This document shows, one piece after another, positions 1-64,000 of a stretch of DNA of 64,000 nt. Made by a program: the position numbers and the translations under genes. The DNA comes from Alicyclobacillus hesperidum (GTDB taxonomy: Bacteria > Bacillota > Bacilli > Alicyclobacillales > Alicyclobacillaceae): assembly GCF_900107035.1 (NCBI RefSeq), contig NZ_FNOJ01000004.1:1-64000 (forward strand), in the 5' to 3' direction. Every line of letters begins with the position of its first letter. Positions within the stretch are counted from its first letter, which is position 1. The notes under the pieces are model-generated. The model saw nothing but the letters and a program-made list of their open reading frames with translations, made no database searches and was not told the DNA's origin.

Positions 1-284
<284 letters not shown>

Positions 285-338
285 CGCAAGCAAGGTCATT
301 TCATAGCAGAAGCAAAGGTACATAGCAGTAGACAACCC

Positions 339-628
339 GAAGCGCAGTTTGGTCTGAGCGAACACATCTGCAGGCGAAAGCCAAAGCCACGTGAGCGCCA
401 GAACAAACGAACACCGCACAAGGGTTGCGTGAAACATCATCTGAAGCGCAGTTTGGTTCGAGCAAGCACACCGGCAGGCGAGAGCCAAAGCCACGTGAGC
501 GCCAGGACAAACGAACACAGCGCAAGGGTTGCGTGAAACACCATCTGAAGCGAAGTTGGGTCCGAGCGAACACATCTGCAGGCCGAAGGCCGAAGCCGTG
601 TGAGCGAGGAACCAACGAAGCGGACTAG
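339..628 (+). repeat. 104-bp tandem repeat in the 23S-5S spacer (about 2.8 copies)
   Basis: Unit starts GAAGCG(C/A)AGTT lie at 339, 443 and 547, exactly 104 bp apart. Units 1 and 2 are complete and very similar. Unit 3 diverges more and ends in the 5S gene boundary near 628. Each unit contains a short GC-rich block (GCAGGCGAAAGCC-like) that could form a small hairpin, then an A-rich single-stranded-looking block (CAAACGAACAC). No ORF with coding character is seen. The repeat lengthens the transcribed spacer well beyond what is typical, but it has no recognisable function. Confidence 0.9.
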
Positions 629-745
629 TCTGGTGACCATAGCGGAGGGGAAACACCCGTACCCATCCCGAACACGGACGTGAAGACCTCCAGCGCCGAG
701 AATACTTGTCTCGAGAGGGACTGGGAAGGTAGGTCGTTGCCAGGC
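629..745 (+). rRNA. 5S ribosomal RNA
   Basis: The sequence matches the 5S pattern. It opens with CTGGTGACCATAGCGGAGGGG, has the conserved loop B/C segment CCCATCCCGAACACGG (663-678), and ends with a complementary closing strand near GTTGCCAGGC. The length of about 117 nt is normal. It is the last gene of the rRNA operon and is followed immediately by a terminator. Confidence 0.95.
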
Positions 746-752
746 AAGAGAG

Positions 753-786
753 AACAGAGTCAGGCGAAGTGGCCTGGCTCTGTTTT
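753..786 (+). terminator. Rho-independent terminator of the rRNA operon
   Basis: A 13-bp stem (AACAGAGTCAGGC pairing with GCCTGGCTCTGTT, one G-U pair) with a six-base loop runs directly into TTTT, 8 bp after the 5S 3' end. Confidence 0.93.
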
Positions 787-899
787 GCTATATAGATAGT
801 CCCTCGCCAACAGCCACCCGCCCGGCACATGTGCCGGTAAGACGACGTGTGGAAGGCAACGGTGAGTGTAGACCTAAGTTGAAGGGAGAAGTCCATCGT

Positions 900-2732
900 T
901 TGAATCCGCTTTTGGTGTTCGATTTTTCAATCGACGTCCATCCGCCAAAACGCCTTGTATTTACGAATCCCATAAGCATTCATACGGCGACCTGCGAGGG
1001 AGATGTACCTAGAATCTTGCGCGAGGTAGAAGCCGCAGCCAAGGAAGGGTACTACGCAGCAGGCTTTGTAACTTACGAGGCGGCTCCCGTGTTCGATCCC
1101 GCATACCGAGTCCGCACCCCTGTGAAGCCGACGCTTCCATTCGCATGGTTCGCTGTTTTCGATCACGCCGCAGATTCCACGGCCTTAGCGGCGCACATAG
1201 GAGCAGGCGCTTATCAAGTCGGAACGTGGAGTTTGCAGACATCGCCTGAGAGCTATAGTGAGGCCGTGTGCCGAATACGCCAGGCCATTGCTGCCGGTGA
1301 TACCTACCAGGTGAACTATACGGTTCGCCTCAAGGCTTCGTTTACCGGCGATGACTTCGCATTCTATGAGACGCTGCGATTGGCCCAACGGGCGCCATAC
1401 GCGGCTTACATACGCAGCGATGATTGGTCCATCCTGTCCATCTCACCGGAACTCTTTTTTGCTCGTGACGGCTGTCGTATTACAACACGTCCGATGAAGG
1501 GAACGATCAAGCGCGGACTTACGCTTAGCGACGACGCCGAGCTTGCAAAGCGGCTGCGCAACTCGGAGAAAGACTGCGCCGAGAATGTGATGATCGTCGA
1601 TTTACTTCGCAATGACATCGGCCGCATCGCTGTACCAGCTAGTGTGCGTGTACCAGCACTCTTTGAGGTCGAGACATATCCATCTGTGTTACAAATGACC
1701 TCGACCGTCGTCGCCGAGTTACGTGATGATGTTGATCTCGTTGGTATCTTTGAGGCCTTATTTCCATGTGGCTCCATCACAGGTGCGCCTAAAATCAGCA
1801 CCATGTCTCAAATCGCAGAGCTAGAGGCCGAGCCGCGCGGCATCTACTGCGGAAGCATTGGACTTTTGCTGCCACAGGATCGCGCTGTGTTCAATGTAGC
1901 CATTCGGACTGTGGAACTTGATCGCGCGAGGGGCATAGCCACCTACGGGACAGGGGGTGGCATCACATGGGATTCACAAGCAAGGGATGAGTACGACGAA
2001 CTCCACGCCAAGGCACAGGTGTTAAAGGATGCTGAGCAGGAGTTCGCTTTACTTGAAACCTTGCGCCTTGAGTCCGGAGAATATGCGCTATACACATACC
2101 ATCTTCGACGCTTATTCGCGTCTGCGGAATACTTTCAAATCCCGTGCGATCGCGCCAAGGTAGAGCAGGCTCTTTCCGATTGCGCGCTGCGACATCCGAC
2201 AGGTGCATGGCGAGTGCGCATGACGTTGGCGAGGTCTGGAGATGTAGAGGTTGAGATGGGCCGGAAGCCATTGGAGCCATGCGCCTGGAATCCGGCCGAC
2301 GCGTTATCCAACGTCGTGAAGCCAGTTGTGTTGGCCCACATGCCCGTCTCATCAGCCGAATGTTGGTTATATCACAAGACCACCCGCCGCGAGTGGTATG
2401 ACGCGATTCGTGCGCATTTGGGCGACCGATTCGATGCCATCATGTTCAATGAGGCTGGGGAGGTTACAGAGTTCACGATTGCAAACCTAGTCTACGAGTG
2501 GGAAGGAGGCCTTTATACGCCCCCAGTTTCATGCGGGCTATTGCCAGGTACATTGCGTGCATATTTGTTACAGGAAGGACGCGTTGTGGAACGCGTTCTG
2601 CATATCTCCGAAATCGCCATGGTCGACCGTCTTTGGTGGATCAATAGCGTACGGGGATGGGTGCCAGTCGAACTTACTGGGTCAAGTACGATTCCGCAAA
2701 TAGAGGCCAAAGCTTCACGTGCTGATGGGTGA
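900..2732 (+). CDS. pabB: Aminodeoxychorismate synthase component I fused to aminodeoxychorismate lyase (PabB-PabC)
   Basis: A two-domain, 610-residue folate-pathway enzyme. The N-terminal part (to about residue 380) is a chorismate-binding PabB domain with RPMKGTIKRG, ENVMIVDLLRNDIGRIA and GSITGAPK (about 291-298). It should aminate chorismate to 4-amino-4-deoxychorismate. The C-terminal part (about 385-610) is a PLP-dependent class IV lyase with HKTTRR carrying the likely PLP lysine (about K493) and a FNEAGEVTEFTIANL block. It should release pyruvate to give p-aminobenzoate. No glutaminase subunit (PabA) lies nearby. The TTG at 900 is preferred because AAGGGAG lies about 11 bp upstream and homologous sequence begins there. 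An in-frame ATG at 831 would add 23 unlikely residues. The 3' end overlaps the convergent glycosyltransferase gene by 59 bp. Confidence 0.93.
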   Translation: MNPLLVFDFSIDVHPPKRLVFTNPISIHTATCEGDVPRILREVEAAAKEGYYAAGFVTYEAAPVFDPAYRVRTPVKPTLPFAWFAVFDHAADSTALAAHIGAGAYQVGTWSLQTSPESYSEAVCRIRQAIAAGDTYQVNYTVRLKASFTGDDFAFYETLRLAQRAPYAAYIRSDDWSILSISPELFFARDGCRITTRPMKGTIKRGLTLSDDAELAKRLRNSEKDCAENVMIVDLLRNDIGRIAVPASVRVPALFEVETYPSVLQMTSTVVAELRDDVDLVGIFEALFPCGSITGAPKISTMSQIAELEAEPRGIYCGSIGLLLPQDRAVFNVAIRTVELDRARGIATYGTGGGITWDSQARDEYDELHAKAQVLKDAEQEFALLETLRLESGEYALYTYHLRRLFASAEYFQIPCDRAKVEQALSDCALRHPTGAWRVRMTLARSGDVEVEMGRKPLEPCAWNPADALSNVVKPVVLAHMPVSSAECWLYHKTTRREWYDAIRAHLGDRFDAIMFNEAGEVTEFTIANLVYEWEGGLYTPPVSCGLLPGTLRAYLLQEGRVVERVLHISEIAMVDRLWWINSVRGWVPVELTGSSTIPQIEAKASRADG

Positions 2733-3918
2733 TACTTTCGCGATGAAGCAAGCGATTGTACACGGTAAAGTCTCGATATTCGATCCGCCCGACTCGCATG
2801 AGCTCTCGGATGAGTGCAACATCTTCATATAGACGTCCGTCGGCAAACGAAAGGATTGGGAATCCGCCTACAACTTGTAATGTCGAGGTGCGATACACGC
2901 GCGGTCCCAGAGGCAATCGATACGTTGCGAGTTGTTGCATTGTGCGTACGGGTTCACCTTTTTGCAAGCCCGTCAACCGATAGCTTCCGCGCGCATCGAT
3001 TCGCCAATTGCGCATATTTCCGTATAGCAAGTCGATGTCATCGTCCAACGTCAATAGCTGATGGCGAATGATCTGCACGGCGTGCGGATCGAGCCAGTCG
3101 TCCGCGTCCATTTCGAGAAGAAAGTCCGCCTTGATCTGTTCCATGGCGACATTTGCAGCGCGAGCTTTGCCTACGTTGTGCGGGAGTGTGACCAGCGATA
3201 CCCTAGGTACGCGTTTCGCAAAGTCATGCAGGAGATCTTGGGAGCCGTCGGTTGATCCGTCGTCAATCAGCCAAATCTCGTGTAGGTCGTCGATTTGTGC
3301 CTCAATGGAGGCCAAACCCAAGGCGAGGTGTCGGTGCATGTTGTAGTTGACAAGCGCGATCGCGACAGTTGGACAGCTTGTATCAAGTTCGTTTGGACGC
3401 CCTGACAGTTGAGCGCGATAGGTCTGAAGAAGTTGATTGGCGCGTGGAGATCGGACAATGTTTCGGTCAAGCGTGTACGTCTCGTCCTCGGGAGCTAGCT
3501 CAGACCACGCGTAAAGCGCGGACACAGGATCGACGCGTAACAGGTGAGCCACTCGTTTCCAGTGGTTGGCAAGGATGTACCCTCGCATCGCGAGCACGCG
3601 TCTATCTAGACCATTGCCGCTAGCAATCGTCAAGACAGCGTACTCCTTATATGCAAACTCTTGTACAATTGCCGCCTCTGTAAGCTGCTCACCGGCACAT
3701 AGGAACACATACATGGCGTTGTCATGGATGGCTTTGTACAAATCTTCGCGTGACCACGTGCTCATACCTAACCTCTGAGCCGCTGGTCCTGCATCTCCCA
3801 TTTCATCTGTCCTCACGAGTGAGATGTCTTCGTACCGCCAACCATGGCGCAGTAAGGAGTGCATCGTAGAGCGCCACGCCGGGCAGGATGCGGATGTGAA
3901 AACGATGACTCGGCACAT
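2674..3918 (-). CDS. Family 2 glycosyltransferase with an unrecognised N-terminal domain
   Basis: A 414-residue protein. From about residue 184 it is a GT-A fold family 2 transferase: VAIALVNYN, the nucleotide-binding DDGSTDGS (219-226), and the metal-binding EMDADDW (269-275). The first 150-180 residues are not part of that fold and I do not recognise them. They contain a block (IHDNAMYVFLCAGEQL) that could be a second, degenerate Rossmann-like unit. No signal peptide or membrane segment is visible, so it is probably cytoplasmic. AGGGGTGA precedes the ATG at 3918. The gene is transcribed away from the small DUF2642 genes' neighbour region and toward pabB. Acceptor and donor cannot be told from sequence, but the nearby sugar-nucleotide genes suggest surface glycan assembly. 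Confidence 0.85.
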   Translation of the reverse strand: MCRVIVFTSASCPAWRSTMHSLLRHGWRYEDISLVRTDEMGDAGPAAQRLGMSTWSREDLYKAIHDNAMYVFLCAGEQLTEAAIVQEFAYKEYAVLTIASGNGLDRRVLAMRGYILANHWKRVAHLLRVDPVSALYAWSELAPEDETYTLDRNIVRSPRANQLLQTYRAQLSGRPNELDTSCPTVAIALVNYNMHRHLALGLASIEAQIDDLHEIWLIDDGSTDGSQDLLHDFAKRVPRVSLVTLPHNVGKARAANVAMEQIKADFLLEMDADDWLDPHAVQIIRHQLLTLDDDIDLLYGNMRNWRIDARGSYRLTGLQKGEPVRTMQQLATYRLPLGPRVYRTSTLQVVGGFPILSFADGRLYEDVALIRELMRVGRIEYRDFTVYNRLLHRESITHQHVKLWPLFAESYLTQ

Positions 3919-3973
3919 AAGTTCACCCCTATCGCCGATAGCGCCGGGGGCGGTGGCCGCCCGGCGCTATCTG

Positions 3974-4192
3974 TTACAAGATGCGGATAAAGTCAACGGC
4001 AGACCGTGCAACGTAGGTCGTCAGATTGTTGGTGCCATATCCATATCCGCCAGTCCCCAACTCGACCACAGCGAGAATTTCATTTCCAGCAAAGCTGACC
4101 ACTGCTTCAATCAGGTTGTTACCTATGGCAATTTCAATGGTTTGCCCCAACAGTTGATTCAGTGTATTTGCCAGTGTCGGTTGCAAGTTCAT
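3974..4192 (-). CDS. Small DUF2642-like protein
   Basis: A 72-residue protein. Its core (NTLNQLLGQTIEIAIGNNLI then a short beta-rich segment) resembles the DUF2642 fold found in small Bacillus proteins, several linked to spores. That family link is from memory and moderate. The start is set at the ATG at 4192 because AGGAGGGG sits 6 bp upstream. It lies 31 bp downstream of a longer gene with the same type of C-terminal domain, so the two probably form an operon. No catalytic motif is seen. A structural or coat-associated role is only a guess. Confidence 0.7.
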   Translation of the reverse strand: MNLQPTLANTLNQLLGQTIEIAIGNNLIEAVVSFAGNEILAVVELGTGGYGYGTNNLTTYVARSAVDFIRIL

Positions 4193-4223
4193 ACAAATCC
4201 CCTCCTCGCGTAACAAACTCCAT

Positions 4224-4625
4224 TCAGGCTTGCTGTACGGATTGGATCCGGTTGAGTGGAATCAGTACCAGACTGCCAGACGGCTCTACCAATGTGGCAT
4301 AATCTGACTGCAGCGAGGACAGTGTGCCGGTCAATGTGTCGAAGGGTGTCGTGATCGTTACTCGCTGGTCCAGCAGTTTTTGCAAGACGCCTGTTACGGT
4401 CGTCGGTCGCGACGAGGTGTTTGACAATGAGCTTGTCAGGCTGGCAAGCAAATTTTCAAGAGAGGTCAATACGCTGTTGAGCGTGTTGGTCAGCGTCGAC
4501 GTAGCAGTCGTTAGACCGCTTTGAGTCAACGTTTGTGTAACGTCGGTCAACGCTTCCTCGACCGCTTGAATCAGAACCTGCGCGCGGTCAGCGGCCGTTT
4601 GGCCAGGCAACCGAAGTTGTGCCAT
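4224..4625 (-). CDS. Protein with serine/threonine-rich helical region and C-terminal DUF2642-like domain
   Basis: A 133-residue protein. Residues about 1-80 are low-complexity and Ser/Thr/Leu-rich, with spaced leucines (TNTLNSVLTSLENLLASL) suggesting a helix or coiled coil. Residues about 83-130 form a DUF2642-like module (QKLLDQRVTITTP ... VLIPLNRIQSV). Three ATG codons are clustered. The ATG at 4625 has the best spacing (9 bp) from AAAGG. It is transcribed before the 72-residue paralogous-domain gene. No enzymatic motif, signal peptide or membrane segment is seen. Such proteins are known mostly from sporulating Bacilli, so spore-surface association is possible but unproven. Confidence 0.72.
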   Translation of the reverse strand: MAQLRLPGQTAADRAQVLIQAVEEALTDVTQTLTQSGLTTATSTLTNTLNSVLTSLENLLASLTSSLSNTSSRPTTVTGVLQKLLDQRVTITTPFDTLTGTLSSLQSDYATLVEPSGSLVLIPLNRIQSVQQA

Positions 4626-4696
4626 GTCCATCATCCTTTCTGCGGGTTTGTACCAGTTGTATGGATGTGTACATGCATATTCCACGTATAAATAAC

Positions 4697-4724
4697 TATT
4701 TATATAAAAATTGGATAATGTGAA
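4697..4724 (-). promoter_or_regulatory. Candidate promoter for the DUF2642-like gene pair
   Basis: Reading the minus strand, TTCACA (4724-4719) and TAAATA (4702-4697) are separated by 16 bp inside a markedly AT-rich block about 70 bp upstream of the ATG at 4625. The match to a vegetative promoter is fair. A sporulation sigma factor cannot be excluded from sequence alone. Confidence 0.4.
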
Positions 4725-4861
4725 TGGTTGTGTTCAACATCAAAGTCTGTGTTTCCTCGAACCAGATGTCTGCCTCACACGAAATCTACGTCTCATCATA
4801 CAAATAATGGTACGAAGGGATTTAGACGTCGATTTTGAACCACAGGGAGGGGGCATTGCGC

Positions 4862-5989
4862 ATGCGCGTCCTCATGGTTCTGGATGAGTGGAACCTTGGT
4901 GGTACGGAAACACATGTGTTATCCATTGCAAAGACACTTTTGCGCAAGCATGTGAATGTCTTGGTTGCTGCTGCAGATGGTCCGTTACTGACGCGTGTTC
5001 GAGATCTTCAAATCCCGAACGTGCGTTTACCGAAGCCTGCATGGTCCACGTTGACTGCACTAACGGATAGCTATCGGCAAGAGACGTTGGCCATCTTACG
5101 CGACGTGATGATTACGCAACAAATTGACCTCGTCCACGCACACCAACTGCCAACGGGCCTTGTGGCATTGGCTGCTGCACAAGAACACGGGGTGCCGTTT
5201 TTGTATACCGTGCATGGTACCTACGAAGATCCAGACAAACTACACATTGTTCTGCGAGGCGCTTCTGGTGTGATTGCGGTCAGCCCACCACTCGAAACAC
5301 AGCTTCGAAATTGGGGATATCAATCTGTGGTAATTCCCAACGGGGTGGATCTGAATGAATTCCATCCCGTTGACGAAGTCTCCCTGCGGACCAGACTAGG
5401 CCTTTGGAACGAGGCATTTGTCTGGTTGTATACAGGGCGTATAGCATGGGAGAAGGCGAAAATCGCGAAGACATTCGTCCTTTCCGCTACAGGGGTGCAC
5501 AAGGCATATCAGGACGCGCATGCTCTGATCGTGGGTAACGGTGCCCAGCGAGCGGAGTTAGAGCAATTTGTGGCCAAGTGGAACGGTCGGAGACGTATGC
5601 CATGGGTTCACGTGCTCGGCGGATCGGATAACATGAATTGTGTCTACAATGTTGCAAATGCTGTGGTAGGGACAGGTCGGGTCGCACTTGAGGCGATGGC
5701 TGCAGGTAAGCCGGTCGTTGCGGTGGGATCGCACGGCTTTGTTGGCCTCGTCGAGCCGAAGACGTTTGATCTGGCTTGGAATATGTATTTTGGCGATCAC
5801 GATGCCGTTCTGCCTGTTACACGCTCTGTCCTCACCCGCACCATGAGCCAAGTGACTGCGATGCGAGAAGTCTTACCTGCCCTCGGTGATACTTGCCGAC
5901 GATGGGTTGCACAGCGATTTGCCATTGAGAAGGTATGTGAACCGCTGCTCGCGTTGTATGAGCGGGTGGGAGTCGGACCCACCCGTTAA
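4862..5989 (+). CDS. Family 4 (GT-B) glycosyltransferase
   Basis: A 375-residue transferase of GT-B fold. The N-terminal Rossmann domain opens with MRVLMVLDEWNLGGTETH, the glycine-rich acceptor-side loop typical of GT4 enzymes. VIPNGVDLNEFHP (around residue 165-177) is the usual domain linker. The C-terminal donor domain has GTGRVALEAMAAGKPVVAVG. The first glutamate of the classical EX7E motif is replaced (Val/Gly), which occurs in some GT4 subfamilies. The ATG at 4862 is chosen because GGGAGGGGG lies 8 bp upstream. An upstream in-frame TTG at 4835 precedes this ribosome binding site. It is convergent with the SDR gene, with only 4 bp between them, and likely works on the same surface glycan. 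Confidence 0.88.
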   Translation: MRVLMVLDEWNLGGTETHVLSIAKTLLRKHVNVLVAAADGPLLTRVRDLQIPNVRLPKPAWSTLTALTDSYRQETLAILRDVMITQQIDLVHAHQLPTGLVALAAAQEHGVPFLYTVHGTYEDPDKLHIVLRGASGVIAVSPPLETQLRNWGYQSVVIPNGVDLNEFHPVDEVSLRTRLGLWNEAFVWLYTGRIAWEKAKIAKTFVLSATGVHKAYQDAHALIVGNGAQRAELEQFVAKWNGRRRMPWVHVLGGSDNMNCVYNVANAVVGTGRVALEAMAAGKPVVAVGSHGFVGLVEPKTFDLAWNMYFGDHDAVLPVTRSVLTRTMSQVTAMREVLPALGDTCRRWVAQRFAIEKVCEPLLALYERVGVGPTR

Positions 5990-5993
5990 GCAT

Positions 5994-6830
5994 CTACCAA
6001 TGAGCGAGATCGTCAATCATCTCGGCATAGGAAGGCACATCGGGACGAAAATCAGCGCGTGTATTTCGTAGTGTTCGATTGATTCTGGGCTCTTCCACGG
6101 CTACGATCTCGCGGCCGGCTTGATACCAAGTCTTCTGAAACATACACAACAAGTCATATTTTGAAATTGGGTGCGGCCCGGTTAAATGGACAAGCCCTGA
6201 AATCGGGCGTGTCAAGGCCCAGTTGATGGTTTTTGCGAGTTGCAGTGTGGTCACGCCGTTCCAAAATACGTTGCAAAAGCCAGATACCGTTCCTTGTTGT
6301 CGCAAGAACCAGGCAAGTAAGCCGGTTCCTTCGTTCTTTTGCTCGGGCCCAACGATGGAGGTACGGATGGTAAGGTGCGGCCCGGCCATGATCTCCCCTA
6401 ACGCTTTGGTCCGTCCGTAAACGGTGTATGCGTTTGGCAGATCGCGTTCCGCGTACATGCCCGTTGCGCCGTCAAACACGCAGTCGGTACTGATATGAAT
6501 GAGCCGACAATCGTATTCGTTGCAAATCTCGACGAGTTCGTGTGGGAACAGAGCATTGACGCGAATGGCCGTCGCGACCTCACGGTTCGCGACAGCCGGA
6601 AGTATCCCGACCGCATTGATGACGACATCTGGGCGGATGACGGCAATGAGCGTTTGGACACGTTGGGTATCTCGTACATCCAAGCGTATGATGTGGTTTG
6701 TCACAGGGTTTGCAAACTGCGGACACGTATGCAAGACCGTTCCAAAGGTGTCGTGTACAGCGTGCCTTTGGAAGTATTCATAGATCATATGCCCAGCCAT
6801 GCCGCCGACGCCAAAAATAAGAATCTTCAC
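5994..6830 (-). CDS. RmlD-like NAD(P)-dependent sugar-nucleotide reductase (SDR)
   Basis: A 278-residue extended SDR. It has the nucleotide-binding GVGGMAGH (7-14), STDCVFDG (114-121) carrying the catalytic Ser/Thr, and YGRTK (138-142) as the YxxxK pair. It resembles RmlD, which reduces a 4-keto-6-deoxyhexose nucleotide at C4. It starts inside the 4,6-dehydratase gene (4-bp overlap), so it is translationally coupled as the third gene of a set. It lacks the C-terminal cupin-like extension of CapF/FnlB (about 370 residues). This makes it closer in architecture to WbvR of the UDP-L-QuiNAc pathway than to the UDP-L-FucNAc reductases. That assignment is inference. Confidence 0.87.
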   Translation of the reverse strand: MKILIFGVGGMAGHMIYEYFQRHAVHDTFGTVLHTCPQFANPVTNHIIRLDVRDTQRVQTLIAVIRPDVVINAVGILPAVANREVATAIRVNALFPHELVEICNEYDCRLIHISTDCVFDGATGMYAERDLPNAYTVYGRTKALGEIMAGPHLTIRTSIVGPEQKNEGTGLLAWFLRQQGTVSGFCNVFWNGVTTLQLAKTINWALTRPISGLVHLTGPHPISKYDLLCMFQKTWYQAGREIVAVEEPRINRTLRNTRADFRPDVPSYAEMIDDLAHW

Positions 6831-7816
6831 GCTAAGAATCCCCCTCGCTCTAAGAGTGCGCGAATGTTATTTTCGGGTAGTAGTTGCATATTGGACTCAT
6901 AGCTCGCAAGTGCAAGCGGATCGAGGCGGCCATATCTGTCGACGAGATCGGTGTTTGGATCCATCGGCAGCACGACGAAGTAGCGATCGTCCAATCTGTA
7001 TGTGCGAGGCGCTTCTTGACGAGAGACAAGCACCTCGTGCAATTTCTCGCCTGGCCGAATGCCAATTTCTTTAATGGCAGGACTGTTTTGACCGTAATAG
7101 TCTGCGATCACGCTGGCGAGATCGAGCATGCGGCAGGATGGCATGCGCATGACAAATGTTTCTCCTCCTAACGACATCGTCGCGGCGTGGATGAGGAGGT
7201 CAATGGCGTCTTCGATGGTGAGAAAAAAACGAGTCATCGCGCGCGACGTTAGGGTGATGGGATGGCCATTTTGTAGCTGACGGATGAACAGTGGCACCAC
7301 GCTACCGTGGCTACCGAGGACGTTGCCACCGCGGATGCAGACAAACCGCGTGTGTTGGCTTTCCGCGTTGGCTTGCAGGATCAGTTTTTCGCCGAGTGCC
7401 TTCGTAATGCCATACATGTTAATAGGCTCGACAGCTTTGTCCGTTGAGACGTCAATGACCTTCTTCACGCCGCATTCGATGCTTGCTTGAATGATGTTTT
7501 GCGTGCCGAGAATGTTGGTCTTCATCGCCTCGCGCGGGTGCCGTTCGCAGACAGGGACGTGTTTGAGTGCCGCTAAGTGAAACACGTAATCCGCACCCGA
7601 ACAAACCTTGCGGACTGCATCGAGATCGCGAACATCGCCAATGAAAAACTGGAGGCGGCCCGTGTCTGCAAATGCACGTTCCATCTCCACTTGCGAAAAC
7701 TCGTTGCGAGAAAGGATGCGGATTGTTTGCGGGCGATAGCGTAATAGGGTACGGGTCAGTTGTTTTCCCCATGAACCGGTACCTCCAGTGATGACGACGG
7801 TTTGTCCTTCAAACAT
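6827..7816 (-). CDS. UDP-GlcNAc 4,6-dehydratase/5-epimerase family protein (FlaA1/CapE/WbjB-like)
   Basis: A 329-residue extended SDR of the soluble CapD-like family. It has TGGTGSWG (10-17) for NAD(P), LAALKHVP (82-89), STDKAVEP (124-131) and YGITK (135-139), the active-site Tyr/Lys. Members remove water from UDP-GlcNAc to a 4-keto-6-deoxy sugar, with inversion at C5 to an L-sugar. The catalytic residue here is Tyr, as in FlaA1/PseB, where many WbpM- and CapE-type enzymes have Met at this place. That last comparison is from memory. The start overlaps the end of the epimerase gene by 8 bp and the end overlaps the reductase start by 4 bp, indicating one operon. Confidence 0.92.
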   Translation of the reverse strand: MFEGQTVVITGGTGSWGKQLTRTLLRYRPQTIRILSRNEFSQVEMERAFADTGRLQFFIGDVRDLDAVRKVCSGADYVFHLAALKHVPVCERHPREAMKTNILGTQNIIQASIECGVKKVIDVSTDKAVEPINMYGITKALGEKLILQANAESQHTRFVCIRGGNVLGSHGSVVPLFIRQLQNGHPITLTSRAMTRFFLTIEDAIDLLIHAATMSLGGETFVMRMPSCRMLDLASVIADYYGQNSPAIKEIGIRPGEKLHEVLVSRQEAPRTYRLDDRYFVVLPMDPNTDLVDRYGRLDPLALASYESNMQLLPENNIRALLERGGFLA

Positions 7817-8900
7817 CGCTCAGTCCTCCTGTCAACCACTGAACCACTTTTCGAGAGACCCTGGAATCGCAATATCCTTCGGGGCAAGCCCAATCCCGAG
7901 GCGAATTCGCCATCTGCTCCACACAGCTAGCGATGTGTTCTGGATCGTGGCCGGCGACGACGTTGCTGCCGCAGAGGACGGTTTCCGGGCGTTCCGTACT
8001 GCGGCGAATGGTCACGGCGGGTACGTGCAGGATGCAGCATTCTTCTTGGACCGTGCCGCTGTCCGTTATCACGCACCACGCTTGTTTTTGTAACTGCACA
8101 AAGTCAAACAGCCCGAGCGGGTCGATCACAATAAAGCGCGGATCTGCAAGCGGAATGTGAAAGTGCTGCAGGCGGTCGCGAGTACGAGGGTGAAGGCTAA
8201 TCACCAGCGGCACATCGAAACGTTTCGCGACACGTTGCAACGCATTGACGATAGCCTGCAACCGGTCAACGCGATCGACATTCTCCGCCCTGTGCACGGT
8301 GACGACGATATAACGGCGCGGATGTAGTCCATATCGGTCCAGGACTTCGCTTTTGTCTATCTGTGAGCCATACGCCTGTAGCACTTCATAAATCGGATTG
8401 CCAGAAATCCAGATCCGGTGCGGCGCGATACCTTCGCGCAACAGGTTGTCACGGCTCATAGCGGTGTAAGGCAAGTTGAATGACGCGACCGCGTCGATGG
8501 CACGCCGGTTGATTTCCTCCGGAACGCTTCGGTCGTAGCAGCGGTTCCCGGCTTCCATGTGATAAACGGGGATGCCAACACGTTCAGCGACGATGGCGCA
8601 CAATGCGGTGTTTGTATCCCCAAGGACGAGAACGGCGTCTGGTCGATGAGTCTGAAGGACTGCTTCAAACGCACTGAACATGCGTCCTAGCTGACTGCCG
8701 ACTGTTCCCGTATGAGCACCGAGCGAGACGTCGGGACGTCGAAGGCCAAGCTGCTCAAAGAAAATGCCGGACAGTAACCGGTGATGATTTTGCCCGCTAT
8801 ACACGAGTACATGGTCGTGAAGCGTTTCATCAAGGCTCCGTATGATCAGGCTGAGTCGAATAATTTCCGGTCTTGTGCCACACAAGGTGAGAATTTTCAT
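7809..8900 (-). CDS. wecB: UDP-N-acetylglucosamine 2-epimerase family protein (WecB/FnlC-like)
   Basis: A 363-residue GT-B-fold epimerase. It has GTRPEIIRL (8-16), LVLGDTNT (around 93-100), HMEAG (114-118), PEEINRR (127-133) and DSGTVQEE near the C terminus, all typical of the non-hydrolysing family. In a set with a 4,6-dehydratase and a reductase it would act at C2 of the reduced L-sugar nucleotide, as FnlC/CapG or WbvD do. Alternatively it makes ManNAc for teichoic acid linkage units. The ATG at 8900 follows GAAGGGGGA at ideal spacing. The longer frame to 9023 lacks a ribosome binding site. It is the first gene of the three-gene operon. Confidence 0.92.
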   Translation of the reverse strand: MKILTLCGTRPEIIRLSLIIRSLDETLHDHVLVYSGQNHHRLLSGIFFEQLGLRRPDVSLGAHTGTVGSQLGRMFSAFEAVLQTHRPDAVLVLGDTNTALCAIVAERVGIPVYHMEAGNRCYDRSVPEEINRRAIDAVASFNLPYTAMSRDNLLREGIAPHRIWISGNPIYEVLQAYGSQIDKSEVLDRYGLHPRRYIVVTVHRAENVDRVDRLQAIVNALQRVAKRFDVPLVISLHPRTRDRLQHFHIPLADPRFIVIDPLGLFDFVQLQKQAWCVITDSGTVQEECCILHVPAVTIRRSTERPETVLCGSNVVAGHDPEHIASCVEQMANSPRDWACPEGYCDSRVSRKVVQWLTGGLSDV

Positions 8901-8923
8901 GGGCTTCCCCCTTCGTAAAGAAA

Positions 8924-8945
8924 CATATTCCCTACAAGGGATATG
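8924..8945. repeat. Near-perfect inverted repeat in the divergent promoter region
   Basis: CATATTCCCT and AGGGATATG form 9-10 bp arms around ACA, with one unpaired T. It lies 24 bp upstream of the epimerase start, between the divergent epimerase and glycosyltransferase genes. It could be an operator or a leader hairpin. No known regulator site is recognised. Confidence 0.45.
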
Positions 8946-9029
8946 CTGGATTTCTAGGGGTGCCAGGGCTTTCCACACCGTAAAACATTTGTTGGACTCA
9001 TCGTCTACGGACTGTGCGGACAACTGCCT

Positions 9030-9058
9030 TTGCGGTGCGTACCTGACTGGCGTACTTT
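9030..9058 (+). promoter_or_regulatory. Candidate vegetative promoter for the 9085 glycosyltransferase
   Basis: TTGCGG (9030-9035) and TACTTT (9053-9058) are separated by 17 bp. They lie 27 bp upstream of the start codon. Confidence 0.45.
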
Positions 9059-9084
9059 GGAAGATGAAAAGTGGGGGTGTATCT

Positions 9085-9795
9085 ATGGATCAGCGAATAC
9101 CTGGTTTAGTCAGCGTTGTGATTCCTGTATATAACGCCTTGCCCTATCTTGAAGCGAGTTTGAACAGCATCCTTGCGCAAACCTACCGTCACATCGAAAT
9201 CATTGTGGTAGATGATTGCTCGACCGACGATTGCCCGAGGTGGGTGGCAAAGTGGAAGGCCATGCACCGGCAGCACTTGCCCTCCGAAGCATTTGTGTAT
9301 TTACGGTTGCCACGCAACGTTAAACAAGCGGGAAGTGCAACGTGTGGATTATTTTTAGCACGTGGAGAATTTATCGCATGTCAGGCTGCTGACGACATTT
9401 CAGCTACCATCCGCATTGAACGGCAGGTCGCATACATGCGAGCAAATCCAGACGTCGATATGGTGGGTACGAACTATGCGACCTTCGCTGGGGAAAGTCT
9501 TGCCACGTCAACGCTAGCCTACTCAGGGTGGCTGCGCTTTGGACGCGAGGAAATTCGCGACGCCTATGCACGAGGGTTGCACTGTGTTTGCGATGGAACG
9601 ATTCTATTGCGGGGAACAACCTTTGACGCCATCGGAGGGTGGACAAGGGCGCTTGGTGCAGCGTCGGATTTTGACTTCATCGCGAGGTATGTCACGCGCG
9701 GCGCGATCGTCGACAACATGCCAGACGTGCTCTATTACTATCGATTGCATGACGGACAGACGACACGACGCTTGGCCCGCGGAGAGGTCTGGTAA
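9085..9795 (+). CDS. Family 2 glycosyltransferase
   Basis: A 236-residue, single-domain GT-A transferase. VSVVIPVYNALPYLEASL at the N terminus and VVDDCSTDD form the nucleotide-binding part. AADDIS is the likely DxD-type metal site. Later YYYRLHDGQTTRR is a typical GT2 C-terminal segment. There is no membrane anchor. The ATG at 9085 follows a G-rich ribosome binding site. The long upstream extension in frame overlaps the divergent epimerase gene and is rejected. Its position back-to-back with the sugar-nucleotide operon suggests it uses that sugar, but donor and acceptor cannot be read from the sequence. Confidence 0.88.
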   Translation: MDQRIPGLVSVVIPVYNALPYLEASLNSILAQTYRHIEIIVVDDCSTDDCPRWVAKWKAMHRQHLPSEAFVYLRLPRNVKQAGSATCGLFLARGEFIACQAADDISATIRIERQVAYMRANPDVDMVGTNYATFAGESLATSTLAYSGWLRFGREEIRDAYARGLHCVCDGTILLRGTTFDAIGGWTRALGAASDFDFIARYVTRGAIVDNMPDVLYYYRLHDGQTTRRLARGEVW

Positions 9796-9881
9796 GCGAA
9801 TCATGACAGCAGGGTAGGATTCGCCTAATCAGCCGCCGTGTGCTAGGATACTGGTTTATTGGATAGTCCATGGGGGGGACA

Positions 9882-10811
9882 ATGGTGGTCGAAATGCAAA
9901 TCGGACCAGTGGATGACGGGAAACCCGTTCATAAATGGTTGCGTTTGTTACTTCCTGGTATGCCGCTTTCAGGAATATATAAATGTATTCGCACAGGCCG
10001 CGTCAAGGTCAATGGCAAGCGCGCCAAACAGGAGACCGTCCTCGTGGAGGGCGATGTCGTTCATTTGTATATGGCAGAGGATGACTTTGCGAACTTAACT
10101 CGACCGAAGAGGCCCAAGTATGCCGGAGTGAGTCGAGATATCGAAGTCGTGCACGAGGATGCCGACATCCTTGTGGTGAATAAGCCTGTGGGCGTGCTCG
10201 TTCACCCCGCGGAGGGAGAATACGCCTCGACCTTGCAGGCCCGCGTCGAGGCGTATGTCTACGCCAACAGGCCTGTACGGGCAGGAGAGGCATTTCATCC
10301 TGCACCAGTACATAGGCTCGATCGCAACACGAGTGGTCTCATTGTGTTTGCCAAAACCTCGCGTGCAGCTAAGCGATGGTCGCAGGCATTTCAAAGTGGG
10401 GACGTCATCAAGGAGTACTGGGCTCTTGTCGAAGGTGAAGTGCGCCAACCAGGATTCGTCGAAGCCGCTTTGACGCGCGACGGCCAGGTCACCCGGATCG
10501 CGAACGACGGCGGAAAACGCAGTGCGACATATTACGAGCCTCTTGACGTCAGCCGAGGCACGTCATGGTTGCAAGTGCGACTCGAAACCGGCCGCACACA
10601 CCAAATTCGGGCGCACTTGGCGCACATTGGGCATCCGCTCGTTGGCGATCTTAAGTACGGCGCGCGCCCGACTCGTGGCGAACCGTTCTTTTTGCACGCC
10701 GTGCATTTGCGATTGGCCAACCAGCTCGACCTGACTGCTCCCATTCCACAGCGTTTTAAGCGCAAGCTCGAGAGCTTGGGCTACGACCTGACGCGTTTGC
10801 ACACACCTTGA
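9882..10811 (+). CDS. RluA/RluD-family pseudouridine synthase
   Basis: A 309-residue RNA modification enzyme. It has an N-terminal S4-like segment (LSGIYKCIRTGRVKVNGKR) and the catalytic motif HRLDRNTSG (H144; catalytic Asp about 147). GRTHQIRAHLAHIGHPLVGD is the second conserved signature. It isomerises uridine in rRNA or tRNA. The exact target (RluD-like, RluC-like or YlyB/YjbO/YhcT-like) cannot be assigned. Several starts are possible. A G7 tract at 9872-9878 is the ribosome binding site, which allows ATG 9882 or GTG 9885. It is convergent with the thioesterase, 2 bp apart. Confidence 0.9.
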   Translation: MVVEMQIGPVDDGKPVHKWLRLLLPGMPLSGIYKCIRTGRVKVNGKRAKQETVLVEGDVVHLYMAEDDFANLTRPKRPKYAGVSRDIEVVHEDADILVVNKPVGVLVHPAEGEYASTLQARVEAYVYANRPVRAGEAFHPAPVHRLDRNTSGLIVFAKTSRAAKRWSQAFQSGDVIKEYWALVEGEVRQPGFVEAALTRDGQVTRIANDGGKRSATYYEPLDVSRGTSWLQVRLETGRTHQIRAHLAHIGHPLVGDLKYGARPTRGEPFFLHAVHLRLANQLDLTAPIPQRFKRKLESLGYDLTRLHTP

Positions 10812-10813
10812 GG

Positions 10814-11221
10814 CTACGATGAACTGCGGTGTTTGGAGATAGCATCGGGCACCGGAACGGGACGACGAGTTGTTGGATCGACGGTCACGATGACAAATTG
10901 CGCTTCACTGACCAAATACCCATTTGTGCCGGTGATGCGTTGTCGCATGCGGAAACTGGTGCGTCCAACGTCGCTGAGCCAAGTGGTGACCAGGAGTTGC
11001 TCATTTTGGTGCGCGGGTTGTCGATAATCGATCTCGGCTCGCGCTACCACAGTGATGAAACCCATGTTGGAGAGCGTTTCGTACGGCAACTGATGCTGCT
11101 CGTACCAATCTTCTCGTCCCCACTCGTAGTACTCCACAAACTTAGCGTTATTGACATGTCCATTCACGTCGATTTCGGTGCATCGAACTGTGATTGTGAT
11201 TTGTGTGATTCCCATCTGCAT
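10814..11221 (-). CDS. Acyl-CoA thioesterase of the 4-hydroxybenzoyl-CoA thioesterase (YbgC/FadM) family
   Basis: A 135-residue hot-dog fold protein. The signature TEIDVNGHVNNAKFVEYYEW contains the catalytic aspartate (D18) at the usual place near the N terminus. It is likely a homotetrameric or dimeric cytoplasmic thioesterase that hydrolyses acyl-CoA or acyl-ACP. The substrate is unknown. ATG 11221 and ATG 11215 share one AATGGGG site. The longer reading frame to 11428 overlaps the divergent M23 gene and is rejected. Its neighbours give no pathway clue. Confidence 0.87.
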   Translation of the reverse strand: MQMGITQITITVRCTEIDVNGHVNNAKFVEYYEWGREDWYEQHQLPYETLSNMGFITVVARAEIDYRQPAHQNEQLLVTTWLSDVGRTSFRMRQRITGTNGYLVSEAQFVIVTVDPTTRRPVPVPDAISKHRSSS

Positions 11222-11308
11222 TGAACCCCATTTAGCCAGATTGTCAGCATACATTGTAACGGGCTGGGAGAGTGTAAGCATATCAGACGCCGACAAGGAG
11301 TGGTCAGA

Positions 11309-12337
11309 TTGCTTCAACTCCATTCTATCATGCGTGCCCGCGCGGGAATATGGCAATCGCTCGTGGTGGGCATGGTGCTGGCAAGTGGTTGTTGGCCGGC
11401 TACGGCATGGGCGGCTGAGCGCAGCCATCCACAGTCATCGTTGTATCCTTTGTACAAGTTGTATGGGTCCGAGTACGACGTGGATTGGGCCGTACTTGCG
11501 GCTATCGATCGGTATGCTGAGCTAACCAAGACGAAAACTGCCAAACAGGAAGCGCCATACTATGGTTTTTCATTTTATCCAGCGGCTTGGGCCGGCATTG
11601 CCAATCCGAATGCAGACGATATGTTTGCACCCGAGATCCAACTGTTTGGCGGCTTGGGTCAGGATGCAAATGGCGACATGCTGGCGTTGCCATTCGATCC
11701 AGCGGATCGGATTAAAGCTTTAGCCCATTGGTTGGATATGGAGTCGGGCGAAGACGAAGAGATTGCGATCTGGAACTTATTTCAGGATCCTGTGGCCATG
11801 GATCGCATCGACGGTTTTGCCCGGCTTTTTCGAACGTTCGGCCTGAGCCCGACAGGCTCCTGCTTTCCGATAGATAAGCGGTACAATTACACCGTCAAAC
11901 ATACATTCGGAGCAGGGCGTAGCTATGGTGGCCGGCGTATTCACGAGGGTGTCGATATCTTTGCCAGCTATGGCACCCCTGTGCTCGCTTGCAGCTATGG
12001 TTACGTCGAGTTGATGGGATGGAATCGCTTCGGAGGGTGGCGAATCGGAATTCGCGATGCGAACAACATGTACTACTACTATGCGCATCTATCTTCGTTC
12101 CAGAAAGGTCTGCATCAAGGCGATCTGGTGCGACCAGGACAGGTAATTGGCTATGTCGGTAGCAGTGGTTACGGACCGCCTGGGACTTCAGGAAAATTCC
12201 CACCTCATCTACACTTCGGTATTTATAAAGACACTGGTCTGCACGAGTGGGCTTTCAGTCCCTCGGGGTACTTAAGCCAATGGGAACGGCAGAAACAGCA
12301 CGTGACGCGCGAAACAGTCTTAGAACGCAAAAGTTGA
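11309..12337 (+). CDS. Secreted M23-family endopeptidase (LytM domain)
   Basis: A 342-residue exported peptidoglycan hydrolase candidate. An N-terminal signal peptide (hydrophobic IWQSLVVGMVLASG, then ATAWA cleavage region) is followed by a helical region of about 150 residues of unknown role. The zinc metallopeptidase domain follows, with HEGVD (H212, D216) and PHLHF (H300, H302) as metal ligands and active-site residues. M23 enzymes cut peptide cross-bridges. The TTG at 11309 is preferred because AAGGAG lies 8 bp upstream. GTG 11300 overlaps that site and ATG 11330 lacks one. It is probably cut off from the next operon by the hairpin at 12438. Confidence 0.9.
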   Translation: MLQLHSIMRARAGIWQSLVVGMVLASGCWPATAWAAERSHPQSSLYPLYKLYGSEYDVDWAVLAAIDRYAELTKTKTAKQEAPYYGFSFYPAAWAGIANPNADDMFAPEIQLFGGLGQDANGDMLALPFDPADRIKALAHWLDMESGEDEEIAIWNLFQDPVAMDRIDGFARLFRTFGLSPTGSCFPIDKRYNYTVKHTFGAGRSYGGRRIHEGVDIFASYGTPVLACSYGYVELMGWNRFGGWRIGIRDANNMYYYYAHLSSFQKGLHQGDLVRPGQVIGYVGSSGYGPPGTSGKFPPHLHFGIYKDTGLHEWAFSPSGYLSQWERQKQHVTRETVLERKS

Positions 12338-12437
12338 ACCATTGCGTCGTTTCCGTTCGACAGCAGTCCCGAATTTTCGTTGAATGTGGTATTGTATTCG
12401 ATGGACAGTCGAATGGAGAGCACGACTTGACAGATGG

Positions 12438-12492
12438 AACGGGTACAGCGTGAGCTCGCGCCAAATCGAGTCGCCCCTGTACCCGTTTTCTT
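12438..12492 (+). terminator. Probable Rho-independent terminator with an elaborated hairpin
   Basis: An 11-bp perfect stem (AACGGGTACAG with CTGTACCCGTT) closes a 28-nt loop that holds a smaller GC-rich hairpin. It is followed by TTTTCTTT. It lies about 100 bp after the M23 gene. The elaborate loop leaves open that it is the 3' end of a small RNA. Confidence 0.65.
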
Positions 12493-12870
12493 TACGTCAA
12501 TAAGCTCCTACCTTGGGGTGATAAAAACAGAGCCCAAGACTGCACGATTGTCGATGACCGTTAGGCCCGATCTCGCCCCCTGCGTCCGCGGCGAAAGTCG
12601 TACCTCCCAACGGTTCGTGGTATCTTTCCATAACATTGAAAGAGAACTTATGAGCCTTTCAGGCCGTCTTTTGAAACGTGTCTTGGGAGCGGCTACGTAA
12701 AGGTTGCCTGTGTGACGAAAAAAGGTTCTTGTTAGGGTTCGTCAGGAATCCTAGGTTCGCCACGCTTGCGGACTAGGTATCAAACGATGCTCGAACGGGC
12801 GAAGTAGGCTCCGGTTCCAGTGGTACTGGACGACAGTGGACAACCTATGTTGAGGTGGGAGTTGAAGTTC
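12493..12870. other. Intergenic region without a convincing gene
   Basis: About 380 bp separates the terminator from the O-antigen ligase-like gene. An 88-codon frame (12434-12700) runs through the terminator and shows no family resemblance, so I do not call it. A bulged hairpin (CTAGGTTCGC with GCGGACTAG, about 12751-12775) and several shorter repeats suggest a structured leader. I see no known riboswitch class and no strong promoter. Confidence 0.5.
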
Positions 12871-14136
12871 ATGTTAGACCAGGTCTACCTGGCTGCGGAA
12901 GATGGTCAATCTTCCCAACCGTTTGGTGCACGCATTGCCAAATGGTGTACATACCTGCTTGTTGCGTTTCCAATTGTCGATTACACGTTGCGGCTTTCAT
13001 TCATTCATCCAATTGGGTCGATTTGGGACAAGGTGGTACTTCTGCTACTCGCTATCGTGGCATTGAACCGTGTATTGCGTGGGCATCGTCCACCGGCATT
13101 CGGTTGGTCCAAATATGCAGGATGGTATATCCTGTATTTGGTTGCCTTGTTTTTTGCGGGGCTTGGCAGTCCTGGTGTCGCCTTCGATGGCTTTCGGGCC
13201 GATGTCTACTATATGTTGTTTGGCCTGCTCATGCCGTTTGTCATCGACCCGCAAGACGCGAAGAAGTATTTATACGCGGCTGCAACCGTAGCCATATTGA
13301 TTGGCATTCATGGCGTTGTCCAGTATGTGCTGGCTCCACCTATTCCTCCAGGCTGGGTGGATGTGGGTGAACATGTTCGCACACGCGTTTTTTCCGTTCT
13401 CAAATCGCCGAACGAGCTCGGTGCGTACATGGAAATGATGACACCCATTATCTTCGGGCTTTGTCTAGGAGATCGGAGTCGGGCGCGGCGCATTGTGTAT
13501 GCGATAGGTGGAGTCTGCTGCTTGCTCACACTATTGCTCACCTACACGCGTGGCGCTTGGATGGGACTTGGTATTGCATTGGTGTTGGTGGCCGTCGCCT
13601 ACGAGCGCCGATTGCTCATCGTGATCGTCGTACTAGGCGTGATTGGTTTCTTTTTGCCGCCTATTCATCATCGCATCATGGACTTGTTTTCGCCTGTCTA
13701 TTACATCAAGTCGTCACAGGGCGGTCGCTTAATTCGCTGGCAAACGGCGTTTGATCAAATGTCAGGAAATCCCTTATTCGGCGTCGGTCTCGGCCGCTAT
13801 GGTGGTGCAGTTGCTTCCGATCACGGCTTTTCGATCTATTCGGATAACTACTACGCAAAGATTCTCGGTGAATCGGGGCTCGTAGGATTGGTGTTGTTCT
13901 TGGCGATGCACGTCCGTATCGTCGTCGAGGTGATCAACAAGACAGTACGCAAGGCCACTGGGCGGGATCGATATCTCGCGCTTGGTGGACTGATCGGTGT
14001 AACAGCGCTGTTAGTCCACGATGTCGTAGAAAACGTGTTTGAGTATGCGCCGAACTTCTTGAATTACTTCCTCATGCTGAGTTTGCTCCTCTTATGGGGC
14101 CGTACCCTAGAACGACAGGAGGAGAAGCATGAATAA
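12871..14136 (+). CDS. O-antigen ligase/polymerase-like membrane protein (Wzy_C family)
   Basis: A 421-residue protein with about 10-12 hydrophobic segments across its length. A central conserved region reads KSPNELGAYMEMMTPI then LTLLLTYTRGAWMGLG, and GRLIRWQTAFDQMSGNPLFG forms the large extracytoplasmic loop of this family. Members polymerise or ligate lipid-linked glycans outside the membrane. The ATG at 12871 follows GAGGTGGGA. A more upstream GTG (12820) lacks a site. It overlaps the next gene by 8 bp. Together with the sugar-nucleotide and transferase genes upstream it could complete a surface polysaccharide, but membership in one pathway is inference. Confidence 0.85.
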   Translation: MLDQVYLAAEDGQSSQPFGARIAKWCTYLLVAFPIVDYTLRLSFIHPIGSIWDKVVLLLLAIVALNRVLRGHRPPAFGWSKYAGWYILYLVALFFAGLGSPGVAFDGFRADVYYMLFGLLMPFVIDPQDAKKYLYAAATVAILIGIHGVVQYVLAPPIPPGWVDVGEHVRTRVFSVLKSPNELGAYMEMMTPIIFGLCLGDRSRARRIVYAIGGVCCLLTLLLTYTRGAWMGLGIALVLVAVAYERRLLIVIVVLGVIGFFLPPIHHRIMDLFSPVYYIKSSQGGRLIRWQTAFDQMSGNPLFGVGLGRYGGAVASDHGFSIYSDNYYAKILGESGLVGLVLFLAMHVRIVVEVINKTVRKATGRDRYLALGGLIGVTALLVHDVVENVFEYAPNFLNYFLMLSLLLLWGRTLERQEEKHE

Positions 14137-15796
14137 GTCGAAATCGATTCCTGCGACTATCGTTCGTTGGATCTGGTTTGTCTTTTGGGCATTGTTTGTC
14201 AATGCCATTTACGTATGGGTATTGCGTCCACTCGTGGATGACCTTGCGATGTACGGTGTACTCTTGGTCGCTGCCATCGGTGTCGTTTGGCTCTCCACAA
14301 TCGACAGATCGCTGCGTCGATCGTGGGTATCATACACGTTGTTTGTTCTGATGCTAGCACAAGGATTTGCGACGCTTTCGTTTGGAAGCACAGCGAAGTT
14401 GATCGCAGTCACCGTTGTCATGATCGTCGGTTTGTGGATCATTGCCGTTTGGTTTGGCAAGACACGTCCGTGGGCTTCGCTACTTGGCGGCATCGCGGTC
14501 GTTCTGTCGCAAATCGTGTTGCCGCTCAACGATTGGGCGTTTTTGCCGCACTTTCGGGTGCTTGATGATTCGCATGTGAATTTGCAGGCGCAAAACTCAC
14601 CGGAAGCTCCTATGGCTATCGTTCCGACAAACGGTGGTGACGCAATTATCACCATCGACGGTTATGTCCCGTCTTCGACCGAATTGGAACAGATGGCTCT
14701 TGCGGCCACTGATTCGCCAGATGCGTTGTTCAACGTTTTGCAGACGGCGGATGGTGAGTACCAGATCATTGAGCTTAAGGACGTGAACGGGAAGCTACAA
14801 AAGGTCAATCCGACACCTGCTGATTTGGCGGAAGTGAATCCAATGGATCTTGTTCGGGCCTTTTTCCCCTACGAAAAGGCCAATTGGTACGTGAGTCATG
14901 GTCGTATTTATGAATATTTGACCCCTTATCTAACGGATTCTGAAGCCGTGCAGGCTGCACTTGACCCGGCCGCGTATCCGGCTTCGTTCCAAGCCATCGC
15001 AAATCAAGCGGCAGCCGCGGAGACGGCGAATTGGAATGATTGTCTCGCGCAGTTGGGCGTTACACCGCATCGCACAGGCGTGTATGTGCAGAATGATCAA
15101 TTGCTAGGCACGGATGCCGGACGTCCGATTTCGATCCCGGTCAAGGCAAGCAGTGTCGTAGGGATTGGACACTTTACAAGCACCCAATCGGATCAGGTGT
15201 TGCTTGTTGGTAACAATGCACTGCATATCGTCGATTTGCAAACTGGAAAGGTTGTCGCGACGTATCGTGGAACGATTGGCAGCCCAGTGCCGAACGACAT
15301 CAAAATTGGGCCGATCACGAGTGGTGGTCGGGATGCGATTTTTGTGAATGCCTCGCCGGCGTACATCTTGACGGTGCGGGCAAACGGGCAGTGGCAACGC
15401 GTGTACACCGCGACGAGTCCGACGTTCCGGTTCGAAACGGTGCTTTCAAATGGAAAAGGAGCGCCGGAGATTGTCACTAACGATCCATCGATGATACGGA
15501 ATTCTCCCATTCGCTATTTCTCGGCGTATCGTTTCGTTCCGGATGGGAATGGGCACGGACAACTTGTGCGCGACTGGCGGGTGTTCCGTACGAATGTTGT
15601 GAACGTGACACCGCTTCGTTTGTCTTCGTCAGCTCCCGATGCGCTCGCGCTGGATATTTACGGAACGGGTGACTACTTGGTCATCGCTCGTACAAACTGG
15701 CCACTATTACCACTTTCATGTGTTGTGTTGGCACTGATATTCATAGGCGGATGGTTGTACAGACCTTCGCGGCGCAAGGAGGGGGAACGCCGGTGA
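14129..15796 (+). CDS. Large membrane protein with extracytoplasmic propeller-like region, function unknown
   Basis: A 555-residue protein. Five hydrophobic segments occupy roughly residues 10-35, 37-57, 68-88, 90-108 and 113-135. An extracytoplasmic region of about 390 residues follows. Its second half has repeated short blocks (QSDQVLLVGNNALHIVDLQTGKVV; SGGRDAIFVN; GKGAPEIVTND; SAPDALALDIYG) resembling FG-GAP or VCBS-type beta-propeller blades. A final transmembrane helix (about 523-545) leads to a basic tail. Start and stop overlap the flanking genes (8 bp and 4 bp). I do not recognise a family. A role in sensing or organising the glycan made by the upstream ligase-like protein is only contextual inference. 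Confidence 0.8.
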   Translation: MNKSKSIPATIVRWIWFVFWALFVNAIYVWVLRPLVDDLAMYGVLLVAAIGVVWLSTIDRSLRRSWVSYTLFVLMLAQGFATLSFGSTAKLIAVTVVMIVGLWIIAVWFGKTRPWASLLGGIAVVLSQIVLPLNDWAFLPHFRVLDDSHVNLQAQNSPEAPMAIVPTNGGDAIITIDGYVPSSTELEQMALAATDSPDALFNVLQTADGEYQIIELKDVNGKLQKVNPTPADLAEVNPMDLVRAFFPYEKANWYVSHGRIYEYLTPYLTDSEAVQAALDPAAYPASFQAIANQAAAAETANWNDCLAQLGVTPHRTGVYVQNDQLLGTDAGRPISIPVKASSVVGIGHFTSTQSDQVLLVGNNALHIVDLQTGKVVATYRGTIGSPVPNDIKIGPITSGGRDAIFVNASPAYILTVRANGQWQRVYTATSPTFRFETVLSNGKGAPEIVTNDPSMIRNSPIRYFSAYRFVPDGNGHGQLVRDWRVFRTNVVNVTPLRLSSSAPDALALDIYGTGDYLVIARTNWPLLPLSCVVLALIFIGGWLYRPSRRKEGERR

Positions 15797-16578
15797 GAGG
15801 CAAGTTGGCAACGCTGACAGGTACGGTTGTTTTCTGTGTTGCGCTTCTGGTCGGTTGTGCACCCGGGGTTCAAAAGGCATCCATCGCTTCCGGAACGGCG
15901 ACAACCATCGTGAAACCTGACGTCTCTTTTGCACCACTTGTCGCGGCGCTGCACAAGAGTGAGCAAGCACAAGAGTACAAGTTGCTGACGACGGTAACGA
16001 TACAGAACGCGAACTTGAAGACCAGTTTTACGGAGTACGGAACTCTTCAAATGCCCAATATGGCCAATATTCAGGTGCATGAAAACAACTTTAATATTGG
16101 GTTGTATCAACAGGGGCAGGTCGCCTATCAACAAGATGGCACCGTTTGGTCGAAAACGGAACCGGTTGCAAATCTGGATGCTTATCAGGGGTATGCTGAT
16201 ATTATTGATAAGGCCATGCAAGACCATCTTCAATTGGCGCAAATGGATAGGACTTACGTCGTGGATGAGTATTGTGATGTCTACCGCGTGATCGTGCCTA
16301 ATGGCGTTGCCGGTCTACCTACCTTTCTGCAGCAGACGCCAGGCACTTCGATCCCGTCCATTGCTAGTCACAGCAGTCCGGTTGAGTACATCTTCTATGT
16401 GGGTGAATCGAGTGGGTACATCCGGCAGGTCCAAACCCAGTCGGTCAACGTCGTCGACGCTGTTGGTTCCTTGTCAATTCAGACGTCCACCATTTTTTCG
16501 GATATTGACAATGCGCAATTAGCGCAAGTTCAAATACCTTCATCCCTGGTTGGTCAATTGGAACATGGTGTTGAATAG
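15793..16578 (+). CDS. Lipoprotein of unknown function
   Basis: A 261-residue predicted lipoprotein. The N terminus has a short basic region, a hydrophobic core and the lipobox LVGC, so the mature protein would begin at Cys22. The rest is hydrophilic with beta-rich character (LLTTVTIQN, VEYIFYVGESSGYIRQVQTQ). This recalls outer-leaflet lipoproteins of the LppX/DUF6612 type, though similarity is weak. The GTG at 15793 is preceded by AAGGAGGGGG and overlaps the previous stop codon by 4 bp (GTGA). It is the last gene of a three-gene operon. A promoter begins immediately after its stop. Confidence 0.83.
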   Translation: MRGKLATLTGTVVFCVALLVGCAPGVQKASIASGTATTIVKPDVSFAPLVAALHKSEQAQEYKLLTTVTIQNANLKTSFTEYGTLQMPNMANIQVHENNFNIGLYQQGQVAYQQDGTVWSKTEPVANLDAYQGYADIIDKAMQDHLQLAQMDRTYVVDEYCDVYRVIVPNGVAGLPTFLQQTPGTSIPSIASHSSPVEYIFYVGESSGYIRQVQTQSVNVVDAVGSLSIQTSTIFSDIDNAQLAQVQIPSSLVGQLEHGVE

Positions 16579-16607
16579 TTGCCAAATTCGGTGATGTGGC
16601 GTACAAT
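16579..16607 (+). promoter_or_regulatory. Vegetative promoter of the c-di-AMP riboswitch/44-codon ORF unit
   Basis: TTGCCA (16579-16584), a 17-bp spacer and TACAAT (16602-16607) give a strong sigma-A-type promoter. The -35 begins at the first base after the lipoprotein stop codon. Transcription would start near 16614, just before the riboswitch. Confidence 0.8.
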
Positions 16608-16617
16608 GCTTGCATGA

Positions 16618-16745
16618 CCTATCGCTGAGTTCCGTTTTTGGGAAGCGGAGGACCCATGGTAAGTGGGGTGAATCGAGATTCTTAGATCTCGTAGGGTATC
16701 CTACACCCGAACCCGTCAGCTAACTCCGTAAGCGTTGTAGGAAGA
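16618..16745 (+). promoter_or_regulatory. c-di-AMP riboswitch (ydaO-yuaA class)
   Basis: The conserved core of the class is present in order: CGCTGAGT, GGAGGACCCA, GGGGTGAATC, TAGGG, ACCCGAACCCGTCAGCTAAC and TCCGTAAGCG. The aptamer senses cyclic di-AMP, and in characterised cases ligand binding lowers downstream expression. Between the aptamer and the ORF start I see a small hairpin (GTTCC-AAAA-GGAAC) but no U-tract. An attenuator terminator is therefore not obvious, and control at translation is possible. Confidence 0.93.
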
Positions 16746-16805
16746 TCAAGCGTGTTCCAAAAGGAACTTGGCTGAGGATCAAATTCAGTCAAGGAGCTGG
16801 TCGAG

Positions 16806-16940
16806 ATGGTCGTAAAGCCAGAATTGCCGCAGTATGTCCGCGATATGGAGATTCAACTTGCGCTAAAACATCTGGGGCGCAAGGAAGGCAGAGTCCGTAA
16901 CGTGCAAAGCGGCGATACGGAAAAGCAAACCCTACGTTAA
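16806..16940 (+). CDS. 44-residue protein under a c-di-AMP riboswitch, function unknown
   Basis: A small ORF too short for usual calling. AAGGAG (16791-16796) is placed 9 bp before the ATG, and TAA ends at 16940, just before a terminator. The protein is hydrophilic with net charge about +3. It has a probable amphipathic helix (QYVRDMEIQLALKHLG, residues 9-24), a basic segment (RKEGRVRNV) and a polar tail. There is no membrane segment, signal peptide or cysteine. Promoter, riboswitch, ribosome binding site and terminator frame exactly this ORF, which is the main argument that it is real. I do not recognise a family. It could alternatively be incidental to a riboswitch-derived RNA. Confidence 0.7.
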   Translation: MVVKPELPQYVRDMEIQLALKHLGRKEGRVRNVQSGDTEKQTLR

Positions 16941-16957
16941 CGTTGATTGATGTCTGT

Positions 16958-16988
16958 AGCGCTGCGGGGCGACCCGTGGCGCTTTTTA
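16958..16988 (+). terminator. Rho-independent terminator of the riboswitch unit
   Basis: An 11-bp stem (AGCGCTGCGGG with CCCGTGGCGCT, two G-U pairs) capped by a GCGA loop is followed by TTTTTA. It closes the unit 17 bp after the stop codon of the 44-codon ORF. Confidence 0.92.
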
Positions 16989-17094
16989 TTTGAGTTGAAG
17001 TTTCCTGACGGTTTGAATTCGCGATGCCAGAGGTATGTCTGGACGCGGATCATTCCTTATATGCAGACTTTGCACAAAAATTTTTGGCGATAGG

Positions 17095-17124
17095 TTGGCT
17101 TTATCGCAAATGATACGGTATAAT
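17095..17124 (+). promoter_or_regulatory. Vegetative promoter of rplS
   Basis: TTGGCT (17095-17100) and a perfect TATAAT (17119-17124) are separated by 18 bp. The transcript would have a leader of about 65 nt before rplS. Confidence 0.75.
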
Positions 17125-17194
17125 AGCGCGGGTAATTACAGTGGTCCTCTGTCGCGTGTGTGGACATGAACACTTGTGGGAAGGAGGTCTGGCC

Positions 17195-17539
17195 ATGAAC
17201 TTGCTACGTTCAGTGGTGGAAGACCAGATTCGCTCTGATATTCCAGAGTTTCGCCCTGGTGACACTGTTCGCGTACACGTGAAGGTCCGAGAAGGTCAAC
17301 GTGAACGCATTCAGGTGTTCGAAGGCGTCGTCATTCGTCGACGCGGCAGTGGGATTAGCGCCACGTATACTGTGCGTAAAATTTCGTACGGTGTTGGCGT
17401 GGAGCGCACATTCCCATTGCATTCGCCGAAGATCGAGAAGATTGAAGTGGTTCGCCAAGGCAAAGTGCGACGCGCAAAGCTGCATTATTTGCGCGGATTG
17501 TCCGGGAAGGCGGCGCGCATCAAAGAAGTTCGGCGGTAA
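17195..17539 (+). CDS. rplS: 50S ribosomal protein L19
   Basis: A 114-residue protein, the normal length. It has the L19 signature: [49 protein letters not shown] and the basic C-terminal [16 protein letters not shown]. It binds 23S rRNA at the subunit interface. The ATG at 17195 follows AAGGAGG at standard spacing. In B. subtilis trmD precedes it. Here the upstream neighbours are the surface and riboswitch genes, so it has its own promoter and terminator. Confidence 0.98.
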
Positions 17540-17545
17540 GCAACT

Positions 17546-17577
17546 GGGCGCGGAGGGTTTGCCTCTGCGCCCTTTTT
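17546..17577 (+). terminator. Rho-independent terminator after rplS
   Basis: An 11-bp perfect stem (GGGCGCGGAGG with CCTCTGCGCCC, allowing G-U) with a short GTTTG loop is followed by TTTTT, beginning 7 bp after the rplS stop. Confidence 0.93.
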
Positions 17578-17590
17578 GTATCGGTTTCGG

Positions 17591-17619
17591 TTGGACATGC
17601 TAAACGTAAAACCTAACAT
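17591..17619 (+). promoter_or_regulatory. Candidate promoter of rbgA-rnhB
   Basis: TTGGAC (17591-17596) and TAACAT (17614-17619) are separated by 17 bp, between the rplS terminator and the rbgA ribosome binding site. Confidence 0.55.
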
Positions 17620-17642
17620 ATTACATATAGGGAGGGAGATCC

Positions 17643-18548
17643 GTGCCTGTACAATGGTACCCCGGTCATATGGCGAAGGCTAGGCGAATCATGGAGGATC
17701 GAGTTCGACAGGTGGATGTTGTCATAGAACTGGTGGATGCTCGTCTCCCGCTTTCCAGCCGCAATCCCGCGTTGCAAGATCTGTCGTCCAAGAAGCCACG
17801 ACTTGTGGTAATGACGCGCGAGGATCTGGCTGATCCACGAGCTACACACGCCTGGCTGGCTGCGTTCGCATCTGACGATATCTTGGCCGTTCCCGTCAAT
17901 ACGACCAACGGTAACGGTTTCTCGCAAGTTCGGGATGGTTTGCGTAAGCTTGCCGCAGCGAAGATTCAACGCGCTATGGAGAAGGGTCTGCAACGCTCCG
18001 TCGTGCGTGCTATGGTTGTTGGGATCCCTAACGTCGGGAAATCTTCGTTTATTAATCAATTTGCCAAGCGATCCGTCGCAAAGACAGGAAACAAGCCTGG
18101 CGTGACACGCACGGAACAATGGGTTCGGATGGGCGATATTGAGTTGCTCGATACACCCGGTGTATTATGGCCGAAAATTGAAACGCCTGAACAAGGATTG
18201 CGTTTGGCGATCAGCGGGGCGGTTAAGGACCAAATCTACGATATGGAAGAGGGCCTTGCTTTCTTCCTGTGTTTCGCGAGTCAACATTACCCGGACCTTT
18301 TAATACAGCGATACGGCTTGTCGCATATTCCTGTTGTCGAGTGGACAGATTTGCCGACCGTGTGGCCGCAGATTGCGGATATGATAGAGGAGATTGGGCG
18401 CAAGCGCGGCATGTTGGGCCGTGGTGGGGTGGTTGACGAAGAACGGGTGGCAAAGATGGTTATCAAGGAAGTACAAGATGGTGTGCTTGGGCATATGACA
18501 TTTGAGTGGCCTCAATCAATTGAAGATGATCGAACCGCATTGCGATAG
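17643..18548 (+). CDS. rbgA: Ribosome biogenesis GTPase RbgA (YlqF)
   Basis: A 301-residue circularly permuted GTPase needed in Bacillus for a late step of 50S assembly. The family N terminus QWYPGHMAKARR is intact. The permuted order is present: switch region VDARLPLSSRNP, G1 GIPNVGKSS (127-135), G2 around PGVTR and G3 DTPG (170-173). The G4 position, normally NKAD in the N-terminal third, reads TRED (58-61), so Asn and Lys of the guanine-recognition motif are both replaced. Everything else looks functional. The GTG start follows GGAGGGAGA. It precedes rnhB as in B. subtilis. Confidence 0.96.
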   Translation: MPVQWYPGHMAKARRIMEDRVRQVDVVIELVDARLPLSSRNPALQDLSSKKPRLVVMTREDLADPRATHAWLAAFASDDILAVPVNTTNGNGFSQVRDGLRKLAAAKIQRAMEKGLQRSVVRAMVVGIPNVGKSSFINQFAKRSVAKTGNKPGVTRTEQWVRMGDIELLDTPGVLWPKIETPEQGLRLAISGAVKDQIYDMEEGLAFFLCFASQHYPDLLIQRYGLSHIPVVEWTDLPTVWPQIADMIEEIGRKRGMLGRGGVVDEERVAKMVIKEVQDGVLGHMTFEWPQSIEDDRTALR

Positions 18549-18624
18549 AGAAAATAACATCTCCTAAGTTTGTCTGGCGTTTGCATGTGACTGGCCGTAG
18601 ACTGGATGTTGAGGAGGCGGTTGC

Positions 18625-19284
18625 ATGCTGGGATCTCGCCAGGCTTGGTACAGTCGTGCGCGTTTTGATTCGGCGATGGCCGGTTCGTTGACAATCGCCG
18701 GCGTAGACGAGGTTGGCAGAGGGTGTCTCGCGGGCCCAGTCGTGGCTGCGGCGGTCGTTCTTCCGCTCGAAGAAGATGCGTCTTTAGATTTGATAGGTGT
18801 GACGGATTCCAAGAAGCTCACTTCAAAACGGCGCCAGGAGTTGGCCAAGCTCATACGTCAACGTGCAGTGTCAATCGGGATCGGCGAAGTCAGTTCACGA
18901 GAAATCGATGAACTCAATATCTTGCGCGCCACCCAACTTGCTATGGGACGAGCCCTCGCAAAATTGGATGTTCCTGTCGAGCTGGCTCTTATTGACGGCC
19001 ATGTGCCGGCATCTACACATCTGGCGTGTCTACCCGTGATTGGAGGCGACATGCGGTCTCTGTCTATTGCGGCAGCTTCTATTGTGGCAAAAGTGTATCG
19101 CGATGAATGGATGATACGGTTACATCGCGAGTATCCTCAATACGGATTTGACAGCCATGTTGGATACGCGACGAAATTGCACCTGAACGCGCTTCGTGAA
19201 TATGGTATCACGCCGTATCATCGCTTGACGTTTGCACCCGTTCGAGCTTGCCTAGCCGATAGGAGGATGGAGGAAAGTGGATAA
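18625..19284 (+). CDS. rnhB: Ribonuclease HII
   Basis: A 219-residue nuclease that nicks RNA in RNA/DNA hybrids and removes misincorporated ribonucleotides. The metal-binding GVDEVGRGCLAGP motif (D28, E29) opens the catalytic domain. Further conserved blocks are TDSKKLTSKRR, ALIDGHVP, SIAAASIVAKVYRD and HVGYATKLHL. It lacks the longer N-terminal extension of B. subtilis RNase HII. The ATG at 18625 follows GAGGAGG. Its last 8 bases overlap the next gene, which implies coupling. Confidence 0.97.
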   Translation: MLGSRQAWYSRARFDSAMAGSLTIAGVDEVGRGCLAGPVVAAAVVLPLEEDASLDLIGVTDSKKLTSKRRQELAKLIRQRAVSIGIGEVSSREIDELNILRATQLAMGRALAKLDVPVELALIDGHVPASTHLACLPVIGGDMRSLSIAAASIVAKVYRDEWMIRLHREYPQYGFDSHVGYATKLHLNALREYGITPYHRLTFAPVRACLADRRMEESG

Positions 19285-20242
19285 TTCCCCAATCTCGTCG
19301 GGAAGGCTGGATCGTGCGCCGGCACCGACGCAGGAAGTCCGTCCCGCGCCTAGGTTGCCTTTGGATCGTACAGATCAAAGAACCACCGAAGGGTCTGTAC
19401 GCGCCTTACCGGAAGCCGCACTGGTTGCACTTGACGAGGAACTGTTCTCATTAGAGCAGCACATTCCTTATCGATTGCTGCAAAATCCGATATGGCTGAA
19501 GGCAGAATGGGCGTGGAAGGCATTGCTTGTGCAGCATTTATTTACGTCCCATAGCGCCGTTTCGAACACGCATCTCGAACAGCAACGGACGCTACCAAGT
19601 GTCGATGAGGAGAACATTCCGGTAGAAGATGGGGCAATCATGTCTGGTGAGGCAGTTGCGACCTCGCAAAGTGAGCAAGTGAATCATTTTGAGCGAGCGG
19701 TTCAGGCATTATGGGGCATACTCTCTGACGCGTCTGAGTCTAGTTCCACAACGAAAGAGGTTTCCTTGCAAATGCAAACTGATCCCCCTTTGCTGCCTTT
19801 CGCTTCGGTTGGGAATGAGGTCTTTGCACAGGCACATAGTGCCGCTGATCGTCGTCGCATTGAACATTGGACATTGCAGGATAGACTTACAGCCGCTGTG
19901 ATGGATAACGCATATGAACGTCGGGGGGCAGGATTGTTTTTTTTGCCCGGCCAAGACAAACCTCCCTATCGAGCTGTCAAGTGGGAGGCTGAGCGGCGCA
20001 CGAGAATCGGTCATGCAGGTAAGTTAGTTCATCGCATTCAAATTGATCTCGAAGTTAACGGCTCGCCGGTTACCTGTCTTATTACGGCGCAACGGCCACA
20101 AATGTTTGTGCACTTTACAAGTGATAATCTTTCGATTCATCAATATCTCGCAGATGGGCGCCAAGCCCTCCAAAAGCCCTTGGCCCAGCATGGTTGGGAA
20201 CTTGCAGGATGGTCTGTCAGTACACATGAGGAGGTCTTCTGA
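19277..20242 (+). CDS. ylqG: YlqG-like protein with a FliK C-terminal-like domain
   Basis: A 321-residue protein at the position of B. subtilis ylqG. Residues 1-45 are Pro/Arg-rich and probably disordered. The middle is acidic and variable. The last 75 residues (LVHRIQIDLEVNGSPVTCLI ... HFTSDNLSIHQYL ... LAQHGWELAGWSVS) have the pattern of the FliK hook-length-control C-terminal domain: a short beta-hairpin, a helix, then a final strand. There is no signal peptide or membrane segment. It overlaps rnhB by 8 bp, and the FlhB-like gene follows 1 bp later. The pairing mimics FliK-FlhB, so an export-related role is plausible but unproven. Confidence 0.75.
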   Translation: MDNSPISSGRLDRAPAPTQEVRPAPRLPLDRTDQRTTEGSVRALPEAALVALDEELFSLEQHIPYRLLQNPIWLKAEWAWKALLVQHLFTSHSAVSNTHLEQQRTLPSVDEENIPVEDGAIMSGEAVATSQSEQVNHFERAVQALWGILSDASESSSTTKEVSLQMQTDPPLLPFASVGNEVFAQAHSAADRRRIEHWTLQDRLTAAVMDNAYERRGAGLFFLPGQDKPPYRAVKWEAERRTRIGHAGKLVHRIQIDLEVNGSPVTCLITAQRPQMFVHFTSDNLSIHQYLADGRQALQKPLAQHGWELAGWSVSTHEEVF

Positions 20243-20243
20243 C

Positions 20244-20501
20244 GTGGTGCAAAAGCGTGCCGTGGCGCTGCGTTATGACCGGCAACGCGAAGGAGCGCCG
20301 AGAGTGGTTGCGAAGGGTGCCGGCGAAGTGGCTGAGGCCATCATCCACACGGCAACAGCCAATACGGTCCCGATTGTAGAAAATGAGGAACTTGTCGACA
20401 CCCTTATCCGCCTTGAGGTCGATCACGTTATTCCTCCCGAGTTGTATCGGGCAGTTGCCGAGGTTCTGGCATATGTTTACCGATCTAAAAAACAGCAGTA
20501 A
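20244..20501 (+). CDS. ylqH: FlhB-like C-terminal-domain protein (YlqH/FlhX type)
   Basis: An 85-residue protein aligning with the extreme C terminus of FlhB in this same window. VVAKGAGEVAEAI matches VVAKGADALAQRI, VPIVENEEL matches VPMVENKPL, and PPELYRAVAEVLAYVYR matches PAELYQAVAEVLAYVYR. It corresponds to the part of FlhB after the autocleavage site. There is no NPTH motif and no membrane region. Such stand-alone paralogues are known to replace the cleaved FlhB fragment in some bacteria. The GTG at 20244 (or 20247) is 6 bp after GAGGAGG. It overlaps yraN by 29 bp. Confidence 0.88.
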   Translation: MVQKRAVALRYDRQREGAPRVVAKGAGEVAEAIIHTATANTVPIVENEELVDTLIRLEVDHVIPPELYRAVAEVLAYVYRSKKQQ

Positions 20502-20859
20502 CTCGATCGCCATCGGCAAGTTTGGCGAAAAATTTGTGGAAAATTATCTGATCCGCTGTCTCGGCTGGGAAGTAATAGATCGAAATGTCCGTTCACCATA
20601 TGGCGAAATTGATATTGTAGCAAAAACCGGAACAACATTCGTGTTTGTCGAAGTCAAGACGCGTCGGTCAGATAGGTTTGGCGCGCCGCTCGAGGCCCTA
20701 TGCAACGCACAGTTGATCCGCCTTGTTCACCAGGCTGAAGGATATGCGGCGCGCCTTTCTCGCGATATTGCGCAACATGTCTGCCTAGACGTGGTAGGTC
20801 TCCGTATACATCGGAACGTCGTGGTCGATATCCAGCATGTGCGAATCTACCCGGATTAA
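20473..20859 (+). CDS. yraN: YraN/UPF0102 family nuclease-like protein
   Basis: A 128-residue protein with a restriction-endonuclease-like fold. It has GKFGEKFVENYL at the N terminus, then the PD-(D/E)XK-type core GEIDIVAKTGTTFVFVEVKTRR (Asp and the ExK are visible). The family is widespread, often close to rnhB, and its cellular role is not settled. The ATG at 20473 lies inside ylqH with no strong ribosome binding site, which suggests translational coupling. It is convergent with the polysaccharide deacetylase gene. Confidence 0.9.
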   Translation: MFTDLKNSSNSIAIGKFGEKFVENYLIRCLGWEVIDRNVRSPYGEIDIVAKTGTTFVFVEVKTRRSDRFGAPLEALCNAQLIRLVHQAEGYAARLSRDIAQHVCLDVVGLRIHRNVVVDIQHVRIYPD

Positions 20860-20865
20860 GTCGAT

Positions 20866-21534
20866 TTACACGGGGAGTGTGCGGAATATGTACCCTTTTG
20901 CTTTATAGTCCTTAATAATGGTCGGGATGGCTTCCACCGTGTACCGACTGGTACTGATGCCATCGTGAAATAGGATGATGGAACCTGGGTGAGCTTCCTG
21001 CTCAACGCGTTCGACGATACTGCGGGAGGATTCGGCTTTCCAATCTTCCGAATCGACTGTCCACAGCGCGATCGGATGGCCAAGGCGGTGGACATACGCG
21101 ATTTCATCTGGCTTAATGGAACCGTAAGGTGGTCTGTAATAAACTGGTTTTTTGCCGCAGGCGCGAATGATGGCCGAGTCTGCCATTTCGATATCGCGAG
21201 TCATTGTCGTGACAGCTTGTTTTGCGGGATCTGTATGCGTAAAACCGTGGTTTCCCAATTCATGCCCTTCGCGCTCCATACGGCGGACAATGGCAGGGAA
21301 CTGTTCACACCGGTGACCTAGGACAAAGAATGTAGCCGGTGTCTTTGATTCGCGAAGGACATCAAGCAACTTGGGCGTGTACCGCTCGCTTGGGCCATCG
21401 TCAAACGTCAGATAGAGTACTTTTTCGTTTGTTGGTGGCGTTTGCGCATTTGTTGTCGCCGGGATGCAAAACCAGCTCCCGATCGAGGTCAACGTGAAGT
21501 ATGTCAAAAGCCATCTTTTTCGTGTAAACCGCAA
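20866..21534 (-). CDS. Secreted polysaccharide deacetylase (NodB domain)
   Basis: A 222-residue exported enzyme of carbohydrate esterase family 4. An N-terminal signal segment (LLTYFTLTSIGSWF ... TNA) is followed by the NodB motifs: TFDDGPS (D45/D46), the metal-binding GNHGFTH (H96, H100), YRPPYGS and LFHDG near the end. It removes acetyl groups from an extracellular or wall polysaccharide, such as peptidoglycan GlcNAc or MurNAc, or chitin-like polymers. It is about the size of PdaA/PdaB-type enzymes. A cluster of wall genes lies nearby (L,D-transpeptidase and LysM hydrolase within 8 kb). The specific substrate is not determinable. Confidence 0.93.
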   Translation of the reverse strand: MRFTRKRWLLTYFTLTSIGSWFCIPATTNAQTPPTNEKVLYLTFDDGPSERYTPKLLDVLRESKTPATFFVLGHRCEQFPAIVRRMEREGHELGNHGFTHTDPAKQAVTTMTRDIEMADSAIIRACGKKPVYYRPPYGSIKPDEIAYVHRLGHPIALWTVDSEDWKAESSRSIVERVEQEAHPGSIILFHDGISTSRYTVEAIPTIIKDYKAKGYIFRTLPV

Positions 21535-21609
21535 ACGTGTCTCCCTCCCGCGAAGTCACTCACCTTAATATTCCATACCCTCAGTCCTTCTATCCGTACA
21601 CCACAATAC

Positions 21610-23085
21610 CTAACGTCTTGCTGATGAACGAAGCGCAAATGCTTCCTCGACGTCCTCTACACGAATCTCATCTCGTCGATCCAGCGCGGCGATGGTCCTC
21701 GCTAACTTAGCGGTTTGTACGACAACGCGCTCTGTGACACAGAGTTTGTCGCACAGGTGTGTCAACATGGAGACAGCTCGGGGTTGAAATTGCTTTATGG
21801 GGTCTAACTCGTCGACAGGTTCAAGTATCGCGCGTGCTTGGCTTACCGCTTGTCGCAATTCAAATGCTACAGGATCGCGGCTGCCTAATGGATTATTCGT
21901 ACCGTCTGGAACACGGTTCATATAGTGAATCAAGTCGATGCGGTCCAAAAGCGGCCCCGGGCAGCGACTCCAATATCGACGGACATCATGTTCGAGGCAT
22001 CGACATTCTCCGTAGCCTCGCCATCCACAGGGACATGGATTGGCGGTGCCGACAAGTAAGAAGCGCGCTGGCAGACTGGCTGTGCGTCCGTTTCGTGAAA
22101 CATGTATTACCCCACTCGTGAGCGGTTCGCGAAGAGCATTCAAAGTGGCTTTTGAGAATTCGAAACACTCGTCAAGGAGGAGAACGCCGTTATCGGCAAG
22201 TGTGACTTCTCCTGGACGAGGGGGCGATCCGCTTCCAGTCAGTCCGGCTGGCGTTAGCGTATGGTGTGGTTCCCGCAGTGGTGGTCGCAAACTAAATTGG
22301 GCATTCGGATTCACCAACTCGTGGTACGCATATGAGCGCAACGCATCCGCTTCAGACAGATTTGGTAAGAGATCGATGAGACGATGGCTCAGCGTCGTTT
22401 TACCAACGCCAGGCGGCCCGATGAACAAAAGTGGATGTCTGCCTGCAGCGCTAATGGCAAGTAGCCGTTTTTCAAATGCTCGATTGGGCAGGGAATCGAG
22501 CATATCGAAGGGAATTGTCGCATCTTGTCGAGAGGTTTTGTCGTCCATTGATGTTCTTGATGGTACAGCACACACTGGCGGATGGTTTGTAAGCTGAGCG
22601 ACAACTTGTGTCAGGGTAGACGAGGCTACGATGTTCATGAGACTGGCAAGTGGTCCTGGAATGGGTGGACCTGGTGCTACGTACAACTCTTGTATGCCTG
22701 CTTCGGCTAGGCGCAAAGCGAGTCCGACGGTCGCCTCGGCCGGGACGAGTGAGCCATCAAGTCCTAGTTCCGCAAGAAAAGCCGTTTGTTTTCTTTCTAC
22801 CAGCATACCTTCAGCGCGAAGGATGGCGATTGCGATGGCGAGGTCGAGCCCCGAGCCCTGTTTGCGGAGAGAGGCTGGTTGTAAGTTCACCGTGATACGG
22901 CCTTTGGGAAATGGTAAAGAGCAGTTGTGAAAGGCCGAGCGAATTCGTAAGCGGGCCTCGTTAACGGCAGAATCGGGTAGCCCTACGATGGAAAAACGAG
23001 GGAAACCAGAACTAACATCGGCCTCGACATACACGAGTTCAGATTGAATGCCATTGTGAACGGCGCTGACGGCACGTCCTAGCAT
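21610..23085 (-). CDS. comM: YifB/ComM family Mg-chelatase-like AAA+ ATPase
   Basis: A 491-residue protein. The N-terminal domain (about 1-180) has the Lon-protease-like fold seen in ComM (VEADVSSGFPRFSIVGLPD, KGRITVNLQPASLRKQGSGL). The central AAA+ module has Walker A GPPGVGKTT and Walker B GVLLLDECFEF. The Cys-rich GTANPCPCG ... GECRC segment is a family hallmark. ComM acts as a hexameric helicase promoting branch migration in natural transformation. Function in Firmicutes is less studied. dprA lies 3 kb away. The ATG at 23085 follows AGAGGTGAT. The longer frame to 23193 lacks a site. Confidence 0.93.
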   Translation of the reverse strand: MLGRAVSAVHNGIQSELVYVEADVSSGFPRFSIVGLPDSAVNEARLRIRSAFHNCSLPFPKGRITVNLQPASLRKQGSGLDLAIAIAILRAEGMLVERKQTAFLAELGLDGSLVPAEATVGLALRLAEAGIQELYVAPGPPIPGPLASLMNIVASSTLTQVVAQLTNHPPVCAVPSRTSMDDKTSRQDATIPFDMLDSLPNRAFEKRLLAISAAGRHPLLFIGPPGVGKTTLSHRLIDLLPNLSEADALRSYAYHELVNPNAQFSLRPPLREPHHTLTPAGLTGSGSPPRPGEVTLADNGVLLLDECFEFSKATLNALREPLTSGVIHVSRNGRTASLPARFLLVGTANPCPCGWRGYGECRCLEHDVRRYWSRCPGPLLDRIDLIHYMNRVPDGTNNPLGSRDPVAFELRQAVSQARAILEPVDELDPIKQFQPRAVSMLTHLCDKLCVTERVVVQTAKLARTIAALDRRDEIRVEDVEEAFALRSSARR

Positions 23086-23230
23086 GTAATCACCTCTTCG
23101 TGATTGCGTGCGATCACGCAAGTCTGAGCATGGACTAGATATAGCAATTTGCGGGGATGTCAGCCATAATGTAGGGAAGAATCTCGTTCGCATCGTCTCA
23201 CTAGGAGACGAGTTTCAGGAGGGAGCCGAC

Positions 23231-23611
23231 ATGGAAAGCCCACGAAAACGAATGGACAAATCCAACTCCCATGGCAAGCGGGGGCAGGTGATTGACTTAC
23301 GAGCCTATCAGCGTCGCCGAGATAGAAAGCACCGTGGTGCACCGTACGAAGGGCTGACTGGGCTGTGGCTTTTGCGCTACACCTGCTACGCGTTGGCTGT
23401 CGTGGCTGTGGCTTTTGCGATCGTGGGACTGTGTCCTGTCGGATGGAGGGCCGGGGCTCTCGTCGTCAGCCTGTTCACGAATACGATTGGTCTTGCCTTG
23501 GGACTGACGCTCTATGTATTGAAGGAGCGGGGGGCAATGAAAGTGCTTGGTACGCTCGTCGGAACATTTGCGTTCGCTTATCTATGCTGTCTCCTACACC
23601 CGTGGCTATGA
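23231..23611 (+). CDS. Small membrane protein of unknown function
   Basis: A 126-residue protein. The first 50 residues are hydrophilic and very basic (KRGQVIDLRAYQRRRDRKHRG). Three hydrophobic segments follow at about 52-73, 76-98 and 108-125, with a cysteine pair near the C terminus. The positive N terminus would stay in the cytoplasm. The ATG at 23231 follows AGGAGGGAG. It stands alone between divergent comM and the leader of sucC. I do not recognise a family. Confidence 0.7.
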   Translation: MESPRKRMDKSNSHGKRGQVIDLRAYQRRRDRKHRGAPYEGLTGLWLLRYTCYALAVVAVAFAIVGLCPVGWRAGALVVSLFTNTIGLALGLTLYVLKERGAMKVLGTLVGTFAFAYLCCLLHPWL

Positions 23612-23660
23612 AATGAAGTATCGTTTTGTCAAGGTTCGATTGTATGCGTTTACAGGGCCT

Positions 23661-23752
23661 AAACCGGACGAGACGTTGTCAAACGCTCCTAGAAGTTCTA
23701 TTCTGATAGAGAAAACAAGACGAACGCTCAGACGACGTTCGTCCGGTTTTTA
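23661..23752 (+). terminator. Terminator with competing hairpins upstream of sucC
   Basis: The segment CGTTCGTCCGGT (23736-23747), followed by TTTTT, can pair with two upstream partners. One is adjacent GACGAACG (23719-23726, 8 bp). The other is distal ACCGGACGAGACG (23663-23675, 12 bp with one bulged G), whose pairing abuts the U-tract. It may be the terminator of the small membrane protein gene. The shared 3' arm would also suit an attenuator in the sucCD leader. A second short hairpin (GTACCG-TTT-CGGTAC) follows at 23755-23769. Confidence 0.65.
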
Positions 23753-23794
23753 TGGTACCGTTTCGGTACGGGTGGACAAAGGAGGACTGGCATC

Positions 23795-24949
23795 GTGAAC
23801 ATCCACGAGTATCAGGCGAAGGCCGTGCTGGCCGAGTTTGGCGTGAAGGTTCCGCAAGGCAAGGTTGCCTTTACCGTTGAGGAAGCGGTTGCTGCGGCGA
23901 AGGAGCTTGGCGGCAAGGCTGTTGTAAAGGCTCAGATTCACGCGGGCGGCCGCGGTAAAGCGGGCGGCGTCAAAGTATCGAAGTCGCTCGAAGAAGTTGA
24001 GGCCAACGCACGGGAGTTGCTTGGGAAAACCTTGGTTACTCACCAAACTGGCCCGGAGGGCAAAGTTGTTAAGCGACTTTTAATTGAACAGCTGACTGAC
24101 ATCCGAAAGGAGTACTACATAGGGCTAGTTCTGGATCGCGCGCAAGGGCGGATCGTGATGATGGCGTCCCAAGAAGGCGGGGTCGAGATCGAAGAGGTTG
24201 CAGCACAACACCCAGAGAAGATTTTCCGCGAAACGATTGATCCGGCGACGGGATTAAATCCATTCCAAGCCAACAATCTGGCGTATAAGCTCGAGTTGCC
24301 GCCAACGGCTGTCCGCAAGGCGGTTCAATTTATGATGGGCCTTTATAACGCTTTTGTTGCCAAGGATTGTTCCGTCGCGGAGATTAATCCGCTCGTCTTG
24401 ACGGGCGAAGGCGACATTCTTGCGCTGGACGCCAAATTGAACTTTGATGATAACGCGTTGTATCGCCATCCTGATATCGTGGCTCTGCGCGATGAAGACG
24501 AGGAAGATCCAAAGGAAATTGAAGCTTCCAAGTACGGCCTCAGCTATATCGCGCTCGATGGAAACATCGGTTGCATGGTCAATGGCGCCGGCCTGGCGAT
24601 GGCGACGATGGACACTATCAAATACTATGGCGGGGCTCCGGCTAACTTCCTGGACGTCGGTGGTGGCGCGAGCGAAGAAAAGGTGACGGCAGCATTTAAG
24701 ATCATCCTTTCCGATCCGAAAGTACAAGGAATTCTCGTCAACATTTTCGGTGGCATCATGAAGTGCGACGTCATTGCGAATGGTGTGGTCGCGGCAGCCA
24801 AGCAGGTCGGATTGGACAAACCGTTGGTTGTGCGATTGGAAGGTACGAACGTTGAACAGGGCAAGGCGATTCTCAACGAATCAGGTCTTTCCATCGTGGC
24901 GGCCGATTCGCTGGCCGATGCGGCGCAGAAGATCGTCGCGCTTGTGTAA
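23795..24949 (+). CDS. sucC: Succinyl-CoA ligase (ADP-forming) subunit beta
   Basis: A 384-residue TCA-cycle enzyme subunit. The N-terminal ATP-grasp domain ([35 protein letters not shown]) binds nucleotide. The C-terminal CoA-ligase domain has [18 protein letters not shown] and [10 protein letters not shown]. With SucD it converts succinyl-CoA, phosphate and ADP to succinate, CoA and ATP. Length and motifs are standard. The GTG start at 23795 follows GGAGG. sucD begins 15 bp after the stop, so the two form an operon, as in B. subtilis. Confidence 0.98.
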
Positions 24950-24964
24950 GGAGGGAATTCCATC

Positions 24965-25867
24965 ATGAGCATCTTGGTAAATAAAGATACGCGTGTTATT
25001 ACTCAGGGCATTACCGGCTCGGCAGGCTTGTTTCACACGCAACAGGCTTTGGCCTACGGCACGAATGTCGTCGGCGGTACGACACCTGGTAAGGGCGGTA
25101 CCACGGTAGAAGGGCTGCCGGTCTTCAATACAGTCGAGGAAGCAGTTCGTGAAACTGGTGCAAACGCGTCCGTCATCTATGTACCACCCGCGTTTGCAGC
25201 CGATGCAATTATGGAAGCGGTCGCCGCTGAACTTGACCTCGTCATCTGCATCACCGAAGGTATTCCAGTGTTGGATATGGTGAAGGTCAAGCGGTTCATG
25301 GAAGGTAAGCACACGCGGCTCATCGGGCCAAACTGTCCGGGTGTGATTACACCTGGCGAATGCAAAATCGGTATTATGCCAGGGTACATTCACACGCCAG
25401 GGAAGGTTGGCGTGGTCTCGCGTTCTGGTACCTTAACCTACGAAGCTGTATACCAATTGACGGTTCGCGGTATTGGCCAGTCTACTGCTGTTGGTATCGG
25501 TGGCGATCCGGTGAATGGGACCAATTTCGTCGACGTGTTAAAAATGTTTAATGATGATCCGAACACTGAAGCGGTCATCATGATTGGCGAGATTGGTGGT
25601 ACAGCAGAAGAAGAGGCGGCGGAATGGATCCGGCAGAACATGACAAAGCCCGTAGTTGGCTTTATCGCAGGTGCGACGGCGCCTCCTGGCCGGCGCATGG
25701 GCCATGCTGGTGCTATTGTCTCGGGCGGATCGGGTACGGCTGAATCCAAGATCGAGAAAATGAAAGAGTGCGGTATTCGCGTTGCACCGACGCCGTCGGA
25801 AATGGGATCCACACTGTATACGTTGTTAGAGGAACGCGGGTTGTTGGAAGTCTGCAAAACCCATTAA
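24965..25867 (+). CDS. sucD: Succinyl-CoA ligase (ADP-forming) subunit alpha
   Basis: A 300-residue subunit with the N-terminal CoA-binding Rossmann domain ([26 protein letters not shown]) and the ligase domain. The phosphohistidine lies in [18 protein letters not shown]. Length is exactly that of typical SucD. AAGGAGG precedes the ATG. A strong terminator 12 bp after the stop ends the sucCD transcript. Confidence 0.98.
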
Positions 25868-25878
25868 CGAATTGTGAC

Positions 25879-25917
25879 AAAAAGCCATCCGAGCGATATG
25901 CCTCGGGTGGCTTTTTT
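25879..25917 (+). terminator. Rho-independent terminator after sucD
   Basis: AAAAGCCATCCGAG pairs with CTCGGGTGGCTTTT around a short loop, and TTTTTT follows. The A-rich 5' side makes it potentially bidirectional, but no minus-strand gene lies near it. Confidence 0.95.
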
Positions 25918-25991
25918 ACGATCTGCAATCGACGCTTCCTATGTCGAATTCGACAATAAAGCTAGGTCGATGACGGAAGGTGTGGGTACTT

Positions 25992-27077
25992 GTGACGGAA
26001 CGGGAACTGCGACTTTTCTGGGCGCTCTGCCCAGGATTGGAACCAGGCACATGGAGACGAATGCTGCACGTGTTTGGCTCGGCTACATCATTGTCAAACG
26101 CGGATGAATCAGACTGGGCCGAGTCTGTACGGTTGCATGCGCAAACCGTTCACCGCATGGTAGCATGGCGGGAATCGTCCCCCAACATCAGTGTGTTGGA
26201 GGCTCGTCTCAACGAACAGAACATTGTGTGTATCGTACGCGGTGATCCAATTTATCCACAAAAACTTGAAGCTTTGTTTGATCCGCCCGAGGTGTTGTTT
26301 GCGCGGGGCAATGTTGATTTGCTCAATTCTTTTATGTCCGTCGCTGTGGTTGGGACGCGGCGCGCCACTGCTTATGGAGTGACCGCCACCAAGTGGATCG
26401 CAACGACGGTGGCGGAAGCCCGAGGCATTGTCGTTTCCGGTATGGCGTTGGGGATCGATGCCATTGGACATGAAGCAGCCCTTGCGACAGGTGGAGCGAC
26501 TGTCGCCGTTCTCGGTTCCGGCGTGGATGTGTGCTATCCACCATCTCATGCGAGACTTTATGCCGAAATTGGCGAGCGGGGACTACTTCTGAGCGAATAT
26601 GCTCCAGGTTCCTTGGTACGTAAGCACCATTTTCCGGAGCGCAACCGCATCATTGCGGGTATATCCAATAGTACTGTCGTAGTACAGGCGGGCGAGCGTA
26701 GCGGTGCACTTGGCACAGCGGCCGTCGCACTTGATATTGGCCGCGACGTCTACGTCGTGCCGGGGCCCATCACCTCGCGCGCCAGTCGCGGATCGAACCA
26801 ATTGTTATTTGACGGAGCCATCCCGCTGGTCGATCCGGCAATATTGCTTCAGGACCAATTTGGCATTGGAGACGCAACGACAACCGTGCGCAAACAAGTG
26901 CCAAAACATATAGCCCAAGTGTACGATAGGCTGGCCGAGGACGGTCCGCTTCGGGCCGGAGAATTGGCACTCTTATTGTCAATGCCCCCTGGGCACATCT
27001 ATGCCACATTATTGGAACTAGAGGTGGAGCACCTGGTTGAAAAGCTGCCCGACGGTCGATACCAGGTGATATTGTAA
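25992..27077 (+). CDS. dprA: DNA-processing protein DprA
   Basis: A 361-residue protein that loads RecA on incoming single-stranded DNA during transformation. The Rossmann-like core has VVGTRRATAYG, VSGMALGIDAIGHEAAL, AVLGSGVDVCYPPSH, SEYAPGS and FPERNRIIAG. The last 65 residues form a winged-helix-like domain (RLAEDGPLRAGELALLLSM). The GTG at 25992 is about 11 bp after GGAAGG. GTG 25980 overlaps that site. Position between sucD and topA is as in B. subtilis. With comM upstream, this points to retained competence-type DNA processing, though no DNA-uptake genes are in the window. Confidence 0.94.
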   Translation: MTERELRLFWALCPGLEPGTWRRMLHVFGSATSLSNADESDWAESVRLHAQTVHRMVAWRESSPNISVLEARLNEQNIVCIVRGDPIYPQKLEALFDPPEVLFARGNVDLLNSFMSVAVVGTRRATAYGVTATKWIATTVAEARGIVVSGMALGIDAIGHEAALATGGATVAVLGSGVDVCYPPSHARLYAEIGERGLLLSEYAPGSLVRKHHFPERNRIIAGISNSTVVVQAGERSGALGTAAVALDIGRDVYVVPGPITSRASRGSNQLLFDGAIPLVDPAILLQDQFGIGDATTTVRKQVPKHIAQVYDRLAEDGPLRAGELALLLSMPPGHIYATLLELEVEHLVEKLPDGRYQVIL

Positions 27078-27164
27078 AATGGGATTGATGATTCATGTGT
27101 GTAAAATGATTCCTTGTCTAAGCTGAAGACTTGCATATCACCCTAGGTCTATGGGGTGATCGCA

Positions 27165-28040
27165 GTGTTCGGTCTCGATACGGCGCGTACTTGGATTCAG
27201 AGATGCGTACGATGGTGCAGCGTGTGTTTGACTTGTATGAGCGTTGCAATTGTACCTGCGCATTGCGCATACGGTGCGGACTATTGTGACCGAGATCGAG
27301 TTTCGGTCGCTCCACATGTCCTTACAATTGGCGACACAGATCCGCGTGTGTATTGGTTACATGAGCAGTTGGTCGAACTAGGGTATTTACCCTTCACCTT
27401 CCGTCCTTTGGTCCCGACGGACAGATTGTATCGAGCAGGCCGGGACGATCCAGATATCGGTGTATTTACGTGGAAATACACAAACGTACCGGATACCCTA
27501 CGGGAGTTATGGGACCCTTGTCGCTATAACGAGTTGACCCGAGGTGCAGTCATGACTTTTGAAATGGATCATGGTCTGCGGCCGGATGGATTCGCGGGTC
27601 CAGCCGTATTTCGGGCGATTGCGCTCTCTTCCACGTGTGTCCTTGGCACGTTCCGCCCGTATCGGTATGTATATGTCAAGCAGTCGATCCCGCAGATAGT
27701 TCGCGTATGGGAAAACGGATCCTGGATCTTCTCGGCCCCGTGCAGTACCGGCGTCGATGCGGCACCTACGCACACAGGCACGCATGTGATTTACCTACGC
27801 AATCGGGAGCAAAGCATGGACGGTGTTGGACCAAGCGGCAAACCGTATCATGTAGACCATGTACCGTATGTAAGCTTTTTCTACCAGGGTGAAGCGCTGC
27901 ATGGCCTTTCCAGATCTCGCTACGGTATTCCGCAAAGTGCGGGATGTGTGGAATTGGCCATTCACGACTCGAAACGGTTATGGGAGTTAACGGATTACGG
28001 AACGTTGGTAACGATTGGTGATCCGCAAGACCAACACTAA
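27165..28040 (+). CDS. Secreted L,D-transpeptidase (YkuD domain) with peptidoglycan-binding-like region
   Basis: A 291-residue exported enzyme. The signal peptide (VRWCSVCLTCMSVAIVPAHC) is followed by a peptidoglycan-binding-like segment (DPRVYWLHEQLVELGYLPF; GAVMTFEMDHGLRPDGFAGP) that is interrupted and longer than usual. The YkuD catalytic domain has HGLSRSRYGIPQSAGCVEL, including the active-site cysteine in SAGC and the preceding histidine. It would form 3-3 peptidoglycan cross-links or anchor proteins. GTG 27165 is preferred from the GGGGTGAT placement, and GTG 27156 overlaps that site. It lies directly upstream of the riboswitch-controlled wall hydrolase. Confidence 0.92.
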   Translation: MFGLDTARTWIQRCVRWCSVCLTCMSVAIVPAHCAYGADYCDRDRVSVAPHVLTIGDTDPRVYWLHEQLVELGYLPFTFRPLVPTDRLYRAGRDDPDIGVFTWKYTNVPDTLRELWDPCRYNELTRGAVMTFEMDHGLRPDGFAGPAVFRAIALSSTCVLGTFRPYRYVYVKQSIPQIVRVWENGSWIFSAPCSTGVDAAPTHTGTHVIYLRNREQSMDGVGPSGKPYHVDHVPYVSFFYQGEALHGLSRSRYGIPQSAGCVELAIHDSKRLWELTDYGTLVTIGDPQDQH

Positions 28041-28087
28041 CATCCATCAAGTCACCATATATATCATGTGATGTAATACTTTTTATC

Positions 28088-28117
28088 TTACATACGCTAT
28101 GTCCTTGCTGTTATACT
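28088..28117 (+). promoter_or_regulatory. Candidate promoter upstream of the second c-di-AMP riboswitch
   Basis: TTACAT (28088-28093) and TATACT (28112-28117) are spaced 18 bp. Transcription would begin just before the aptamer. Confidence 0.5.
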
Positions 28118-28129
28118 CTTCGTCGTCAA

Positions 28130-28262
28130 ATACTAAGCCGAATCTCCAGATTGATGATCTGGGGTACGGGGGACTTCTTGGTTGTAAGACCTTGGGGTGA
28201 ATCGCCATCTGCGACGGGTGTCTCGTCACCCGAACCCGACAACTAACCCCGGAGGCAGAACG
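28130..28262 (+). promoter_or_regulatory. c-di-AMP riboswitch (ydaO-yuaA class), second copy
   Basis: Core elements are present in order: CCGAATCT, GGGGGAC, GGGGTGAATCGC, CACCCGAACCCGACAACTAAC and CCCGGAGGCAG. CGACAACTAAC replaces the usual CGTCAGCTAAC, a small departure. The ribosome binding site GAGAGGA of the next gene starts at the aptamer boundary (28262-28268), and no terminator lies between them. Ligand folding is therefore likely to mask translation initiation directly. Association with wall hydrolases is the classical ydaO-class context. Confidence 0.93.
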
Positions 28263-28278
28263 AGAGGATTTGGGCAGA

Positions 28279-29100
28279 TTGCGTAAAAAACATTGGTTAC
28301 TCGCAGCAGCGACGATGTGTCTGACCAGTGCATTTGGTGTTTCGACCGCGATGGCCGCGACCGTTAAAGTCGCACCGGGGCAATCGCTATGGTCAATTGC
28401 TCATCGTGCTGGTATTTCTGTGCAAAGTATTGAAGCAGCGAATCCTGGTATGGATCCGATGAATCTACAGGTGGGTGCTACCGTGCAAGTTCCGAGCCCC
28501 ACAGCGTACGTGGTCAAGCCAGGGGATACCTTGTTTACGGTTGGTCGACATTATGGAGTTACTCTTAGTGCCATGCTGGATGCGAATCCACAAGTCAATC
28601 CGCAAAATTTGCAAATTGGTTCGACGATCCGCGTTCCGATCACATCCGCCCAAACTACTCCTACGACAAATGGAACCAGACAAGCAAATCAGGCGGTCAA
28701 TGCCCATGTTGCCGCACCCACATCCGATACTACAAGCAATTTATATTGGCTTGAACACGTGATTAACGCTGAAGCAGGCGGGGAATCTCTGCAGGCGCAA
28801 ATTGCGGTAGGAGATGTCATTATGCATCGTATCGCAGCGGGTGGGTACGGGAACACGGTTCAGCAGGTCGTGTTTCAAGTGAGTAACGGCCACTACCAGT
28901 TTACGAGCGTTGCAAACGGATATATTTACACAGCACCAAACAGCTCCAGCATTACAGCAGCAGAGGACGTTCTACAAAAAGGACAAGACCTGGTTCCCGG
29001 TGCGCTGGTGTTTTACAATCCGTCCGAAACGCCAGCGGGCAGTTGGGTACGTCAGCAACCGGTGATTCGTCAGATTGGGAATTTGGTTTTTGCAAAGTGA
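28279..29100 (+). CDS. LysM-containing cell wall hydrolase (SleB-like catalytic domain)
   Basis: A 273-residue exported protein. A signal peptide (HWLLAAATMCLTSAFGVSTAMA) is followed by two LysM modules (VKVAPGQSLWSIAHRAGISV and YVVKPGDTLFTVGRHYGVTL). A Ser/Thr/Gln linker then leads to a Hydrolase_2/SleB-like domain (LEHVINAEAGGESLQAQIAV, with the catalytic Glu in NAEAGGE). SleB-type enzymes are lytic transglycosylases, often cutting spore cortex, while YkvT/CwlJ relatives act on vegetative wall. The TTG at 28279 is chosen for its 10-bp spacing from GAGAGGA. An earlier TTG at 28270 is too close. It is controlled by a c-di-AMP riboswitch. Confidence 0.93.
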   Translation: MRKKHWLLAAATMCLTSAFGVSTAMAATVKVAPGQSLWSIAHRAGISVQSIEAANPGMDPMNLQVGATVQVPSPTAYVVKPGDTLFTVGRHYGVTLSAMLDANPQVNPQNLQIGSTIRVPITSAQTTPTTNGTRQANQAVNAHVAAPTSDTTSNLYWLEHVINAEAGGESLQAQIAVGDVIMHRIAAGGYGNTVQQVVFQVSNGHYQFTSVANGYIYTAPNSSSITAAEDVLQKGQDLVPGALVFYNPSETPAGSWVRQQPVIRQIGNLVFAK

Positions 29101-29114
29101 TACGTACGTTTATT

Positions 29115-29142
29115 AGGGTGGAGCACACTGATGTTCCACCCT
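29115..29142 (+). terminator. Hairpin between convergent genes
   Basis: AGGGTGGAGCA pairs with TGTTCCACCCT (one G-U) around CACTGA, just after the LysM hydrolase stop and touching the stop of the convergent MYG1-family gene. There is no immediate U-tract (ATTGAAGTTTTT follows), so its strength as a terminator is uncertain. Confidence 0.55.
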
Positions 29143-30055
29143 ATTGAAGTTTTTGACCTGTTTTTGAAAGTTCGACATCGCTTGGCGACGCGATTGCTTG
29201 TCGAGCCATCTGTAGTATGCCCTCTAAACTGTGTGCACCTGCGATGAACCGCGCTGGATGACAAAATGTAGCGTCTATGGTACCACATGCCTCGGCGAGC
29301 TCCGCTCCTTCTTTTCCTGCCCAAGAGGCAGGAAGGGGCTTTCTCGCCTCGAAGCTGCGAGGGCTTTTCGGCACGACCTGTAGGCGATACTGTCCAGTTT
29401 TGTCTGGAAACACAACGTACAATACACTTGCCTGTGTGTCCAATTCCATTAAAGTCTCTGTCCATGGACAGAACCTCGGAAGGACCATAAGAGATGGCTC
29501 CGTTCGAGCTTGAAAAGCTGTTTTTACAATCTCTACCGCATCGATCCGGCTAATTTCGTGCCGTATATAATTGTCGAGAATGACAGTCGCAAAGCGGACA
29601 GCACGTTCGAATGCCTCGTTTTCATCATCGGCCGCGTTCCATGGCGGGTTAAAGGATCCTACCAATTCAGAAATGCCCTTAATACGGGTGTCTCTGTCCA
29701 GGTCTATGCCGTTGTCAATGGCGTCAATCGCTTGAATAAGTTTTTCATCAATGTGTGCGTGCACGATGTTGCGGTTTCCCTCATCTTCAACACCGAAGTG
29801 CGAAATCAACGCAGCGCCAAAGTCCCTCCAAATTAGCCCAGCGGATGCAAAAGGTAAACCGTTTGCACGGTATACTTTTTCAACTGTGTGATGGTCATAC
29901 GGTGAGCCGTTTACGTCGACAACAATATCACAGGTAGCGAGCGCTTGAGGTGAACGCGAGCGTACCACCTCTGCATCCGGATACAGTTGACGCAGAATTG
30001 CGACGGCGAACACTTCGTCCGCGTGAAATTTCCCGTGATGGGTGCCAATTTTCAT
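29141..30055 (-). CDS. MYG1 family (UPF0160) protein
   Basis: A 304-residue protein. It opens with GTHHGKFHADEVFAVAIL and contains YDHHTVEK (a DHH-like phosphoesterase signature), DNGIDLDRD, and a C-terminal block with GRxxRLQVVP-type and HPARFIAGA sequence. Members resemble DHH phosphoesterases, and eukaryotic MYG1 has been described as a 3'-5' RNA exonuclease. The bacterial role is undefined. The ATG at 30055 follows AAAGGTGG. The longer frame to 30106 lacks a site. It stands alone and is divergent from topA. Confidence 0.9.
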   Translation of the reverse strand: MKIGTHHGKFHADEVFAVAILRQLYPDAEVVRSRSPQALATCDIVVDVNGSPYDHHTVEKVYRANGLPFASAGLIWRDFGAALISHFGVEDEGNRNIVHAHIDEKLIQAIDAIDNGIDLDRDTRIKGISELVGSFNPPWNAADDENEAFERAVRFATVILDNYIRHEISRIDAVEIVKTAFQARTEPSLMVLPRFCPWTETLMELDTQASVLYVVFPDKTGQYRLQVVPKSPRSFEARKPLPASWAGKEGAELAEACGTIDATFCHPARFIAGAHSLEGILQMARQAIASPSDVELSKTGQKLQ

Positions 30056-30257
30056 TGCTGTTGACCACCTTTCGCTCATGCATCCAACACGGATGACACC
30101 GCGCATATGATTTCACGTTAACATCAATCGCTCGGCTGTACAACTGTCGTGCTGGTGTGATCCGTACTCACTGCTCGCATTATAAATAATAGAAGAAATT
30201 CGACACGATTCACGATGGAAAACCGATTGCAAATCGCGCAATATAAAAGTGGCCTTG

Positions 30258-30286
30258 TTTGCAAAGATTTTTGTTCCGGTGATAAT
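30258..30286 (+). promoter_or_regulatory. Candidate promoter of topA
   Basis: TTTGCA (30258-30263) and GATAAT (30281-30286) are separated by 17 bp, 57 bp upstream of the topA start. The rest of the intergenic space (30056-30343) shows no further gene. Confidence 0.5.
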
Positions 30287-30343
30287 ATGGGTTGAACTAA
30301 GGAACGGCACTGCCAAGGCGTACGACGAACAGGAGGATATGCT

Positions 30344-32449
30344 GTGGCGGATTATTTGGTTATCGTCGAGTCGCCGGCCAAGGCAAAGACGATTGGTAAA
30401 TATTTAGGAAGTCGATACACCGTTAAAGCCTCCATGGGACACGTACGGGATTTACCTAAGTCGCAGTTGGGCGTCGATGTGGATCATGGATTTGAACCCA
30501 AATATATTACAATTCGCGGTAAAGGTGATGTGATCAAAACACTTCGCAACGCAAGTAAGAAGGTCAAAAAGGTGTTTCTCGCGGCCGACCCTGACCGTGA
30601 AGGGGAAGCCATCGCGTGGCATCTACAACACATCCTCGACTTGAATCCCGAGGAAGACTGCCGCGTCGTGTTTCATGAAATCACAAAGGACGCCGTGCAG
30701 CAGGCCTTTAAACATCCTCGCAAGATCAACATGGACTTGGTAAACGCCCAGCAGACGCGACGGATCTTGGATCGCCTTGTCGGTTATCAGTTAAGTCCTT
30801 TACTGTGGCGTAAAGTCAAAAAAGGTTTGTCTGCCGGACGTGTACAGTCGGTTGCCGTGCGCTTGATTGTGGATCGTGAAAATGAAATTCGGAAGTTTCA
30901 GCCGGAGGAATATTGGACGGTTGACGCCATCGCGAATGTGGGTTCCAAAAAGTTGATTTCGCGGTTCTATGGCTATGATCAAGAAAAGACGAGCCTACCC
31001 AATGAGGATGCTGTAAAAGAACTGTTGCGGCGCATGGACAATCAGGCATTGACTGTTCGTCGCGTCAAAAAGTCCGAACGTCGTCGCAACCCGGCCGCGC
31101 CGTTTACCACGAGCAGTTTGCAGCAGGAGGCCGCGCGGAAGTTGGGGTTTCGAGCGTATAAGACCATGTCGGTCGCACAACAGTTGTACGAGGGTCTTGA
31201 TATCCCCGGTGAGGGGACCGTGGGTCTTATCACGTATATGCGTACTGACTCGACGCGTATTGCAGCGTCGGCACAAGAAGAGGCGAGAGCGTTTATTCAG
31301 GCGGAATATGGTGTGGATTATGTACCAGATAAACCGCGACAATATGCCAAAAATGAAGATGCTCAAGATGCGCACGAGGGTATCCGTCCGACATCTGTAC
31401 ATCGCCATCCGGACAAATTAAAGGATCATCTCTCGCGAGACCAGTATCGGCTTTATAAGTTAATTTGGGAACGTTTTATTGCGAGCCAGATGGCGTCTGC
31501 CATTTTGGATACGACAACCGTGGATTCTGAAATCAACGGGGCGTGGTTTCGCGCTACCGGATCGGTGGTCCGTTTCCCTGGTTTCATGGCCGTCTATATT
31601 GAGGGAAATGATGATGCAGACAGTGATGAAAATGGAAAGCTGTTGCCTCCTGTCGAGGAAGGTGATGTGCTGAGTGTCGCAGATGTGCGCCCGGAGCAGC
31701 ATTTCACCCAGCCACCGCCGCGGTACTCGGAGTCAAGCCTTGTCAAGGCGATGGAGGAACTCGGGATTGGCAGACCGAGCACATACGCTCCGACAATTGA
31801 TACGATCCTAAAGCGCGGTTACGTTGTATTGGAGCAAAAGCGTTTCCTCCCAACCGAGTTAGGCGAAATTGTCGTGAATTTGCTGAAGGAAAACTTCAAC
31901 CAACTGATTGACGTCGATTTTACAGCCAACATGGAACAAGAGCTTGACGCGGTGGAAGATGGTGAAGCGAACTGGGTTGCATTGATTGATCACTTTTATC
32001 ACGACTTCCAGAAGAATCTAGAGGAGGCGGAATCCTCGCTCGAACATGTCGAGATCAAGGATGAAGTTTCTGATGTGCCTTGCGATAAATGCGGGCGGAT
32101 GATGGTATACAAAACCGGACGGTATGGAAAGTTTCTTGCTTGCCCGGGCTTTCCCGAGTGCCGTAACACAAAACCAATTGTCAAGGAAGCTGGTGTCAAT
32201 TGTCCTAAGTGCGGGAAGCCCTTACTCGAAAGACGGGGTAAGACGAGAAAGGTATTTTACGGATGTAGTGGATATCCTGATTGCGACTACGTGTTGTGGC
32301 AACGCCCAACTGGCCAGTCCTGCCCGACATGTGGTCATCCGATGGTAGAAAGGCAGTCTAAGGGAAAGGTCACGGTCTTTTGCAGTAACGAAAAAGCGCA
32401 TCCGCACGCCCCGGCTTTTGCTGAAAGTGGTTCGCGGAAATCTTCTTAA
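30344..32449 (+). CDS. topA: DNA topoisomerase I (type IA)
   Basis: A 701-residue enzyme that relaxes negative supercoils. It has the TOPRIM domain ([33 protein letters not shown]), the catalytic core with active-site tyrosine in [10 protein letters not shown] (about Y298), and [25 protein letters not shown]. Three C-terminal zinc-ribbon modules are visible: CDKCGRMM...[15 protein letters not shown]...CSGYPDC, and a third with CPTCGHPM whose last pair is reduced to a single Cys plus His. GTG start after AGGAGGAT. trmFO begins 28 bp after the stop. Confidence 0.98.
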
Positions 32450-32477
32450 AGACTCAGTTCGTAAGGAAGTGCTCACA

Positions 32478-33791
32478 ATGAAGAAGGTTACTGTGATTGG
32501 TGCTGGTCTGGCTGGAGCTGAAGCTGCTTGGCAGGCTGCGCAACGCGGTGTGCAGGTCGTTTTGTACGAAATGCGTCCGGTGCGTCAGACGCCGGCGCAT
32601 CACACAGAACAGTTTGCGGAGTTGGTGTGTACCAACTCATTTCGTGCGGCTAGCATCACAAACGCTGTCGGCTTATTGAAGGAAGAGATGCGTCGTTTAG
32701 ATTCGGTCATTATGAAGGCTGCCGATGAACATCAAGTTCCGGCAGGCGGTGCATTGGCCGTGGATCGCGAACGTTTTTCCGCACGTGTTACGGAACTTGT
32801 AGAAGGGCATCCAAACATTGAAGTGCGCCGTGAGGAAGTTCTGGAAATTCCTTCGGAGGGAATCTGCGTTGTCGCCACTGGCCCTCTCACGTCACCCGCA
32901 TTGTCAGACAGCATTCGGCGATTCATTGGTCACGATTACCTTTACTTCTTTGACGCAGCGGCCCCCATCGTGACGAAGGAGTCTGTCGACATGGACAAGG
33001 TATTTCTACAATCCCGTTACGATAAAGGGGAAGCCGCCTATTTAAATTGTCCCATGGACGAAGACCAATTCAATCGCTTTTACGAAGAGTTGATTCATGC
33101 GGAACGCGCTGAATTGAAAGATTTCGAAGAGGAAAAGTACTTTGAGGGCTGCATGCCGATTGAGGCGATGGCAGCTCGCGGCCGGCAGACGTTGTTGTTT
33201 GGTCCGATGAAACCGGTTGGACTTCGTGATCCGCGAACAGGAAAACGACCTTACGCCGTTGTTCAATTGCGTCAAGACAATGGAGCCGCGACTCTATTTA
33301 ATATTGTGGGGTTCCAGACACACTTGAAGTGGGGCGAGCAGAAACGAGTGTTTGCGCTCATTCCGGGTCTCGAAAATGCGGAGATCGTGCGTTATGGTGT
33401 TATGCATAGGAATACGTACATCAATAGTCCGCGGACGCTACTACCTACATATCAATCGAAGGCTCGACAGGAGCTATTGTTTGCCGGACAAATCACAGGC
33501 GTCGAGGGCTATGTCGAATCGGCTGCGTCGGGTTTGGTTGCTGGGATCAATGCGGCGCGTATAGCAGCGAACCTAGATCCTGTGACAATGCCCCATACAA
33601 CGTCAATTGGCAGTCTCGCTCACTACATCACACATACATCTGGGGATAATTTCCAACCTATGAATGCCACGTTCGGACTGTTTCCGCCGTTATCAGAACC
33701 GATTAAGGATAAACGGCAACGTAATGAAGCGTATGCGCATCGCGCGCTGGCGGATTTGTCCGAGTGTATTGCAAGTACACGGGTGAGTTGA
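32478..33791 (+). CDS. trmFO: tRNA (uracil-5-)-methyltransferase TrmFO
   Basis: A 437-residue FAD- and folate-dependent enzyme that makes m5U54 in tRNA. The FAD-binding N terminus [19 protein letters not shown] and the conserved [28 protein letters not shown] and [17 protein letters not shown] blocks are present. Length matches typical TrmFO. The ATG at 32478 follows AAGGAAG. The stop codon is immediately followed by the xerC start (TGAATG), so topA-trmFO-xerC form a tight operon as in B. subtilis. Confidence 0.97.
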
Positions 33792-34679
33792 ATGATGGCG
33801 TTGGAAGAATGGATTGTGCGTTTTGTAGACGAATTCAGGGCAAGGTGGAGCCCGAACACCTTGCAGGCATACGAGCGAGACCTAAAGCAATTGTGCGCGT
33901 GGCTCGCAAGGCGGGGCATAACGGACGTGGCGGTTCTGTCCACCAGAGAGATTCGTACGTTCATTGCCGATAAACTGGCGGAAGGCAAATCGAAGGCAAG
34001 CGTATCACGCCAATTGTCGTGCTATCGCTCTTTTTTTGCGTTTCTTGAGCGAGAAGGCGCAATCGAGCGCGATATTCTTCAATTGCTGACGCTGCCCAAG
34101 CGTGACAAGCCTGTTCCTAAGTACTTATATCAAGAAGAAGTTTCGCAACTTCTTGATCATATTGACGGACGTGATTTCGCTTCCCTGCGCGATCGGGCTC
34201 TTCTCGAGTGTATCTACGCATCGGGGGTTCGTGTGAGTGAATGTGTAAGCATTGATATCGGAGATTTTTCACTGAGCGACGGCTATGCGTATATCATGGG
34301 TAAGGGTGGAAAGGAACGCTATGTGTTGCTAGGTAGCAAGGCTATCGCGGCACTCCAACGATATTTGGATGCGCGAGGTACGGTCGCCACATGTTCGGCG
34401 TTATTTGTAAACCAACGTGGTACGCGTCTATCAGATCGCAGTGTCCGGCGTATATTGGATCAAAGGCTTCGCGAAGTTCCTGGGTTGCGACATATCCATG
34501 TGCACGGTTTACGTCATTCATTTGCTACGCATTTGCTCGATGGTGGCGCCGACTTGCGGAGTGTTCAGGAACTGCTTGGGCACGCCAGCTTGTCTAGCAC
34601 ACAGATTTACACTCACACGAGCCGCGAACGTTTGACAAAAGTGTATCTCGAGGCGCATCCGCGAGCCGAATTAAAATAG
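33792..34679 (+). CDS. xerC: Tyrosine recombinase XerC (CodV)
   Basis: A 295-residue site-specific recombinase for chromosome dimer resolution. The N-terminal SAM-like DNA-binding domain ([16 protein letters not shown]) is followed by the catalytic domain. Catalytic residues are visible in [12 protein letters not shown] (Arg), [12 protein letters not shown] (Lys), [18 protein letters not shown] (His, Arg), LLGHAS (His) and IYTH (Tyr). It sits at the position of codV upstream of hslV. It is therefore the housekeeping enzyme, not a phage integrase. Confidence 0.96.
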
Positions 34680-34698
34680 AACGATAGGAGCGAACGGG

Positions 34699-35241
34699 AT
34701 GGACATATCGATGCATGCGACGACCATTTTCGCCATACTTAAAGATGGTAAAGGTGCAATGGCTGGCGATGGCCAGGTGACATTGGGTAACAGCATGATC
34801 ATGAAGCAAGGGGCGCGCAAGGTTCGACGCCTTTACAAAGATCAGGTGGTGGCTGGATTTGCCGGTTCGGTCGCCGATGCGTTTACTCTGTTTGAGAAAT
34901 TCGAAAAGCGCCTAGAGGAGTTTCAAGGAAATCTACAACGATCGGCTGTTGAATTGGCGAAGGAATGGCGCTCAGATAAAATTTTGCAAAAGCTTGAGGC
35001 GATGCTTATCGTGATGAATCGGACGGATCTCTTAATTGTTTCCGGTGGAGGTGAGGTCATCCAACCGGACGATGGCATTTGTGCGATTGGCTCAGGTGGA
35101 GCATTTGCACTTTCGGCGGGACGGGCACTTGCTCGTAATACCGATTTGCCACCTGCGGATATTGCCCGCAAGTCTTTGGAGATCGCATCTGAAATCTGCG
35201 TTTTTACGAACGATCACATCGTGTTGGAAGTCGTCGAGTGA
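34699..35241 (+). CDS. hslV: ATP-dependent protease subunit HslV (ClpQ/CodW)
   Basis: A 180-residue proteasome-like peptidase. MHATTIFAI near the N terminus carries the catalytic threonine (T8) after a short leader. [31 protein letters not shown] and [14 protein letters not shown] are typical blocks. It forms a dodecamer capped by HslU. In B. subtilis the nucleophile is reported to be an N-terminal serine, while here Thr-Thr is present. ATG 34699 is used. An ATG four codons later would also retain the active site. It precedes hslU by 15 bp. Confidence 0.96.
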
Positions 35242-35256
35242 CGAGGAGGTATTCGA

Positions 35257-36648
35257 ATGGTGATGGAGCGTGAATTGACGCCACGCCAGATTGTGGAGCA
35301 TCTTGACCGATACATCGTCGGCCAACGCGCAGCCAAACGAGCTGTGGCTGTTGCTCTTCGCAACCGGTCACGTCGAGCGAAATTAAGTCCGGAGTTGCAA
35401 GCTGAAGTAACGCCCAAAAACATTTTGATGATTGGACCTACTGGTGTAGGCAAAACCGAAATTGCACGACGTCTAAGTAAGTTGGTGGGTGCGCCGTTCA
35501 TTAAGGTGGAGGCAACCAAATTCACCGAAGTCGGTTATGTAGGCCGCGATGTCGAGGCTATGGTTCGCGATTTAGTCGAGACGGCTGTGCGTATGGTGAA
35601 GACAGAACACGCGGAAAAGGTAAAGGACGATGCGGAAGCACGTGCGAACGATCGCATCGTCGAGGCGCTTGTACCGGATCCAGGAGCGCGATCGCGGGTC
35701 AAAAATCCGTTTGAGATGTTGTTTGGAGGCACACCGAATACAAACCATACCGCGGAACCGAGTTCTGATGGCGTGCGTGAAGAGCGGCGGCGCACGAAGC
35801 ATAAACTGCTTCTGGGTGAGCTGGAGGATAAGTACGTCGAAATTGATGTGGAAGAACAATCCACGCCGGCGTTAGGCTTTATGCCGGGAGTTGGTCCTGA
35901 GAGCATCGGCAATTTGCAAGAAATGCTGGGAAATCTTTTACCAAAGTCGACGCGCAAGCGCAAGATGACCGTTCGTGAGGCTCGCAAAGTGCTCACGCAG
36001 GAGGAAGCTCAGAAGCTCATCGACATGGACGCCGTGACGGCGGAGGCGATTTATCGAGCAGAAAACCATGGAATTATCTTTATTGATGAAATGGATAAAA
36101 TCGCAGGGCGGGAACAGCGTGGCCCTGATGTGTCGCGAGAAGGTGTTCAGAGGGATATCCTCCCGATTGTAGAGGGGTCCACCGTTTCAACCAAGTACGG
36201 TGCGGTGAAAACCGATTACATGTTGTTTATAGGCGCGGGCGCTTTCCATGTCGCCAAGCCTTCAGATTTGATTCCTGAGTTGCAAGGACGTTTCCCGATT
36301 CGAGTAGAACTGGAGCCGCTGACAAAGGAAGACTTTATGCGCATTCTGCAAGAACCCGAACATTCTTTGCTCAAGCAATACACGGCCTTATTGGAGACTG
36401 AGGGCATTCGGGTTGAGTTTACCGAGGACGCCATTGCAAGAATTGCCGAAATGGCACAGCAGGTGAATCAGGAAACCGAAAATATTGGCGCGCGGCGATT
36501 GCACACGCTAGTTGAAAAAGTTCTTGAGGATCTCTCATTCGAGGCGCCGGATGTCAATCTTCCGTCGATTCAAATTACACGGCAGTATGTCGATGAAAAG
36601 CTGGGAGGGATTGTTGTCAACCGCGATTTAAGCCAATTTATTTTGTAG
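35257..36648 (+). CDS. hslU: ATP-dependent protease ATPase subunit HslU (ClpY)
   Basis: A 463-residue AAA+ unfoldase partner of HslV. It has [20 protein letters not shown] at the N terminus, Walker [10 protein letters not shown], pore motif GYVGRDVE, an intermediate I-domain (about residues 110-245), Walker [13 protein letters not shown] and sensor residues in [11 protein letters not shown]. The C-terminal RDLSQFIL is the HslV-docking tail. Strong GAGGAGG precedes the ATG. A terminator follows 35 bp after the stop. codY, the next gene in B. subtilis, is not present. Confidence 0.97.
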
Positions 36649-36682
36649 ACTGTGGCGTTCGTCAATGTTATATCGAGAATTT

Positions 36683-36717
36683 GGGTGGAACCGAATTGCG
36701 GTTTCACTCCTTTTTTT
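36683..36717 (+). terminator. Rho-independent terminator after hslU
   Basis: GGGTGGAACCG pairs with CGGTTTCACTCC (G-U pairs included) around a short loop, followed by TTTTTTT. It separates the housekeeping operon from the fla/che operon. Confidence 0.92.
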
Positions 36718-36737
36718 ATATGGAATATGAACGTCAT

Positions 36738-36764
36738 TAAATACTTTTTTTTGTTTATCGATCA
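36738..36764 (+). promoter_or_regulatory. Candidate sigma-D-type promoter of the fla/che operon
   Basis: TAAA (36738-36741), a 15-bp T-rich spacer and ATCGATCA (36757-36764) match the sigma-D pattern TAAA-N15-GCCGATAT at TAAA and the CGAT core. It lies about 80 bp upstream of flgB. No convincing vegetative promoter is seen in the same gap. The match is partial. Confidence 0.4.
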
Positions 36765-36845
36765 ACATAGCAGGATTCGACTCTGGTGTGCCGAATTTGT
36801 AGTTTCGTATCGAATCTAGTCACAATTTGTATCGGGGCGAGTCGA

Positions 36846-37250
36846 ATGAACGTATTTCAACTGCTGCAAAGTTCCATAAATGCCTCTACTCTACGCCAAT
36901 CTGTGTATGCAAACAACATTGCAAACGCTGAAACGCCAGGTTATAAGCGTCAAGATGTTGCGTTTGAGTCTTACCTGCAAAATGCACTGAACGGGACCGG
37001 ACAGGCTCTGATGGGTCAGTATCACATCCCTGTCGGCACGGACGAGAATTCCGTAAATCTCAACGCGTTGCCCAATGTCACCCCGGTTGTTTATACCGAC
37101 AATTCGACAACTGTCGACAACAATGGCAATAACGTCGACATTACTCAAGAGATGACGCTGCTCGCGGAAAATCAAGTCCGGTACGACACGTTGGTTCAGG
37201 ATGTGTCAGATCGCATAACACGGTTGCGGACTGCCATTACGGGGAGTTGA
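36846..37250 (+). CDS. flgB: Flagellar basal-body rod protein FlgB
   Basis: A 134-residue proximal rod protein and first gene of the fla/che operon. The rod-family N terminus reads SINASTLRQSVYANNIANAE then TPGYKR. The C-terminal helix contains the usual ENQVRYDTLVQDVSDRI. The ATG at 36846 is chosen by homology. The ribosome binding site (GGGGCGAG) is modest, and the longer frame from 36786 overlaps the promoter region. Confidence 0.96.
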   Translation: MNVFQLLQSSINASTLRQSVYANNIANAETPGYKRQDVAFESYLQNALNGTGQALMGQYHIPVGTDENSVNLNALPNVTPVVYTDNSTTVDNNGNNVDITQEMTLLAENQVRYDTLVQDVSDRITRLRTAITGS

Positions 37251-37255
37251 GTTGA

Positions 37256-37690
37256 ATGCTTGATAATTCCAGCATGAACATCAGTGCCAGCGGGCTGGCG
37301 GCCAATCAACTCTGGATGAACGTGATTGCCAACAATATTGCAAATGCGAATACGACACGCACGCCGCAAGGAGGGCCCTATCGCTCGGAAATCGTGAACT
37401 TCCAAGCGGTACAACAGCCGGCAAGCTTTCAAACTACGCTCGGGCAAGCCATGACGTATGGAGGTGGCGGTGTTGAAGTCTCCTCTATTACTCAAGATAC
37501 AAGTCCCTTTCAACTGGTCTATGACCCATCAAGCCCGGATGCTGTGAATGGATATGTGAAAATGCCTAACGTCGATATCGCAACGCAAATGGTCGATCTT
37601 GTTCAAGCTTCGCGAGCCTATGAGGCCAACGCGACGGCATTTGATGCCGCAAAACAAATGGCGGTAAGCGCACTGAGTATTGGTAAATAA
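37256..37690 (+). CDS. flgC: Flagellar basal-body rod protein FlgC
   Basis: A 144-residue rod protein. It has SMNISASGLAANQLWMNVIA and NNIANANTTRT at the N terminus, NVDIATQMVDLVQASRAYEA at the C terminus, and the typical tail QMAVSALSIGK. It follows flgB by 5 bp and is followed by fliE, the standard order. Confidence 0.97.
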   Translation: MLDNSSMNISASGLAANQLWMNVIANNIANANTTRTPQGGPYRSEIVNFQAVQQPASFQTTLGQAMTYGGGGVEVSSITQDTSPFQLVYDPSSPDAVNGYVKMPNVDIATQMVDLVQASRAYEANATAFDAAKQMAVSALSIGK

Positions 37691-37710
37691 ATTGGAATGG
37701 ATGGTTGATC

Positions 37711-38025
37711 ATGATTCCGGCAACTGTGTCGAATGTGTCAAGCGCATTGGCTACGCCTGGCTCTTTAGGTGGAAGCCAGTCTGGGGGAGCTGGGAGTACC
37801 TCAGGCACGAGTTTTGGAGCGTTTCTGGCTCATGCAATGGATCAGGTGAATTCGTTAAGCCAGTCAGCTGACCAAATGGCTGTCTCCTACGCGGCGGGCG
37901 GACCCGTTTCGACGGCGCAATTGATGATTGCCGAATCGCAAGCAACGTTGGCGGTTGACATGATGTCCCAAGTGGCGACTCGCGTGCAGCAAGCGTACTC
38001 GACGATGATGAACATGCAAATTTAA
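37711..38025 (+). CDS. fliE: Flagellar hook-basal body complex protein FliE
   Basis: A 104-residue adaptor between the MS ring and rod, and an early export substrate. The C-terminal half carries the family pattern TAQLMIAESQATLAVDMMSQ then VATRVQQAY. The N terminus is Gly/Ser-rich. The ATG at 37711 is chosen over TTG 37705 because GGATGG lies 6 bp upstream of it. Confidence 0.94.
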   Translation: MIPATVSNVSSALATPGSLGGSQSGGAGSTSGTSFGAFLAHAMDQVNSLSQSADQMAVSYAAGGPVSTAQLMIAESQATLAVDMMSQVATRVQQAYSTMMNMQI

Positions 38026-38063
38026 TCGTTGTGATTGCGATGATTGAAATAGGGTGAGATGCA

Positions 38064-39590
38064 TTGAATGAAACCCTGCGGGGGATGTGGACGAATTTGA
38101 AAGGGAGATGGGTGGGACTTTCTCCCTTTGCCCGACGCAACGCCATAATTGCTTTTGTGGCTGCGTTGGCCGCACTTGCGACCATCGTTTTCGTCGTTTC
38201 GCGTCCACATTATGTGACCATTATGGAGGGCCTCGATGACAAATCGCTCGGCCAGGTACAGCAAGAACTTGATACACTGAAAATCCCTAACCAAATTCAG
38301 GGTACTGCGGTTTTAGTTCCAGCACGTGAGGCGGATGAAGCTCGCATACAGCTGTCAATGGCTGGGTTGCCGCAATCTGGTTATGTTGGATACTCAAGCG
38401 TGAGCACATCGTTTGGGTTGACACAAGACCAATTTAATATCCAGGTGCTCGATGCTCTGCAACAGAGCCTGAATGCGACCATTGCGAGTATTAACGGCGT
38501 AGAATCCGCTCAGGTGCATATCGTCATGCCCGAACAGCAGTTGTTTGTGACGCAGCCCACGTCGGATGCGAAAGCATCGGTGTTTGTCACGCTTGGCACC
38601 GGTGTGCAATTGTCACCGGCGCAAGTTGCTGGTATCCAAGAACTTGTGGCGCACTCTGTGCAAGGGTTGAGTGTTGGCAATGTCACGGTGGTGGATCAGT
38701 ACGGCGATACCTTGTCAAGTGATACGCCGTCGACTGGATCGACGGTCACGGGATCGGCTTCGTCAGAGTTAGCGATGCGGGAAAAACTCGAAAATGACCT
38801 TCAGCAAAAACTGGTTTCGGGTCTCCAACAGATTGTTGGCGCACAAAACGCGGTCGTTGTGGTGCACGCGAATGTCACGTTTAACCAAACGGAGACGACT
38901 TCCCATGTGTTGTACAATGCCCCCGGTTCGACGAACGGTTTTGTCACGAGCACTCAGGTTGACAAGTCGCAGACCACCAATGGAACCGGAACAGGTGGTG
39001 CTGTAGGGCAAGCAGGGAGCAATCCGAACCTCAACTCCACCTATGCAGCCGGTGGTAGTGCGGGGTCAAATTCGACGTCGTCTGACACGACAACCAATTA
39101 CGCATTTAGCTATCAAAACCAGCAGACTACGTCCGATCCGATGCAAGTGCAAGGCTACTCGGTCGGCGTCTTACTGAATAGCAACGATCAAAGCATTACC
39201 CCGGCTGTGCAGGCTCAGATCAAGAATTTTGTCGCGGGAGTTCTGGGAGGAACGCAAACTCAGGGGAAAAACCAAGTCAGCGTGTCTGCTGTTCCGTTCA
39301 CGTCGATGCAACAACCGACAACCATGGTAGCTCCGAGTTCACATCGATTCATTTATGCGCTTGGCGCGTTGCTATTACTTGCTATCGGGGGAGGCATGGT
39401 CTGGTATCGTCGTCGACGAATGCAGGCGAAGGAGTTGCAGATACCCACAGTTGTATCGGACGTGTTTGAACACGAGTTGGAAGAACTCCCATTGACGGAA
39501 GAAGAAGTACTTCGTTCACAACTGGTGAACCTTGCAAAGCAAAGGCCGGACGATTTTACAAGTTTACTGCGTTCTTGGTTATCGGAGTGA
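38064..39590 (+). CDS. fliF: Flagellar MS-ring protein FliF
   Basis: A 508-residue integral membrane protein forming the MS ring. The first transmembrane helix (about 26-46) is followed by ring-building motifs: VPAREADEARIQLSMAGLP, VESAQVHIVMPEQQLF and VQGLSVGNVTVVDQYG. A long Ser/Thr/Asn/Gly-rich insertion (about 300-350) precedes the second transmembrane helix (about 428-448). The acidic C terminus (DDFTSLLRSWLSE) should bind FliG. TTG start after AGGGTGAG. It is slightly shorter than the B. subtilis protein. Confidence 0.97.
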   Translation: MNETLRGMWTNLKGRWVGLSPFARRNAIIAFVAALAALATIVFVVSRPHYVTIMEGLDDKSLGQVQQELDTLKIPNQIQGTAVLVPAREADEARIQLSMAGLPQSGYVGYSSVSTSFGLTQDQFNIQVLDALQQSLNATIASINGVESAQVHIVMPEQQLFVTQPTSDAKASVFVTLGTGVQLSPAQVAGIQELVAHSVQGLSVGNVTVVDQYGDTLSSDTPSTGSTVTGSASSELAMREKLENDLQQKLVSGLQQIVGAQNAVVVVHANVTFNQTETTSHVLYNAPGSTNGFVTSTQVDKSQTTNGTGTGGAVGQAGSNPNLNSTYAAGGSAGSNSTSSDTTTNYAFSYQNQQTTSDPMQVQGYSVGVLLNSNDQSITPAVQAQIKNFVAGVLGGTQTQGKNQVSVSAVPFTSMQQPTTMVAPSSHRFIYALGALLLLAIGGGMVWYRRRRMQAKELQIPTVVSDVFEHELEELPLTEEEVLRSQLVNLAKQRPDDFTSLLRSWLSE

Positions 39591-39622
39591 CCAAACTGTG
39601 ATGGTAGCAAGGAGGCGATGAG

Positions 39623-40633
39623 ATGCAACGCCGATCGTCTTTGTCCGGCAAGCAAAAGGCAGCTGTGCTTCTCATCGCGTTAGGTCAAGATGTCGCAGCT
39701 GAGATTTTTAAACGCCTATCTCAAGATGAAGTGGAGCAGCTGACGTTCGAAATTGCCAACGTCAACAAAGTTGGCATGGAACAGCGGGAATCCATTCTGG
39801 AGGAGTTCCGGGATCTCGCGATGGCCAAGGAATATATCCAGACGGGGGGTATCGACTACGCTCGGGAGGTGTTGGAGCGCGCTCTTGGTCCCCAGTCGGC
39901 GCAGGATGTGCTTGCCCGTTTGACGTCTGCTCTGCAGGTGCGTCCTTTTCACTTTGCCCGCAAGGCAGATCCCAATCAGGTATTGGGATTCTTACAGGAT
40001 GAACATCCACAGACGGTGGCTTTGGTGCTGTCGTATCTCGAGCCGAGTCAAGCTGCGATGATCATCTCAGAATTGCCGACGGAGCTACAAGCGGACGTGG
40101 CGAGGCGAATCGCTACCATGAAAGGCACGTCGCCTGATGTCATTGCAGAAGTGGAAGAAATTCTTGAATCGAAACTCTCGACCATGACGGCGGTGGACAA
40201 TTCTCATACAGGCGGGATTGAGGCTGTTGTCAACATATTGAACGGCGTCGATCGCAGTACGGAAAAAAGCATTCTTGAACAGCTCGCGACGCGCGATCCA
40301 GATTTGGTCGACGAGATCAAAAAGCGGATGTTTGTGTTCGAGGATATCATTTTCCTCGATTCCAAAGCCATTCAACGAGTCATTCGCGAGGTCGATGCGC
40401 GCGATCTGCAGCTTGCCTTAAGGGTTGCCCGTGAAGATGTTAAAGACGTTCTGTTTAACAATATGTCCAAGCGCATGGCAGAGCAGTTCCAAGAAGACAT
40501 GGAGTACATGGGACCTGTTCGACTGCGCGACGTTGAAGATGCGCAGCAGCGAATTGTTGGTGTCATTCGTCATCTGGAGGATATCGGAGAAATTGTCGTC
40601 TCGCGTGGCGGGGGGGACGATATCATTGTCTAA
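39623..40633 (+). CDS. fliG: Flagellar motor switch protein FliG
   Basis: A 336-residue rotor protein that contacts MotA and controls rotation direction. It has LSGKQKAAVLLIALGQDVAA at the N terminus, the EHPQT motif with VALVLSYLEPSQAAMI in the middle domain (about 127 onward), and the C-terminal torque helix region with FEDIIFLDSKAIQRVIREVD. A strong AAGGAGG precedes the ATG. Its last 8 bases overlap fliH. Confidence 0.98.
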   Translation: MQRRSSLSGKQKAAVLLIALGQDVAAEIFKRLSQDEVEQLTFEIANVNKVGMEQRESILEEFRDLAMAKEYIQTGGIDYAREVLERALGPQSAQDVLARLTSALQVRPFHFARKADPNQVLGFLQDEHPQTVALVLSYLEPSQAAMIISELPTELQADVARRIATMKGTSPDVIAEVEEILESKLSTMTAVDNSHTGGIEAVVNILNGVDRSTEKSILEQLATRDPDLVDEIKKRMFVFEDIIFLDSKAIQRVIREVDARDLQLALRVAREDVKDVLFNNMSKRMAEQFQEDMEYMGPVRLRDVEDAQQRIVGVIRHLEDIGEIVVSRGGGDDIIV

Positions 40634-41420
40634 CGTCGTAAAGCACGCGCAGATTGTCCCGCATGTCGATCAGATTGAAATTCCCGATATCCCTGTTCGA
40701 CGTCCTGCGAGTGGTGAAGTCGAGATGTCTGTGCGAACCCCCGACTTGGAGGAGGAAGCAGTGCAACGACTTCGCCAGATCGCGATCGAGCAAGGCGAGC
40801 GGGAACGCGCTCTGATGTTGCAACGAGCGATTGTCGAGGCGCAGGAAATAGTGGCACGCGCACGCGAAGAGGCGCGTGCCAGCGCGGAACAAGTCCGGCA
40901 ACAGGCGTATGCCGAAGGAATGCAGCAAGGCCTTGCGGCAGCGGCGTCGGAATTAGCTTCGTGGAAACAAGCCGAGTATGACAAGCTTGAGGCGTTGGCC
41001 AAAGATATGCAGGACGATTGGCAGCGGCGCATGATGGCGCAAAAGCATGCGCTTAGCCAATTTGCCATCAGTGTTGTCAAGGCCTTGCTCGGCCGCGAAC
41101 TGCTACTTGCCCCTGTGGCTATCGACGAACTCGTGGACGGGATGTTGCAACAGGTCATTCAAGCGACCTCCGTCTGTGTACGTGTGCACCCTGACGATTA
41201 TCAGGCGGCCTGTGACGCTGAACCCAAATGGTCACTGCGCGGCATGGGCAAATGGGCTGTGCAGGTAATCCCAGATCCGTCAATGAATCCGGGTGATTGC
41301 GATATCTGGGCGGATTCGGTGCATCTCGACGGGCGAATGCAGGTACGACTCGGAGAATTGACGGACTGGCTCGCAAAGCTGGCGGAGGAAGGAGATGCCC
41401 GCGATGTGGACTCTGCTTGA
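40626..41420 (+). CDS. fliH: Flagellar export ATPase regulator FliH
   Basis: A 264-residue protein with a long, Ala/Glu/Arg-rich coiled-coil region (about 55-135, with AQEIVARAREEARASAEQ) and a globular C-terminal FliI/V-ATPase E-subunit-like domain (ALSQFAISVVKALLGREL; GDCDIWADSVHLDGRMQVRL). It holds FliI at the export gate and restrains ATP hydrolysis. The TTG at 40626 is used with a G-rich site upstream. It overlaps fliG by 8 bp and fliI by 26 bp. The upstream extension of the frame lies wholly within fliG. Confidence 0.93.
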   Translation: MSNVVKHAQIVPHVDQIEIPDIPVRRPASGEVEMSVRTPDLEEEAVQRLRQIAIEQGERERALMLQRAIVEAQEIVARAREEARASAEQVRQQAYAEGMQQGLAAAASELASWKQAEYDKLEALAKDMQDDWQRRMMAQKHALSQFAISVVKALLGRELLLAPVAIDELVDGMLQQVIQATSVCVRVHPDDYQAACDAEPKWSLRGMGKWAVQVIPDPSMNPGDCDIWADSVHLDGRMQVRLGELTDWLAKLAEEGDARDVDSA

Positions 41421-42720
41421 GGCCGCAACAGAGCAACTCAGCACCCGTCGGTTGTTGCGGATGGAGGGCAGCGTGACGAAATTGGTCGGTACGGCGATTG
41501 AGGCTACGGGACCACGGACATCGCTAGGCGATTTGTGTCTCGTGCATGGGGGGGAGCACGCTTGTCTGGCGGAAGTCGCGGGCTTTCGCGAAGATAAACT
41601 GCTCTTGGTGCCCTTATCCGAAATCGCGAGCATTGCTCCCGGGGCGTCTGTTACCTATTTGCAACGCCAACTCGCAGTCGCTTGCGGACAAGGCCTACTG
41701 GGGCGCGTGTTGAATGGACTTGGAGAGCCGGATGACGGCCAAGGTGCCATTGCTGGGAATGTGACCTATCGTCCGGTTTGGGGTCGGCCGGTGCACCCAC
41801 TTCGCCGTCGGCGGATTGAGCATGTCCTTGCCACAGGAGTTCGAGCCATCGACGCGCTTCTGACACTTGGCGAAGGACAACGCGTTGGCGTGTTTGCCGG
41901 CAGTGGTGTCGGCAAGAGCACGCTTTTGTCGATGATTGCGCGCGGAAGCGAAGCGGATGTGAACGTGATCGCGTTGGTGGGTGAACGAGGGCGTGAAGTC
42001 CGGGAGTTCATTGAGCGGGACTTAGGCGAAGAGGGCTTGGCCCGAAGCGTCGTCATCGTCGCGACGTCGGATCAACCGGCGTACATCCGGATGAAGGCGG
42101 CTTTTGTTGCGACAGCAATTGCCGAACATTTTCGCGACACAGGTAAACGTGTAGCGTTCATGATGGATTCGGTCACGCGCTTTGCTATGGCGCAGCGAGA
42201 AGTGGGGCTGGCTGCCGGCGAACCACCGTCTTCGCGCGGATATACGCCTTCTGTTTTCGCGTTGCTTCCACAGCTTCTCGAGCGAACAGGGCCTGGCGAG
42301 ACGGGGGCAATTACCGCTTTTTATACGGTACTTGTCGAAGGCGACGATCTGAACGATCCGATTGCCGACGCGGTTCGTGGCATTTTGGACGGACATGTTG
42401 TGCTCTCGCGCAGGCTGGCTAATGCAGGTCACTATCCGGCAATTGACATTCTGGCCAGTATCTCGCGCTTATTTTCGACCGTGGCAAGTTCGGATCATCA
42501 ACGGCAAGCTCGTCTGGTTCGCCATTGGTTAAGTCGGTATCAAGAGGTCGAGGACTTGCTTCGCATTGGTGCCTATCGTAGCGGAACAGACGCTGAGGTC
42601 GATATCGCGATCGAAAAAATCGCCGCGATTCGGGCACTGCTTGAACAAGAAGCGGACGAACACACTCCCTTTGCCGAAACGATGGCGCGCCTTGCTGCTC
42701 TCACAGGGGGTGCACCATGA
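41395..42720 (+). CDS. fliI: Flagellum-specific ATP synthase FliI
   Basis: A 441-residue export ATPase related to F1-beta. It has Walker A GSGVGKST (169-176), VIALVGERGREVREFIERDL, and the Walker B/visit region VAFMMDSVTRFAMAQREVGL then AAGEPPSSRGYTPS. A GGAGGAAGGAG site allows ATG 41395 or ATG 41404. It provides energy for chaperone release and export with FliH and FliJ. The stop codon overlaps the fliJ start (ATGA). Confidence 0.97.
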   Translation: MPAMWTLLEAATEQLSTRRLLRMEGSVTKLVGTAIEATGPRTSLGDLCLVHGGEHACLAEVAGFREDKLLLVPLSEIASIAPGASVTYLQRQLAVACGQGLLGRVLNGLGEPDDGQGAIAGNVTYRPVWGRPVHPLRRRRIEHVLATGVRAIDALLTLGEGQRVGVFAGSGVGKSTLLSMIARGSEADVNVIALVGERGREVREFIERDLGEEGLARSVVIVATSDQPAYIRMKAAFVATAIAEHFRDTGKRVAFMMDSVTRFAMAQREVGLAAGEPPSSRGYTPSVFALLPQLLERTGPGETGAITAFYTVLVEGDDLNDPIADAVRGILDGHVVLSRRLANAGHYPAIDILASISRLFSTVASSDHQRQARLVRHWLSRYQEVEDLLRIGAYRSGTDAEVDIAIEKIAAIRALLEQEADEHTPFAETMARLAALTGGAP

Positions 42721-43169
42721 GCGATTTTCGCCGATTTGCACACCGTTATCGAAAATTGATGGAGGGGCTGGAGCGGGTAGCTCTGCGGGAGTACATGCAA
42801 GCCGTAGATGCCGAAGCGCGCGCGCAGCATGCGTGGCATGGGCTTAAGGAGTCTATAGAAGATGTGAGGCGACAACAGTGTAAATCGATCATGGATGATT
42901 CCGGAAAATGGGTATTGTATGATGCTCACGGGCGGTGGCTACAGACGCGACTTGTTGCTGTCGAGAGAGAATGGCGGCAAGCAGCAACCGAACTGGAGCA
43001 GCTTCGCGAAAGCCTCCACCTCCGCCATGTGGCGACGCAAACGTGGGTCCATTTGTCCGATGCAGCGGATTTGGAGCATCGCATCGAGAACGCAAAGCGG
43101 GAGCAGGGAGATATGGACGAACTTGCACTGCAACGTTACCGAAAGGCGGTCGAAGATAGATGGCAATAA
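42717..43169 (+). CDS. fliJ: Flagellar export protein FliJ
   Basis: A 150-residue, highly charged protein, almost entirely helical with coiled-coil heptads (FRRFAHRYRKLMEGLERVAL, then QQCKSIMDD). This is the usual appearance of FliJ, the FliI stalk and chaperone-escort protein. Assignment rests mainly on this pattern and on its fixed place after fliI. It overlaps fliI by 4 bp and the next gene by 10 bp. Confidence 0.9.
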   Translation: MSDFRRFAHRYRKLMEGLERVALREYMQAVDAEARAQHAWHGLKESIEDVRRQQCKSIMDDSGKWVLYDAHGRWLQTRLVAVEREWRQAATELEQLRESLHLRHVATQTWVHLSDAADLEHRIENAKREQGDMDELALQRYRKAVEDRWQ

Positions 43170-43855
43170 AGCAGAAGAATGCTTCGACTGCGGATCGCGT
43201 CGCAGAGCAGAAGGATGAGAGAAATGGGCATAAGTTTGGCTGGATCCTACTTGTTATCGTGATCCCTCTGCTTGTTGCGCTTGCTGTCTTGGTCGGTGCG
43301 CTCCAGGTACTCGGTGTGCCAGTTTGGAAGAAGGTGTCATCTGTGTTTGGAGGGCACTCCACGTCGGCGGCTGGCAACCAGAATGCCACTGCGTCATTGC
43401 ATCGGACAATTGTCGTTGAGCGTGCGCAGATTATGTCCTTGCAAAATCAGGTGGCACAACTAACACATGAGTGGCAAAAGGCGAAGTCTCAGAATTCTGC
43501 GCTTGCGGCTCAGGTGAAATCTTTGAAAGCACAACTGGCGACGCAGGTATCGAACGTGCAACAGGGCACTGATGAGGCGAAGGTATTAGCGCAAATGGAT
43601 GCTTCCGCTGCAGCATTCGTGCTTGAGAAAATGCCGCTCGCGAAGGCTGCATGGGCTGTAGCTGAGATGACGCCGGATGTCTCGGGGCCTATCTTGCAGG
43701 CACTACCTACCGCAACAGCAAGCTCGATTCTGCAGCAAGCTGCCGTCGACGAGCGGCAGCAATCGTCGTCAGGTACATCCAGTTCCGGTGCGAACGCTGT
43801 TGGGAACGGAATCAGTGGCTTAGGAGGGGCCAATAGCAATAGTTCAGTGCCGTGA
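43160..43855 (+). CDS. ylxF: YlxF-like membrane protein (MgtE N-terminal-like/MotE type)
   Basis: A 231-residue protein with one N-terminal transmembrane helix (about 27-50), a coiled coil (about 85-135, AQIMSLQNQVAQLTHEW) and a MotE/MgtE-N-like helical domain (VLAQMDASAAAFVLEKMPL then AAWAVAEM). It ends in a Ser/Gly/Asn-rich tail. In B. subtilis ylxF occupies this place between fliJ and fliK. Related proteins act as chaperones for motor proteins, but the role here is not established. Confidence 0.88.
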   Translation: MAIKQKNASTADRVAEQKDERNGHKFGWILLVIVIPLLVALAVLVGALQVLGVPVWKKVSSVFGGHSTSAAGNQNATASLHRTIVVERAQIMSLQNQVAQLTHEWQKAKSQNSALAAQVKSLKAQLATQVSNVQQGTDEAKVLAQMDASAAAFVLEKMPLAKAAWAVAEMTPDVSGPILQALPTATASSILQQAAVDERQQSSSGTSSSGANAVGNGISGLGGANSNSSVP

Positions 43856-43893
43856 TTCTGGTGCTGAACGTTTCGTTGAAAGGGGGTGAGAAT

Positions 43894-45234
43894 ATGGGGG
43901 TTCGATCGGTGAGTGCCCAGGGAACCGACCCAATTGATTCTGCCCACGGTGAAAAGAAGTCGAGTCCGAGTGAGAAAGAGTCCGATCTCTTCGCCGCAAT
44001 GTTGGGCAGTTTACAGGGGCAATTCAATGGTATTGGCGTCCAGCCTTTCGGGGCGGCTCGAGTATCTGCTTCAAAGACAGCTCCGCTAGCAACAGGCAGC
44101 GGGTCGATGGCTGTCGCGATGGAAAAGGCAAGCAGCACCACAAAGGGCAATTCGTCCATACACGAAGGCGTGATAAGGACCGCTACAGGCGCAGGAAACA
44201 TGGTGAAGGCAGAAACTGCGTTACGTACCAATTTGCCCACCGGTCAGAAGGCAATGAGTGCGAGTGAGACAGGAACCGCAAATGCTTCGATGATGGTGGC
44301 CAATGCCGTACACAAGAAAGCTCTTCCTGCCAACGTTGCTACAAGTCAACGAGAACTGTTCGACTGGAGAACTGGCATCACAGCGACGAGCGATGGCGAT
44401 ACCCTAATGCAGGAGCAAGTCCCTGCTCAGGCGCTCGCGAAATCGGGGAGAGAAGTACAAACGTCTAACGGTGGAACGAATGTTGAGGCAGAAATATTGG
44501 GTGCTGTCGACGAGGTAACAAGGAGTCTGACCCGTGCACTTTCCCAGAGCACAGAGTCGATGCCACAAGAGCCTTGGATTGCAAGGGATGTTCCAGCCGG
44601 TATGACAATTTCGCCTGACAAAGCGCAAAGTTTGGTCGCCAACCCGATGGTTCAAGCAAGTGCACACAAGCGTACCACACATGATGTGCCGGGTGTGCTC
44701 GCAGCGACGGGCAACATCGGACAAGGGTCCACTGGGTTGCCTGCAACGTTCGCCATGAATCATGCCGTTGATACACAATCGCCGATATCGTCTGGATCGG
44801 GAGCTATTATCGATGCACGCGCACCTGAGGCCGTTTCAACCCTGGGTACAATGGTGGCATCTCAAGCCGAACAGGGAAATGCGGTGCTGCACGTTCAGGT
44901 TCAGCCGCACGGCTTAGGGGAATTACAGATTATCGTCGCACAATCGGCAAACGGTATGGACGTGCAAGTGGTAGCTTCGCAACAGGCTGCGTTTGCCTGG
45001 TTGCAGGGTCAATGGAGTGATCTGCAACAGAGCATGCAGGCGGCCGGGTTGGCTGTAAATAGCCTGTCACTGTCCATGGCCTCGAACGGACAGCAAGGAA
45101 GTGATGGTCGGTCGAGGGACGACTCGCGGATGCGATCGGGCGGTGTTCAACTCATCCCGGCTATCTCTGGAAAACAAATGGGCTCGTCAGCAACGACCGA
45201 CTTGGATGTCTGTTTACTGAATTTATATGCGTGA
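43894..45234 (+). CDS. fliK: Flagellar hook-length control protein FliK
   Basis: A 446-residue protein. Residues 1 to about 330 are polar, Ala/Ser/Thr-rich and of low similarity, as in other molecular-ruler regions. The C-terminal domain (about 345-420: AVLHVQVQPHGLGELQIIVA then MQAAGLAVNSLSLSM) is the conserved part that contacts FlhB and switches export from hook to filament. The ATG at 43894 follows AAAGGGGGTGAG. The earlier GTG at 43852 lies before this site. Flanked by ylxF and flgD. Confidence 0.93.
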   Translation: MGVRSVSAQGTDPIDSAHGEKKSSPSEKESDLFAAMLGSLQGQFNGIGVQPFGAARVSASKTAPLATGSGSMAVAMEKASSTTKGNSSIHEGVIRTATGAGNMVKAETALRTNLPTGQKAMSASETGTANASMMVANAVHKKALPANVATSQRELFDWRTGITATSDGDTLMQEQVPAQALAKSGREVQTSNGGTNVEAEILGAVDEVTRSLTRALSQSTESMPQEPWIARDVPAGMTISPDKAQSLVANPMVQASAHKRTTHDVPGVLAATGNIGQGSTGLPATFAMNHAVDTQSPISSGSGAIIDARAPEAVSTLGTMVASQAEQGNAVLHVQVQPHGLGELQIIVAQSANGMDVQVVASQQAAFAWLQGQWSDLQQSMQAAGLAVNSLSLSMASNGQQGSDGRSRDDSRMRSGGVQLIPAISGKQMGSSATTDLDVCLLNLYA

Positions 45235-45249
45235 CATGGGGGTGGGTCC

Positions 45250-45711
45250 ATGACCACTGTTGTCAATACGACGTCGCCCAACACGAGTATGGTGGGTTCG
45301 GCAACTGCACCTAGTAGCAACACTGCAAGTACAAACACTGTCAATCCGGATGGTCAACTCAATGAGAATTCGTTTCTTCAACTATTGGTGACGCAATTAC
45401 AAAACCAGGATCCGCTCGCTCCTCAGGACAATACGCAGATGATCGCACAGCTTGCACAGTTCAGTGCCTTAGAGCAAATGACGAACGTTGCACAGACCGA
45501 TTCGCAAGTGCTCTCGGCCATCCAGACCTTGACGAGCGAGACCAATCTGATGTTGGCGCATCAATTGCTTGGCACGCAGGTGAAGATAACCGACAACTCC
45601 GGGCAACAGGTACAAGGTACCGTGTCGGCGGTCTCGTTGTCTCAAGGAAGTCCACAAGTCGTTGTCAATGGAATTTCTTATCCAATCACGCAGGTGGTGC
45701 AGATGTCGTGA
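45250..45711 (+). CDS. flgD: Flagellar hook assembly protein FlgD (short form)
   Basis: A 153-residue hook cap protein. The conserved N-terminal block LNENSFLQLLVTQLQNQDPL then PQDNTQMIAQLAQFSALEQM is complete. The Tudor/Fn3-like C-terminal region is reduced to a small beta segment, as in Bacillus FlgD. The ATG follows GGGGGTGGG. Stop and next start overlap (GTGA). Confidence 0.96.
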   Translation: MTTVVNTTSPNTSMVGSATAPSSNTASTNTVNPDGQLNENSFLQLLVTQLQNQDPLAPQDNTQMIAQLAQFSALEQMTNVAQTDSQVLSAIQTLTSETNLMLAHQLLGTQVKITDNSGQQVQGTVSAVSLSQGSPQVVVNGISYPITQVVQMS

Positions 45712-46163
45712 CGGCTGTTTCCGGCTGGAACGGCGATTGGCATAATAGACTTTCCACCGATAGAACGGGATCTTCGCCGTCCAAAGGGATGTCTTATACC
45801 AGACAATCTACGCTTTCGTCGACATCGTTTCACGATGTGTTGTTTCAAGCCGCAGCTGAGTCTTCTTGGAAGGTGAGTCAACACGCACAACAGCGATTGT
45901 CCGAGCGCGGTATTACCATATCGACACATGATTTTGCTCTGATGGAGAAAGCGGCCCGACAGGCTGAAGCCCGCGGTGCAAAAAACGCCTACCTTGTCGC
46001 TGGGGGCGCCGGGCTTGTGGTCAACTTGCCATCGCGAACCGTGGTGACTGCATTGGATCACCGAGAGCAACCGATCGTTGCACAGATTGACAGCGTCGTA
46101 TTTTTGGACAAGTTGGACCGCGAATGCGGGGACTTGCTTACCGGTGAACGACCGATCCGGTGA
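45708..46163 (+). CDS. Flagellar operon protein (TIGR02530/FlgD-adjacent family)
   Basis: A 151-residue protein between flgD and flgE. The first 55 residues are Ser/Thr-rich. The conserved part is SQHAQQRLSERGITIS then EKAARQAEARGAKNAYLVAG and VVTALDHREQ. This is a small family found in Firmicute flagellar operons with no assigned biochemical role. The GTG start overlaps the flgD stop by 4 bp, so translation is coupled. Confidence 0.9.
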   Translation: MTAVSGWNGDWHNRLSTDRTGSSPSKGMSYTRQSTLSSTSFHDVLFQAAAESSWKVSQHAQQRLSERGITISTHDFALMEKAARQAEARGAKNAYLVAGGAGLVVNLPSRTVVTALDHREQPIVAQIDSVVFLDKLDRECGDLLTGERPIR

Positions 46164-46191
46164 GGCGACGCCAATTGAAGGAGGAATTGTC

Positions 46192-47052
46192 ATGCTACGC
46201 TCTATGAATTCGGCGATTTCGGGTATGCAAGCATTTCAGACCGATTTGGATGTCGTCGGTAACAACATCGCAAATGTCGACACGGTTGGCTATAAGTCTA
46301 ACAGCGCGGAATTTAGCGACGTGTTGAGTCAAACCATGGCTGGTGGAAATGCAGGTTCGACGACTACTGGAGGGGTGAACCCTGAGCAGGTTGGCCTGGG
46401 TGTGAAGGTTGCCGCGACACAGATGGACATGTCGCAAGGTGCGGATTCGACTACGGGCGTTGCAACCAATGTGGCGATTCAGGGCAATGGGTTCTTCGTG
46501 GTAACCGATGGAACTCATGATTACTTGACCAGAGCCGGGGATTTTTCGATCGATAGTGCAGGCAATTTGGTTTTGCCGGACGGCACAATTGCCTTAGGAT
46601 ATGCCACGGCACCAACTTCGTCCAGTGCGACAGCTCCAACCACGAAGATGAACGTGCTTACTTTGGCTGGAACCGGAAACCAAGTTTCCAACGTTACCAT
46701 TGGCAGCGACGGCTCCATCACAGCAAGTGTAACCGATAGCTCGGGTAATACGACCACGAAAACGCTCGGTTATCTCGCTTTAGCACAGGTGCCCAATCCA
46801 GCTGGTTTGGTGAAAACAGGAGATAACCTGTATGATGCGCAGAGTGCACCAGCAGGGAGCGCCACCTATTGGACGCCTGGCCAAGGTTCATACGGCACGC
46901 TTGCAGCTGGTGAGTTGGAACAGTCGAATGTCGATCTGTCACAACAGTTTGCAGAGATGATTGTCGCTCAAAACGCATATGTGGCGAACACGCACATGAT
47001 TGGCACTGACAATGCAATTTTGCAAGCATTGGTTAACATGAAAAATTCGTAA
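46192..47052 (+). CDS. flgE: Flagellar hook protein FlgE
   Basis: A 286-residue protein with the rod/hook N-terminal signature (MLRSMNSAISGMQAFQTDLD then VVGNNIANVDTVGYKS), the FlgE/F/G-type central block VAIQGNGFFVVTDG and LTRAGDFSIDSAGNLV, and the C-terminal ELEQSNVDLSQQFAEMIVAQ. The short length is like the B. subtilis hook protein (formerly called FlgG). The ATG at 46192 follows GAAGGAGGAA. The long upstream extension overlaps the preceding gene and is rejected. Confidence 0.96.
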   Translation: MLRSMNSAISGMQAFQTDLDVVGNNIANVDTVGYKSNSAEFSDVLSQTMAGGNAGSTTTGGVNPEQVGLGVKVAATQMDMSQGADSTTGVATNVAIQGNGFFVVTDGTHDYLTRAGDFSIDSAGNLVLPDGTIALGYATAPTSSSATAPTTKMNVLTLAGTGNQVSNVTIGSDGSITASVTDSSGNTTTKTLGYLALAQVPNPAGLVKTGDNLYDAQSAPAGSATYWTPGQGSYGTLAAGELEQSNVDLSQQFAEMIVAQNAYVANTHMIGTDNAILQALVNMKNS

Positions 47053-47118
47053 TGTAGCACTTGACCCGCGATTTTGAGATGGCGCGCGGCTACACTGCGC
47101 GCCAAGGAGAATGGGCCG

Positions 47119-47334
47119 ATGATTAGGGTGACACGTCTCAAGGGCTCTGAATTGTGGTTGAATCCTTTGCTCGTTGAGACCATCGAGGCGACCCCAGACA
47201 CTGTGATCACGATGGCAAATGGACACAAATACGTGGTCGTGGAGGATCCGGGGGTCATTACGTCAAAGTTAATCGACATATACCGACAAATCGGCCTGAC
47301 GCGGGCGGTCGTGCAGCAGGAGGATCGCCCATGA
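47119..47334 (+). CDS. swrD: FlbD/SwrD family protein
   Basis: A 71-residue protein: MIRVTRLKGSELWLNPLLVE then TIEATPDTVITMANGHKYVV. This is the family placed between flgE and fliL in Firmicutes. The B. subtilis member SwrD is needed for full flagellar torque in swarming. The ATG at 47119 is 9 bp after AAGGAG. It overlaps fliL by 4 bp. Confidence 0.94.
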   Translation: MIRVTRLKGSELWLNPLLVETIEATPDTVITMANGHKYVVVEDPGVITSKLIDIYRQIGLTRAVVQQEDRP

Positions 47335-47765
47335 AACAGGCGCTGCGTACTATGGTGTGGATTGTCATTGGCATTGTCGTGCTGGCAGGCATTTCTGTTG
47401 GTGTGTTGCTTTATATAAAAAAGCACCATCATACGAGTGGTACACCTGTCAGTATATCTGCCAAACAAATGGCGGCACTGCAAGTGACCTTACCACAGAT
47501 GACAACCAATTTAGATGCGTCCGGAATCATTCAGTTTACCCTGACGTTGCAGGCGGCCGACAAGGCTACCGCTAAGGAATTGAATTTAATGGAACCGCAA
47601 ATTTCGGATCAGGTAAATGAAATTATGCGTCAGTTCAGTTCCGACGAGTTACGGAGCGATGCGGGGCTCAATGAATTGAAGAGCACGATTGTTCGCGACG
47701 TGAACAAGTTGCTTCCATCTGGCAAGGTAACAGCAGCTTATTTATCACAAATTCTCGTTCAATAG
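47331..47765 (+). CDS. fliL: Flagellar basal body-associated protein FliL
   Basis: A 144-residue single-pass membrane protein. The N-terminal transmembrane helix (about 7-29) is followed by a periplasmic-side FliL domain (VTLPQMTTNLDASGIIQFTL then DKATAKELNLMEPQISD). It surrounds the stator and influences torque. Start overlaps swrD by 4 bp. Confidence 0.95.
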   Translation: MKQALRTMVWIVIGIVVLAGISVGVLLYIKKHHHTSGTPVSISAKQMAALQVTLPQMTTNLDASGIIQFTLTLQAADKATAKELNLMEPQISDQVNEIMRQFSSDELRSDAGLNELKSTIVRDVNKLLPSGKVTAAYLSQILVQ

Positions 47766-47782
47766 TGAAAGGGGGTGTAATC

Positions 47783-48778
47783 GTGTCGGAGGTCTTGTCG
47801 CAGTCCGAGATCGACGCCCTGTTGTCCGCCATTAAGAGCGGCGAAATCGACACGGCAGCCATGCGCAACGAGCAGGAGACGGTACGCGTTCGGTCATACG
47901 ATTTTCGCCGAGCCATGCGGTTCTCTAAAGATCATTTGCGAGTGCTTCGAAGAATGCATGAACACTTCTGTCGAATGTTGACAACACATCTATCGGGGCA
48001 GTTGCGGTCTGTTCCCCAGATTCAAGTCGAATCGGTCGACCAAGTGCCATATGAAGAATTTATTCGGTCGGTCCCGGTACTAACGGTGTTGCAGTTATTC
48101 GAGATGTCGCCTCTTGAAGGAAGAATTGTCTTGGAGATGAATCCGCAAGTTGTTTTTGCCATGCTTGATAAATATATGGGTGGCGACAGTACAGGGCCTT
48201 ATCGAGAGCGAGAGCTAACGGATATAGAGGTCACGTTGCTGCGCCGCTTGTTCGAACCGATGTCGTCTATTCTGGCTGAGGCTTGGAGCGGCGTGGCGGC
48301 ACTTGAGCCAGCATTTGTTTCGTTTGAGAGCAATCCGCAATTTCTGCAGTTGACGACACCGAATGAGACGGTCTTGGTGGTGACGATGAGCGTGCGCGTG
48401 GGCGATACCTCTGGTCTCATCAATCTATGCATTCCTCACGCTACCGTCGAACCGGTGATTCCCATGCTAAGCAATCGATATTACATGGATCCGGGCAGAC
48501 ATGCACAAGGATTACGGCGAGCGGACGAACGTATCGAAGCTCGGGTTCTTGGCGTTCCGGTCGACGTGCGTGTCCAAGTTGGCGATACCACGTTAAAGAT
48601 GAGTGAAATTCTCGATTTGGCCGTAGGCGACACGATTGTACTTCGGCAGTCGATCCGTGATCCAGCTCTTGTCTATGTCGATGGCACTCCGGCATTTTGG
48701 GCGAGTATAGGCAAAAAGAATCGCATGTATGCTGTGAAAATCGTACGCGAATGGGGGGCGGACATCGATCGTGAATGA
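47783..48778 (+). CDS. fliM: Flagellar motor switch protein FliM
   Basis: A 331-residue C-ring protein. The N-terminal CheY-P-binding peptide LSQSEIDALLSAI is intact. The CheC-like middle domain includes SVPVLTVLQLFEMSPLEGRI then VFAMLDKYMGG. The C-terminal SpoA domain ends GRKNRMYAVKI-like (IGKKNRMYAVKIV). The GTG at 47783 follows AAAGGGGGTG. An in-frame GTG at 47765 precedes the site. It overlaps fliY by 8 bp. Confidence 0.97.
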   Translation: MSEVLSQSEIDALLSAIKSGEIDTAAMRNEQETVRVRSYDFRRAMRFSKDHLRVLRRMHEHFCRMLTTHLSGQLRSVPQIQVESVDQVPYEEFIRSVPVLTVLQLFEMSPLEGRIVLEMNPQVVFAMLDKYMGGDSTGPYRERELTDIEVTLLRRLFEPMSSILAEAWSGVAALEPAFVSFESNPQFLQLTTPNETVLVVTMSVRVGDTSGLINLCIPHATVEPVIPMLSNRYYMDPGRHAQGLRRADERIEARVLGVPVDVRVQVGDTTLKMSEILDLAVGDTIVLRQSIRDPALVYVDGTPAFWASIGKKNRMYAVKIVREWGADIDRE

Positions 48779-49976
48779 TCAGATGAAGTTATCACAGGAC
48801 GAGATCGATGCGCTTCTGAATGCGAATCGGATCGCCACGGACACCGTTGGTTCGGAGCAGGGTGACCGTCTTGAGCTCACTTCGGAAGAAGCAGATATCT
48901 TGGGGGAAATAGGAAATATAAGCTTTGGGTCAGCGGCGACGTCTCTTTCGACGTTGTTGCAACATCGTGTGGATATTACGACGCCTCGCGTTTCTTTGAT
49001 CCGCCATGACGATGTCGAAGCGCGTTTCCCAACGCCATATGTTCTGGTGCAAGTGGATTTTACCGAAGGCTTACGAGGATCGAACGCCCTTGCGATTGAG
49101 ATTGACGACGCAAAACGAATCGCCGACTTAATGCTGGGTGGGGACGGAACCAATACATCTGGCGAATTAAATGAGTTGCACCTGAGTGCCGTGGGCGAAG
49201 CCATGAATCAGATGATGGGCGGCGCCGCGACGTCGATGAGCCAGATGTTCGGTCGATACATTAATATTTCTCCGCCCACTGTCCGCGTTGTCGATTTGAC
49301 ATCGAGCGAAGCTCAACAGGCGTTTGGTGAAGGTGGAGATTTGGTTAATGTCGAATTTCAGTTGCGCGTTGATGATTTAATCGACTCCCACATCATGCAG
49401 CTCATGCCGATTGAGTTTGCGCACGAGATCGTTCGTACGATGGGATTAGGTGGCGAGGAGACAGCTTCCAGCGCTTCGACGCCAGCTGATGATGTCTCAG
49501 TCTCAACGTCATCCGCAGTGGCTGTAGAAGAGATTAAAGGCATCATCGAGTCGGCGCCTGCTCAAAGCGGCCAGGAATCGACCGCGAGTCGCATGAGTGA
49601 ATTTGCTCCTCCCTCTATGTCAGAAGTGGCTGCTGCTCGGGAACCGTTGCCACGGGTGGACGTACGTCGTCCCCATTTCGTCGATTTTGGCGCAGTCGCC
49701 GACGAGCGTAACACATCGCCTCGCAATTTGTCGCTTCTATACGACGTGCCATTGAATGTCACGGTGGAATTGGGGCGTGCAAAGAAGATGATACGCGAGA
49801 TTTTAGAATTGGCTCCAGGCTCCATACTGGAATTGGACAAGCTGGCCGGTGAACCGGTTGATATCTACGTGAACAATAAAAAGATTGCCATTGGGGAAGT
49901 TGTCGTGATCGATGAAAATTTTGGTGTGCGGGTCACGGACATCGTCCAGGCTGAGCAACGTATCACGCAGGCATAA
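48771..49976 (+). CDS. fliY: Flagellar motor switch phosphatase FliY
   Basis: A 401-residue Gram-positive-type switch protein. It has an N-terminal FliM-like CheY-binding segment (LSQDEIDALLNAN) and two CheC-like phosphatase helices: ADILGEIGNISFGSAATSLS and LSAVGEAMNQMMGGAATSMS. A Ser/Ala-rich linker (about 235-300) precedes a C-terminal SpoA/FliN domain (YDVPLNVTVELGRAKKMIRE). It removes phosphate from CheY-P at the motor and takes the place of FliN. GTG start within the fliM end. Confidence 0.97.
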   Translation: MNDQMKLSQDEIDALLNANRIATDTVGSEQGDRLELTSEEADILGEIGNISFGSAATSLSTLLQHRVDITTPRVSLIRHDDVEARFPTPYVLVQVDFTEGLRGSNALAIEIDDAKRIADLMLGGDGTNTSGELNELHLSAVGEAMNQMMGGAATSMSQMFGRYINISPPTVRVVDLTSSEAQQAFGEGGDLVNVEFQLRVDDLIDSHIMQLMPIEFAHEIVRTMGLGGEETASSASTPADDVSVSTSSAVAVEEIKGIIESAPAQSGQESTASRMSEFAPPSMSEVAAAREPLPRVDVRRPHFVDFGAVADERNTSPRNLSLLYDVPLNVTVELGRAKKMIREILELAPGSILELDKLAGEPVDIYVNNKKIAIGEVVVIDENFGVRVTDIVQAEQRITQA

Positions 49977-50007
49977 CCCTACATTTTGATTGCGGAGGTA
50001 AAGGAAG

Positions 50008-50367
50008 ATGGCAAAGATCTTGGTTGTTGATGACGCGGCGTTTATGCGGATGATGATTAAAGATATTCTTACAAAGAATGGGTTTGAAGTGGTTGGCGAA
50101 GCGGCTGACGGGGCGCAGGCCGTAGACAAGTATCAGGAGTTGAAGCCGGATCTCGTGACGATGGATATCACGATGCCGGAGGTCGACGGCATCGAGGCCT
50201 TAAAGCGTATCCGGGCCATCGATCCAAACGCGCGCGTGATCGTGTGTTCAGCCATGGGACAACAGGCCATGGTGATCGACGCGATTCAGGCTGGGGCTAA
50301 GGATTTTATTGTTAAGCCGTTTCAAGCCGATCGCGTCGTGGAAGCCGTACAGAAGGCGTTGCGATAA
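50008..50367 (+). CDS. cheY: Chemotaxis response regulator CheY
   Basis: A 119-residue single-domain receiver. It has acidic D8/D9, phosphoacceptor D53 in VTMDITMP, S81 and K103 in IVKPF. It is phosphorylated by CheA and binds FliM. It is the only receiver domain encoded in the operon, since CheB lacks one. AGGTAAAGGAAG precedes the ATG. Confidence 0.98.
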   Translation: MAKILVVDDAAFMRMMIKDILTKNGFEVVGEAADGAQAVDKYQELKPDLVTMDITMPEVDGIEALKRIRAIDPNARVIVCSAMGQQAMVIDAIQAGAKDFIVKPFQADRVVEAVQKALR

Positions 50368-50370
50368 CGC

Positions 50371-50823
50371 ATGCGTTTGATACGGAGAACGGGCATCTGC
50401 GGGGCGGGCTTGCTGGCCTTGTTATGGGCTATGCCCGCACCGCTGGTTTTGGCGGCGAGCAATTCGGCAGTCCCCGCGTCTGGAGCTGGCGCTTATGTGA
50501 AGTTAATTGTGGCATTCATCGTGGTTTTGCTGTTGCTCGTGTTGCTGTTTCGTTTCCTGGGCCGGCGGGTCGGGGTTGTGCAGCGTGGATCCATTGATGT
50601 GATAGCTTCCCGACAACTCGCACCGAATCGGTCTGTACAGGTGGTGGAGGTTGGTCAGAAACGATATTTGCTGGGCGTCGGTGAGAACGTTCAACTGCTT
50701 GCGGACGTGACAGACTCATACACAGCAGCTTCTGAGGTTGGCACACCGGGATCGTTTGGCGGCACACTACAACAGGTTCTGGCAGAACTGCGCCGGGATT
50801 CGCGAAGGAATGACGAACCTTGA
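50371..50823 (+). CDS. fliO: Flagellar biosynthetic protein FliO (FliZ)
   Basis: A 150-residue membrane protein. A signal-like hydrophobic N terminus (GLLALLWAMPAPLVLA) is followed by a transmembrane helix (about 45-64). A cytoplasmic domain with FLGRRVGVVQRGSIDVIASR and GQKRYLLGVGENVQLLADV is the FliO/FliZ pattern. It helps assemble the FliP-FliR export core. The ribosome binding site is weak, which suggests coupling to cheY 3 bp upstream. The stop overlaps fliP. Confidence 0.92.
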   Translation: MRLIRRTGICGAGLLALLWAMPAPLVLAASNSAVPASGAGAYVKLIVAFIVVLLLLVLLFRFLGRRVGVVQRGSIDVIASRQLAPNRSVQVVEVGQKRYLLGVGENVQLLADVTDSYTAASEVGTPGSFGGTLQQVLAELRRDSRRNDEP

Positions 50824-51656
50824 GAGGTCAGGAGAAGAATAAGCGTTTCGCCACGTCTTTCGTGATACCTGTCGCGATAGCGGTCGTCCTGATTGTCGCC
50901 TGTTCATGGTTTATCGTTGCTCCCAATGTGCACGCGGCTGTACAGACAACATTCGCGAATTCAAGCAATCCCATTCCCGGCGTCAGCTTAAACCTAGGGG
51001 ATAATAGCCCTCCGTCAGTTGCCAACACCGTAAAAATCATTTTGTTGTTGACGGTGTTGACCTTGGCTCCCGCTGGGCTTATTCTCATGACTTGTTTTAC
51101 GCGCGTGATCGTGGTGCTGTCCTTCATCCGCAATGCACTGTCCTTACAGACGTCGCCACCAAATCAGGTGTTGGTAGGTCTTGCGCTGTTCATTACGTTG
51201 TTCGTGATGCAACCAACGTTACAGCAGGCGAACCAGCAGGCTTTGCAGCCATACCTAAAGGGAACGATCTCGCAGACTGTGGCAATCGAGCGAGCAGAGG
51301 ATCCGTTCAAGGTGTTCATGGCCAAGCAAACCCGGACCACGGATTTGGATTTGTTCTTATCCTATCGCCATGAAAAGTTGACGTCGGCAATGGAAAAAAA
51401 TCCAGAGCAGATTCCGTTGACTGCACTGGTGCCAGCGTACACGATCAGCGAGTTGAAGACGGCCTTTCAAATTGGTTTTATGATTTATCTTCCATTTCTA
51501 GTCATTGATTTGGTTGTCGCGACGACGCTCATGTCGATGGGCATGATGATGTTGCCACCCGTCGTGATCTCGTTGCCGTTCAAAATATTGTTGTTTGTGA
51601 TGGTGGATGGCTGGTATTTGGTTGTGAAATCGTTGCTGGCCGGATACGCGACGTAG
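50820..51656 (+). CDS. fliP: Flagellar export apparatus protein FliP
   Basis: A 278-residue core export-gate protein. An N-terminal cleavable or anchor segment is followed by three further hydrophobic regions. Family blocks are LTLAPAGLILMTCFTRVIVV, FVMQPTLQQAN, LVPAYTISELKTAFQIGF and MGMMMLPPVVISLPFK. The TTG start overlaps the fliO stop (TTGA). The N-terminal extension of about 55 residues before the conserved part is longer than in B. subtilis. Confidence 0.97.
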   Translation: MRGQEKNKRFATSFVIPVAIAVVLIVACSWFIVAPNVHAAVQTTFANSSNPIPGVSLNLGDNSPPSVANTVKIILLLTVLTLAPAGLILMTCFTRVIVVLSFIRNALSLQTSPPNQVLVGLALFITLFVMQPTLQQANQQALQPYLKGTISQTVAIERAEDPFKVFMAKQTRTTDLDLFLSYRHEKLTSAMEKNPEQIPLTALVPAYTISELKTAFQIGFMIYLPFLVIDLVVATTLMSMGMMMLPPVVISLPFKILLFVMVDGWYLVVKSLLAGYAT

Positions 51657-51669
51657 AGGAGGTATGCAG

Positions 51670-51939
51670 GTGACGGATACCTATGTCATCGGACTGGGTG
51701 CGCAGGTTATGTGGCTGGTCGTCAAACTGACAGCGCCCGTTTTGCTGCTAGGCCTCGCTGTCGGGCTCTTGGTCAGCATATTTCAGGCGACCACACAAAT
51801 TCAGGAGCAAACTCTTGCGTTTGTGCCCAAGATTGCTGCAGTGATCGTGGCGCTGTTGGTGTTTGGCCCTTGGATGCTACAGAATTTGCTCGATTTTGCG
51901 AACTCCATCTTAGGCAACCTCATGAGCTACGTGATGTGA
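51670..51939 (+). CDS. fliQ: Flagellar export apparatus protein FliQ
   Basis: An 89-residue protein with two transmembrane helices and the family sequence LVVKLTAPVLLLGLAVGLLV, SIFQATTQIQEQTLAFVPK, then LVFGPWMLQNLLDF. The GTG at 51670 is chosen: GGAGG lies 7-8 bp upstream and the length then equals the usual 89 residues. ATG 51664 sits directly against the site. Confidence 0.96.
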   Translation: MTDTYVIGLGAQVMWLVVKLTAPVLLLGLAVGLLVSIFQATTQIQEQTLAFVPKIAAVIVALLVFGPWMLQNLLDFANSILGNLMSYVM

Positions 51940-51943
51940 CGAA

Positions 51944-52717
51944 ATGAACGCAATTCTTCAGCATTTTGACTTGTTCGTTCTCATTTCGTTGCGCACTGTG
52001 GCGTTTATTGTTGCATCTCCGCTGACGTCTATCCGAGCATGGCCAACATGGGCAAAAATTGCTTTGGCATTCAGTTTGTCGTATGTGGCCGTGCCCAGCG
52101 TATCGGATAGCGTGCCGGATGTGATGCAGAGTCCTGGGATGTTCGTTGTCGATGGAATACTAGAGGCGTTTGTAGGTCTGCTACTCGGGTTCTTAGCGAC
52201 CTGGATTTTCTCGGCGATTTCCATCGCGGGTCAGTTGATTGACATTCAAATTGGCTTTTCAATGGCTTCACTTCTGGCACCTGGGAGTGGTGTGCAGTCT
52301 GGACTCATCGGCAATTTCTACAACTTGCTTTTTACACTTTATTTTGTTGGCTTGGGTGGACTCGACGGACTGATGCTCACCATATTGCAGTCTTTTCACG
52401 CTATTCCGGTCGGTCACGCTCATTTGCCTGGGAATTGGCCGGTAATCTTGCTGCAGCTCATGGGGATGGTGATGGCCCTTGGCGTAGAGATTGCCTTACC
52501 CGTGCTGGCCGCTCTTTTTTTAAGCGACGTGACCTTCGCGTTTCTGTCCCGGGCGGTTCCCCAAATGAATGTGTTCGTCGTTGGGCTGCCAGTTAAGTTG
52601 TTCGCTGGGTTGGCGATGTTCGCCATCGTCATGCCAGGAACAGTCTATCTGTTTAATCAAGTTTTTATGTTTTTGTTTCGTGAGATGCAATCGTTCATGC
52701 AAGTTTTGGGGGGATGA
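51944..52717 (+). CDS. fliR: Flagellar export apparatus protein FliR
   Basis: A 257-residue protein with about six transmembrane helices. Family blocks: RTVAFIVASPLTSIRAWPTW, QIGFSMASLLAPGSGVQSGL and PQMNVFVVGLPVKLFAGLAM. It starts 4 bp after fliQ and ends overlapping flhB (ATGA). Confidence 0.96.
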   Translation: MNAILQHFDLFVLISLRTVAFIVASPLTSIRAWPTWAKIALAFSLSYVAVPSVSDSVPDVMQSPGMFVVDGILEAFVGLLLGFLATWIFSAISIAGQLIDIQIGFSMASLLAPGSGVQSGLIGNFYNLLFTLYFVGLGGLDGLMLTILQSFHAIPVGHAHLPGNWPVILLQLMGMVMALGVEIALPVLAALFLSDVTFAFLSRAVPQMNVFVVGLPVKLFAGLAMFAIVMPGTVYLFNQVFMFLFREMQSFMQVLGG

Positions 52718-53802
52718 CGGTGCGCGTAATGCGATTGCAGAGGTTTGCCGAAGAGCGCACCGAACGCGCCACGCCCAGGCGGCGCGAAGAGGCGCGAAAA
52801 GAGGGGCGTGTTGCAAAAAGCCCAGAATTGACGTCCGCGATCGCGCTCGCAGCGCTTTTGGTTGCTTTGCGCGTCGTTGGACCGATGGTCTGGGGACAAT
52901 GGGAGAACATTTTTCAACTCGATTTTTCGACATCGCCTCCCAAGACGTGGACTACGGGTACAGTCGAGCAACTTTTGGTCGAGCAGATGATGAGTGCGTT
53001 GAAGGCCTTGGCTCCCATTGTCGGTACGGCCCTCGTCATGGGGGTAGCTGTTGCAGTCATGCAGGTGCGTCCGATGCTCACCGTAAAGCAACTGATCCCA
53101 GATTTTTCACGCCTTCTCCCTACTGCCGGCGTGAAGCGGTTGTTCAGTGCTTCTTCGCTCGTCGAACTCGGAAAGTCGCTCTCTAAACTCGTGATCGTGG
53201 GAGCATTAAGCTATTCCTCTATCTCCCGCATGGCCGGGGAAATCCGAGGATACGACGACACGGACGTGATGTCCATTCCATCTGTCGTCGGTTCCCTTGT
53301 CTTTCAGCTGGGAATTCGTATCGCGGTTGCGATGGTTCTCCTCGCTGCACTCGACTTTGCGTATCAGCGCTACGCATTTGAAAAAAGTTTGCGGATGACC
53401 AAACAGGAAGTCAAAGATGAATGGAAAGATACAGAAGGCAATCCTCAAATCAAATCGACAATACGTAAACGAGCGAGGCAAATCGCGATGCGTCGCATGA
53501 TGCAGGCGGTTCCCAAGGCCGATGTCGTCGTCACCAACCCTACGCACTTTGCGATCGCGCTCAGGTATGACGGTGCAACGATGACCGCTCCCGAAGTGGT
53601 CGCCAAGGGAGCAGACGCGTTGGCTCAGCGGATTAAGGTAGTAGCGTCAGAATCGGGCGTACCCATGGTTGAGAATAAGCCCCTTGCGCAGTCGTTGTAT
53701 CGAATGGTCGATATTGGCGAACAGGTGCCTGCCGAGTTGTATCAGGCAGTTGCGGAAGTGCTGGCGTACGTCTATAGAATGCGCGCTACCGGGCGGAGGT
53801 GA
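52714..53802 (+). CDS. flhB: Flagellar export apparatus protein FlhB
   Basis: A 362-residue export-gate protein that switches substrate specificity. It has LQRFAEERTERATPRRREEA then RKEGRVAKSPEL at the N terminus and four transmembrane segments. The cytoplasmic domain contains the autocleavage motif NPTH (N275-H278), followed by FAIALRYDGATMTAPEVVAK. The start overlaps fliR, and a GTG two codons later has better ribosome spacing. The C-terminal 75 residues have a stand-alone paralogue at 20.2 kb. Confidence 0.97.
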   Translation: MTVRVMRLQRFAEERTERATPRRREEARKEGRVAKSPELTSAIALAALLVALRVVGPMVWGQWENIFQLDFSTSPPKTWTTGTVEQLLVEQMMSALKALAPIVGTALVMGVAVAVMQVRPMLTVKQLIPDFSRLLPTAGVKRLFSASSLVELGKSLSKLVIVGALSYSSISRMAGEIRGYDDTDVMSIPSVVGSLVFQLGIRIAVAMVLLAALDFAYQRYAFEKSLRMTKQEVKDEWKDTEGNPQIKSTIRKRARQIAMRRMMQAVPKADVVVTNPTHFAIALRYDGATMTAPEVVAKGADALAQRIKVVASESGVPMVENKPLAQSLYRMVDIGEQVPAELYQAVAEVLAYVYRMRATGRR

Positions 53803-53807
53803 TGACG

Positions 53808-55856
53808 ATGGCGAAATGGGTGAAACGCACTGATCTGATTGTGATGATCTTTGTACTCTTCATGATTGTCATGATTGTTATTCCTGTTCCGAAACCGCTA
53901 CTCGATGTTCTGATTATCTTAAACATCTTTCTTTCCATGACGATTCTACTTGTTGCAATGAGCGCCAAGGAACCGCTGGAGTTTTCCGTGTTTCCGTCGA
54001 TGTTATTAATCACAACGCTTTATAGATTGTCGCTCAATATTTCGACGACCAGGCTGATTCTCGGCCAAGGTGATGCTGGTAGCGTTATCAACACTTTTGG
54101 CAACTTTGTCATCGGTCAGAATCCAATTGTCGGCTTTATCGTGTTTCTCATCATCATCATCGTGCAGTTTATCGTCATTACCCGGGGCGCGGAGCGCGTA
54201 GCGGAAGTGGCAGCGCGTTTCACGTTGGATGCGATGCCTGGTAAACAGATTGCTATCGATGCAGATTTGAACGCAGGTTTGATCAACGAGCAAGAGGCAA
54301 GGCAGCGGCGTCAGAACATCGAGCGTGAGGCCGACTTTTATGGCGCAATGGACGGTGCGTCCAAGTTTGTCAAAGGTGATGCGATCGCGTCCATTCTTAT
54401 TGTCGCGATTAACATTGTCGCTGGATTCATCATTGCTGTGGCGATGAAGCATGAGCCGTTTACAAGTGCTTTGCACACCTACACCATGTTGTCGGTTGGT
54501 GACGGGTTGGTCAGTCAAATACCTGCGTTGCTTTTATCGACCGCGACCGGGTTGATGGTCTCTCGCGCAGTCTCTGATGGGAATATGGGCGATGACGTGG
54601 TGCGCCAAGTTTTTGGGTATTCGCGCGCACTGTACATTGTTTCGGCTGCGATTTTGTTGCTCGGGATTGTCACGCCCATCGGGATTTTGCCAGTATTGCC
54701 GATCTCAGCTGGCGCGACGCTTATGGCCAGGCGTTTGCAGGCAAATCGGCGACGCGTCGAAGCGAAGGAGAAAGAGGCTAAAGCGCGCGCAGAGCGTGCG
54801 GAAACGAAGAAGCCGGAAAACGTATATCAGCTGCTCACGGTCGAGCCTGTCGAATTTGAGTTTGGATATGGCATTATTCCGCTCGTTGACGCCAAACAGG
54901 GTGGCGATTTGATGGAACGTGTCGTCATGATTCGACGACAGTTGGCCATCGAATTGGGTATGGTTTTGCCGATGATTCGCATGCGCGACAACGTTCAACT
55001 GAAACCGACACAGTACGTCATCAAATTAAAAGGTGTTCAGGTCGCAGAAGGCGAAATTTTAATTGGACACTGGTTGGCGTTAAGTCCTGGCTTGGACAAC
55101 CCTAACGTACAAGGAATTCCGACGAAGGATCCGACCTTCGGGTTGCCTGCGCTGTGGGTCAACGGCCAGATGAAGATCCAAGCCGAAGCCAGCGGTTACA
55201 CCGTAGTCGACGCGCCGTCGGTGATCGCCACTCATCTGACTGAGGTCTTGCGCAAGCACGCGCATGAGTTGCTCGGCCGGCAAGAGACCAAGGCGTTGCT
55301 GGATCATCTTAAAACAAACTACGCTGCAGTGGTCGACGACGTGTATCCGAGTACGTTATCACTTGGGCAGATACAAAACGTCTTAAGCAATCTTCTGGAA
55401 GAGGGCGTATCTATACGAGATCTCGTTACAATTCTTGAGACCTTGGCCGATGCCGGTCGGCAGACACAGGATATCGATGTCCTGACCGAGCGCGTACGCC
55501 AAGCGCTTGGGCGCCAAATCTGTCATCAGTTCGTTGCGCCCAATGAACCACTGACTGTTCTGACGCTTGCCGCAGACGTTGAAGGTGAAATTCAACAGGC
55601 GCTTGTCGATCACGGCGGGGGAACATTCATCGGCATGGAACCGACTCGTTCGCAGATGGTGTTCCGCAAAATTCAGGAAGAGATGACGCGCCTGCAAAGC
55701 ATGGGGAAATCCCCTATCTTGGTCGTCCATCCACGTTTGCGTTTGCCGTTCCGCCGTTGGATCAGTCGCTACATTCCGGATTTGCCTGTGTTGTCTTTTA
55801 GCGAGCTCGACCCGAGCGTTCAGATACAAAGTGGAGGCGTGGTGAATCTGACATGA
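53808..55856 (+). CDS. flhA: Flagellar export apparatus protein FlhA
   Basis: A 682-residue export-gate protein. Seven to eight N-terminal transmembrane helices include the FHIPEP region (ARFTLDAMPGKQIAIDADLN). A cytoplasmic platform from about residue 320 binds late chaperones (ALWVNGQMKIQAEASGYTVV; LLGRQETKALLDHLKTNY). The ATG at 53808 is well spaced from GGAGGTGAT. It follows flhB immediately and overlaps flhF by 4 bp. Confidence 0.98.
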   Translation: MAKWVKRTDLIVMIFVLFMIVMIVIPVPKPLLDVLIILNIFLSMTILLVAMSAKEPLEFSVFPSMLLITTLYRLSLNISTTRLILGQGDAGSVINTFGNFVIGQNPIVGFIVFLIIIIVQFIVITRGAERVAEVAARFTLDAMPGKQIAIDADLNAGLINEQEARQRRQNIEREADFYGAMDGASKFVKGDAIASILIVAINIVAGFIIAVAMKHEPFTSALHTYTMLSVGDGLVSQIPALLLSTATGLMVSRAVSDGNMGDDVVRQVFGYSRALYIVSAAILLLGIVTPIGILPVLPISAGATLMARRLQANRRRVEAKEKEAKARAERAETKKPENVYQLLTVEPVEFEFGYGIIPLVDAKQGGDLMERVVMIRRQLAIELGMVLPMIRMRDNVQLKPTQYVIKLKGVQVAEGEILIGHWLALSPGLDNPNVQGIPTKDPTFGLPALWVNGQMKIQAEASGYTVVDAPSVIATHLTEVLRKHAHELLGRQETKALLDHLKTNYAAVVDDVYPSTLSLGQIQNVLSNLLEEGVSIRDLVTILETLADAGRQTQDIDVLTERVRQALGRQICHQFVAPNEPLTVLTLAADVEGEIQQALVDHGGGTFIGMEPTRSQMVFRKIQEEMTRLQSMGKSPILVVHPRLRLPFRRWISRYIPDLPVLSFSELDPSVQIQSGGVVNLT

Positions 55857-57100
55857 TTGTCCGACGGTATGTGGTCAAGGATATGCCAGAAGCCGTTGTC
55901 TCGATTCGCAAAGAATTAGGTAAAGACGCGGTCATTTTGAGCACGAAGAAAATTCGTGTGCGCAAGTGGTTAGGATTGCGCTGGCAAACTCGGATTGAGG
56001 TTACCGCCGCCGCGGGATCTGACATTCCGCTCGCGCAGCAGGTCGTTATGGATAGGCGCAACGCCACAGGCACGGACCCGGTCCCGCCGGTGCAGGATGA
56101 AAATACACGAGGTCTGGCCTCAGACGGTATGGCCTTTGCCGCGAGTATGCGACAGGCCGCGGCGGCGTACCAAAGCATTGAAAATAAACGTGAATATCAG
56201 AATGTGGAACGATCCATGGACTTATCCCTGGTGCTTCAAGAACTTGCTGCGTTAAAAACTTTACTTGCCGAACGCCGTGAACCAGAACTCACAGCATCTG
56301 ACACTGAGGGGCGAACACTTGAAGTATCTATGCAAGCCTATTTAGAAGAAGAAGGGATCCAACGGCAGCACGGCAAGCGTTGGTCACAAATGGTGCTCAA
56401 CGCTTATCCTCATGTCTCGTCATTGGCGGAAGCATTGCCTTTACTTGCGCGTGTCATTATATCGGACCTTGCTGAGCTGTCGCAGCCTGCCCCGATTCGC
56501 AAGGAGAGCAGGGTAGTGGCCTTTATAGGTCCCACTGGCGTAGGCAAGACGACAACAATTGCGAAAATTGCCGCTTTGCATGTACTCGCAGGGCAACGTC
56601 GGGTGGGACTTTTAACGACAGATACGTTTCGTATCGCTGCCGTTCAACAACTGCAAACCTATGCCGAAATCCTCAATGTGCCATTGGCTGTTGCCGATGG
56701 TGATGACGAGGTGTCGGAGGCATTGGCGGAATTGGAAGCGTGTGATTTAATCCTGGTCGATACCGCTGGGCGCAACTTTCGCAAGCACGAAGTGATTGAG
56801 TCAACGCGTCGACTGTTGCGGTCAATAGAGCCCGACGAAGTGGTTCTTGTACTCGCCCTGACGAGTAAGGCTTCGGATTGCCGACGTGTCGCCGAGCTGT
56901 GTAAGCCGCTCGGTGTGGATAAACTGGTGTTTACAAAGCTCGATGAGACGCAGTCGGTTGGCGTCATCCCAGACCTCGTTGCAACGTTTGAGACTCCGGT
57001 TGCTTGCGTGACAACAGGTCAAAACGTGCCGGATGACATCGATATCATCTCTATCGAACAACTGTTGAGCCGTTGGCAGGGAGGTGAGGAAGATGGCTGA
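55853..57100 (+). CDS. flhF: Flagellar biosynthesis SRP-type GTPase FlhF
   Basis: A 415-residue SIMIBI GTPase that sets the place and number of flagella. The N-terminal basic region (MIVRRYVVKDMPEAVVSIRK then ELGKDAVILSTKK) is followed by an NG domain. That domain has [45 protein letters not shown] and TKLDETQSVGV. It works with FlhG, encoded next. A rather long linker (about 60-210) explains the larger size compared with B. subtilis. Overlaps flhA by 4 bp. Confidence 0.96.
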   Translation: MIVRRYVVKDMPEAVVSIRKELGKDAVILSTKKIRVRKWLGLRWQTRIEVTAAAGSDIPLAQQVVMDRRNATGTDPVPPVQDENTRGLASDGMAFAASMRQAAAAYQSIENKREYQNVERSMDLSLVLQELAALKTLLAERREPELTASDTEGRTLEVSMQAYLEEEGIQRQHGKRWSQMVLNAYPHVSSLAEALPLLARVIISDLAELSQPAPIRKESRVVAFIGPTGVGKTTTIAKIAALHVLAGQRRVGLLTTDTFRIAAVQQLQTYAEILNVPLAVADGDDEVSEALAELEACDLILVDTAGRNFRKHEVIESTRRLLRSIEPDEVVLVLALTSKASDCRRVAELCKPLGVDKLVFTKLDETQSVGVIPDLVATFETPVACVTTGQNVPDDIDIISIEQLLSRWQGGEEDG

Positions 57101-58037
57101 TCAAGCCTCCAGGTTGCGTAAACAAATGGAACTCTGGCGGCCATCACCCGCATCTGCCGCCGTGCCAACGGCGCAAGACTTGTCTCGCCCCGCCGTTCAG
57201 CCAGCGCGAGTGATCGCCGTTGCAAGCGGCAAGGGTGGTGTCGGCAAGTCCAACTTTTGTGTCAATTTTGGCCTTGCCTTGGTACAGCGTGGCCTACGCG
57301 TCGTCGTCATCGATGCGGATGTCGGGTTTGCGAATGTCGAAGTGTTGTTAAATATCGCGCCTGCGCACAGCCTGCTCGATCTGCTTGAGAACCTCCGTTT
57401 GGAGGACATTGTCGAACAATCCCCTTACGGTTTGTCGTTTGTGTCAGGTGGGAGTGGCTTGTTCACGGAGTCGATCTTTGACCACCCGGAAGCCGACCGC
57501 TTGATGCGCGATTTGCAAACACTGTGTAGCTTGTACGATGTCGTTTTGTTCGACTGTGCTGCAGGTGCGGATCCTATGATTCGGCGAATCGCCGCTACGT
57601 GTGATGATTTTGTCATGGTGGTCACGCCGGAACCGACTTCGTTAACCGACGGTTATTCGTTGCTCAAGTGGCTGGCGGGGGCCGGCGTTTCCGTCTCTCC
57701 CAAAGTGGTGGTCAATCGCGTGCACTCGCTGGCGGAGGGTCACGAGACCATGCAACGTTTGCAGCTTGCGGCGGGGAAATTCCTCGCGATTGAGGTTGAC
57801 AATTTGGGATACGTGATGGACGACAGCGCGATTGTACAGGCCGTCATGCGTCAGGTGCCGCTCATGATCCACAGCGCCAACAGTCGTGCTGCTTTGTGTT
57901 ATCGACAGATTGCAGATCGCTATTTGCAACTGAAGATCGGCGACGTGCCTCGGAGTTCAACGGGGCTCGGATTTTTTGAACGGCTCTTTGCTGTTCGCCG
58001 AAGGTGGCCATTTCGCGGCGGTGATCAAGGTGGCTGA
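57093..58037 (+). CDS. flhG: MinD-like ATPase FlhG (YlxH/FleN)
   Basis: A 314-residue MinD-type ATPase. The N-terminal DQASRLR (3-9) is the FlhF-activating motif of FlhG proteins. The deviant Walker A is SGKGGVGKSNF. DADVGFANVEVLLN and the C-terminal KVVVNRVHSLAEGHE follow. It activates FlhF GTPase and limits flagellar number. The ATG at 57093 follows GGGAGGTGAGG. It overlaps flhF by 8 bp. The cheB ribosome binding site lies within its last codons. Confidence 0.96.
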   Translation: MADQASRLRKQMELWRPSPASAAVPTAQDLSRPAVQPARVIAVASGKGGVGKSNFCVNFGLALVQRGLRVVVIDADVGFANVEVLLNIAPAHSLLDLLENLRLEDIVEQSPYGLSFVSGGSGLFTESIFDHPEADRLMRDLQTLCSLYDVVLFDCAAGADPMIRRIAATCDDFVMVVTPEPTSLTDGYSLLKWLAGAGVSVSPKVVVNRVHSLAEGHETMQRLQLAAGKFLAIEVDNLGYVMDDSAIVQAVMRQVPLMIHSANSRAALCYRQIADRYLQLKIGDVPRSSTGLGFFERLFAVRRRWPFRGGDQGG

Positions 58038-58041
58038 CGAT

Positions 58042-58629
58042 GTGCACACGCTTATTTTGGTTGGCGCCTCCACGGGCGGTCCGAAAGCACTCACTGAACT
58101 GTTCGCGCATCTGCCCTGCTTCCCTGGTGTGGCGTGTTGCGTGGTGCAACACATGCCTGCCGGCTTTACATACAACCTTGCGAAAAGGTTAAACGATCTC
58201 TCGGCGTGGCGCGTAGCGGAAGGTGTAGACGGTGGTGTGATTGAGGCGGGAGGGGCATATGTAGCCCCTGGTGGCTGTCAGATGCGAATTGAAGAGTCGG
58301 GAGCGGCGTTGCGCATGTCTGTGCAGAGGGAAGTCAGCGGGCATCTGCATCAACCGTCGGTCGATGTGTTGTTTGCATCGGCTGTGGCGCTTTCCGATAA
58401 GGTTAGGCTATTTGGCGTGATTTTGACGGGCATGGGTCGGGACGGCGCCGTCGGTCTCAAGGCGATTCGCGAACGAGGTGGCTTTACAGTAGCGGAGGGG
58501 CCTGAGACAGCGACAATTTACGGAATGCCACGTGCTGCCTGGGAATCCGGTGCTGCAGCAGTTCGTCTCCCACTGCATGAAATTCCCGCCTGCTTAATTG
58601 AGCAAGTCCACTTTGCTAATGGTCGTTGA
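58042..58629 (+). CDS. cheB: Stand-alone CheB methylesterase domain, without receiver domain
   Basis: A 195-residue protein with only the CheB catalytic domain. Residues are S10 in VGASTGGPKAL, H37 in VVQHMPAGF and D134 in TGMGRDGAVGL. Normal chemotaxis CheB has an N-terminal phosphoreceiver of about 120 residues plus linker. Here the preceding DNA is flhG coding sequence and cannot hold one. AAGGTGG 8 bp upstream supports GTG 58042. GTG 58030 and 58021 are in-frame alternatives. It should demethylate or deamidate receptor glutamates without direct control by CheA phosphorylation. No frameshift is evident. Confidence 0.92.
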   Translation: MHTLILVGASTGGPKALTELFAHLPCFPGVACCVVQHMPAGFTYNLAKRLNDLSAWRVAEGVDGGVIEAGGAYVAPGGCQMRIEESGAALRMSVQREVSGHLHQPSVDVLFASAVALSDKVRLFGVILTGMGRDGAVGLKAIRERGGFTVAEGPETATIYGMPRAAWESGAAAVRLPLHEIPACLIEQVHFANGR

Positions 58630-58645
58630 ACAGGGAGGAACGAGG

Positions 58646-60643
58646 GTGGATATCAGTCAATATCTTGATTCGTTTTTAGCAGAGTCTGAAGACAATCTGG
58701 CGACACTCGATGATCTTTGCCTCGCCTTAGAACGCGATGGCGCAAGCGATGATACACTGGCCGCGATGTTCCGCGCTGCCCACACCCTTAAGGGCATGAG
58801 CGCGACTATGGGATTTATGGCGATGGCTGATTTGACGCATCACATGGAAGACGCGTTGGGCCACATACGCAATCATCCAACGGAGTTTCAACCGTCAGTC
58901 GTCGATACGTTGTTGGCTGCCATCGACGCTTTGACCGCCAATCTCGATCAGATTCGCGACCGTGGATCTGAAGAAGGGATCGATCACAGTGCCATCTTAC
59001 AGCGCCTGGCAGCCGTCGTCGAAACTCAGAATTCCAGGTCTGTGGAGGGGTCATCGGAGGCGGGGCCGCCGGTGGCCTTTCGGGATCGTGTGGCGGAAAT
59101 CCTGCGTTCCGGGCGCGAACCGCTGGTGATCCAAATCGCTTTTGCCCCGGAGTGCACGATGAAGGCTGTGCGTTTGCTGATGGTCGAGCGCGCCGTTGAG
59201 TCGTTTGGCGAGTGCGCCGCGGTCTATCCCGATGTACAAGCGCTCGAAGCGGATGCTGATGCGTCAACGGCGTATCTTGCCATGTTGGTTGCACATCAAG
59301 ATGCAGACGCACTACTTACGGCCATCCGGGAGATCTCCGAGATTACGACGGCTGTGGTCGTCGAGTTGGAAAGCATCGTATCGGCGAGTGGTGAGCGCGA
59401 AATGAACCAAGCACGTCAGGAGACGGCTGCGACGGTTGCGGTCGCCACAGCTAACGAAACACCCGCGCACCATGCGGCTGCACCAAGTACCGGCGGCAAA
59501 GTGCGAGATCAAACGTTGCGCGTACCGGTATCGCGTATCGATGAGTTTATGAACGTGTTAAGCGAACTTGTCATTGCCAAAACGCGTCTGGAATTGTTGG
59601 CGCAACGTGGGGATCATGCATTGCGCGAAGTGACAGAGCAAATCGCTCGGTTGACCAGTTCATTGCAAGACGGCGTGATGCAAATGCGCATGATGCCAGT
59701 GGAATCTCTCTTTCAACGTTTTCCTCGCATGATGCGCGATTTGCAAAAGACGTTAGGCCGTGAGTTTGAGTTTGTCATGACTGGCTTAGAGACGGAGATG
59801 GACCGTACGGTCATGGACGAAATGGGCGAGGCTCTGGTACACCTCTTGCGCAACGCGGCCGACCATGGTCTCGAGCCTCCAGAAGTGCGTGAACGAAATG
59901 GGAAACCGCGCAAAGGTACGATTCGTTTGTCTGCTTATGCGAGTGGCGGACACGTATATCTGGAAGTCGCAGACGATGGGGCAGGCATTGATCGCGATCG
60001 CGTCCTCAATTCAGCCATTGGCAAGGGCTTGGTCGACGAGCGCAGCGCTCAAAATTGGACGGATGCGCAGGTGTACGACTTGCTGTTTGCGTCTGGTTTT
60101 AGCACAGCCGAGAAAGTATCCGACATCTCGGGGCGAGGCGTCGGACTTGACGCCGTGCGCGGCAAAGTAGAGTCCCTTGGCGGTGATATCCGAGTGGAAT
60201 CTGTGCCAGGGCAGGGAACGACGTTTGTGATTGAACTGCCTTTGACGTTGGCCATTTTACCAGCAATGCTTGTTCAGCTTGACAACTATATCTATGCGAT
60301 CCCCACAGGCAGTGTCGAAGAGGTGGCAAGGCTGTCAGCTGAAGACATCGACTCGATACAAGAGCAGCCGGTGTATCGCTACCGCGATGGGGTTGTACCG
60401 ATTGTCGATCTCGGCGATCGGTTCTTCGACGCCCCCTGCCGCGGAGATTATCCGTGGAATGCTGTAATTTGCAAAGAGGGTAAGCGCCGGCTCGCCTTGA
60501 TTGTCGATGACATTGTTGATGAATTGGAAATTGTAAACAAACCTTTAGGCCGGTATTTAGGGCAAGTCGAGATGTTTTCTGGTGCGACCATCCTCGGAGA
60601 TGGCCGTGTGGCGCTCATCATCGATGTTCGCCAACTATTTTGA
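58646..60643 (+). CDS. cheA: Chemotaxis histidine kinase CheA
   Basis: A 665-residue class II kinase with all five domains. P1/HPt has phosphorylatable H46 in AAHTLKGMSATMG. P2 is the response-regulator docking domain (about 145-255). Then come dimerisation (RVPVSRIDEFMNVLSELVIA), the ATPase with N, G1 and G2 boxes (LLRNAADHGLEPPEVR; ADDGAGID; SDISGRGVGLDAVRGK) and the CheW-like P5 (LPLTLAILPAMLVQL). It phosphorylates CheY. GTG 58646 follows AGGGAGGAACG. An ATG at 58598 lies in cheB. Confidence 0.97.
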   Translation: MDISQYLDSFLAESEDNLATLDDLCLALERDGASDDTLAAMFRAAHTLKGMSATMGFMAMADLTHHMEDALGHIRNHPTEFQPSVVDTLLAAIDALTANLDQIRDRGSEEGIDHSAILQRLAAVVETQNSRSVEGSSEAGPPVAFRDRVAEILRSGREPLVIQIAFAPECTMKAVRLLMVERAVESFGECAAVYPDVQALEADADASTAYLAMLVAHQDADALLTAIREISEITTAVVVELESIVSASGEREMNQARQETAATVAVATANETPAHHAAAPSTGGKVRDQTLRVPVSRIDEFMNVLSELVIAKTRLELLAQRGDHALREVTEQIARLTSSLQDGVMQMRMMPVESLFQRFPRMMRDLQKTLGREFEFVMTGLETEMDRTVMDEMGEALVHLLRNAADHGLEPPEVRERNGKPRKGTIRLSAYASGGHVYLEVADDGAGIDRDRVLNSAIGKGLVDERSAQNWTDAQVYDLLFASGFSTAEKVSDISGRGVGLDAVRGKVESLGGDIRVESVPGQGTTFVIELPLTLAILPAMLVQLDNYIYAIPTGSVEEVARLSAEDIDSIQEQPVYRYRDGVVPIVDLGDRFFDAPCRGDYPWNAVICKEGKRRLALIVDDIVDELEIVNKPLGRYLGQVEMFSGATILGDGRVALIIDVRQLF

Positions 60644-60665
60644 TCGATGGGAGAGTTGAGAAACC

Positions 60666-61136
60666 ATGGCTCAGCAGTATGTTGTGATGAAGATGGGAAA
60701 AGAGTTGTACGGAGCTCCTGTCATGCAGGTTGTCTCTGTTGAGCGAATGATGGATATCACACCCGTTCCAAGGACGCTTTCGTTTATCAAAGGCGTCGTC
60801 AATCTGCGGGGTACGGTCACTCCTGTCATCGATTTGCGCGAACGGGTGGGATTATCGGCAACAGAGCGGTTGGATTCGGACGCTATGCGCATTGTCATTG
60901 TCGAAGTCGATACGATGTTGGTCGGCATGATTGTCGACAGTGTTGAAGATGTCGTGACGGTCGATGAATCTCAGGTGTCGGCGCCGCCAGAAGTCGTTGG
61001 GGGATTGCGTGCTGTTTATTTGCACGGCGTGGCTCAGCTTGATGAAAGGCTGCTCGTCTTGCTCAACCTGAACCGAATTTTGTCCGACGTGGAAGTTGAT
61101 CAACTACGCGAAGTAGAAAAGCGGGTTCACGGATGA
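60666..61136 (+). CDS. cheW: Chemotaxis coupling protein CheW
   Basis: A 156-residue SH3-like adaptor linking receptors to CheA. YVVMKMGKELYGAPVMQVVS, PRTLSFIKGVVNLRGTVTPV and VIDLRERVGL are the typical blocks. The ATG lies 22 bp after cheA, and the stop overlaps cheC by 4 bp. Confidence 0.97.
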   Translation: MAQQYVVMKMGKELYGAPVMQVVSVERMMDITPVPRTLSFIKGVVNLRGTVTPVIDLRERVGLSATERLDSDAMRIVIVEVDTMLVGMIVDSVEDVVTVDESQVSAPPEVVGGLRAVYLHGVAQLDERLLVLLNLNRILSDVEVDQLREVEKRVHG

Positions 61137-61765
61137 GACGATTGCAGGTCGATCCAGTGACGCTGGATGCTTTGCGAGAGTTTGGGAATATCGGTGCGGG
61201 GCATGCAGCGACGGCCCTCTCAACGCTTTTGGGCGGAAGGGTCAAGATGTCTGTAACGGATGCACGACTTTGCCCATTTTCGGAAATCGTCGACGTGGTT
61301 GGGGGCGGAGAAACCATTGTCGCAGCCGTGTTCATTCGAATATTTGGCACGATTTCTGGAAATATGTTTGTGCTGATGTCATTGCCAAGTGCGGATCGGT
61401 TGTTGGAGCGGTTGTTGGAGCGGTTGTTGCCGGCTCCGAGAAAAGCTCAGGAGTATACAGAGTTAGAGCAATCCGCGATCGCTGAAGTCGGCAATATCCT
61501 GTCGGGTGCCTACGTCGCAGCGATTTCGGATCTGTGTGGGATTTCGCTGAACCAATCCATTCCTGCGGTCGCGATCGACATGGCGGCGGCTCTCTTGGAT
61601 ATTGGTCTGATGATGAGCGGTGACGAGGAGAATCAGGCGATTCTCATCAGTACGTCTCTGGTCCACGACGGCAATAACATCGATGCATACTTCTTTCTCT
61701 TGCCGGATCTCGACGGAACAGAGGTATTACTCGATATTCTGCGAGGGAAAATACGGCATGGTTGA
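61133..61765 (+). CDS. cheC: CheY-P phosphatase CheC
   Basis: A 210-residue phosphatase. It has two conserved helices with the E-x2-N pattern: LDALREFGNIGAGHAATALS and LEQSAIAEVGNILSGAYVAA. In B. subtilis CheC binds CheD and is enhanced by it. A short run of repeated codons (RLLE RLLE RLL) lies between the two halves. Overlaps cheW by 4 bp and cheD by 8 bp. Confidence 0.96.
   Translation: MRRLQVDPVTLDALREFGNIGAGHAATALSTLLGGRVKMSVTDARLCPFSEIVDVVGGGETIVAAVFIRIFGTISGNMFVLMSLPSADRLLERLLERLLPAPRKAQEYTELEQSAIAEVGNILSGAYVAAISDLCGISLNQSIPAVAIDMAAALLDIGLMMSGDEENQAILISTSLVHDGNNIDAYFFLLPDLDGTEVLLDILRGKIRHG
61397..61429 (+). repeat. 12-bp tandem repeat inside cheC (about 2.75 copies)
   Basis: CGGTTGTTGGAG occurs at 61397 and 61409, and CGGTTGTTG follows at 61421. 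The repeat is in frame and codes for RLLE units in the segment joining the two CheC halves, so it extends a helix by multiples of four residues. Confidence 0.9.
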
Positions 61766-62246
61766 AGAGAAGGAACAGATTCGCATTGGGATCGCAGAAG
61801 GGGCTATTTTAGCGACTCCCGGGACGTTGATGACGGCAGGCCTCGGGTCGTGCGTGGGATTGGTTATCTATGATGATTCGCGTCTCTTGGCGGGGATGGT
61901 GCACATCATGCTGCCAGAGAGTCCGCACGGCCGGCCATCTCACCCGCAAAAATACGCCGATACTGGGATCGCGTGGTTATACGAAACACTGATGGAGCAC
62001 GGGGCGAGTCACGCGCATTTGCGTGCGAAGTATGCCGGAGGTTCGCAGATGTTTCAGGCGTTACAAATGGAAGCCTTGAGAATTGGAGAGCGCAATGTTC
62101 GAGCAGTATCCATGCAGTTGGAGCGCCTGCGCATCCCTGTCCTCGGTGCTGATGTTGGGGGGAACGTCGGCCGTACCGTATGGTTTGAGTTGCCTTCCCG
62201 GCACTACCTCATCCGCACCGCACGCGGTGATGAACGTCAAATGTAA
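61758..62246 (+). CDS. cheD: Chemoreceptor glutamine deamidase CheD
   Basis: A 162-residue cysteine hydrolase. LGSCVGLVIYD holds the catalytic Cys, MVHIMLPES holds the His, and AKYAGGSQMF is conserved. CheD deamidates receptor glutamines and binds CheC. The ATG at 61758 follows GAGGG inside the cheC end. Downstream sigD of B. subtilis is missing. Confidence 0.96.
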   Translation: MVEEKEQIRIGIAEGAILATPGTLMTAGLGSCVGLVIYDDSRLLAGMVHIMLPESPHGRPSHPQKYADTGIAWLYETLMEHGASHAHLRAKYAGGSQMFQALQMEALRIGERNVRAVSMQLERLRIPVLGADVGGNVGRTVWFELPSRHYLIRTARGDERQM

Positions 62247-62282
62247 CTGACGAGTAACTATCCATTGGAAGGAGGCGGCCAT

Positions 62283-62867
62283 CTGATCGAGACGGTTATA
62301 CTAGCCATTGTCTGCGTGATACTTGTACTCATTTTATATGTTGTGACGGGTGGTTGGCGTAAATATCGTGGGGTGCGCGGCTTTTTTCAGTGGATTCGCG
62401 AAGGTATGACGACGACAAACGGCTTTGCGTCGGGAATGTCGCGGCAACAGACAGGTGAACATTCGTCGTCTGCAGATGCCGGCGTAGCTGAAGCTATTGC
62501 GGTACTACGTGATATGTACACAGAATTCGACGAGAAGTATCACGACTTGGCCAAACGGATAGATCGGTTGGAGCAAATGTTAGGGACATGGATGCACGAC
62601 CAGCCTTCCGTTGTACAAACTCAGGGTGAAGTATCCGTAGCCCATAGTACGGAAGTGATGGGTACTGAGCAGGAAACGATGGATGAAGGGAAAAGTCTTA
62701 GGGTTACCTTTGACTCAGGTTCAGAAGCGGTGTATTTCTCCATTCTGGATATGTTAAATTCCGGTGCTACTTACGCACAGATTCGTGCGCAACTCGGTGT
62801 TACCGACGAGCAGATTGAGGTGGTGAAATCCTTACTGGCCGGCGGTCCGTCACCACGCAAAGACTAG
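62283..62867 (+). CDS. swrB: SwrB/YlxL-like membrane protein
   Basis: A protein of about 194 residues with one N-terminal transmembrane helix (VILAIVCVILVLILYVVTGG). A charged cytoplasmic region with a predicted coiled coil (EFDEKYHDLAKRIDRLEQML) follows. A C-terminal helix-turn-helix-like segment (YFSILDMLNSGATYAQIRAQ then LGVTDEQIEVVKSLL) closes it. Position just before rpsB and this architecture match SwrB, an activator of flagellar assembly in B. subtilis. AAGGAGG (62269-62275) is 7 bp before a CTG codon at 62283, which I take as the start. The only in-frame standard start nearby, TTG 62265, lies upstream of that site. Confidence 0.8.
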   Translation: MIETVILAIVCVILVLILYVVTGGWRKYRGVRGFFQWIREGMTTTNGFASGMSRQQTGEHSSSADAGVAEAIAVLRDMYTEFDEKYHDLAKRIDRLEQMLGTWMHDQPSVVQTQGEVSVAHSTEVMGTEQETMDEGKSLRVTFDSGSEAVYFSILDMLNSGATYAQIRAQLGVTDEQIEVVKSLLAGGPSPRKD

Positions 62868-62880
62868 CGTTTGCAACTGG

Positions 62881-62910
62881 TTGCCGAATTTTGCGGAACT
62901 GTGCTATATT
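62881..62910 (+). promoter_or_regulatory. Vegetative promoter of rpsB
   Basis: TTGCCG (62881-62886) and TATATT (62905-62910) are spaced 18 bp, with an extended -10 TG at 62902-62903. A leader of about 120 nt before rpsB may carry the usual S2 autoregulatory structure, but I cannot confirm it. Confidence 0.7.
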
Positions 62911-63038
62911 ATTCAGCAGTGCAATGGCCCACTTACGTGGAGTACACACGAGCGACGACACATAGTCAGGTGCCCAGTGTTAAGGGTTGGCTGTGTGAAT
63001 GAGTTGTTCGGCGGCCAAACACAAAGGAGGAAGTTAGC

Positions 63039-63737
63039 TTGGCGATTATTTCAATGAAACAATTGCTGGAGGCCGGAGTTCATTTCGGTCACCAAACGCG
63101 TCGTTGGAATCCAAAAATGGCGCGGTACATTTTTACGGAACGAAATGGGATTTACATCATTGACCTGCAAAAGACGGTTCGGAAAGTCGAGGAAGCGTAC
63201 AACTTTGTTCGCGAACTTGCAGCTTCCGGTGAAACCATTCTTTTTGTGGGTACGAAGAAGCAAGCGCAAGAAGCTGTTAAAGAAGAAGCTGAGCGTTGCA
63301 ACATGTTTTATGTGAATCAACGCTGGCTCGGGGGAACGCTCACAAACTTTAATACCATTCAAAAGCGCATCCGCAGGTTGCAAGAGCTGGAGCGGATGGA
63401 GCAGGATGGAACGTTTGATGTGCTTCCCAAGAAGGAAGTTATTCTTTTGAGAAAAGAAGCGGAGCGCCTCGAGAAATTCCTCGGCGGCATTAAGGGCATG
63501 ACGAAGATGCCAGGGGCGATGTTCGTGATCGACCCGCGCAAGGAACGCATCGCGGTTGCTGAGGCTCATAAATTGGGGATTCCAATCGTGGCCATTGTCG
63601 ATACGAACTGCGATCCAGACGAAATCGACTACGTCATTCCTGGGAATGACGACGCGATTCGCGCTGTTCGCCTGTTGACCGGAAAAATGGCTGATGCGGT
63701 GCTGGAAGGTACGCAAGGAGAAGAAACCACCGCGTGA
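63039..63737 (+). CDS. rpsB: 30S ribosomal protein S2
   Basis: A 232-residue protein: [73 protein letters not shown] and [20 protein letters not shown] are all S2 hallmarks. It joins the 30S subunit late, near S1 or the Shine-Dalgarno site. TTG start 7 bp after AAGGAGGAAG. It is followed by a terminator and tsf. Confidence 0.98.
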
Positions 63738-63745
63738 TGCAACGC

Positions 63746-63784
63746 GAAAGGTGGCGGGTGCATGGCGCTCTCGTCACCTTTTTT
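63746..63784 (+). terminator. Rho-independent terminator between rpsB and tsf
   Basis: AAAGGTGGCGGG pairs with CTCTCGTCACCTTT (two G-U pairs, one mismatch allowed) and is followed by TTTTT. It may attenuate rather than fully stop transcription into tsf. Confidence 0.8.
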
Positions 63785-63872
63785 GTGTCGGCATTGGCTC
63801 TACGCATAGCCCGGCATCGCGTACAATTCGCTTGTCGGTAATCTCGATGAATCTCAGGAGGAAATTGCGGAT

Positions 63873-64000
63873 ATGGCAGAAATCACAGCAGCTATGGTAA
63901 AAGAACTTCGTGAGAAGACGGGCGCGGGCATGATGGACTGCAAAAAGGCATTGACCGAGGCGGACGGAAACATGGAACGCGCAATGGAAGTGCTCCGTGA
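63873..64000 (+). CDS. tsf: Elongation factor Ts, N-terminal part (runs off the window)
   Basis: The first 42 codons of EF-Ts, the guanine-nucleotide exchange factor for EF-Tu. [20 protein letters not shown] then [19 protein letters not shown] contains the TDVG-like UBA domain signature of the N terminus. AGGAGG precedes the ATG. The remainder lies outside the window. Confidence 0.96.

Follow-up and report, generated by a model that had tools for sequence, protein, structure and literature searches.

A c-di-AMP riboswitch of the ydaO class and a 44-codon gene form a unit with nothing else in it in Alicyclobacillus hesperidum, and the small protein family is conserved in 11 genera of a single bacterial family. 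We think it probable that the pair is a one-gene translational c-di-AMP OFF switch, whose product would be a small regulator that binds a partner and is produced at low c-di-AMP. The window analyzed here is a stretch of 64,000 nucleotides from contig NZ_FNOJ01000004.1; its first 745 bases contain the 3′ portion of a 23S rRNA gene, inside which the stretch begins, and a gene for 5S rRNA (629-745). An earlier note, made from the sequence alone, had described positions 16579-16988 as a stand-alone transcription unit with a single small protein as the only riboswitch target. The coordinates fit the unit that we found and the description holds. Its parts are as follows:

16579-16607, plus strand: promoter-like site, TTGCCA and TACAAT separated by 17 bp, matching 10 of 12 consensus positions
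16613-16749, plus strand: c-di-AMP (ydaO/yuaA) riboswitch aptamer, RF00379, 98.6 bits, E 3.7e-22
16624-16633, plus strand: aptamer 5′ strand GCTGAGTTCC, half of the proposed antisequestor helix, from the duplex search
16763-16772, plus strand: platform segment GGAACTTGGC, able to pair in two alternative ways, with the 5′ strand of the aptamer (antisequestor) or, by its CTTGGC, within the sequestor hairpin
16767-16793, plus strand: sequestor hairpin CTTGGCTGA(GGATCAAAT)TCAGTCAAG, from folding, also present in the minimum-energy fold of the unit
16791-16796, plus strand: ribosome-binding site AAGGAG, from the sequence, nine bases ahead of the ATG
16806-16940, plus strand: 44-codon ORF with an ATG start and the core KPELPxYxRDMEIxxALK, from homologues and pN/pS
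16958-16983, plus strand: intrinsic terminator, a stem of 11 pairs with the tail TTTTATTTGA

The aptamer belongs to a known class and is ordinary within it, as the earlier note had recognized: RF00379 matches over its full length (model positions 1-134 of 134), well above the gathering score of 38, and the ATG of the small gene follows 56 bases after its end. The terminator was also where it had been placed, and on the plus strand of this region terminator-like sites occur only at 16440 and 3′ of the ORF, with none between the aptamer and the gene. The promoter had been called strong and the ribosome-binding site ideal. A promoter-like site is present; a scan of the region gave 2 such sites against 1.1 in shuffled sequence, and the match alone is therefore weak evidence. 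Among the relatives, the best promoter-like site has 8-11 of 12 matches. It ends 9-21 bases ahead of the aptamer's CGCTG in all 34, and in 27 of them the spacing is 15-17 bases; this survey took the best site per 60-base window with no shuffle control. The AAGGAG does lie nine bases from the ATG, but it is not free, as the 3′ arm of the sequestor hairpin reaches into it and covers its first three bases. The preceding gene stops at 16578, at the -35 box, and this leaves only 34 bases to the aptamer, so that read-through from upstream is possible. On the 3′ side the unit is followed by rplS, then by a GTPase-like gene that we take to be rbgA from its position, and then by a gene that is presumably rnhB-like. 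Parts of the unit are also covered by further ORFs, 36-56 codons long.

The small ORF is a real gene under purifying selection. A profile search of the order at an E value of 0.1 matched 34 of 59 genomes, and from these matches we set aside one at another locus (G034, E 0.038) and added the homologue of G029, which was too divergent for the profile and was recovered by reading the site before rplS. With these changes, homologues are present in 34 of 41 family f1 genomes and in 11 of the family's 16 genera, including all 15 genomes of the genus. The profile search found none in the 18 genomes of the sister family f2; a sample of the class gave matches in 27 of 398 genomes, all within family f1 and none outside it, and a sample of the phylum in 1 of 398, the window itself. 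Because the profile missed the divergent G029 protein, absence elsewhere holds at the sensitivity of that profile. The relatives that carry a species name (eight loci) are all Alicyclobacillus, namely A. tengchongensis (93% identity), A. sacchari (84%), and then A. fastidiosus, A. fructus, A. mali, A. sendaiensis, A. acidiphilus, and A. suci. Conservation is concentrated in the first 22 or so residues, with the typical motif K.PELP..Y.RD[LM]EI..[AS]L; among 33 sequences, E6, L7, E15, I16, and L20 are invariant, and P5, R12, and D13 are nearly so. The C-terminal tail is variable: some members of the genus have a basic tail, that of other genera is mostly acidic, and the earlier description of the protein as basic does not extend to the family.

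Codon conservation, which the earlier note had proposed as a check, argues strongly for translation. Over nine independent species pairs, pS was 0.306 and pN 0.072, giving a pN/pS of 0.236 overall and 0.084 in the 22-codon core, compared with 1.28 and 1.34 in the two alternative frames. The differences fall 31/33/92 on the three codon positions (Fisher p 6e-22, from rounded counts). A chance ORF is ruled out by the homologues, the pN/pS values, and the frame controls. We see next to no likelihood that the ORF is untranslated and conserved only as RNA, for example as a 3′ part of the switch or as a small RNA. The unit as a whole is structured (z -3.0 on folding), which is in keeping with such a role, but the excess of third-position differences and a pN/pS of 0.24 against about 1.3 in the other frames speak for a protein, and the frame is kept even though the family proteins range from 43 to 54 residues in length.

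The gene is also tied to the aptamer. The earlier note had suggested searching for the peptide and the aptamer as a pair in relatives, and within the genus both the ORF and the aptamer were found in 15 of 15 genomes. Across the whole set an aptamer lies 5′ of 32 of the 34 ORFs (four of these sites, in G015, G026, G029, and G036, were added by a further search), and every one of the 32 aptamer-bearing sites carries the frame; the note had named the opposite outcome, loss of the frame where the riboswitch is kept, as one that would count against the gene. Joint absence is seen as well: in six genomes (G023, G028, G033, G037, G038, and G039) the flanking lipoprotein gene and rplS are both present, and between them we found neither the ORF motif nor a match to RF00379, while the positive control, G029, was matched. 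The contig of G034 begins 62 bases before rplS, and its syntenic site is out of view. No further homologue was noticed among the ORFs listed behind 60 of the at least 75 aptamers in 13 genomes without the syntenic gene. In G034 a small ORF (MEVREAVPELNQLLRDAEIQERLRQL...) begins about 20 bases behind an aptamer, near dehydrogenase-like genes (L098, 6915-7260); it is a weak relative of the window protein (E 0.038), too weak to count.

Synteny is well kept: of the 34 genomes, 33 have rplS next to the small gene (14 of 15 in the genus, G029, and 18 of 18 others). This proximity is what could suggest that the small ORF is a leader peptide governing the next gene, rplS or, elsewhere, an HlyD-like gene, but we consider this very unlikely. 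A looser script places a terminator-like site 3′ of the ORF in 31 of the 34 relatives, rplS has a separate promoter-like site of its own at 17095-17124, and roughly 1 kb with an HlyD-like gene intervenes in several genera. Furthermore, G011 retains the unit though its next gene differs, as the upstream lipoprotein gene is retained and a citrate-synthase-like gene (by reading) replaces rplS downstream, and the selection is on amino acids. We therefore rejected a leader peptide for rplS on the grounds of the terminator-like site, the separate promoter-like site, and the absence of rplS in G011. The G011 locus (L025, 1-1272) shows a local rearrangement that left the riboswitch unit intact. The HlyD/EmrA-like gene (by reading) stands between the small gene and rplS at L081, L084, L086, L090, L092, and L080, and the window has no room for such a gene.

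The arrangement of the leader suggests how the riboswitch could act on the gene. All 34 leaders carry GGAA[C/T] or GGGAC between the aptamer and the start, and the GGAAC segment with its neighbors is complementary to the aptamer 5′ strand (AUCGCUGAGUUCC). This platform segment is part of the best duplex of that strand with the region behind the aptamer in all 34 leaders. In 27 of them, at most 5 of 300 shuffles, which preserve base composition only, gave as good a duplex; the window's own leader is statistically weak, with 30 of 300 shuffles as good, and the other weak leaders are G005 (31), G011 (24), G040 (26), G030 (17), G024 (56), and G025 (70). When aptamer strands were swapped among genera, a leader's own pair beat the foreign one in 669 of 888 comparisons, which are not independent of each other, with means of -22.9 kcal/mol for own and -19.1 kcal/mol for foreign strands; the window (G000), its two nearest relatives G005 and G011, and genus g4 ran counter to this, with no clear win over most foreign strands. 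One double-sided change, from G-C to A-U, is found in both genomes of genus g6. The core pairs are canonical in 34 of 34 leaders, in part by construction, as the patterns used in the search restricted the letters possible at these positions, and the extension pairs are canonical in 19-27 of 34.

The same platform can take part in a second structure, a hairpin that extends into the ribosome-binding site. In the genus its stem is CUUGGCUGA/UCAGUCAAG, and elsewhere CCCGCGAUU.../...AAUCGAGGGGG or variants of it, so that stem sequences vary among genera; the fold of G040 differs. At most 10 of 200 shuffles gave as good a hairpin in 23 of 34 leaders, and the remaining 11 are weaker, among them the window (12 of 200) and, weakest of all, G016 (56 of 200) and G036 (77 of 200). 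In much of the genus the stem takes in no more of AAGGAG than its AAG. For the window leader, the sequestor is part of the minimum-energy fold. When each state was forced in ligand-free folding, which leaves out the aptamer pseudoknot and the ligand, the ON fold was lower in energy than the OFF fold in 22 of 32 leaders (ON minus OFF, mean -2.9 kcal/mol, range -12.1 to +7.1). The region of the ribosome-binding site was more open in the ON fold in 25 of 32 leaders (means of 0.45 and 0.29), equally open in two, and less open in five (G008, G013, G027, G031, and G032).

Because the GGAAC segment can pair with the aptamer 5′ strand and the adjoining hairpin overlaps the ribosome-binding site, c-di-AMP should stop translation, and it is on this basis that we infer both the OFF direction and control at the level of translation. 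At low c-di-AMP, the platform GGAACTTGGC would pair with the aptamer 5′ strand (GCUGAGUUCC), opening the aptamer and freeing the ribosome-binding site, and the 44-residue protein would be translated. At high c-di-AMP, as under replete K+, the ligand would keep the aptamer 5′ strand in the P1/P2 helices, and the released platform would fold onto the ribosome-binding site (CUUGGCUGA/UCAGUCAAG) and stop translation. Genus g5 (G024 and G025, at L055 and L056), which accounts for the two ORFs that lack an upstream aptamer, has a leader that looks as if the riboswitch had been reduced to a fixed-ON form, which would match this expectation: the interior of the aptamer is gone, and CGCTG.GTTCC from the start of the aptamer, the GGAACCCGCG platform, and a promoter-like site are kept. 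With its sensor lost and the proposed switching helix retained, this natural form offers a ready control for the mechanism.

We judge it unlikely that the same riboswitch controls the same gene at the level of transcription, by terminating it or by changing the stability of the RNA, and not through occlusion of the ribosome-binding site. There is precedent for it, in that the kdp switch of Bacillus thuringiensis (PMC6488665) and the rpfA switch of Streptomyces (PMC10117811) act by termination. Terminator-like sites also lie between the aptamer and the start in 5 of 34 leaders (G004, G013, G017, G022, and G029), and in G004 and G013 the site is the sequestor itself, where a short T run follows the hairpin, which could end transcription there. 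Termination may thus add to or replace the hiding of the ribosome-binding site in some relatives. However, 29 of 34 leaders, including that of the window, have no terminator-like site in this interval, and the hairpin that recurs across genera extends into the ribosome-binding site.

The protein had been described as unrecognized, and our searches agree with this, as five libraries (Pfam, NCBIfam, PHROG, PADLOC, and PDB sequences) gave no meaningful match. One Pfam match had an E value of 0.17 and was seen in 1 of 14 members, the only PHROG matches had E values of 0.035 and 0.048, each in 1 of 19 members, and the best hit of the PDB profile search was a designed protein (E 0.089). Collections of phages and plasmids gave no match at an E value of 1. 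We therefore rejected a mobile or phage gene, given the lack of a phage or plasmid match at that threshold, the lack of a PADLOC match, and the marginal PHROG matches. AlphaFold, given 33 aligned sequences, predicts one helix at residues 9-29 followed by a disordered tail. The mean pLDDT is 91 over residues 11-20 and values are below 50 for residues 32-44, with an overall mean of 68.6 and a pTM of 0.37. By reading, the predicted helix has amphipathic character. Binding of a partner would suit a short helix that is conserved, bears conserved charged residues, and is followed by a free tail. On the basis of its size, predicted fold, and regulation, we regard the role of regulator, taken by itself, as reasonably likely; the existence of the gene and its tie to the aptamer are much firmer.

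It is rather doubtful that the protein is instead a small structural, membrane-surface, or nucleic-acid-binding factor that does not regulate another protein. The amphipathic character of the helix would suit such a factor, as would the basic tail in part of the genus. The acidic tails in most other genera mean, however, that nucleic-acid or membrane binding through the tail is not conserved, and R12, D13, and E15, which are invariant or nearly invariant in the helix, fit a specific partner. A basic nucleic-acid-binding protein was rejected for the same reason, the tails being mostly acidic outside the genus.

The regulator that we favor would consist of a single amphipathic helix and a disordered tail, would bind its partner through the conserved N-terminal 22 residues, and would serve the response to low c-di-AMP, that is, to low K+ or turgor and to wall growth. 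As to the partner, 20 of the family's 41 genomes have TrkH (KtrB) and 23 have KdpA, with a presence that does not track the small gene, and the genome of the window has no TrkH match. Neither KtrB/TrkH nor KdpA is thus a universal partner, and we dropped an accessory of KtrAB/Trk or of Kdp on this distribution. DarA (PF06153) is present in 41 of 41 family genomes, so that presence and absence are uninformative for it, and a universal c-di-AMP component such as DarA is a possible partner. More tentatively, the family may represent a dedicated small-protein arm of c-di-AMP signaling, in which a family-specific single-helix protein made only at low c-di-AMP would bind and retune a core c-di-AMP or turgor component, for example the cyclase complex, a c-di-AMP phosphodiesterase, or a K+ exporter; we hold this to be possible, and on balance we would not expect it. 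If true, c-di-AMP would feed back through an output other than an enzyme or a transporter.

c-di-AMP riboswitches are a guide to the targets of the signal, and here they lead to a protein family with no meaningful library match, which looks like a genuine new output of c-di-AMP that lends itself to testing. The prediction is clear, with the protein expected to be on at low c-di-AMP and off at high c-di-AMP, and one small Alicyclobacillus gene may in this way open up a level of K+ and turgor control that is perhaps new.

The usual targets of ydaO riboswitches are wall hydrolases and transporters. Five RF00379 elements are carried by the genome, and four of them have ordinary targets, whereas the one before the small gene does not, since its target family lies outside the known classes (wall hydrolase, K+ or osmolyte transporter). 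The second element within the window (28126-28271, plus strand, 69.1 bits) precedes a LysM cell-wall hydrolase (28270-29100) and is ordinary. The other three precede, by reading, an NlpC/P60-type hydrolase, an osmoprotectant-type ABC transporter, and an MFS-type transporter, the last of which lies 212 bases 3′ of its riboswitch. Elsewhere, c-di-AMP riboswitches stand before proteins of 161-225 residues (counted from the first start codon) at L163, L165, L166, L169, and L170 in family f2 and at L124, L126, and L128 in family f1. The f2 set shares SSET....[IV][IV]THE, those of L163, L169, L126, and L124 have no Pfam match at an E value of 0.01, and these proteins look like further undescribed c-di-AMP targets. 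At L130, L131, and L168 the riboswitch precedes a lysine 2,3-aminomutase-like protein (by reading), with a radical SAM match below the cut-off at L130; beta-lysine is an osmolyte.

A literature search for these bacteria, with the first ydaO target surveys outside its scope, found no c-di-AMP riboswitch with a small-protein target; the tables of those surveys may include an unnamed “hypothetical protein” of this kind. What differs here is the target family, the unit with a single gene, and the platform whose shared segment lies on the ribosome-binding site. Compared with the RF00379 class, the aptamer belongs to the same family at 98.6 bits, but the sole target is a 44-residue protein without a library match, the platform hairpin is on the ribosome-binding site, and the window has no terminator-like site before the gene. 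A likeness can also be drawn to MntS of E. coli, a small protein of a homeostasis circuit. Both are small proteins that are switched in step with a homeostasis signal, although in the present case the signal is c-di-AMP and control is by an RNA switch, and we claim no sequence relation between them. Among c-di-AMP riboswitches, that of the kdpFABC operon in Bacillus thuringiensis is OFF at high c-di-AMP and relieved by K+ limitation, with the ligand promoting an intrinsic terminator ahead of the K+ pump operon (PMC6488665). As a c-di-AMP riboswitch of the OFF type, a direction that is inferred for the unit described here, it is similar, but it differs in acting by termination and in controlling a pump operon. 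The rpfA ydaO-like riboswitch of Streptomyces is likewise an OFF switch, working by premature termination on a cell-wall hydrolase (PMC10117811); it resembles our unit as a c-di-AMP riboswitch in the leader of one gene, and differs from it in its wall-hydrolase target and its use of termination.
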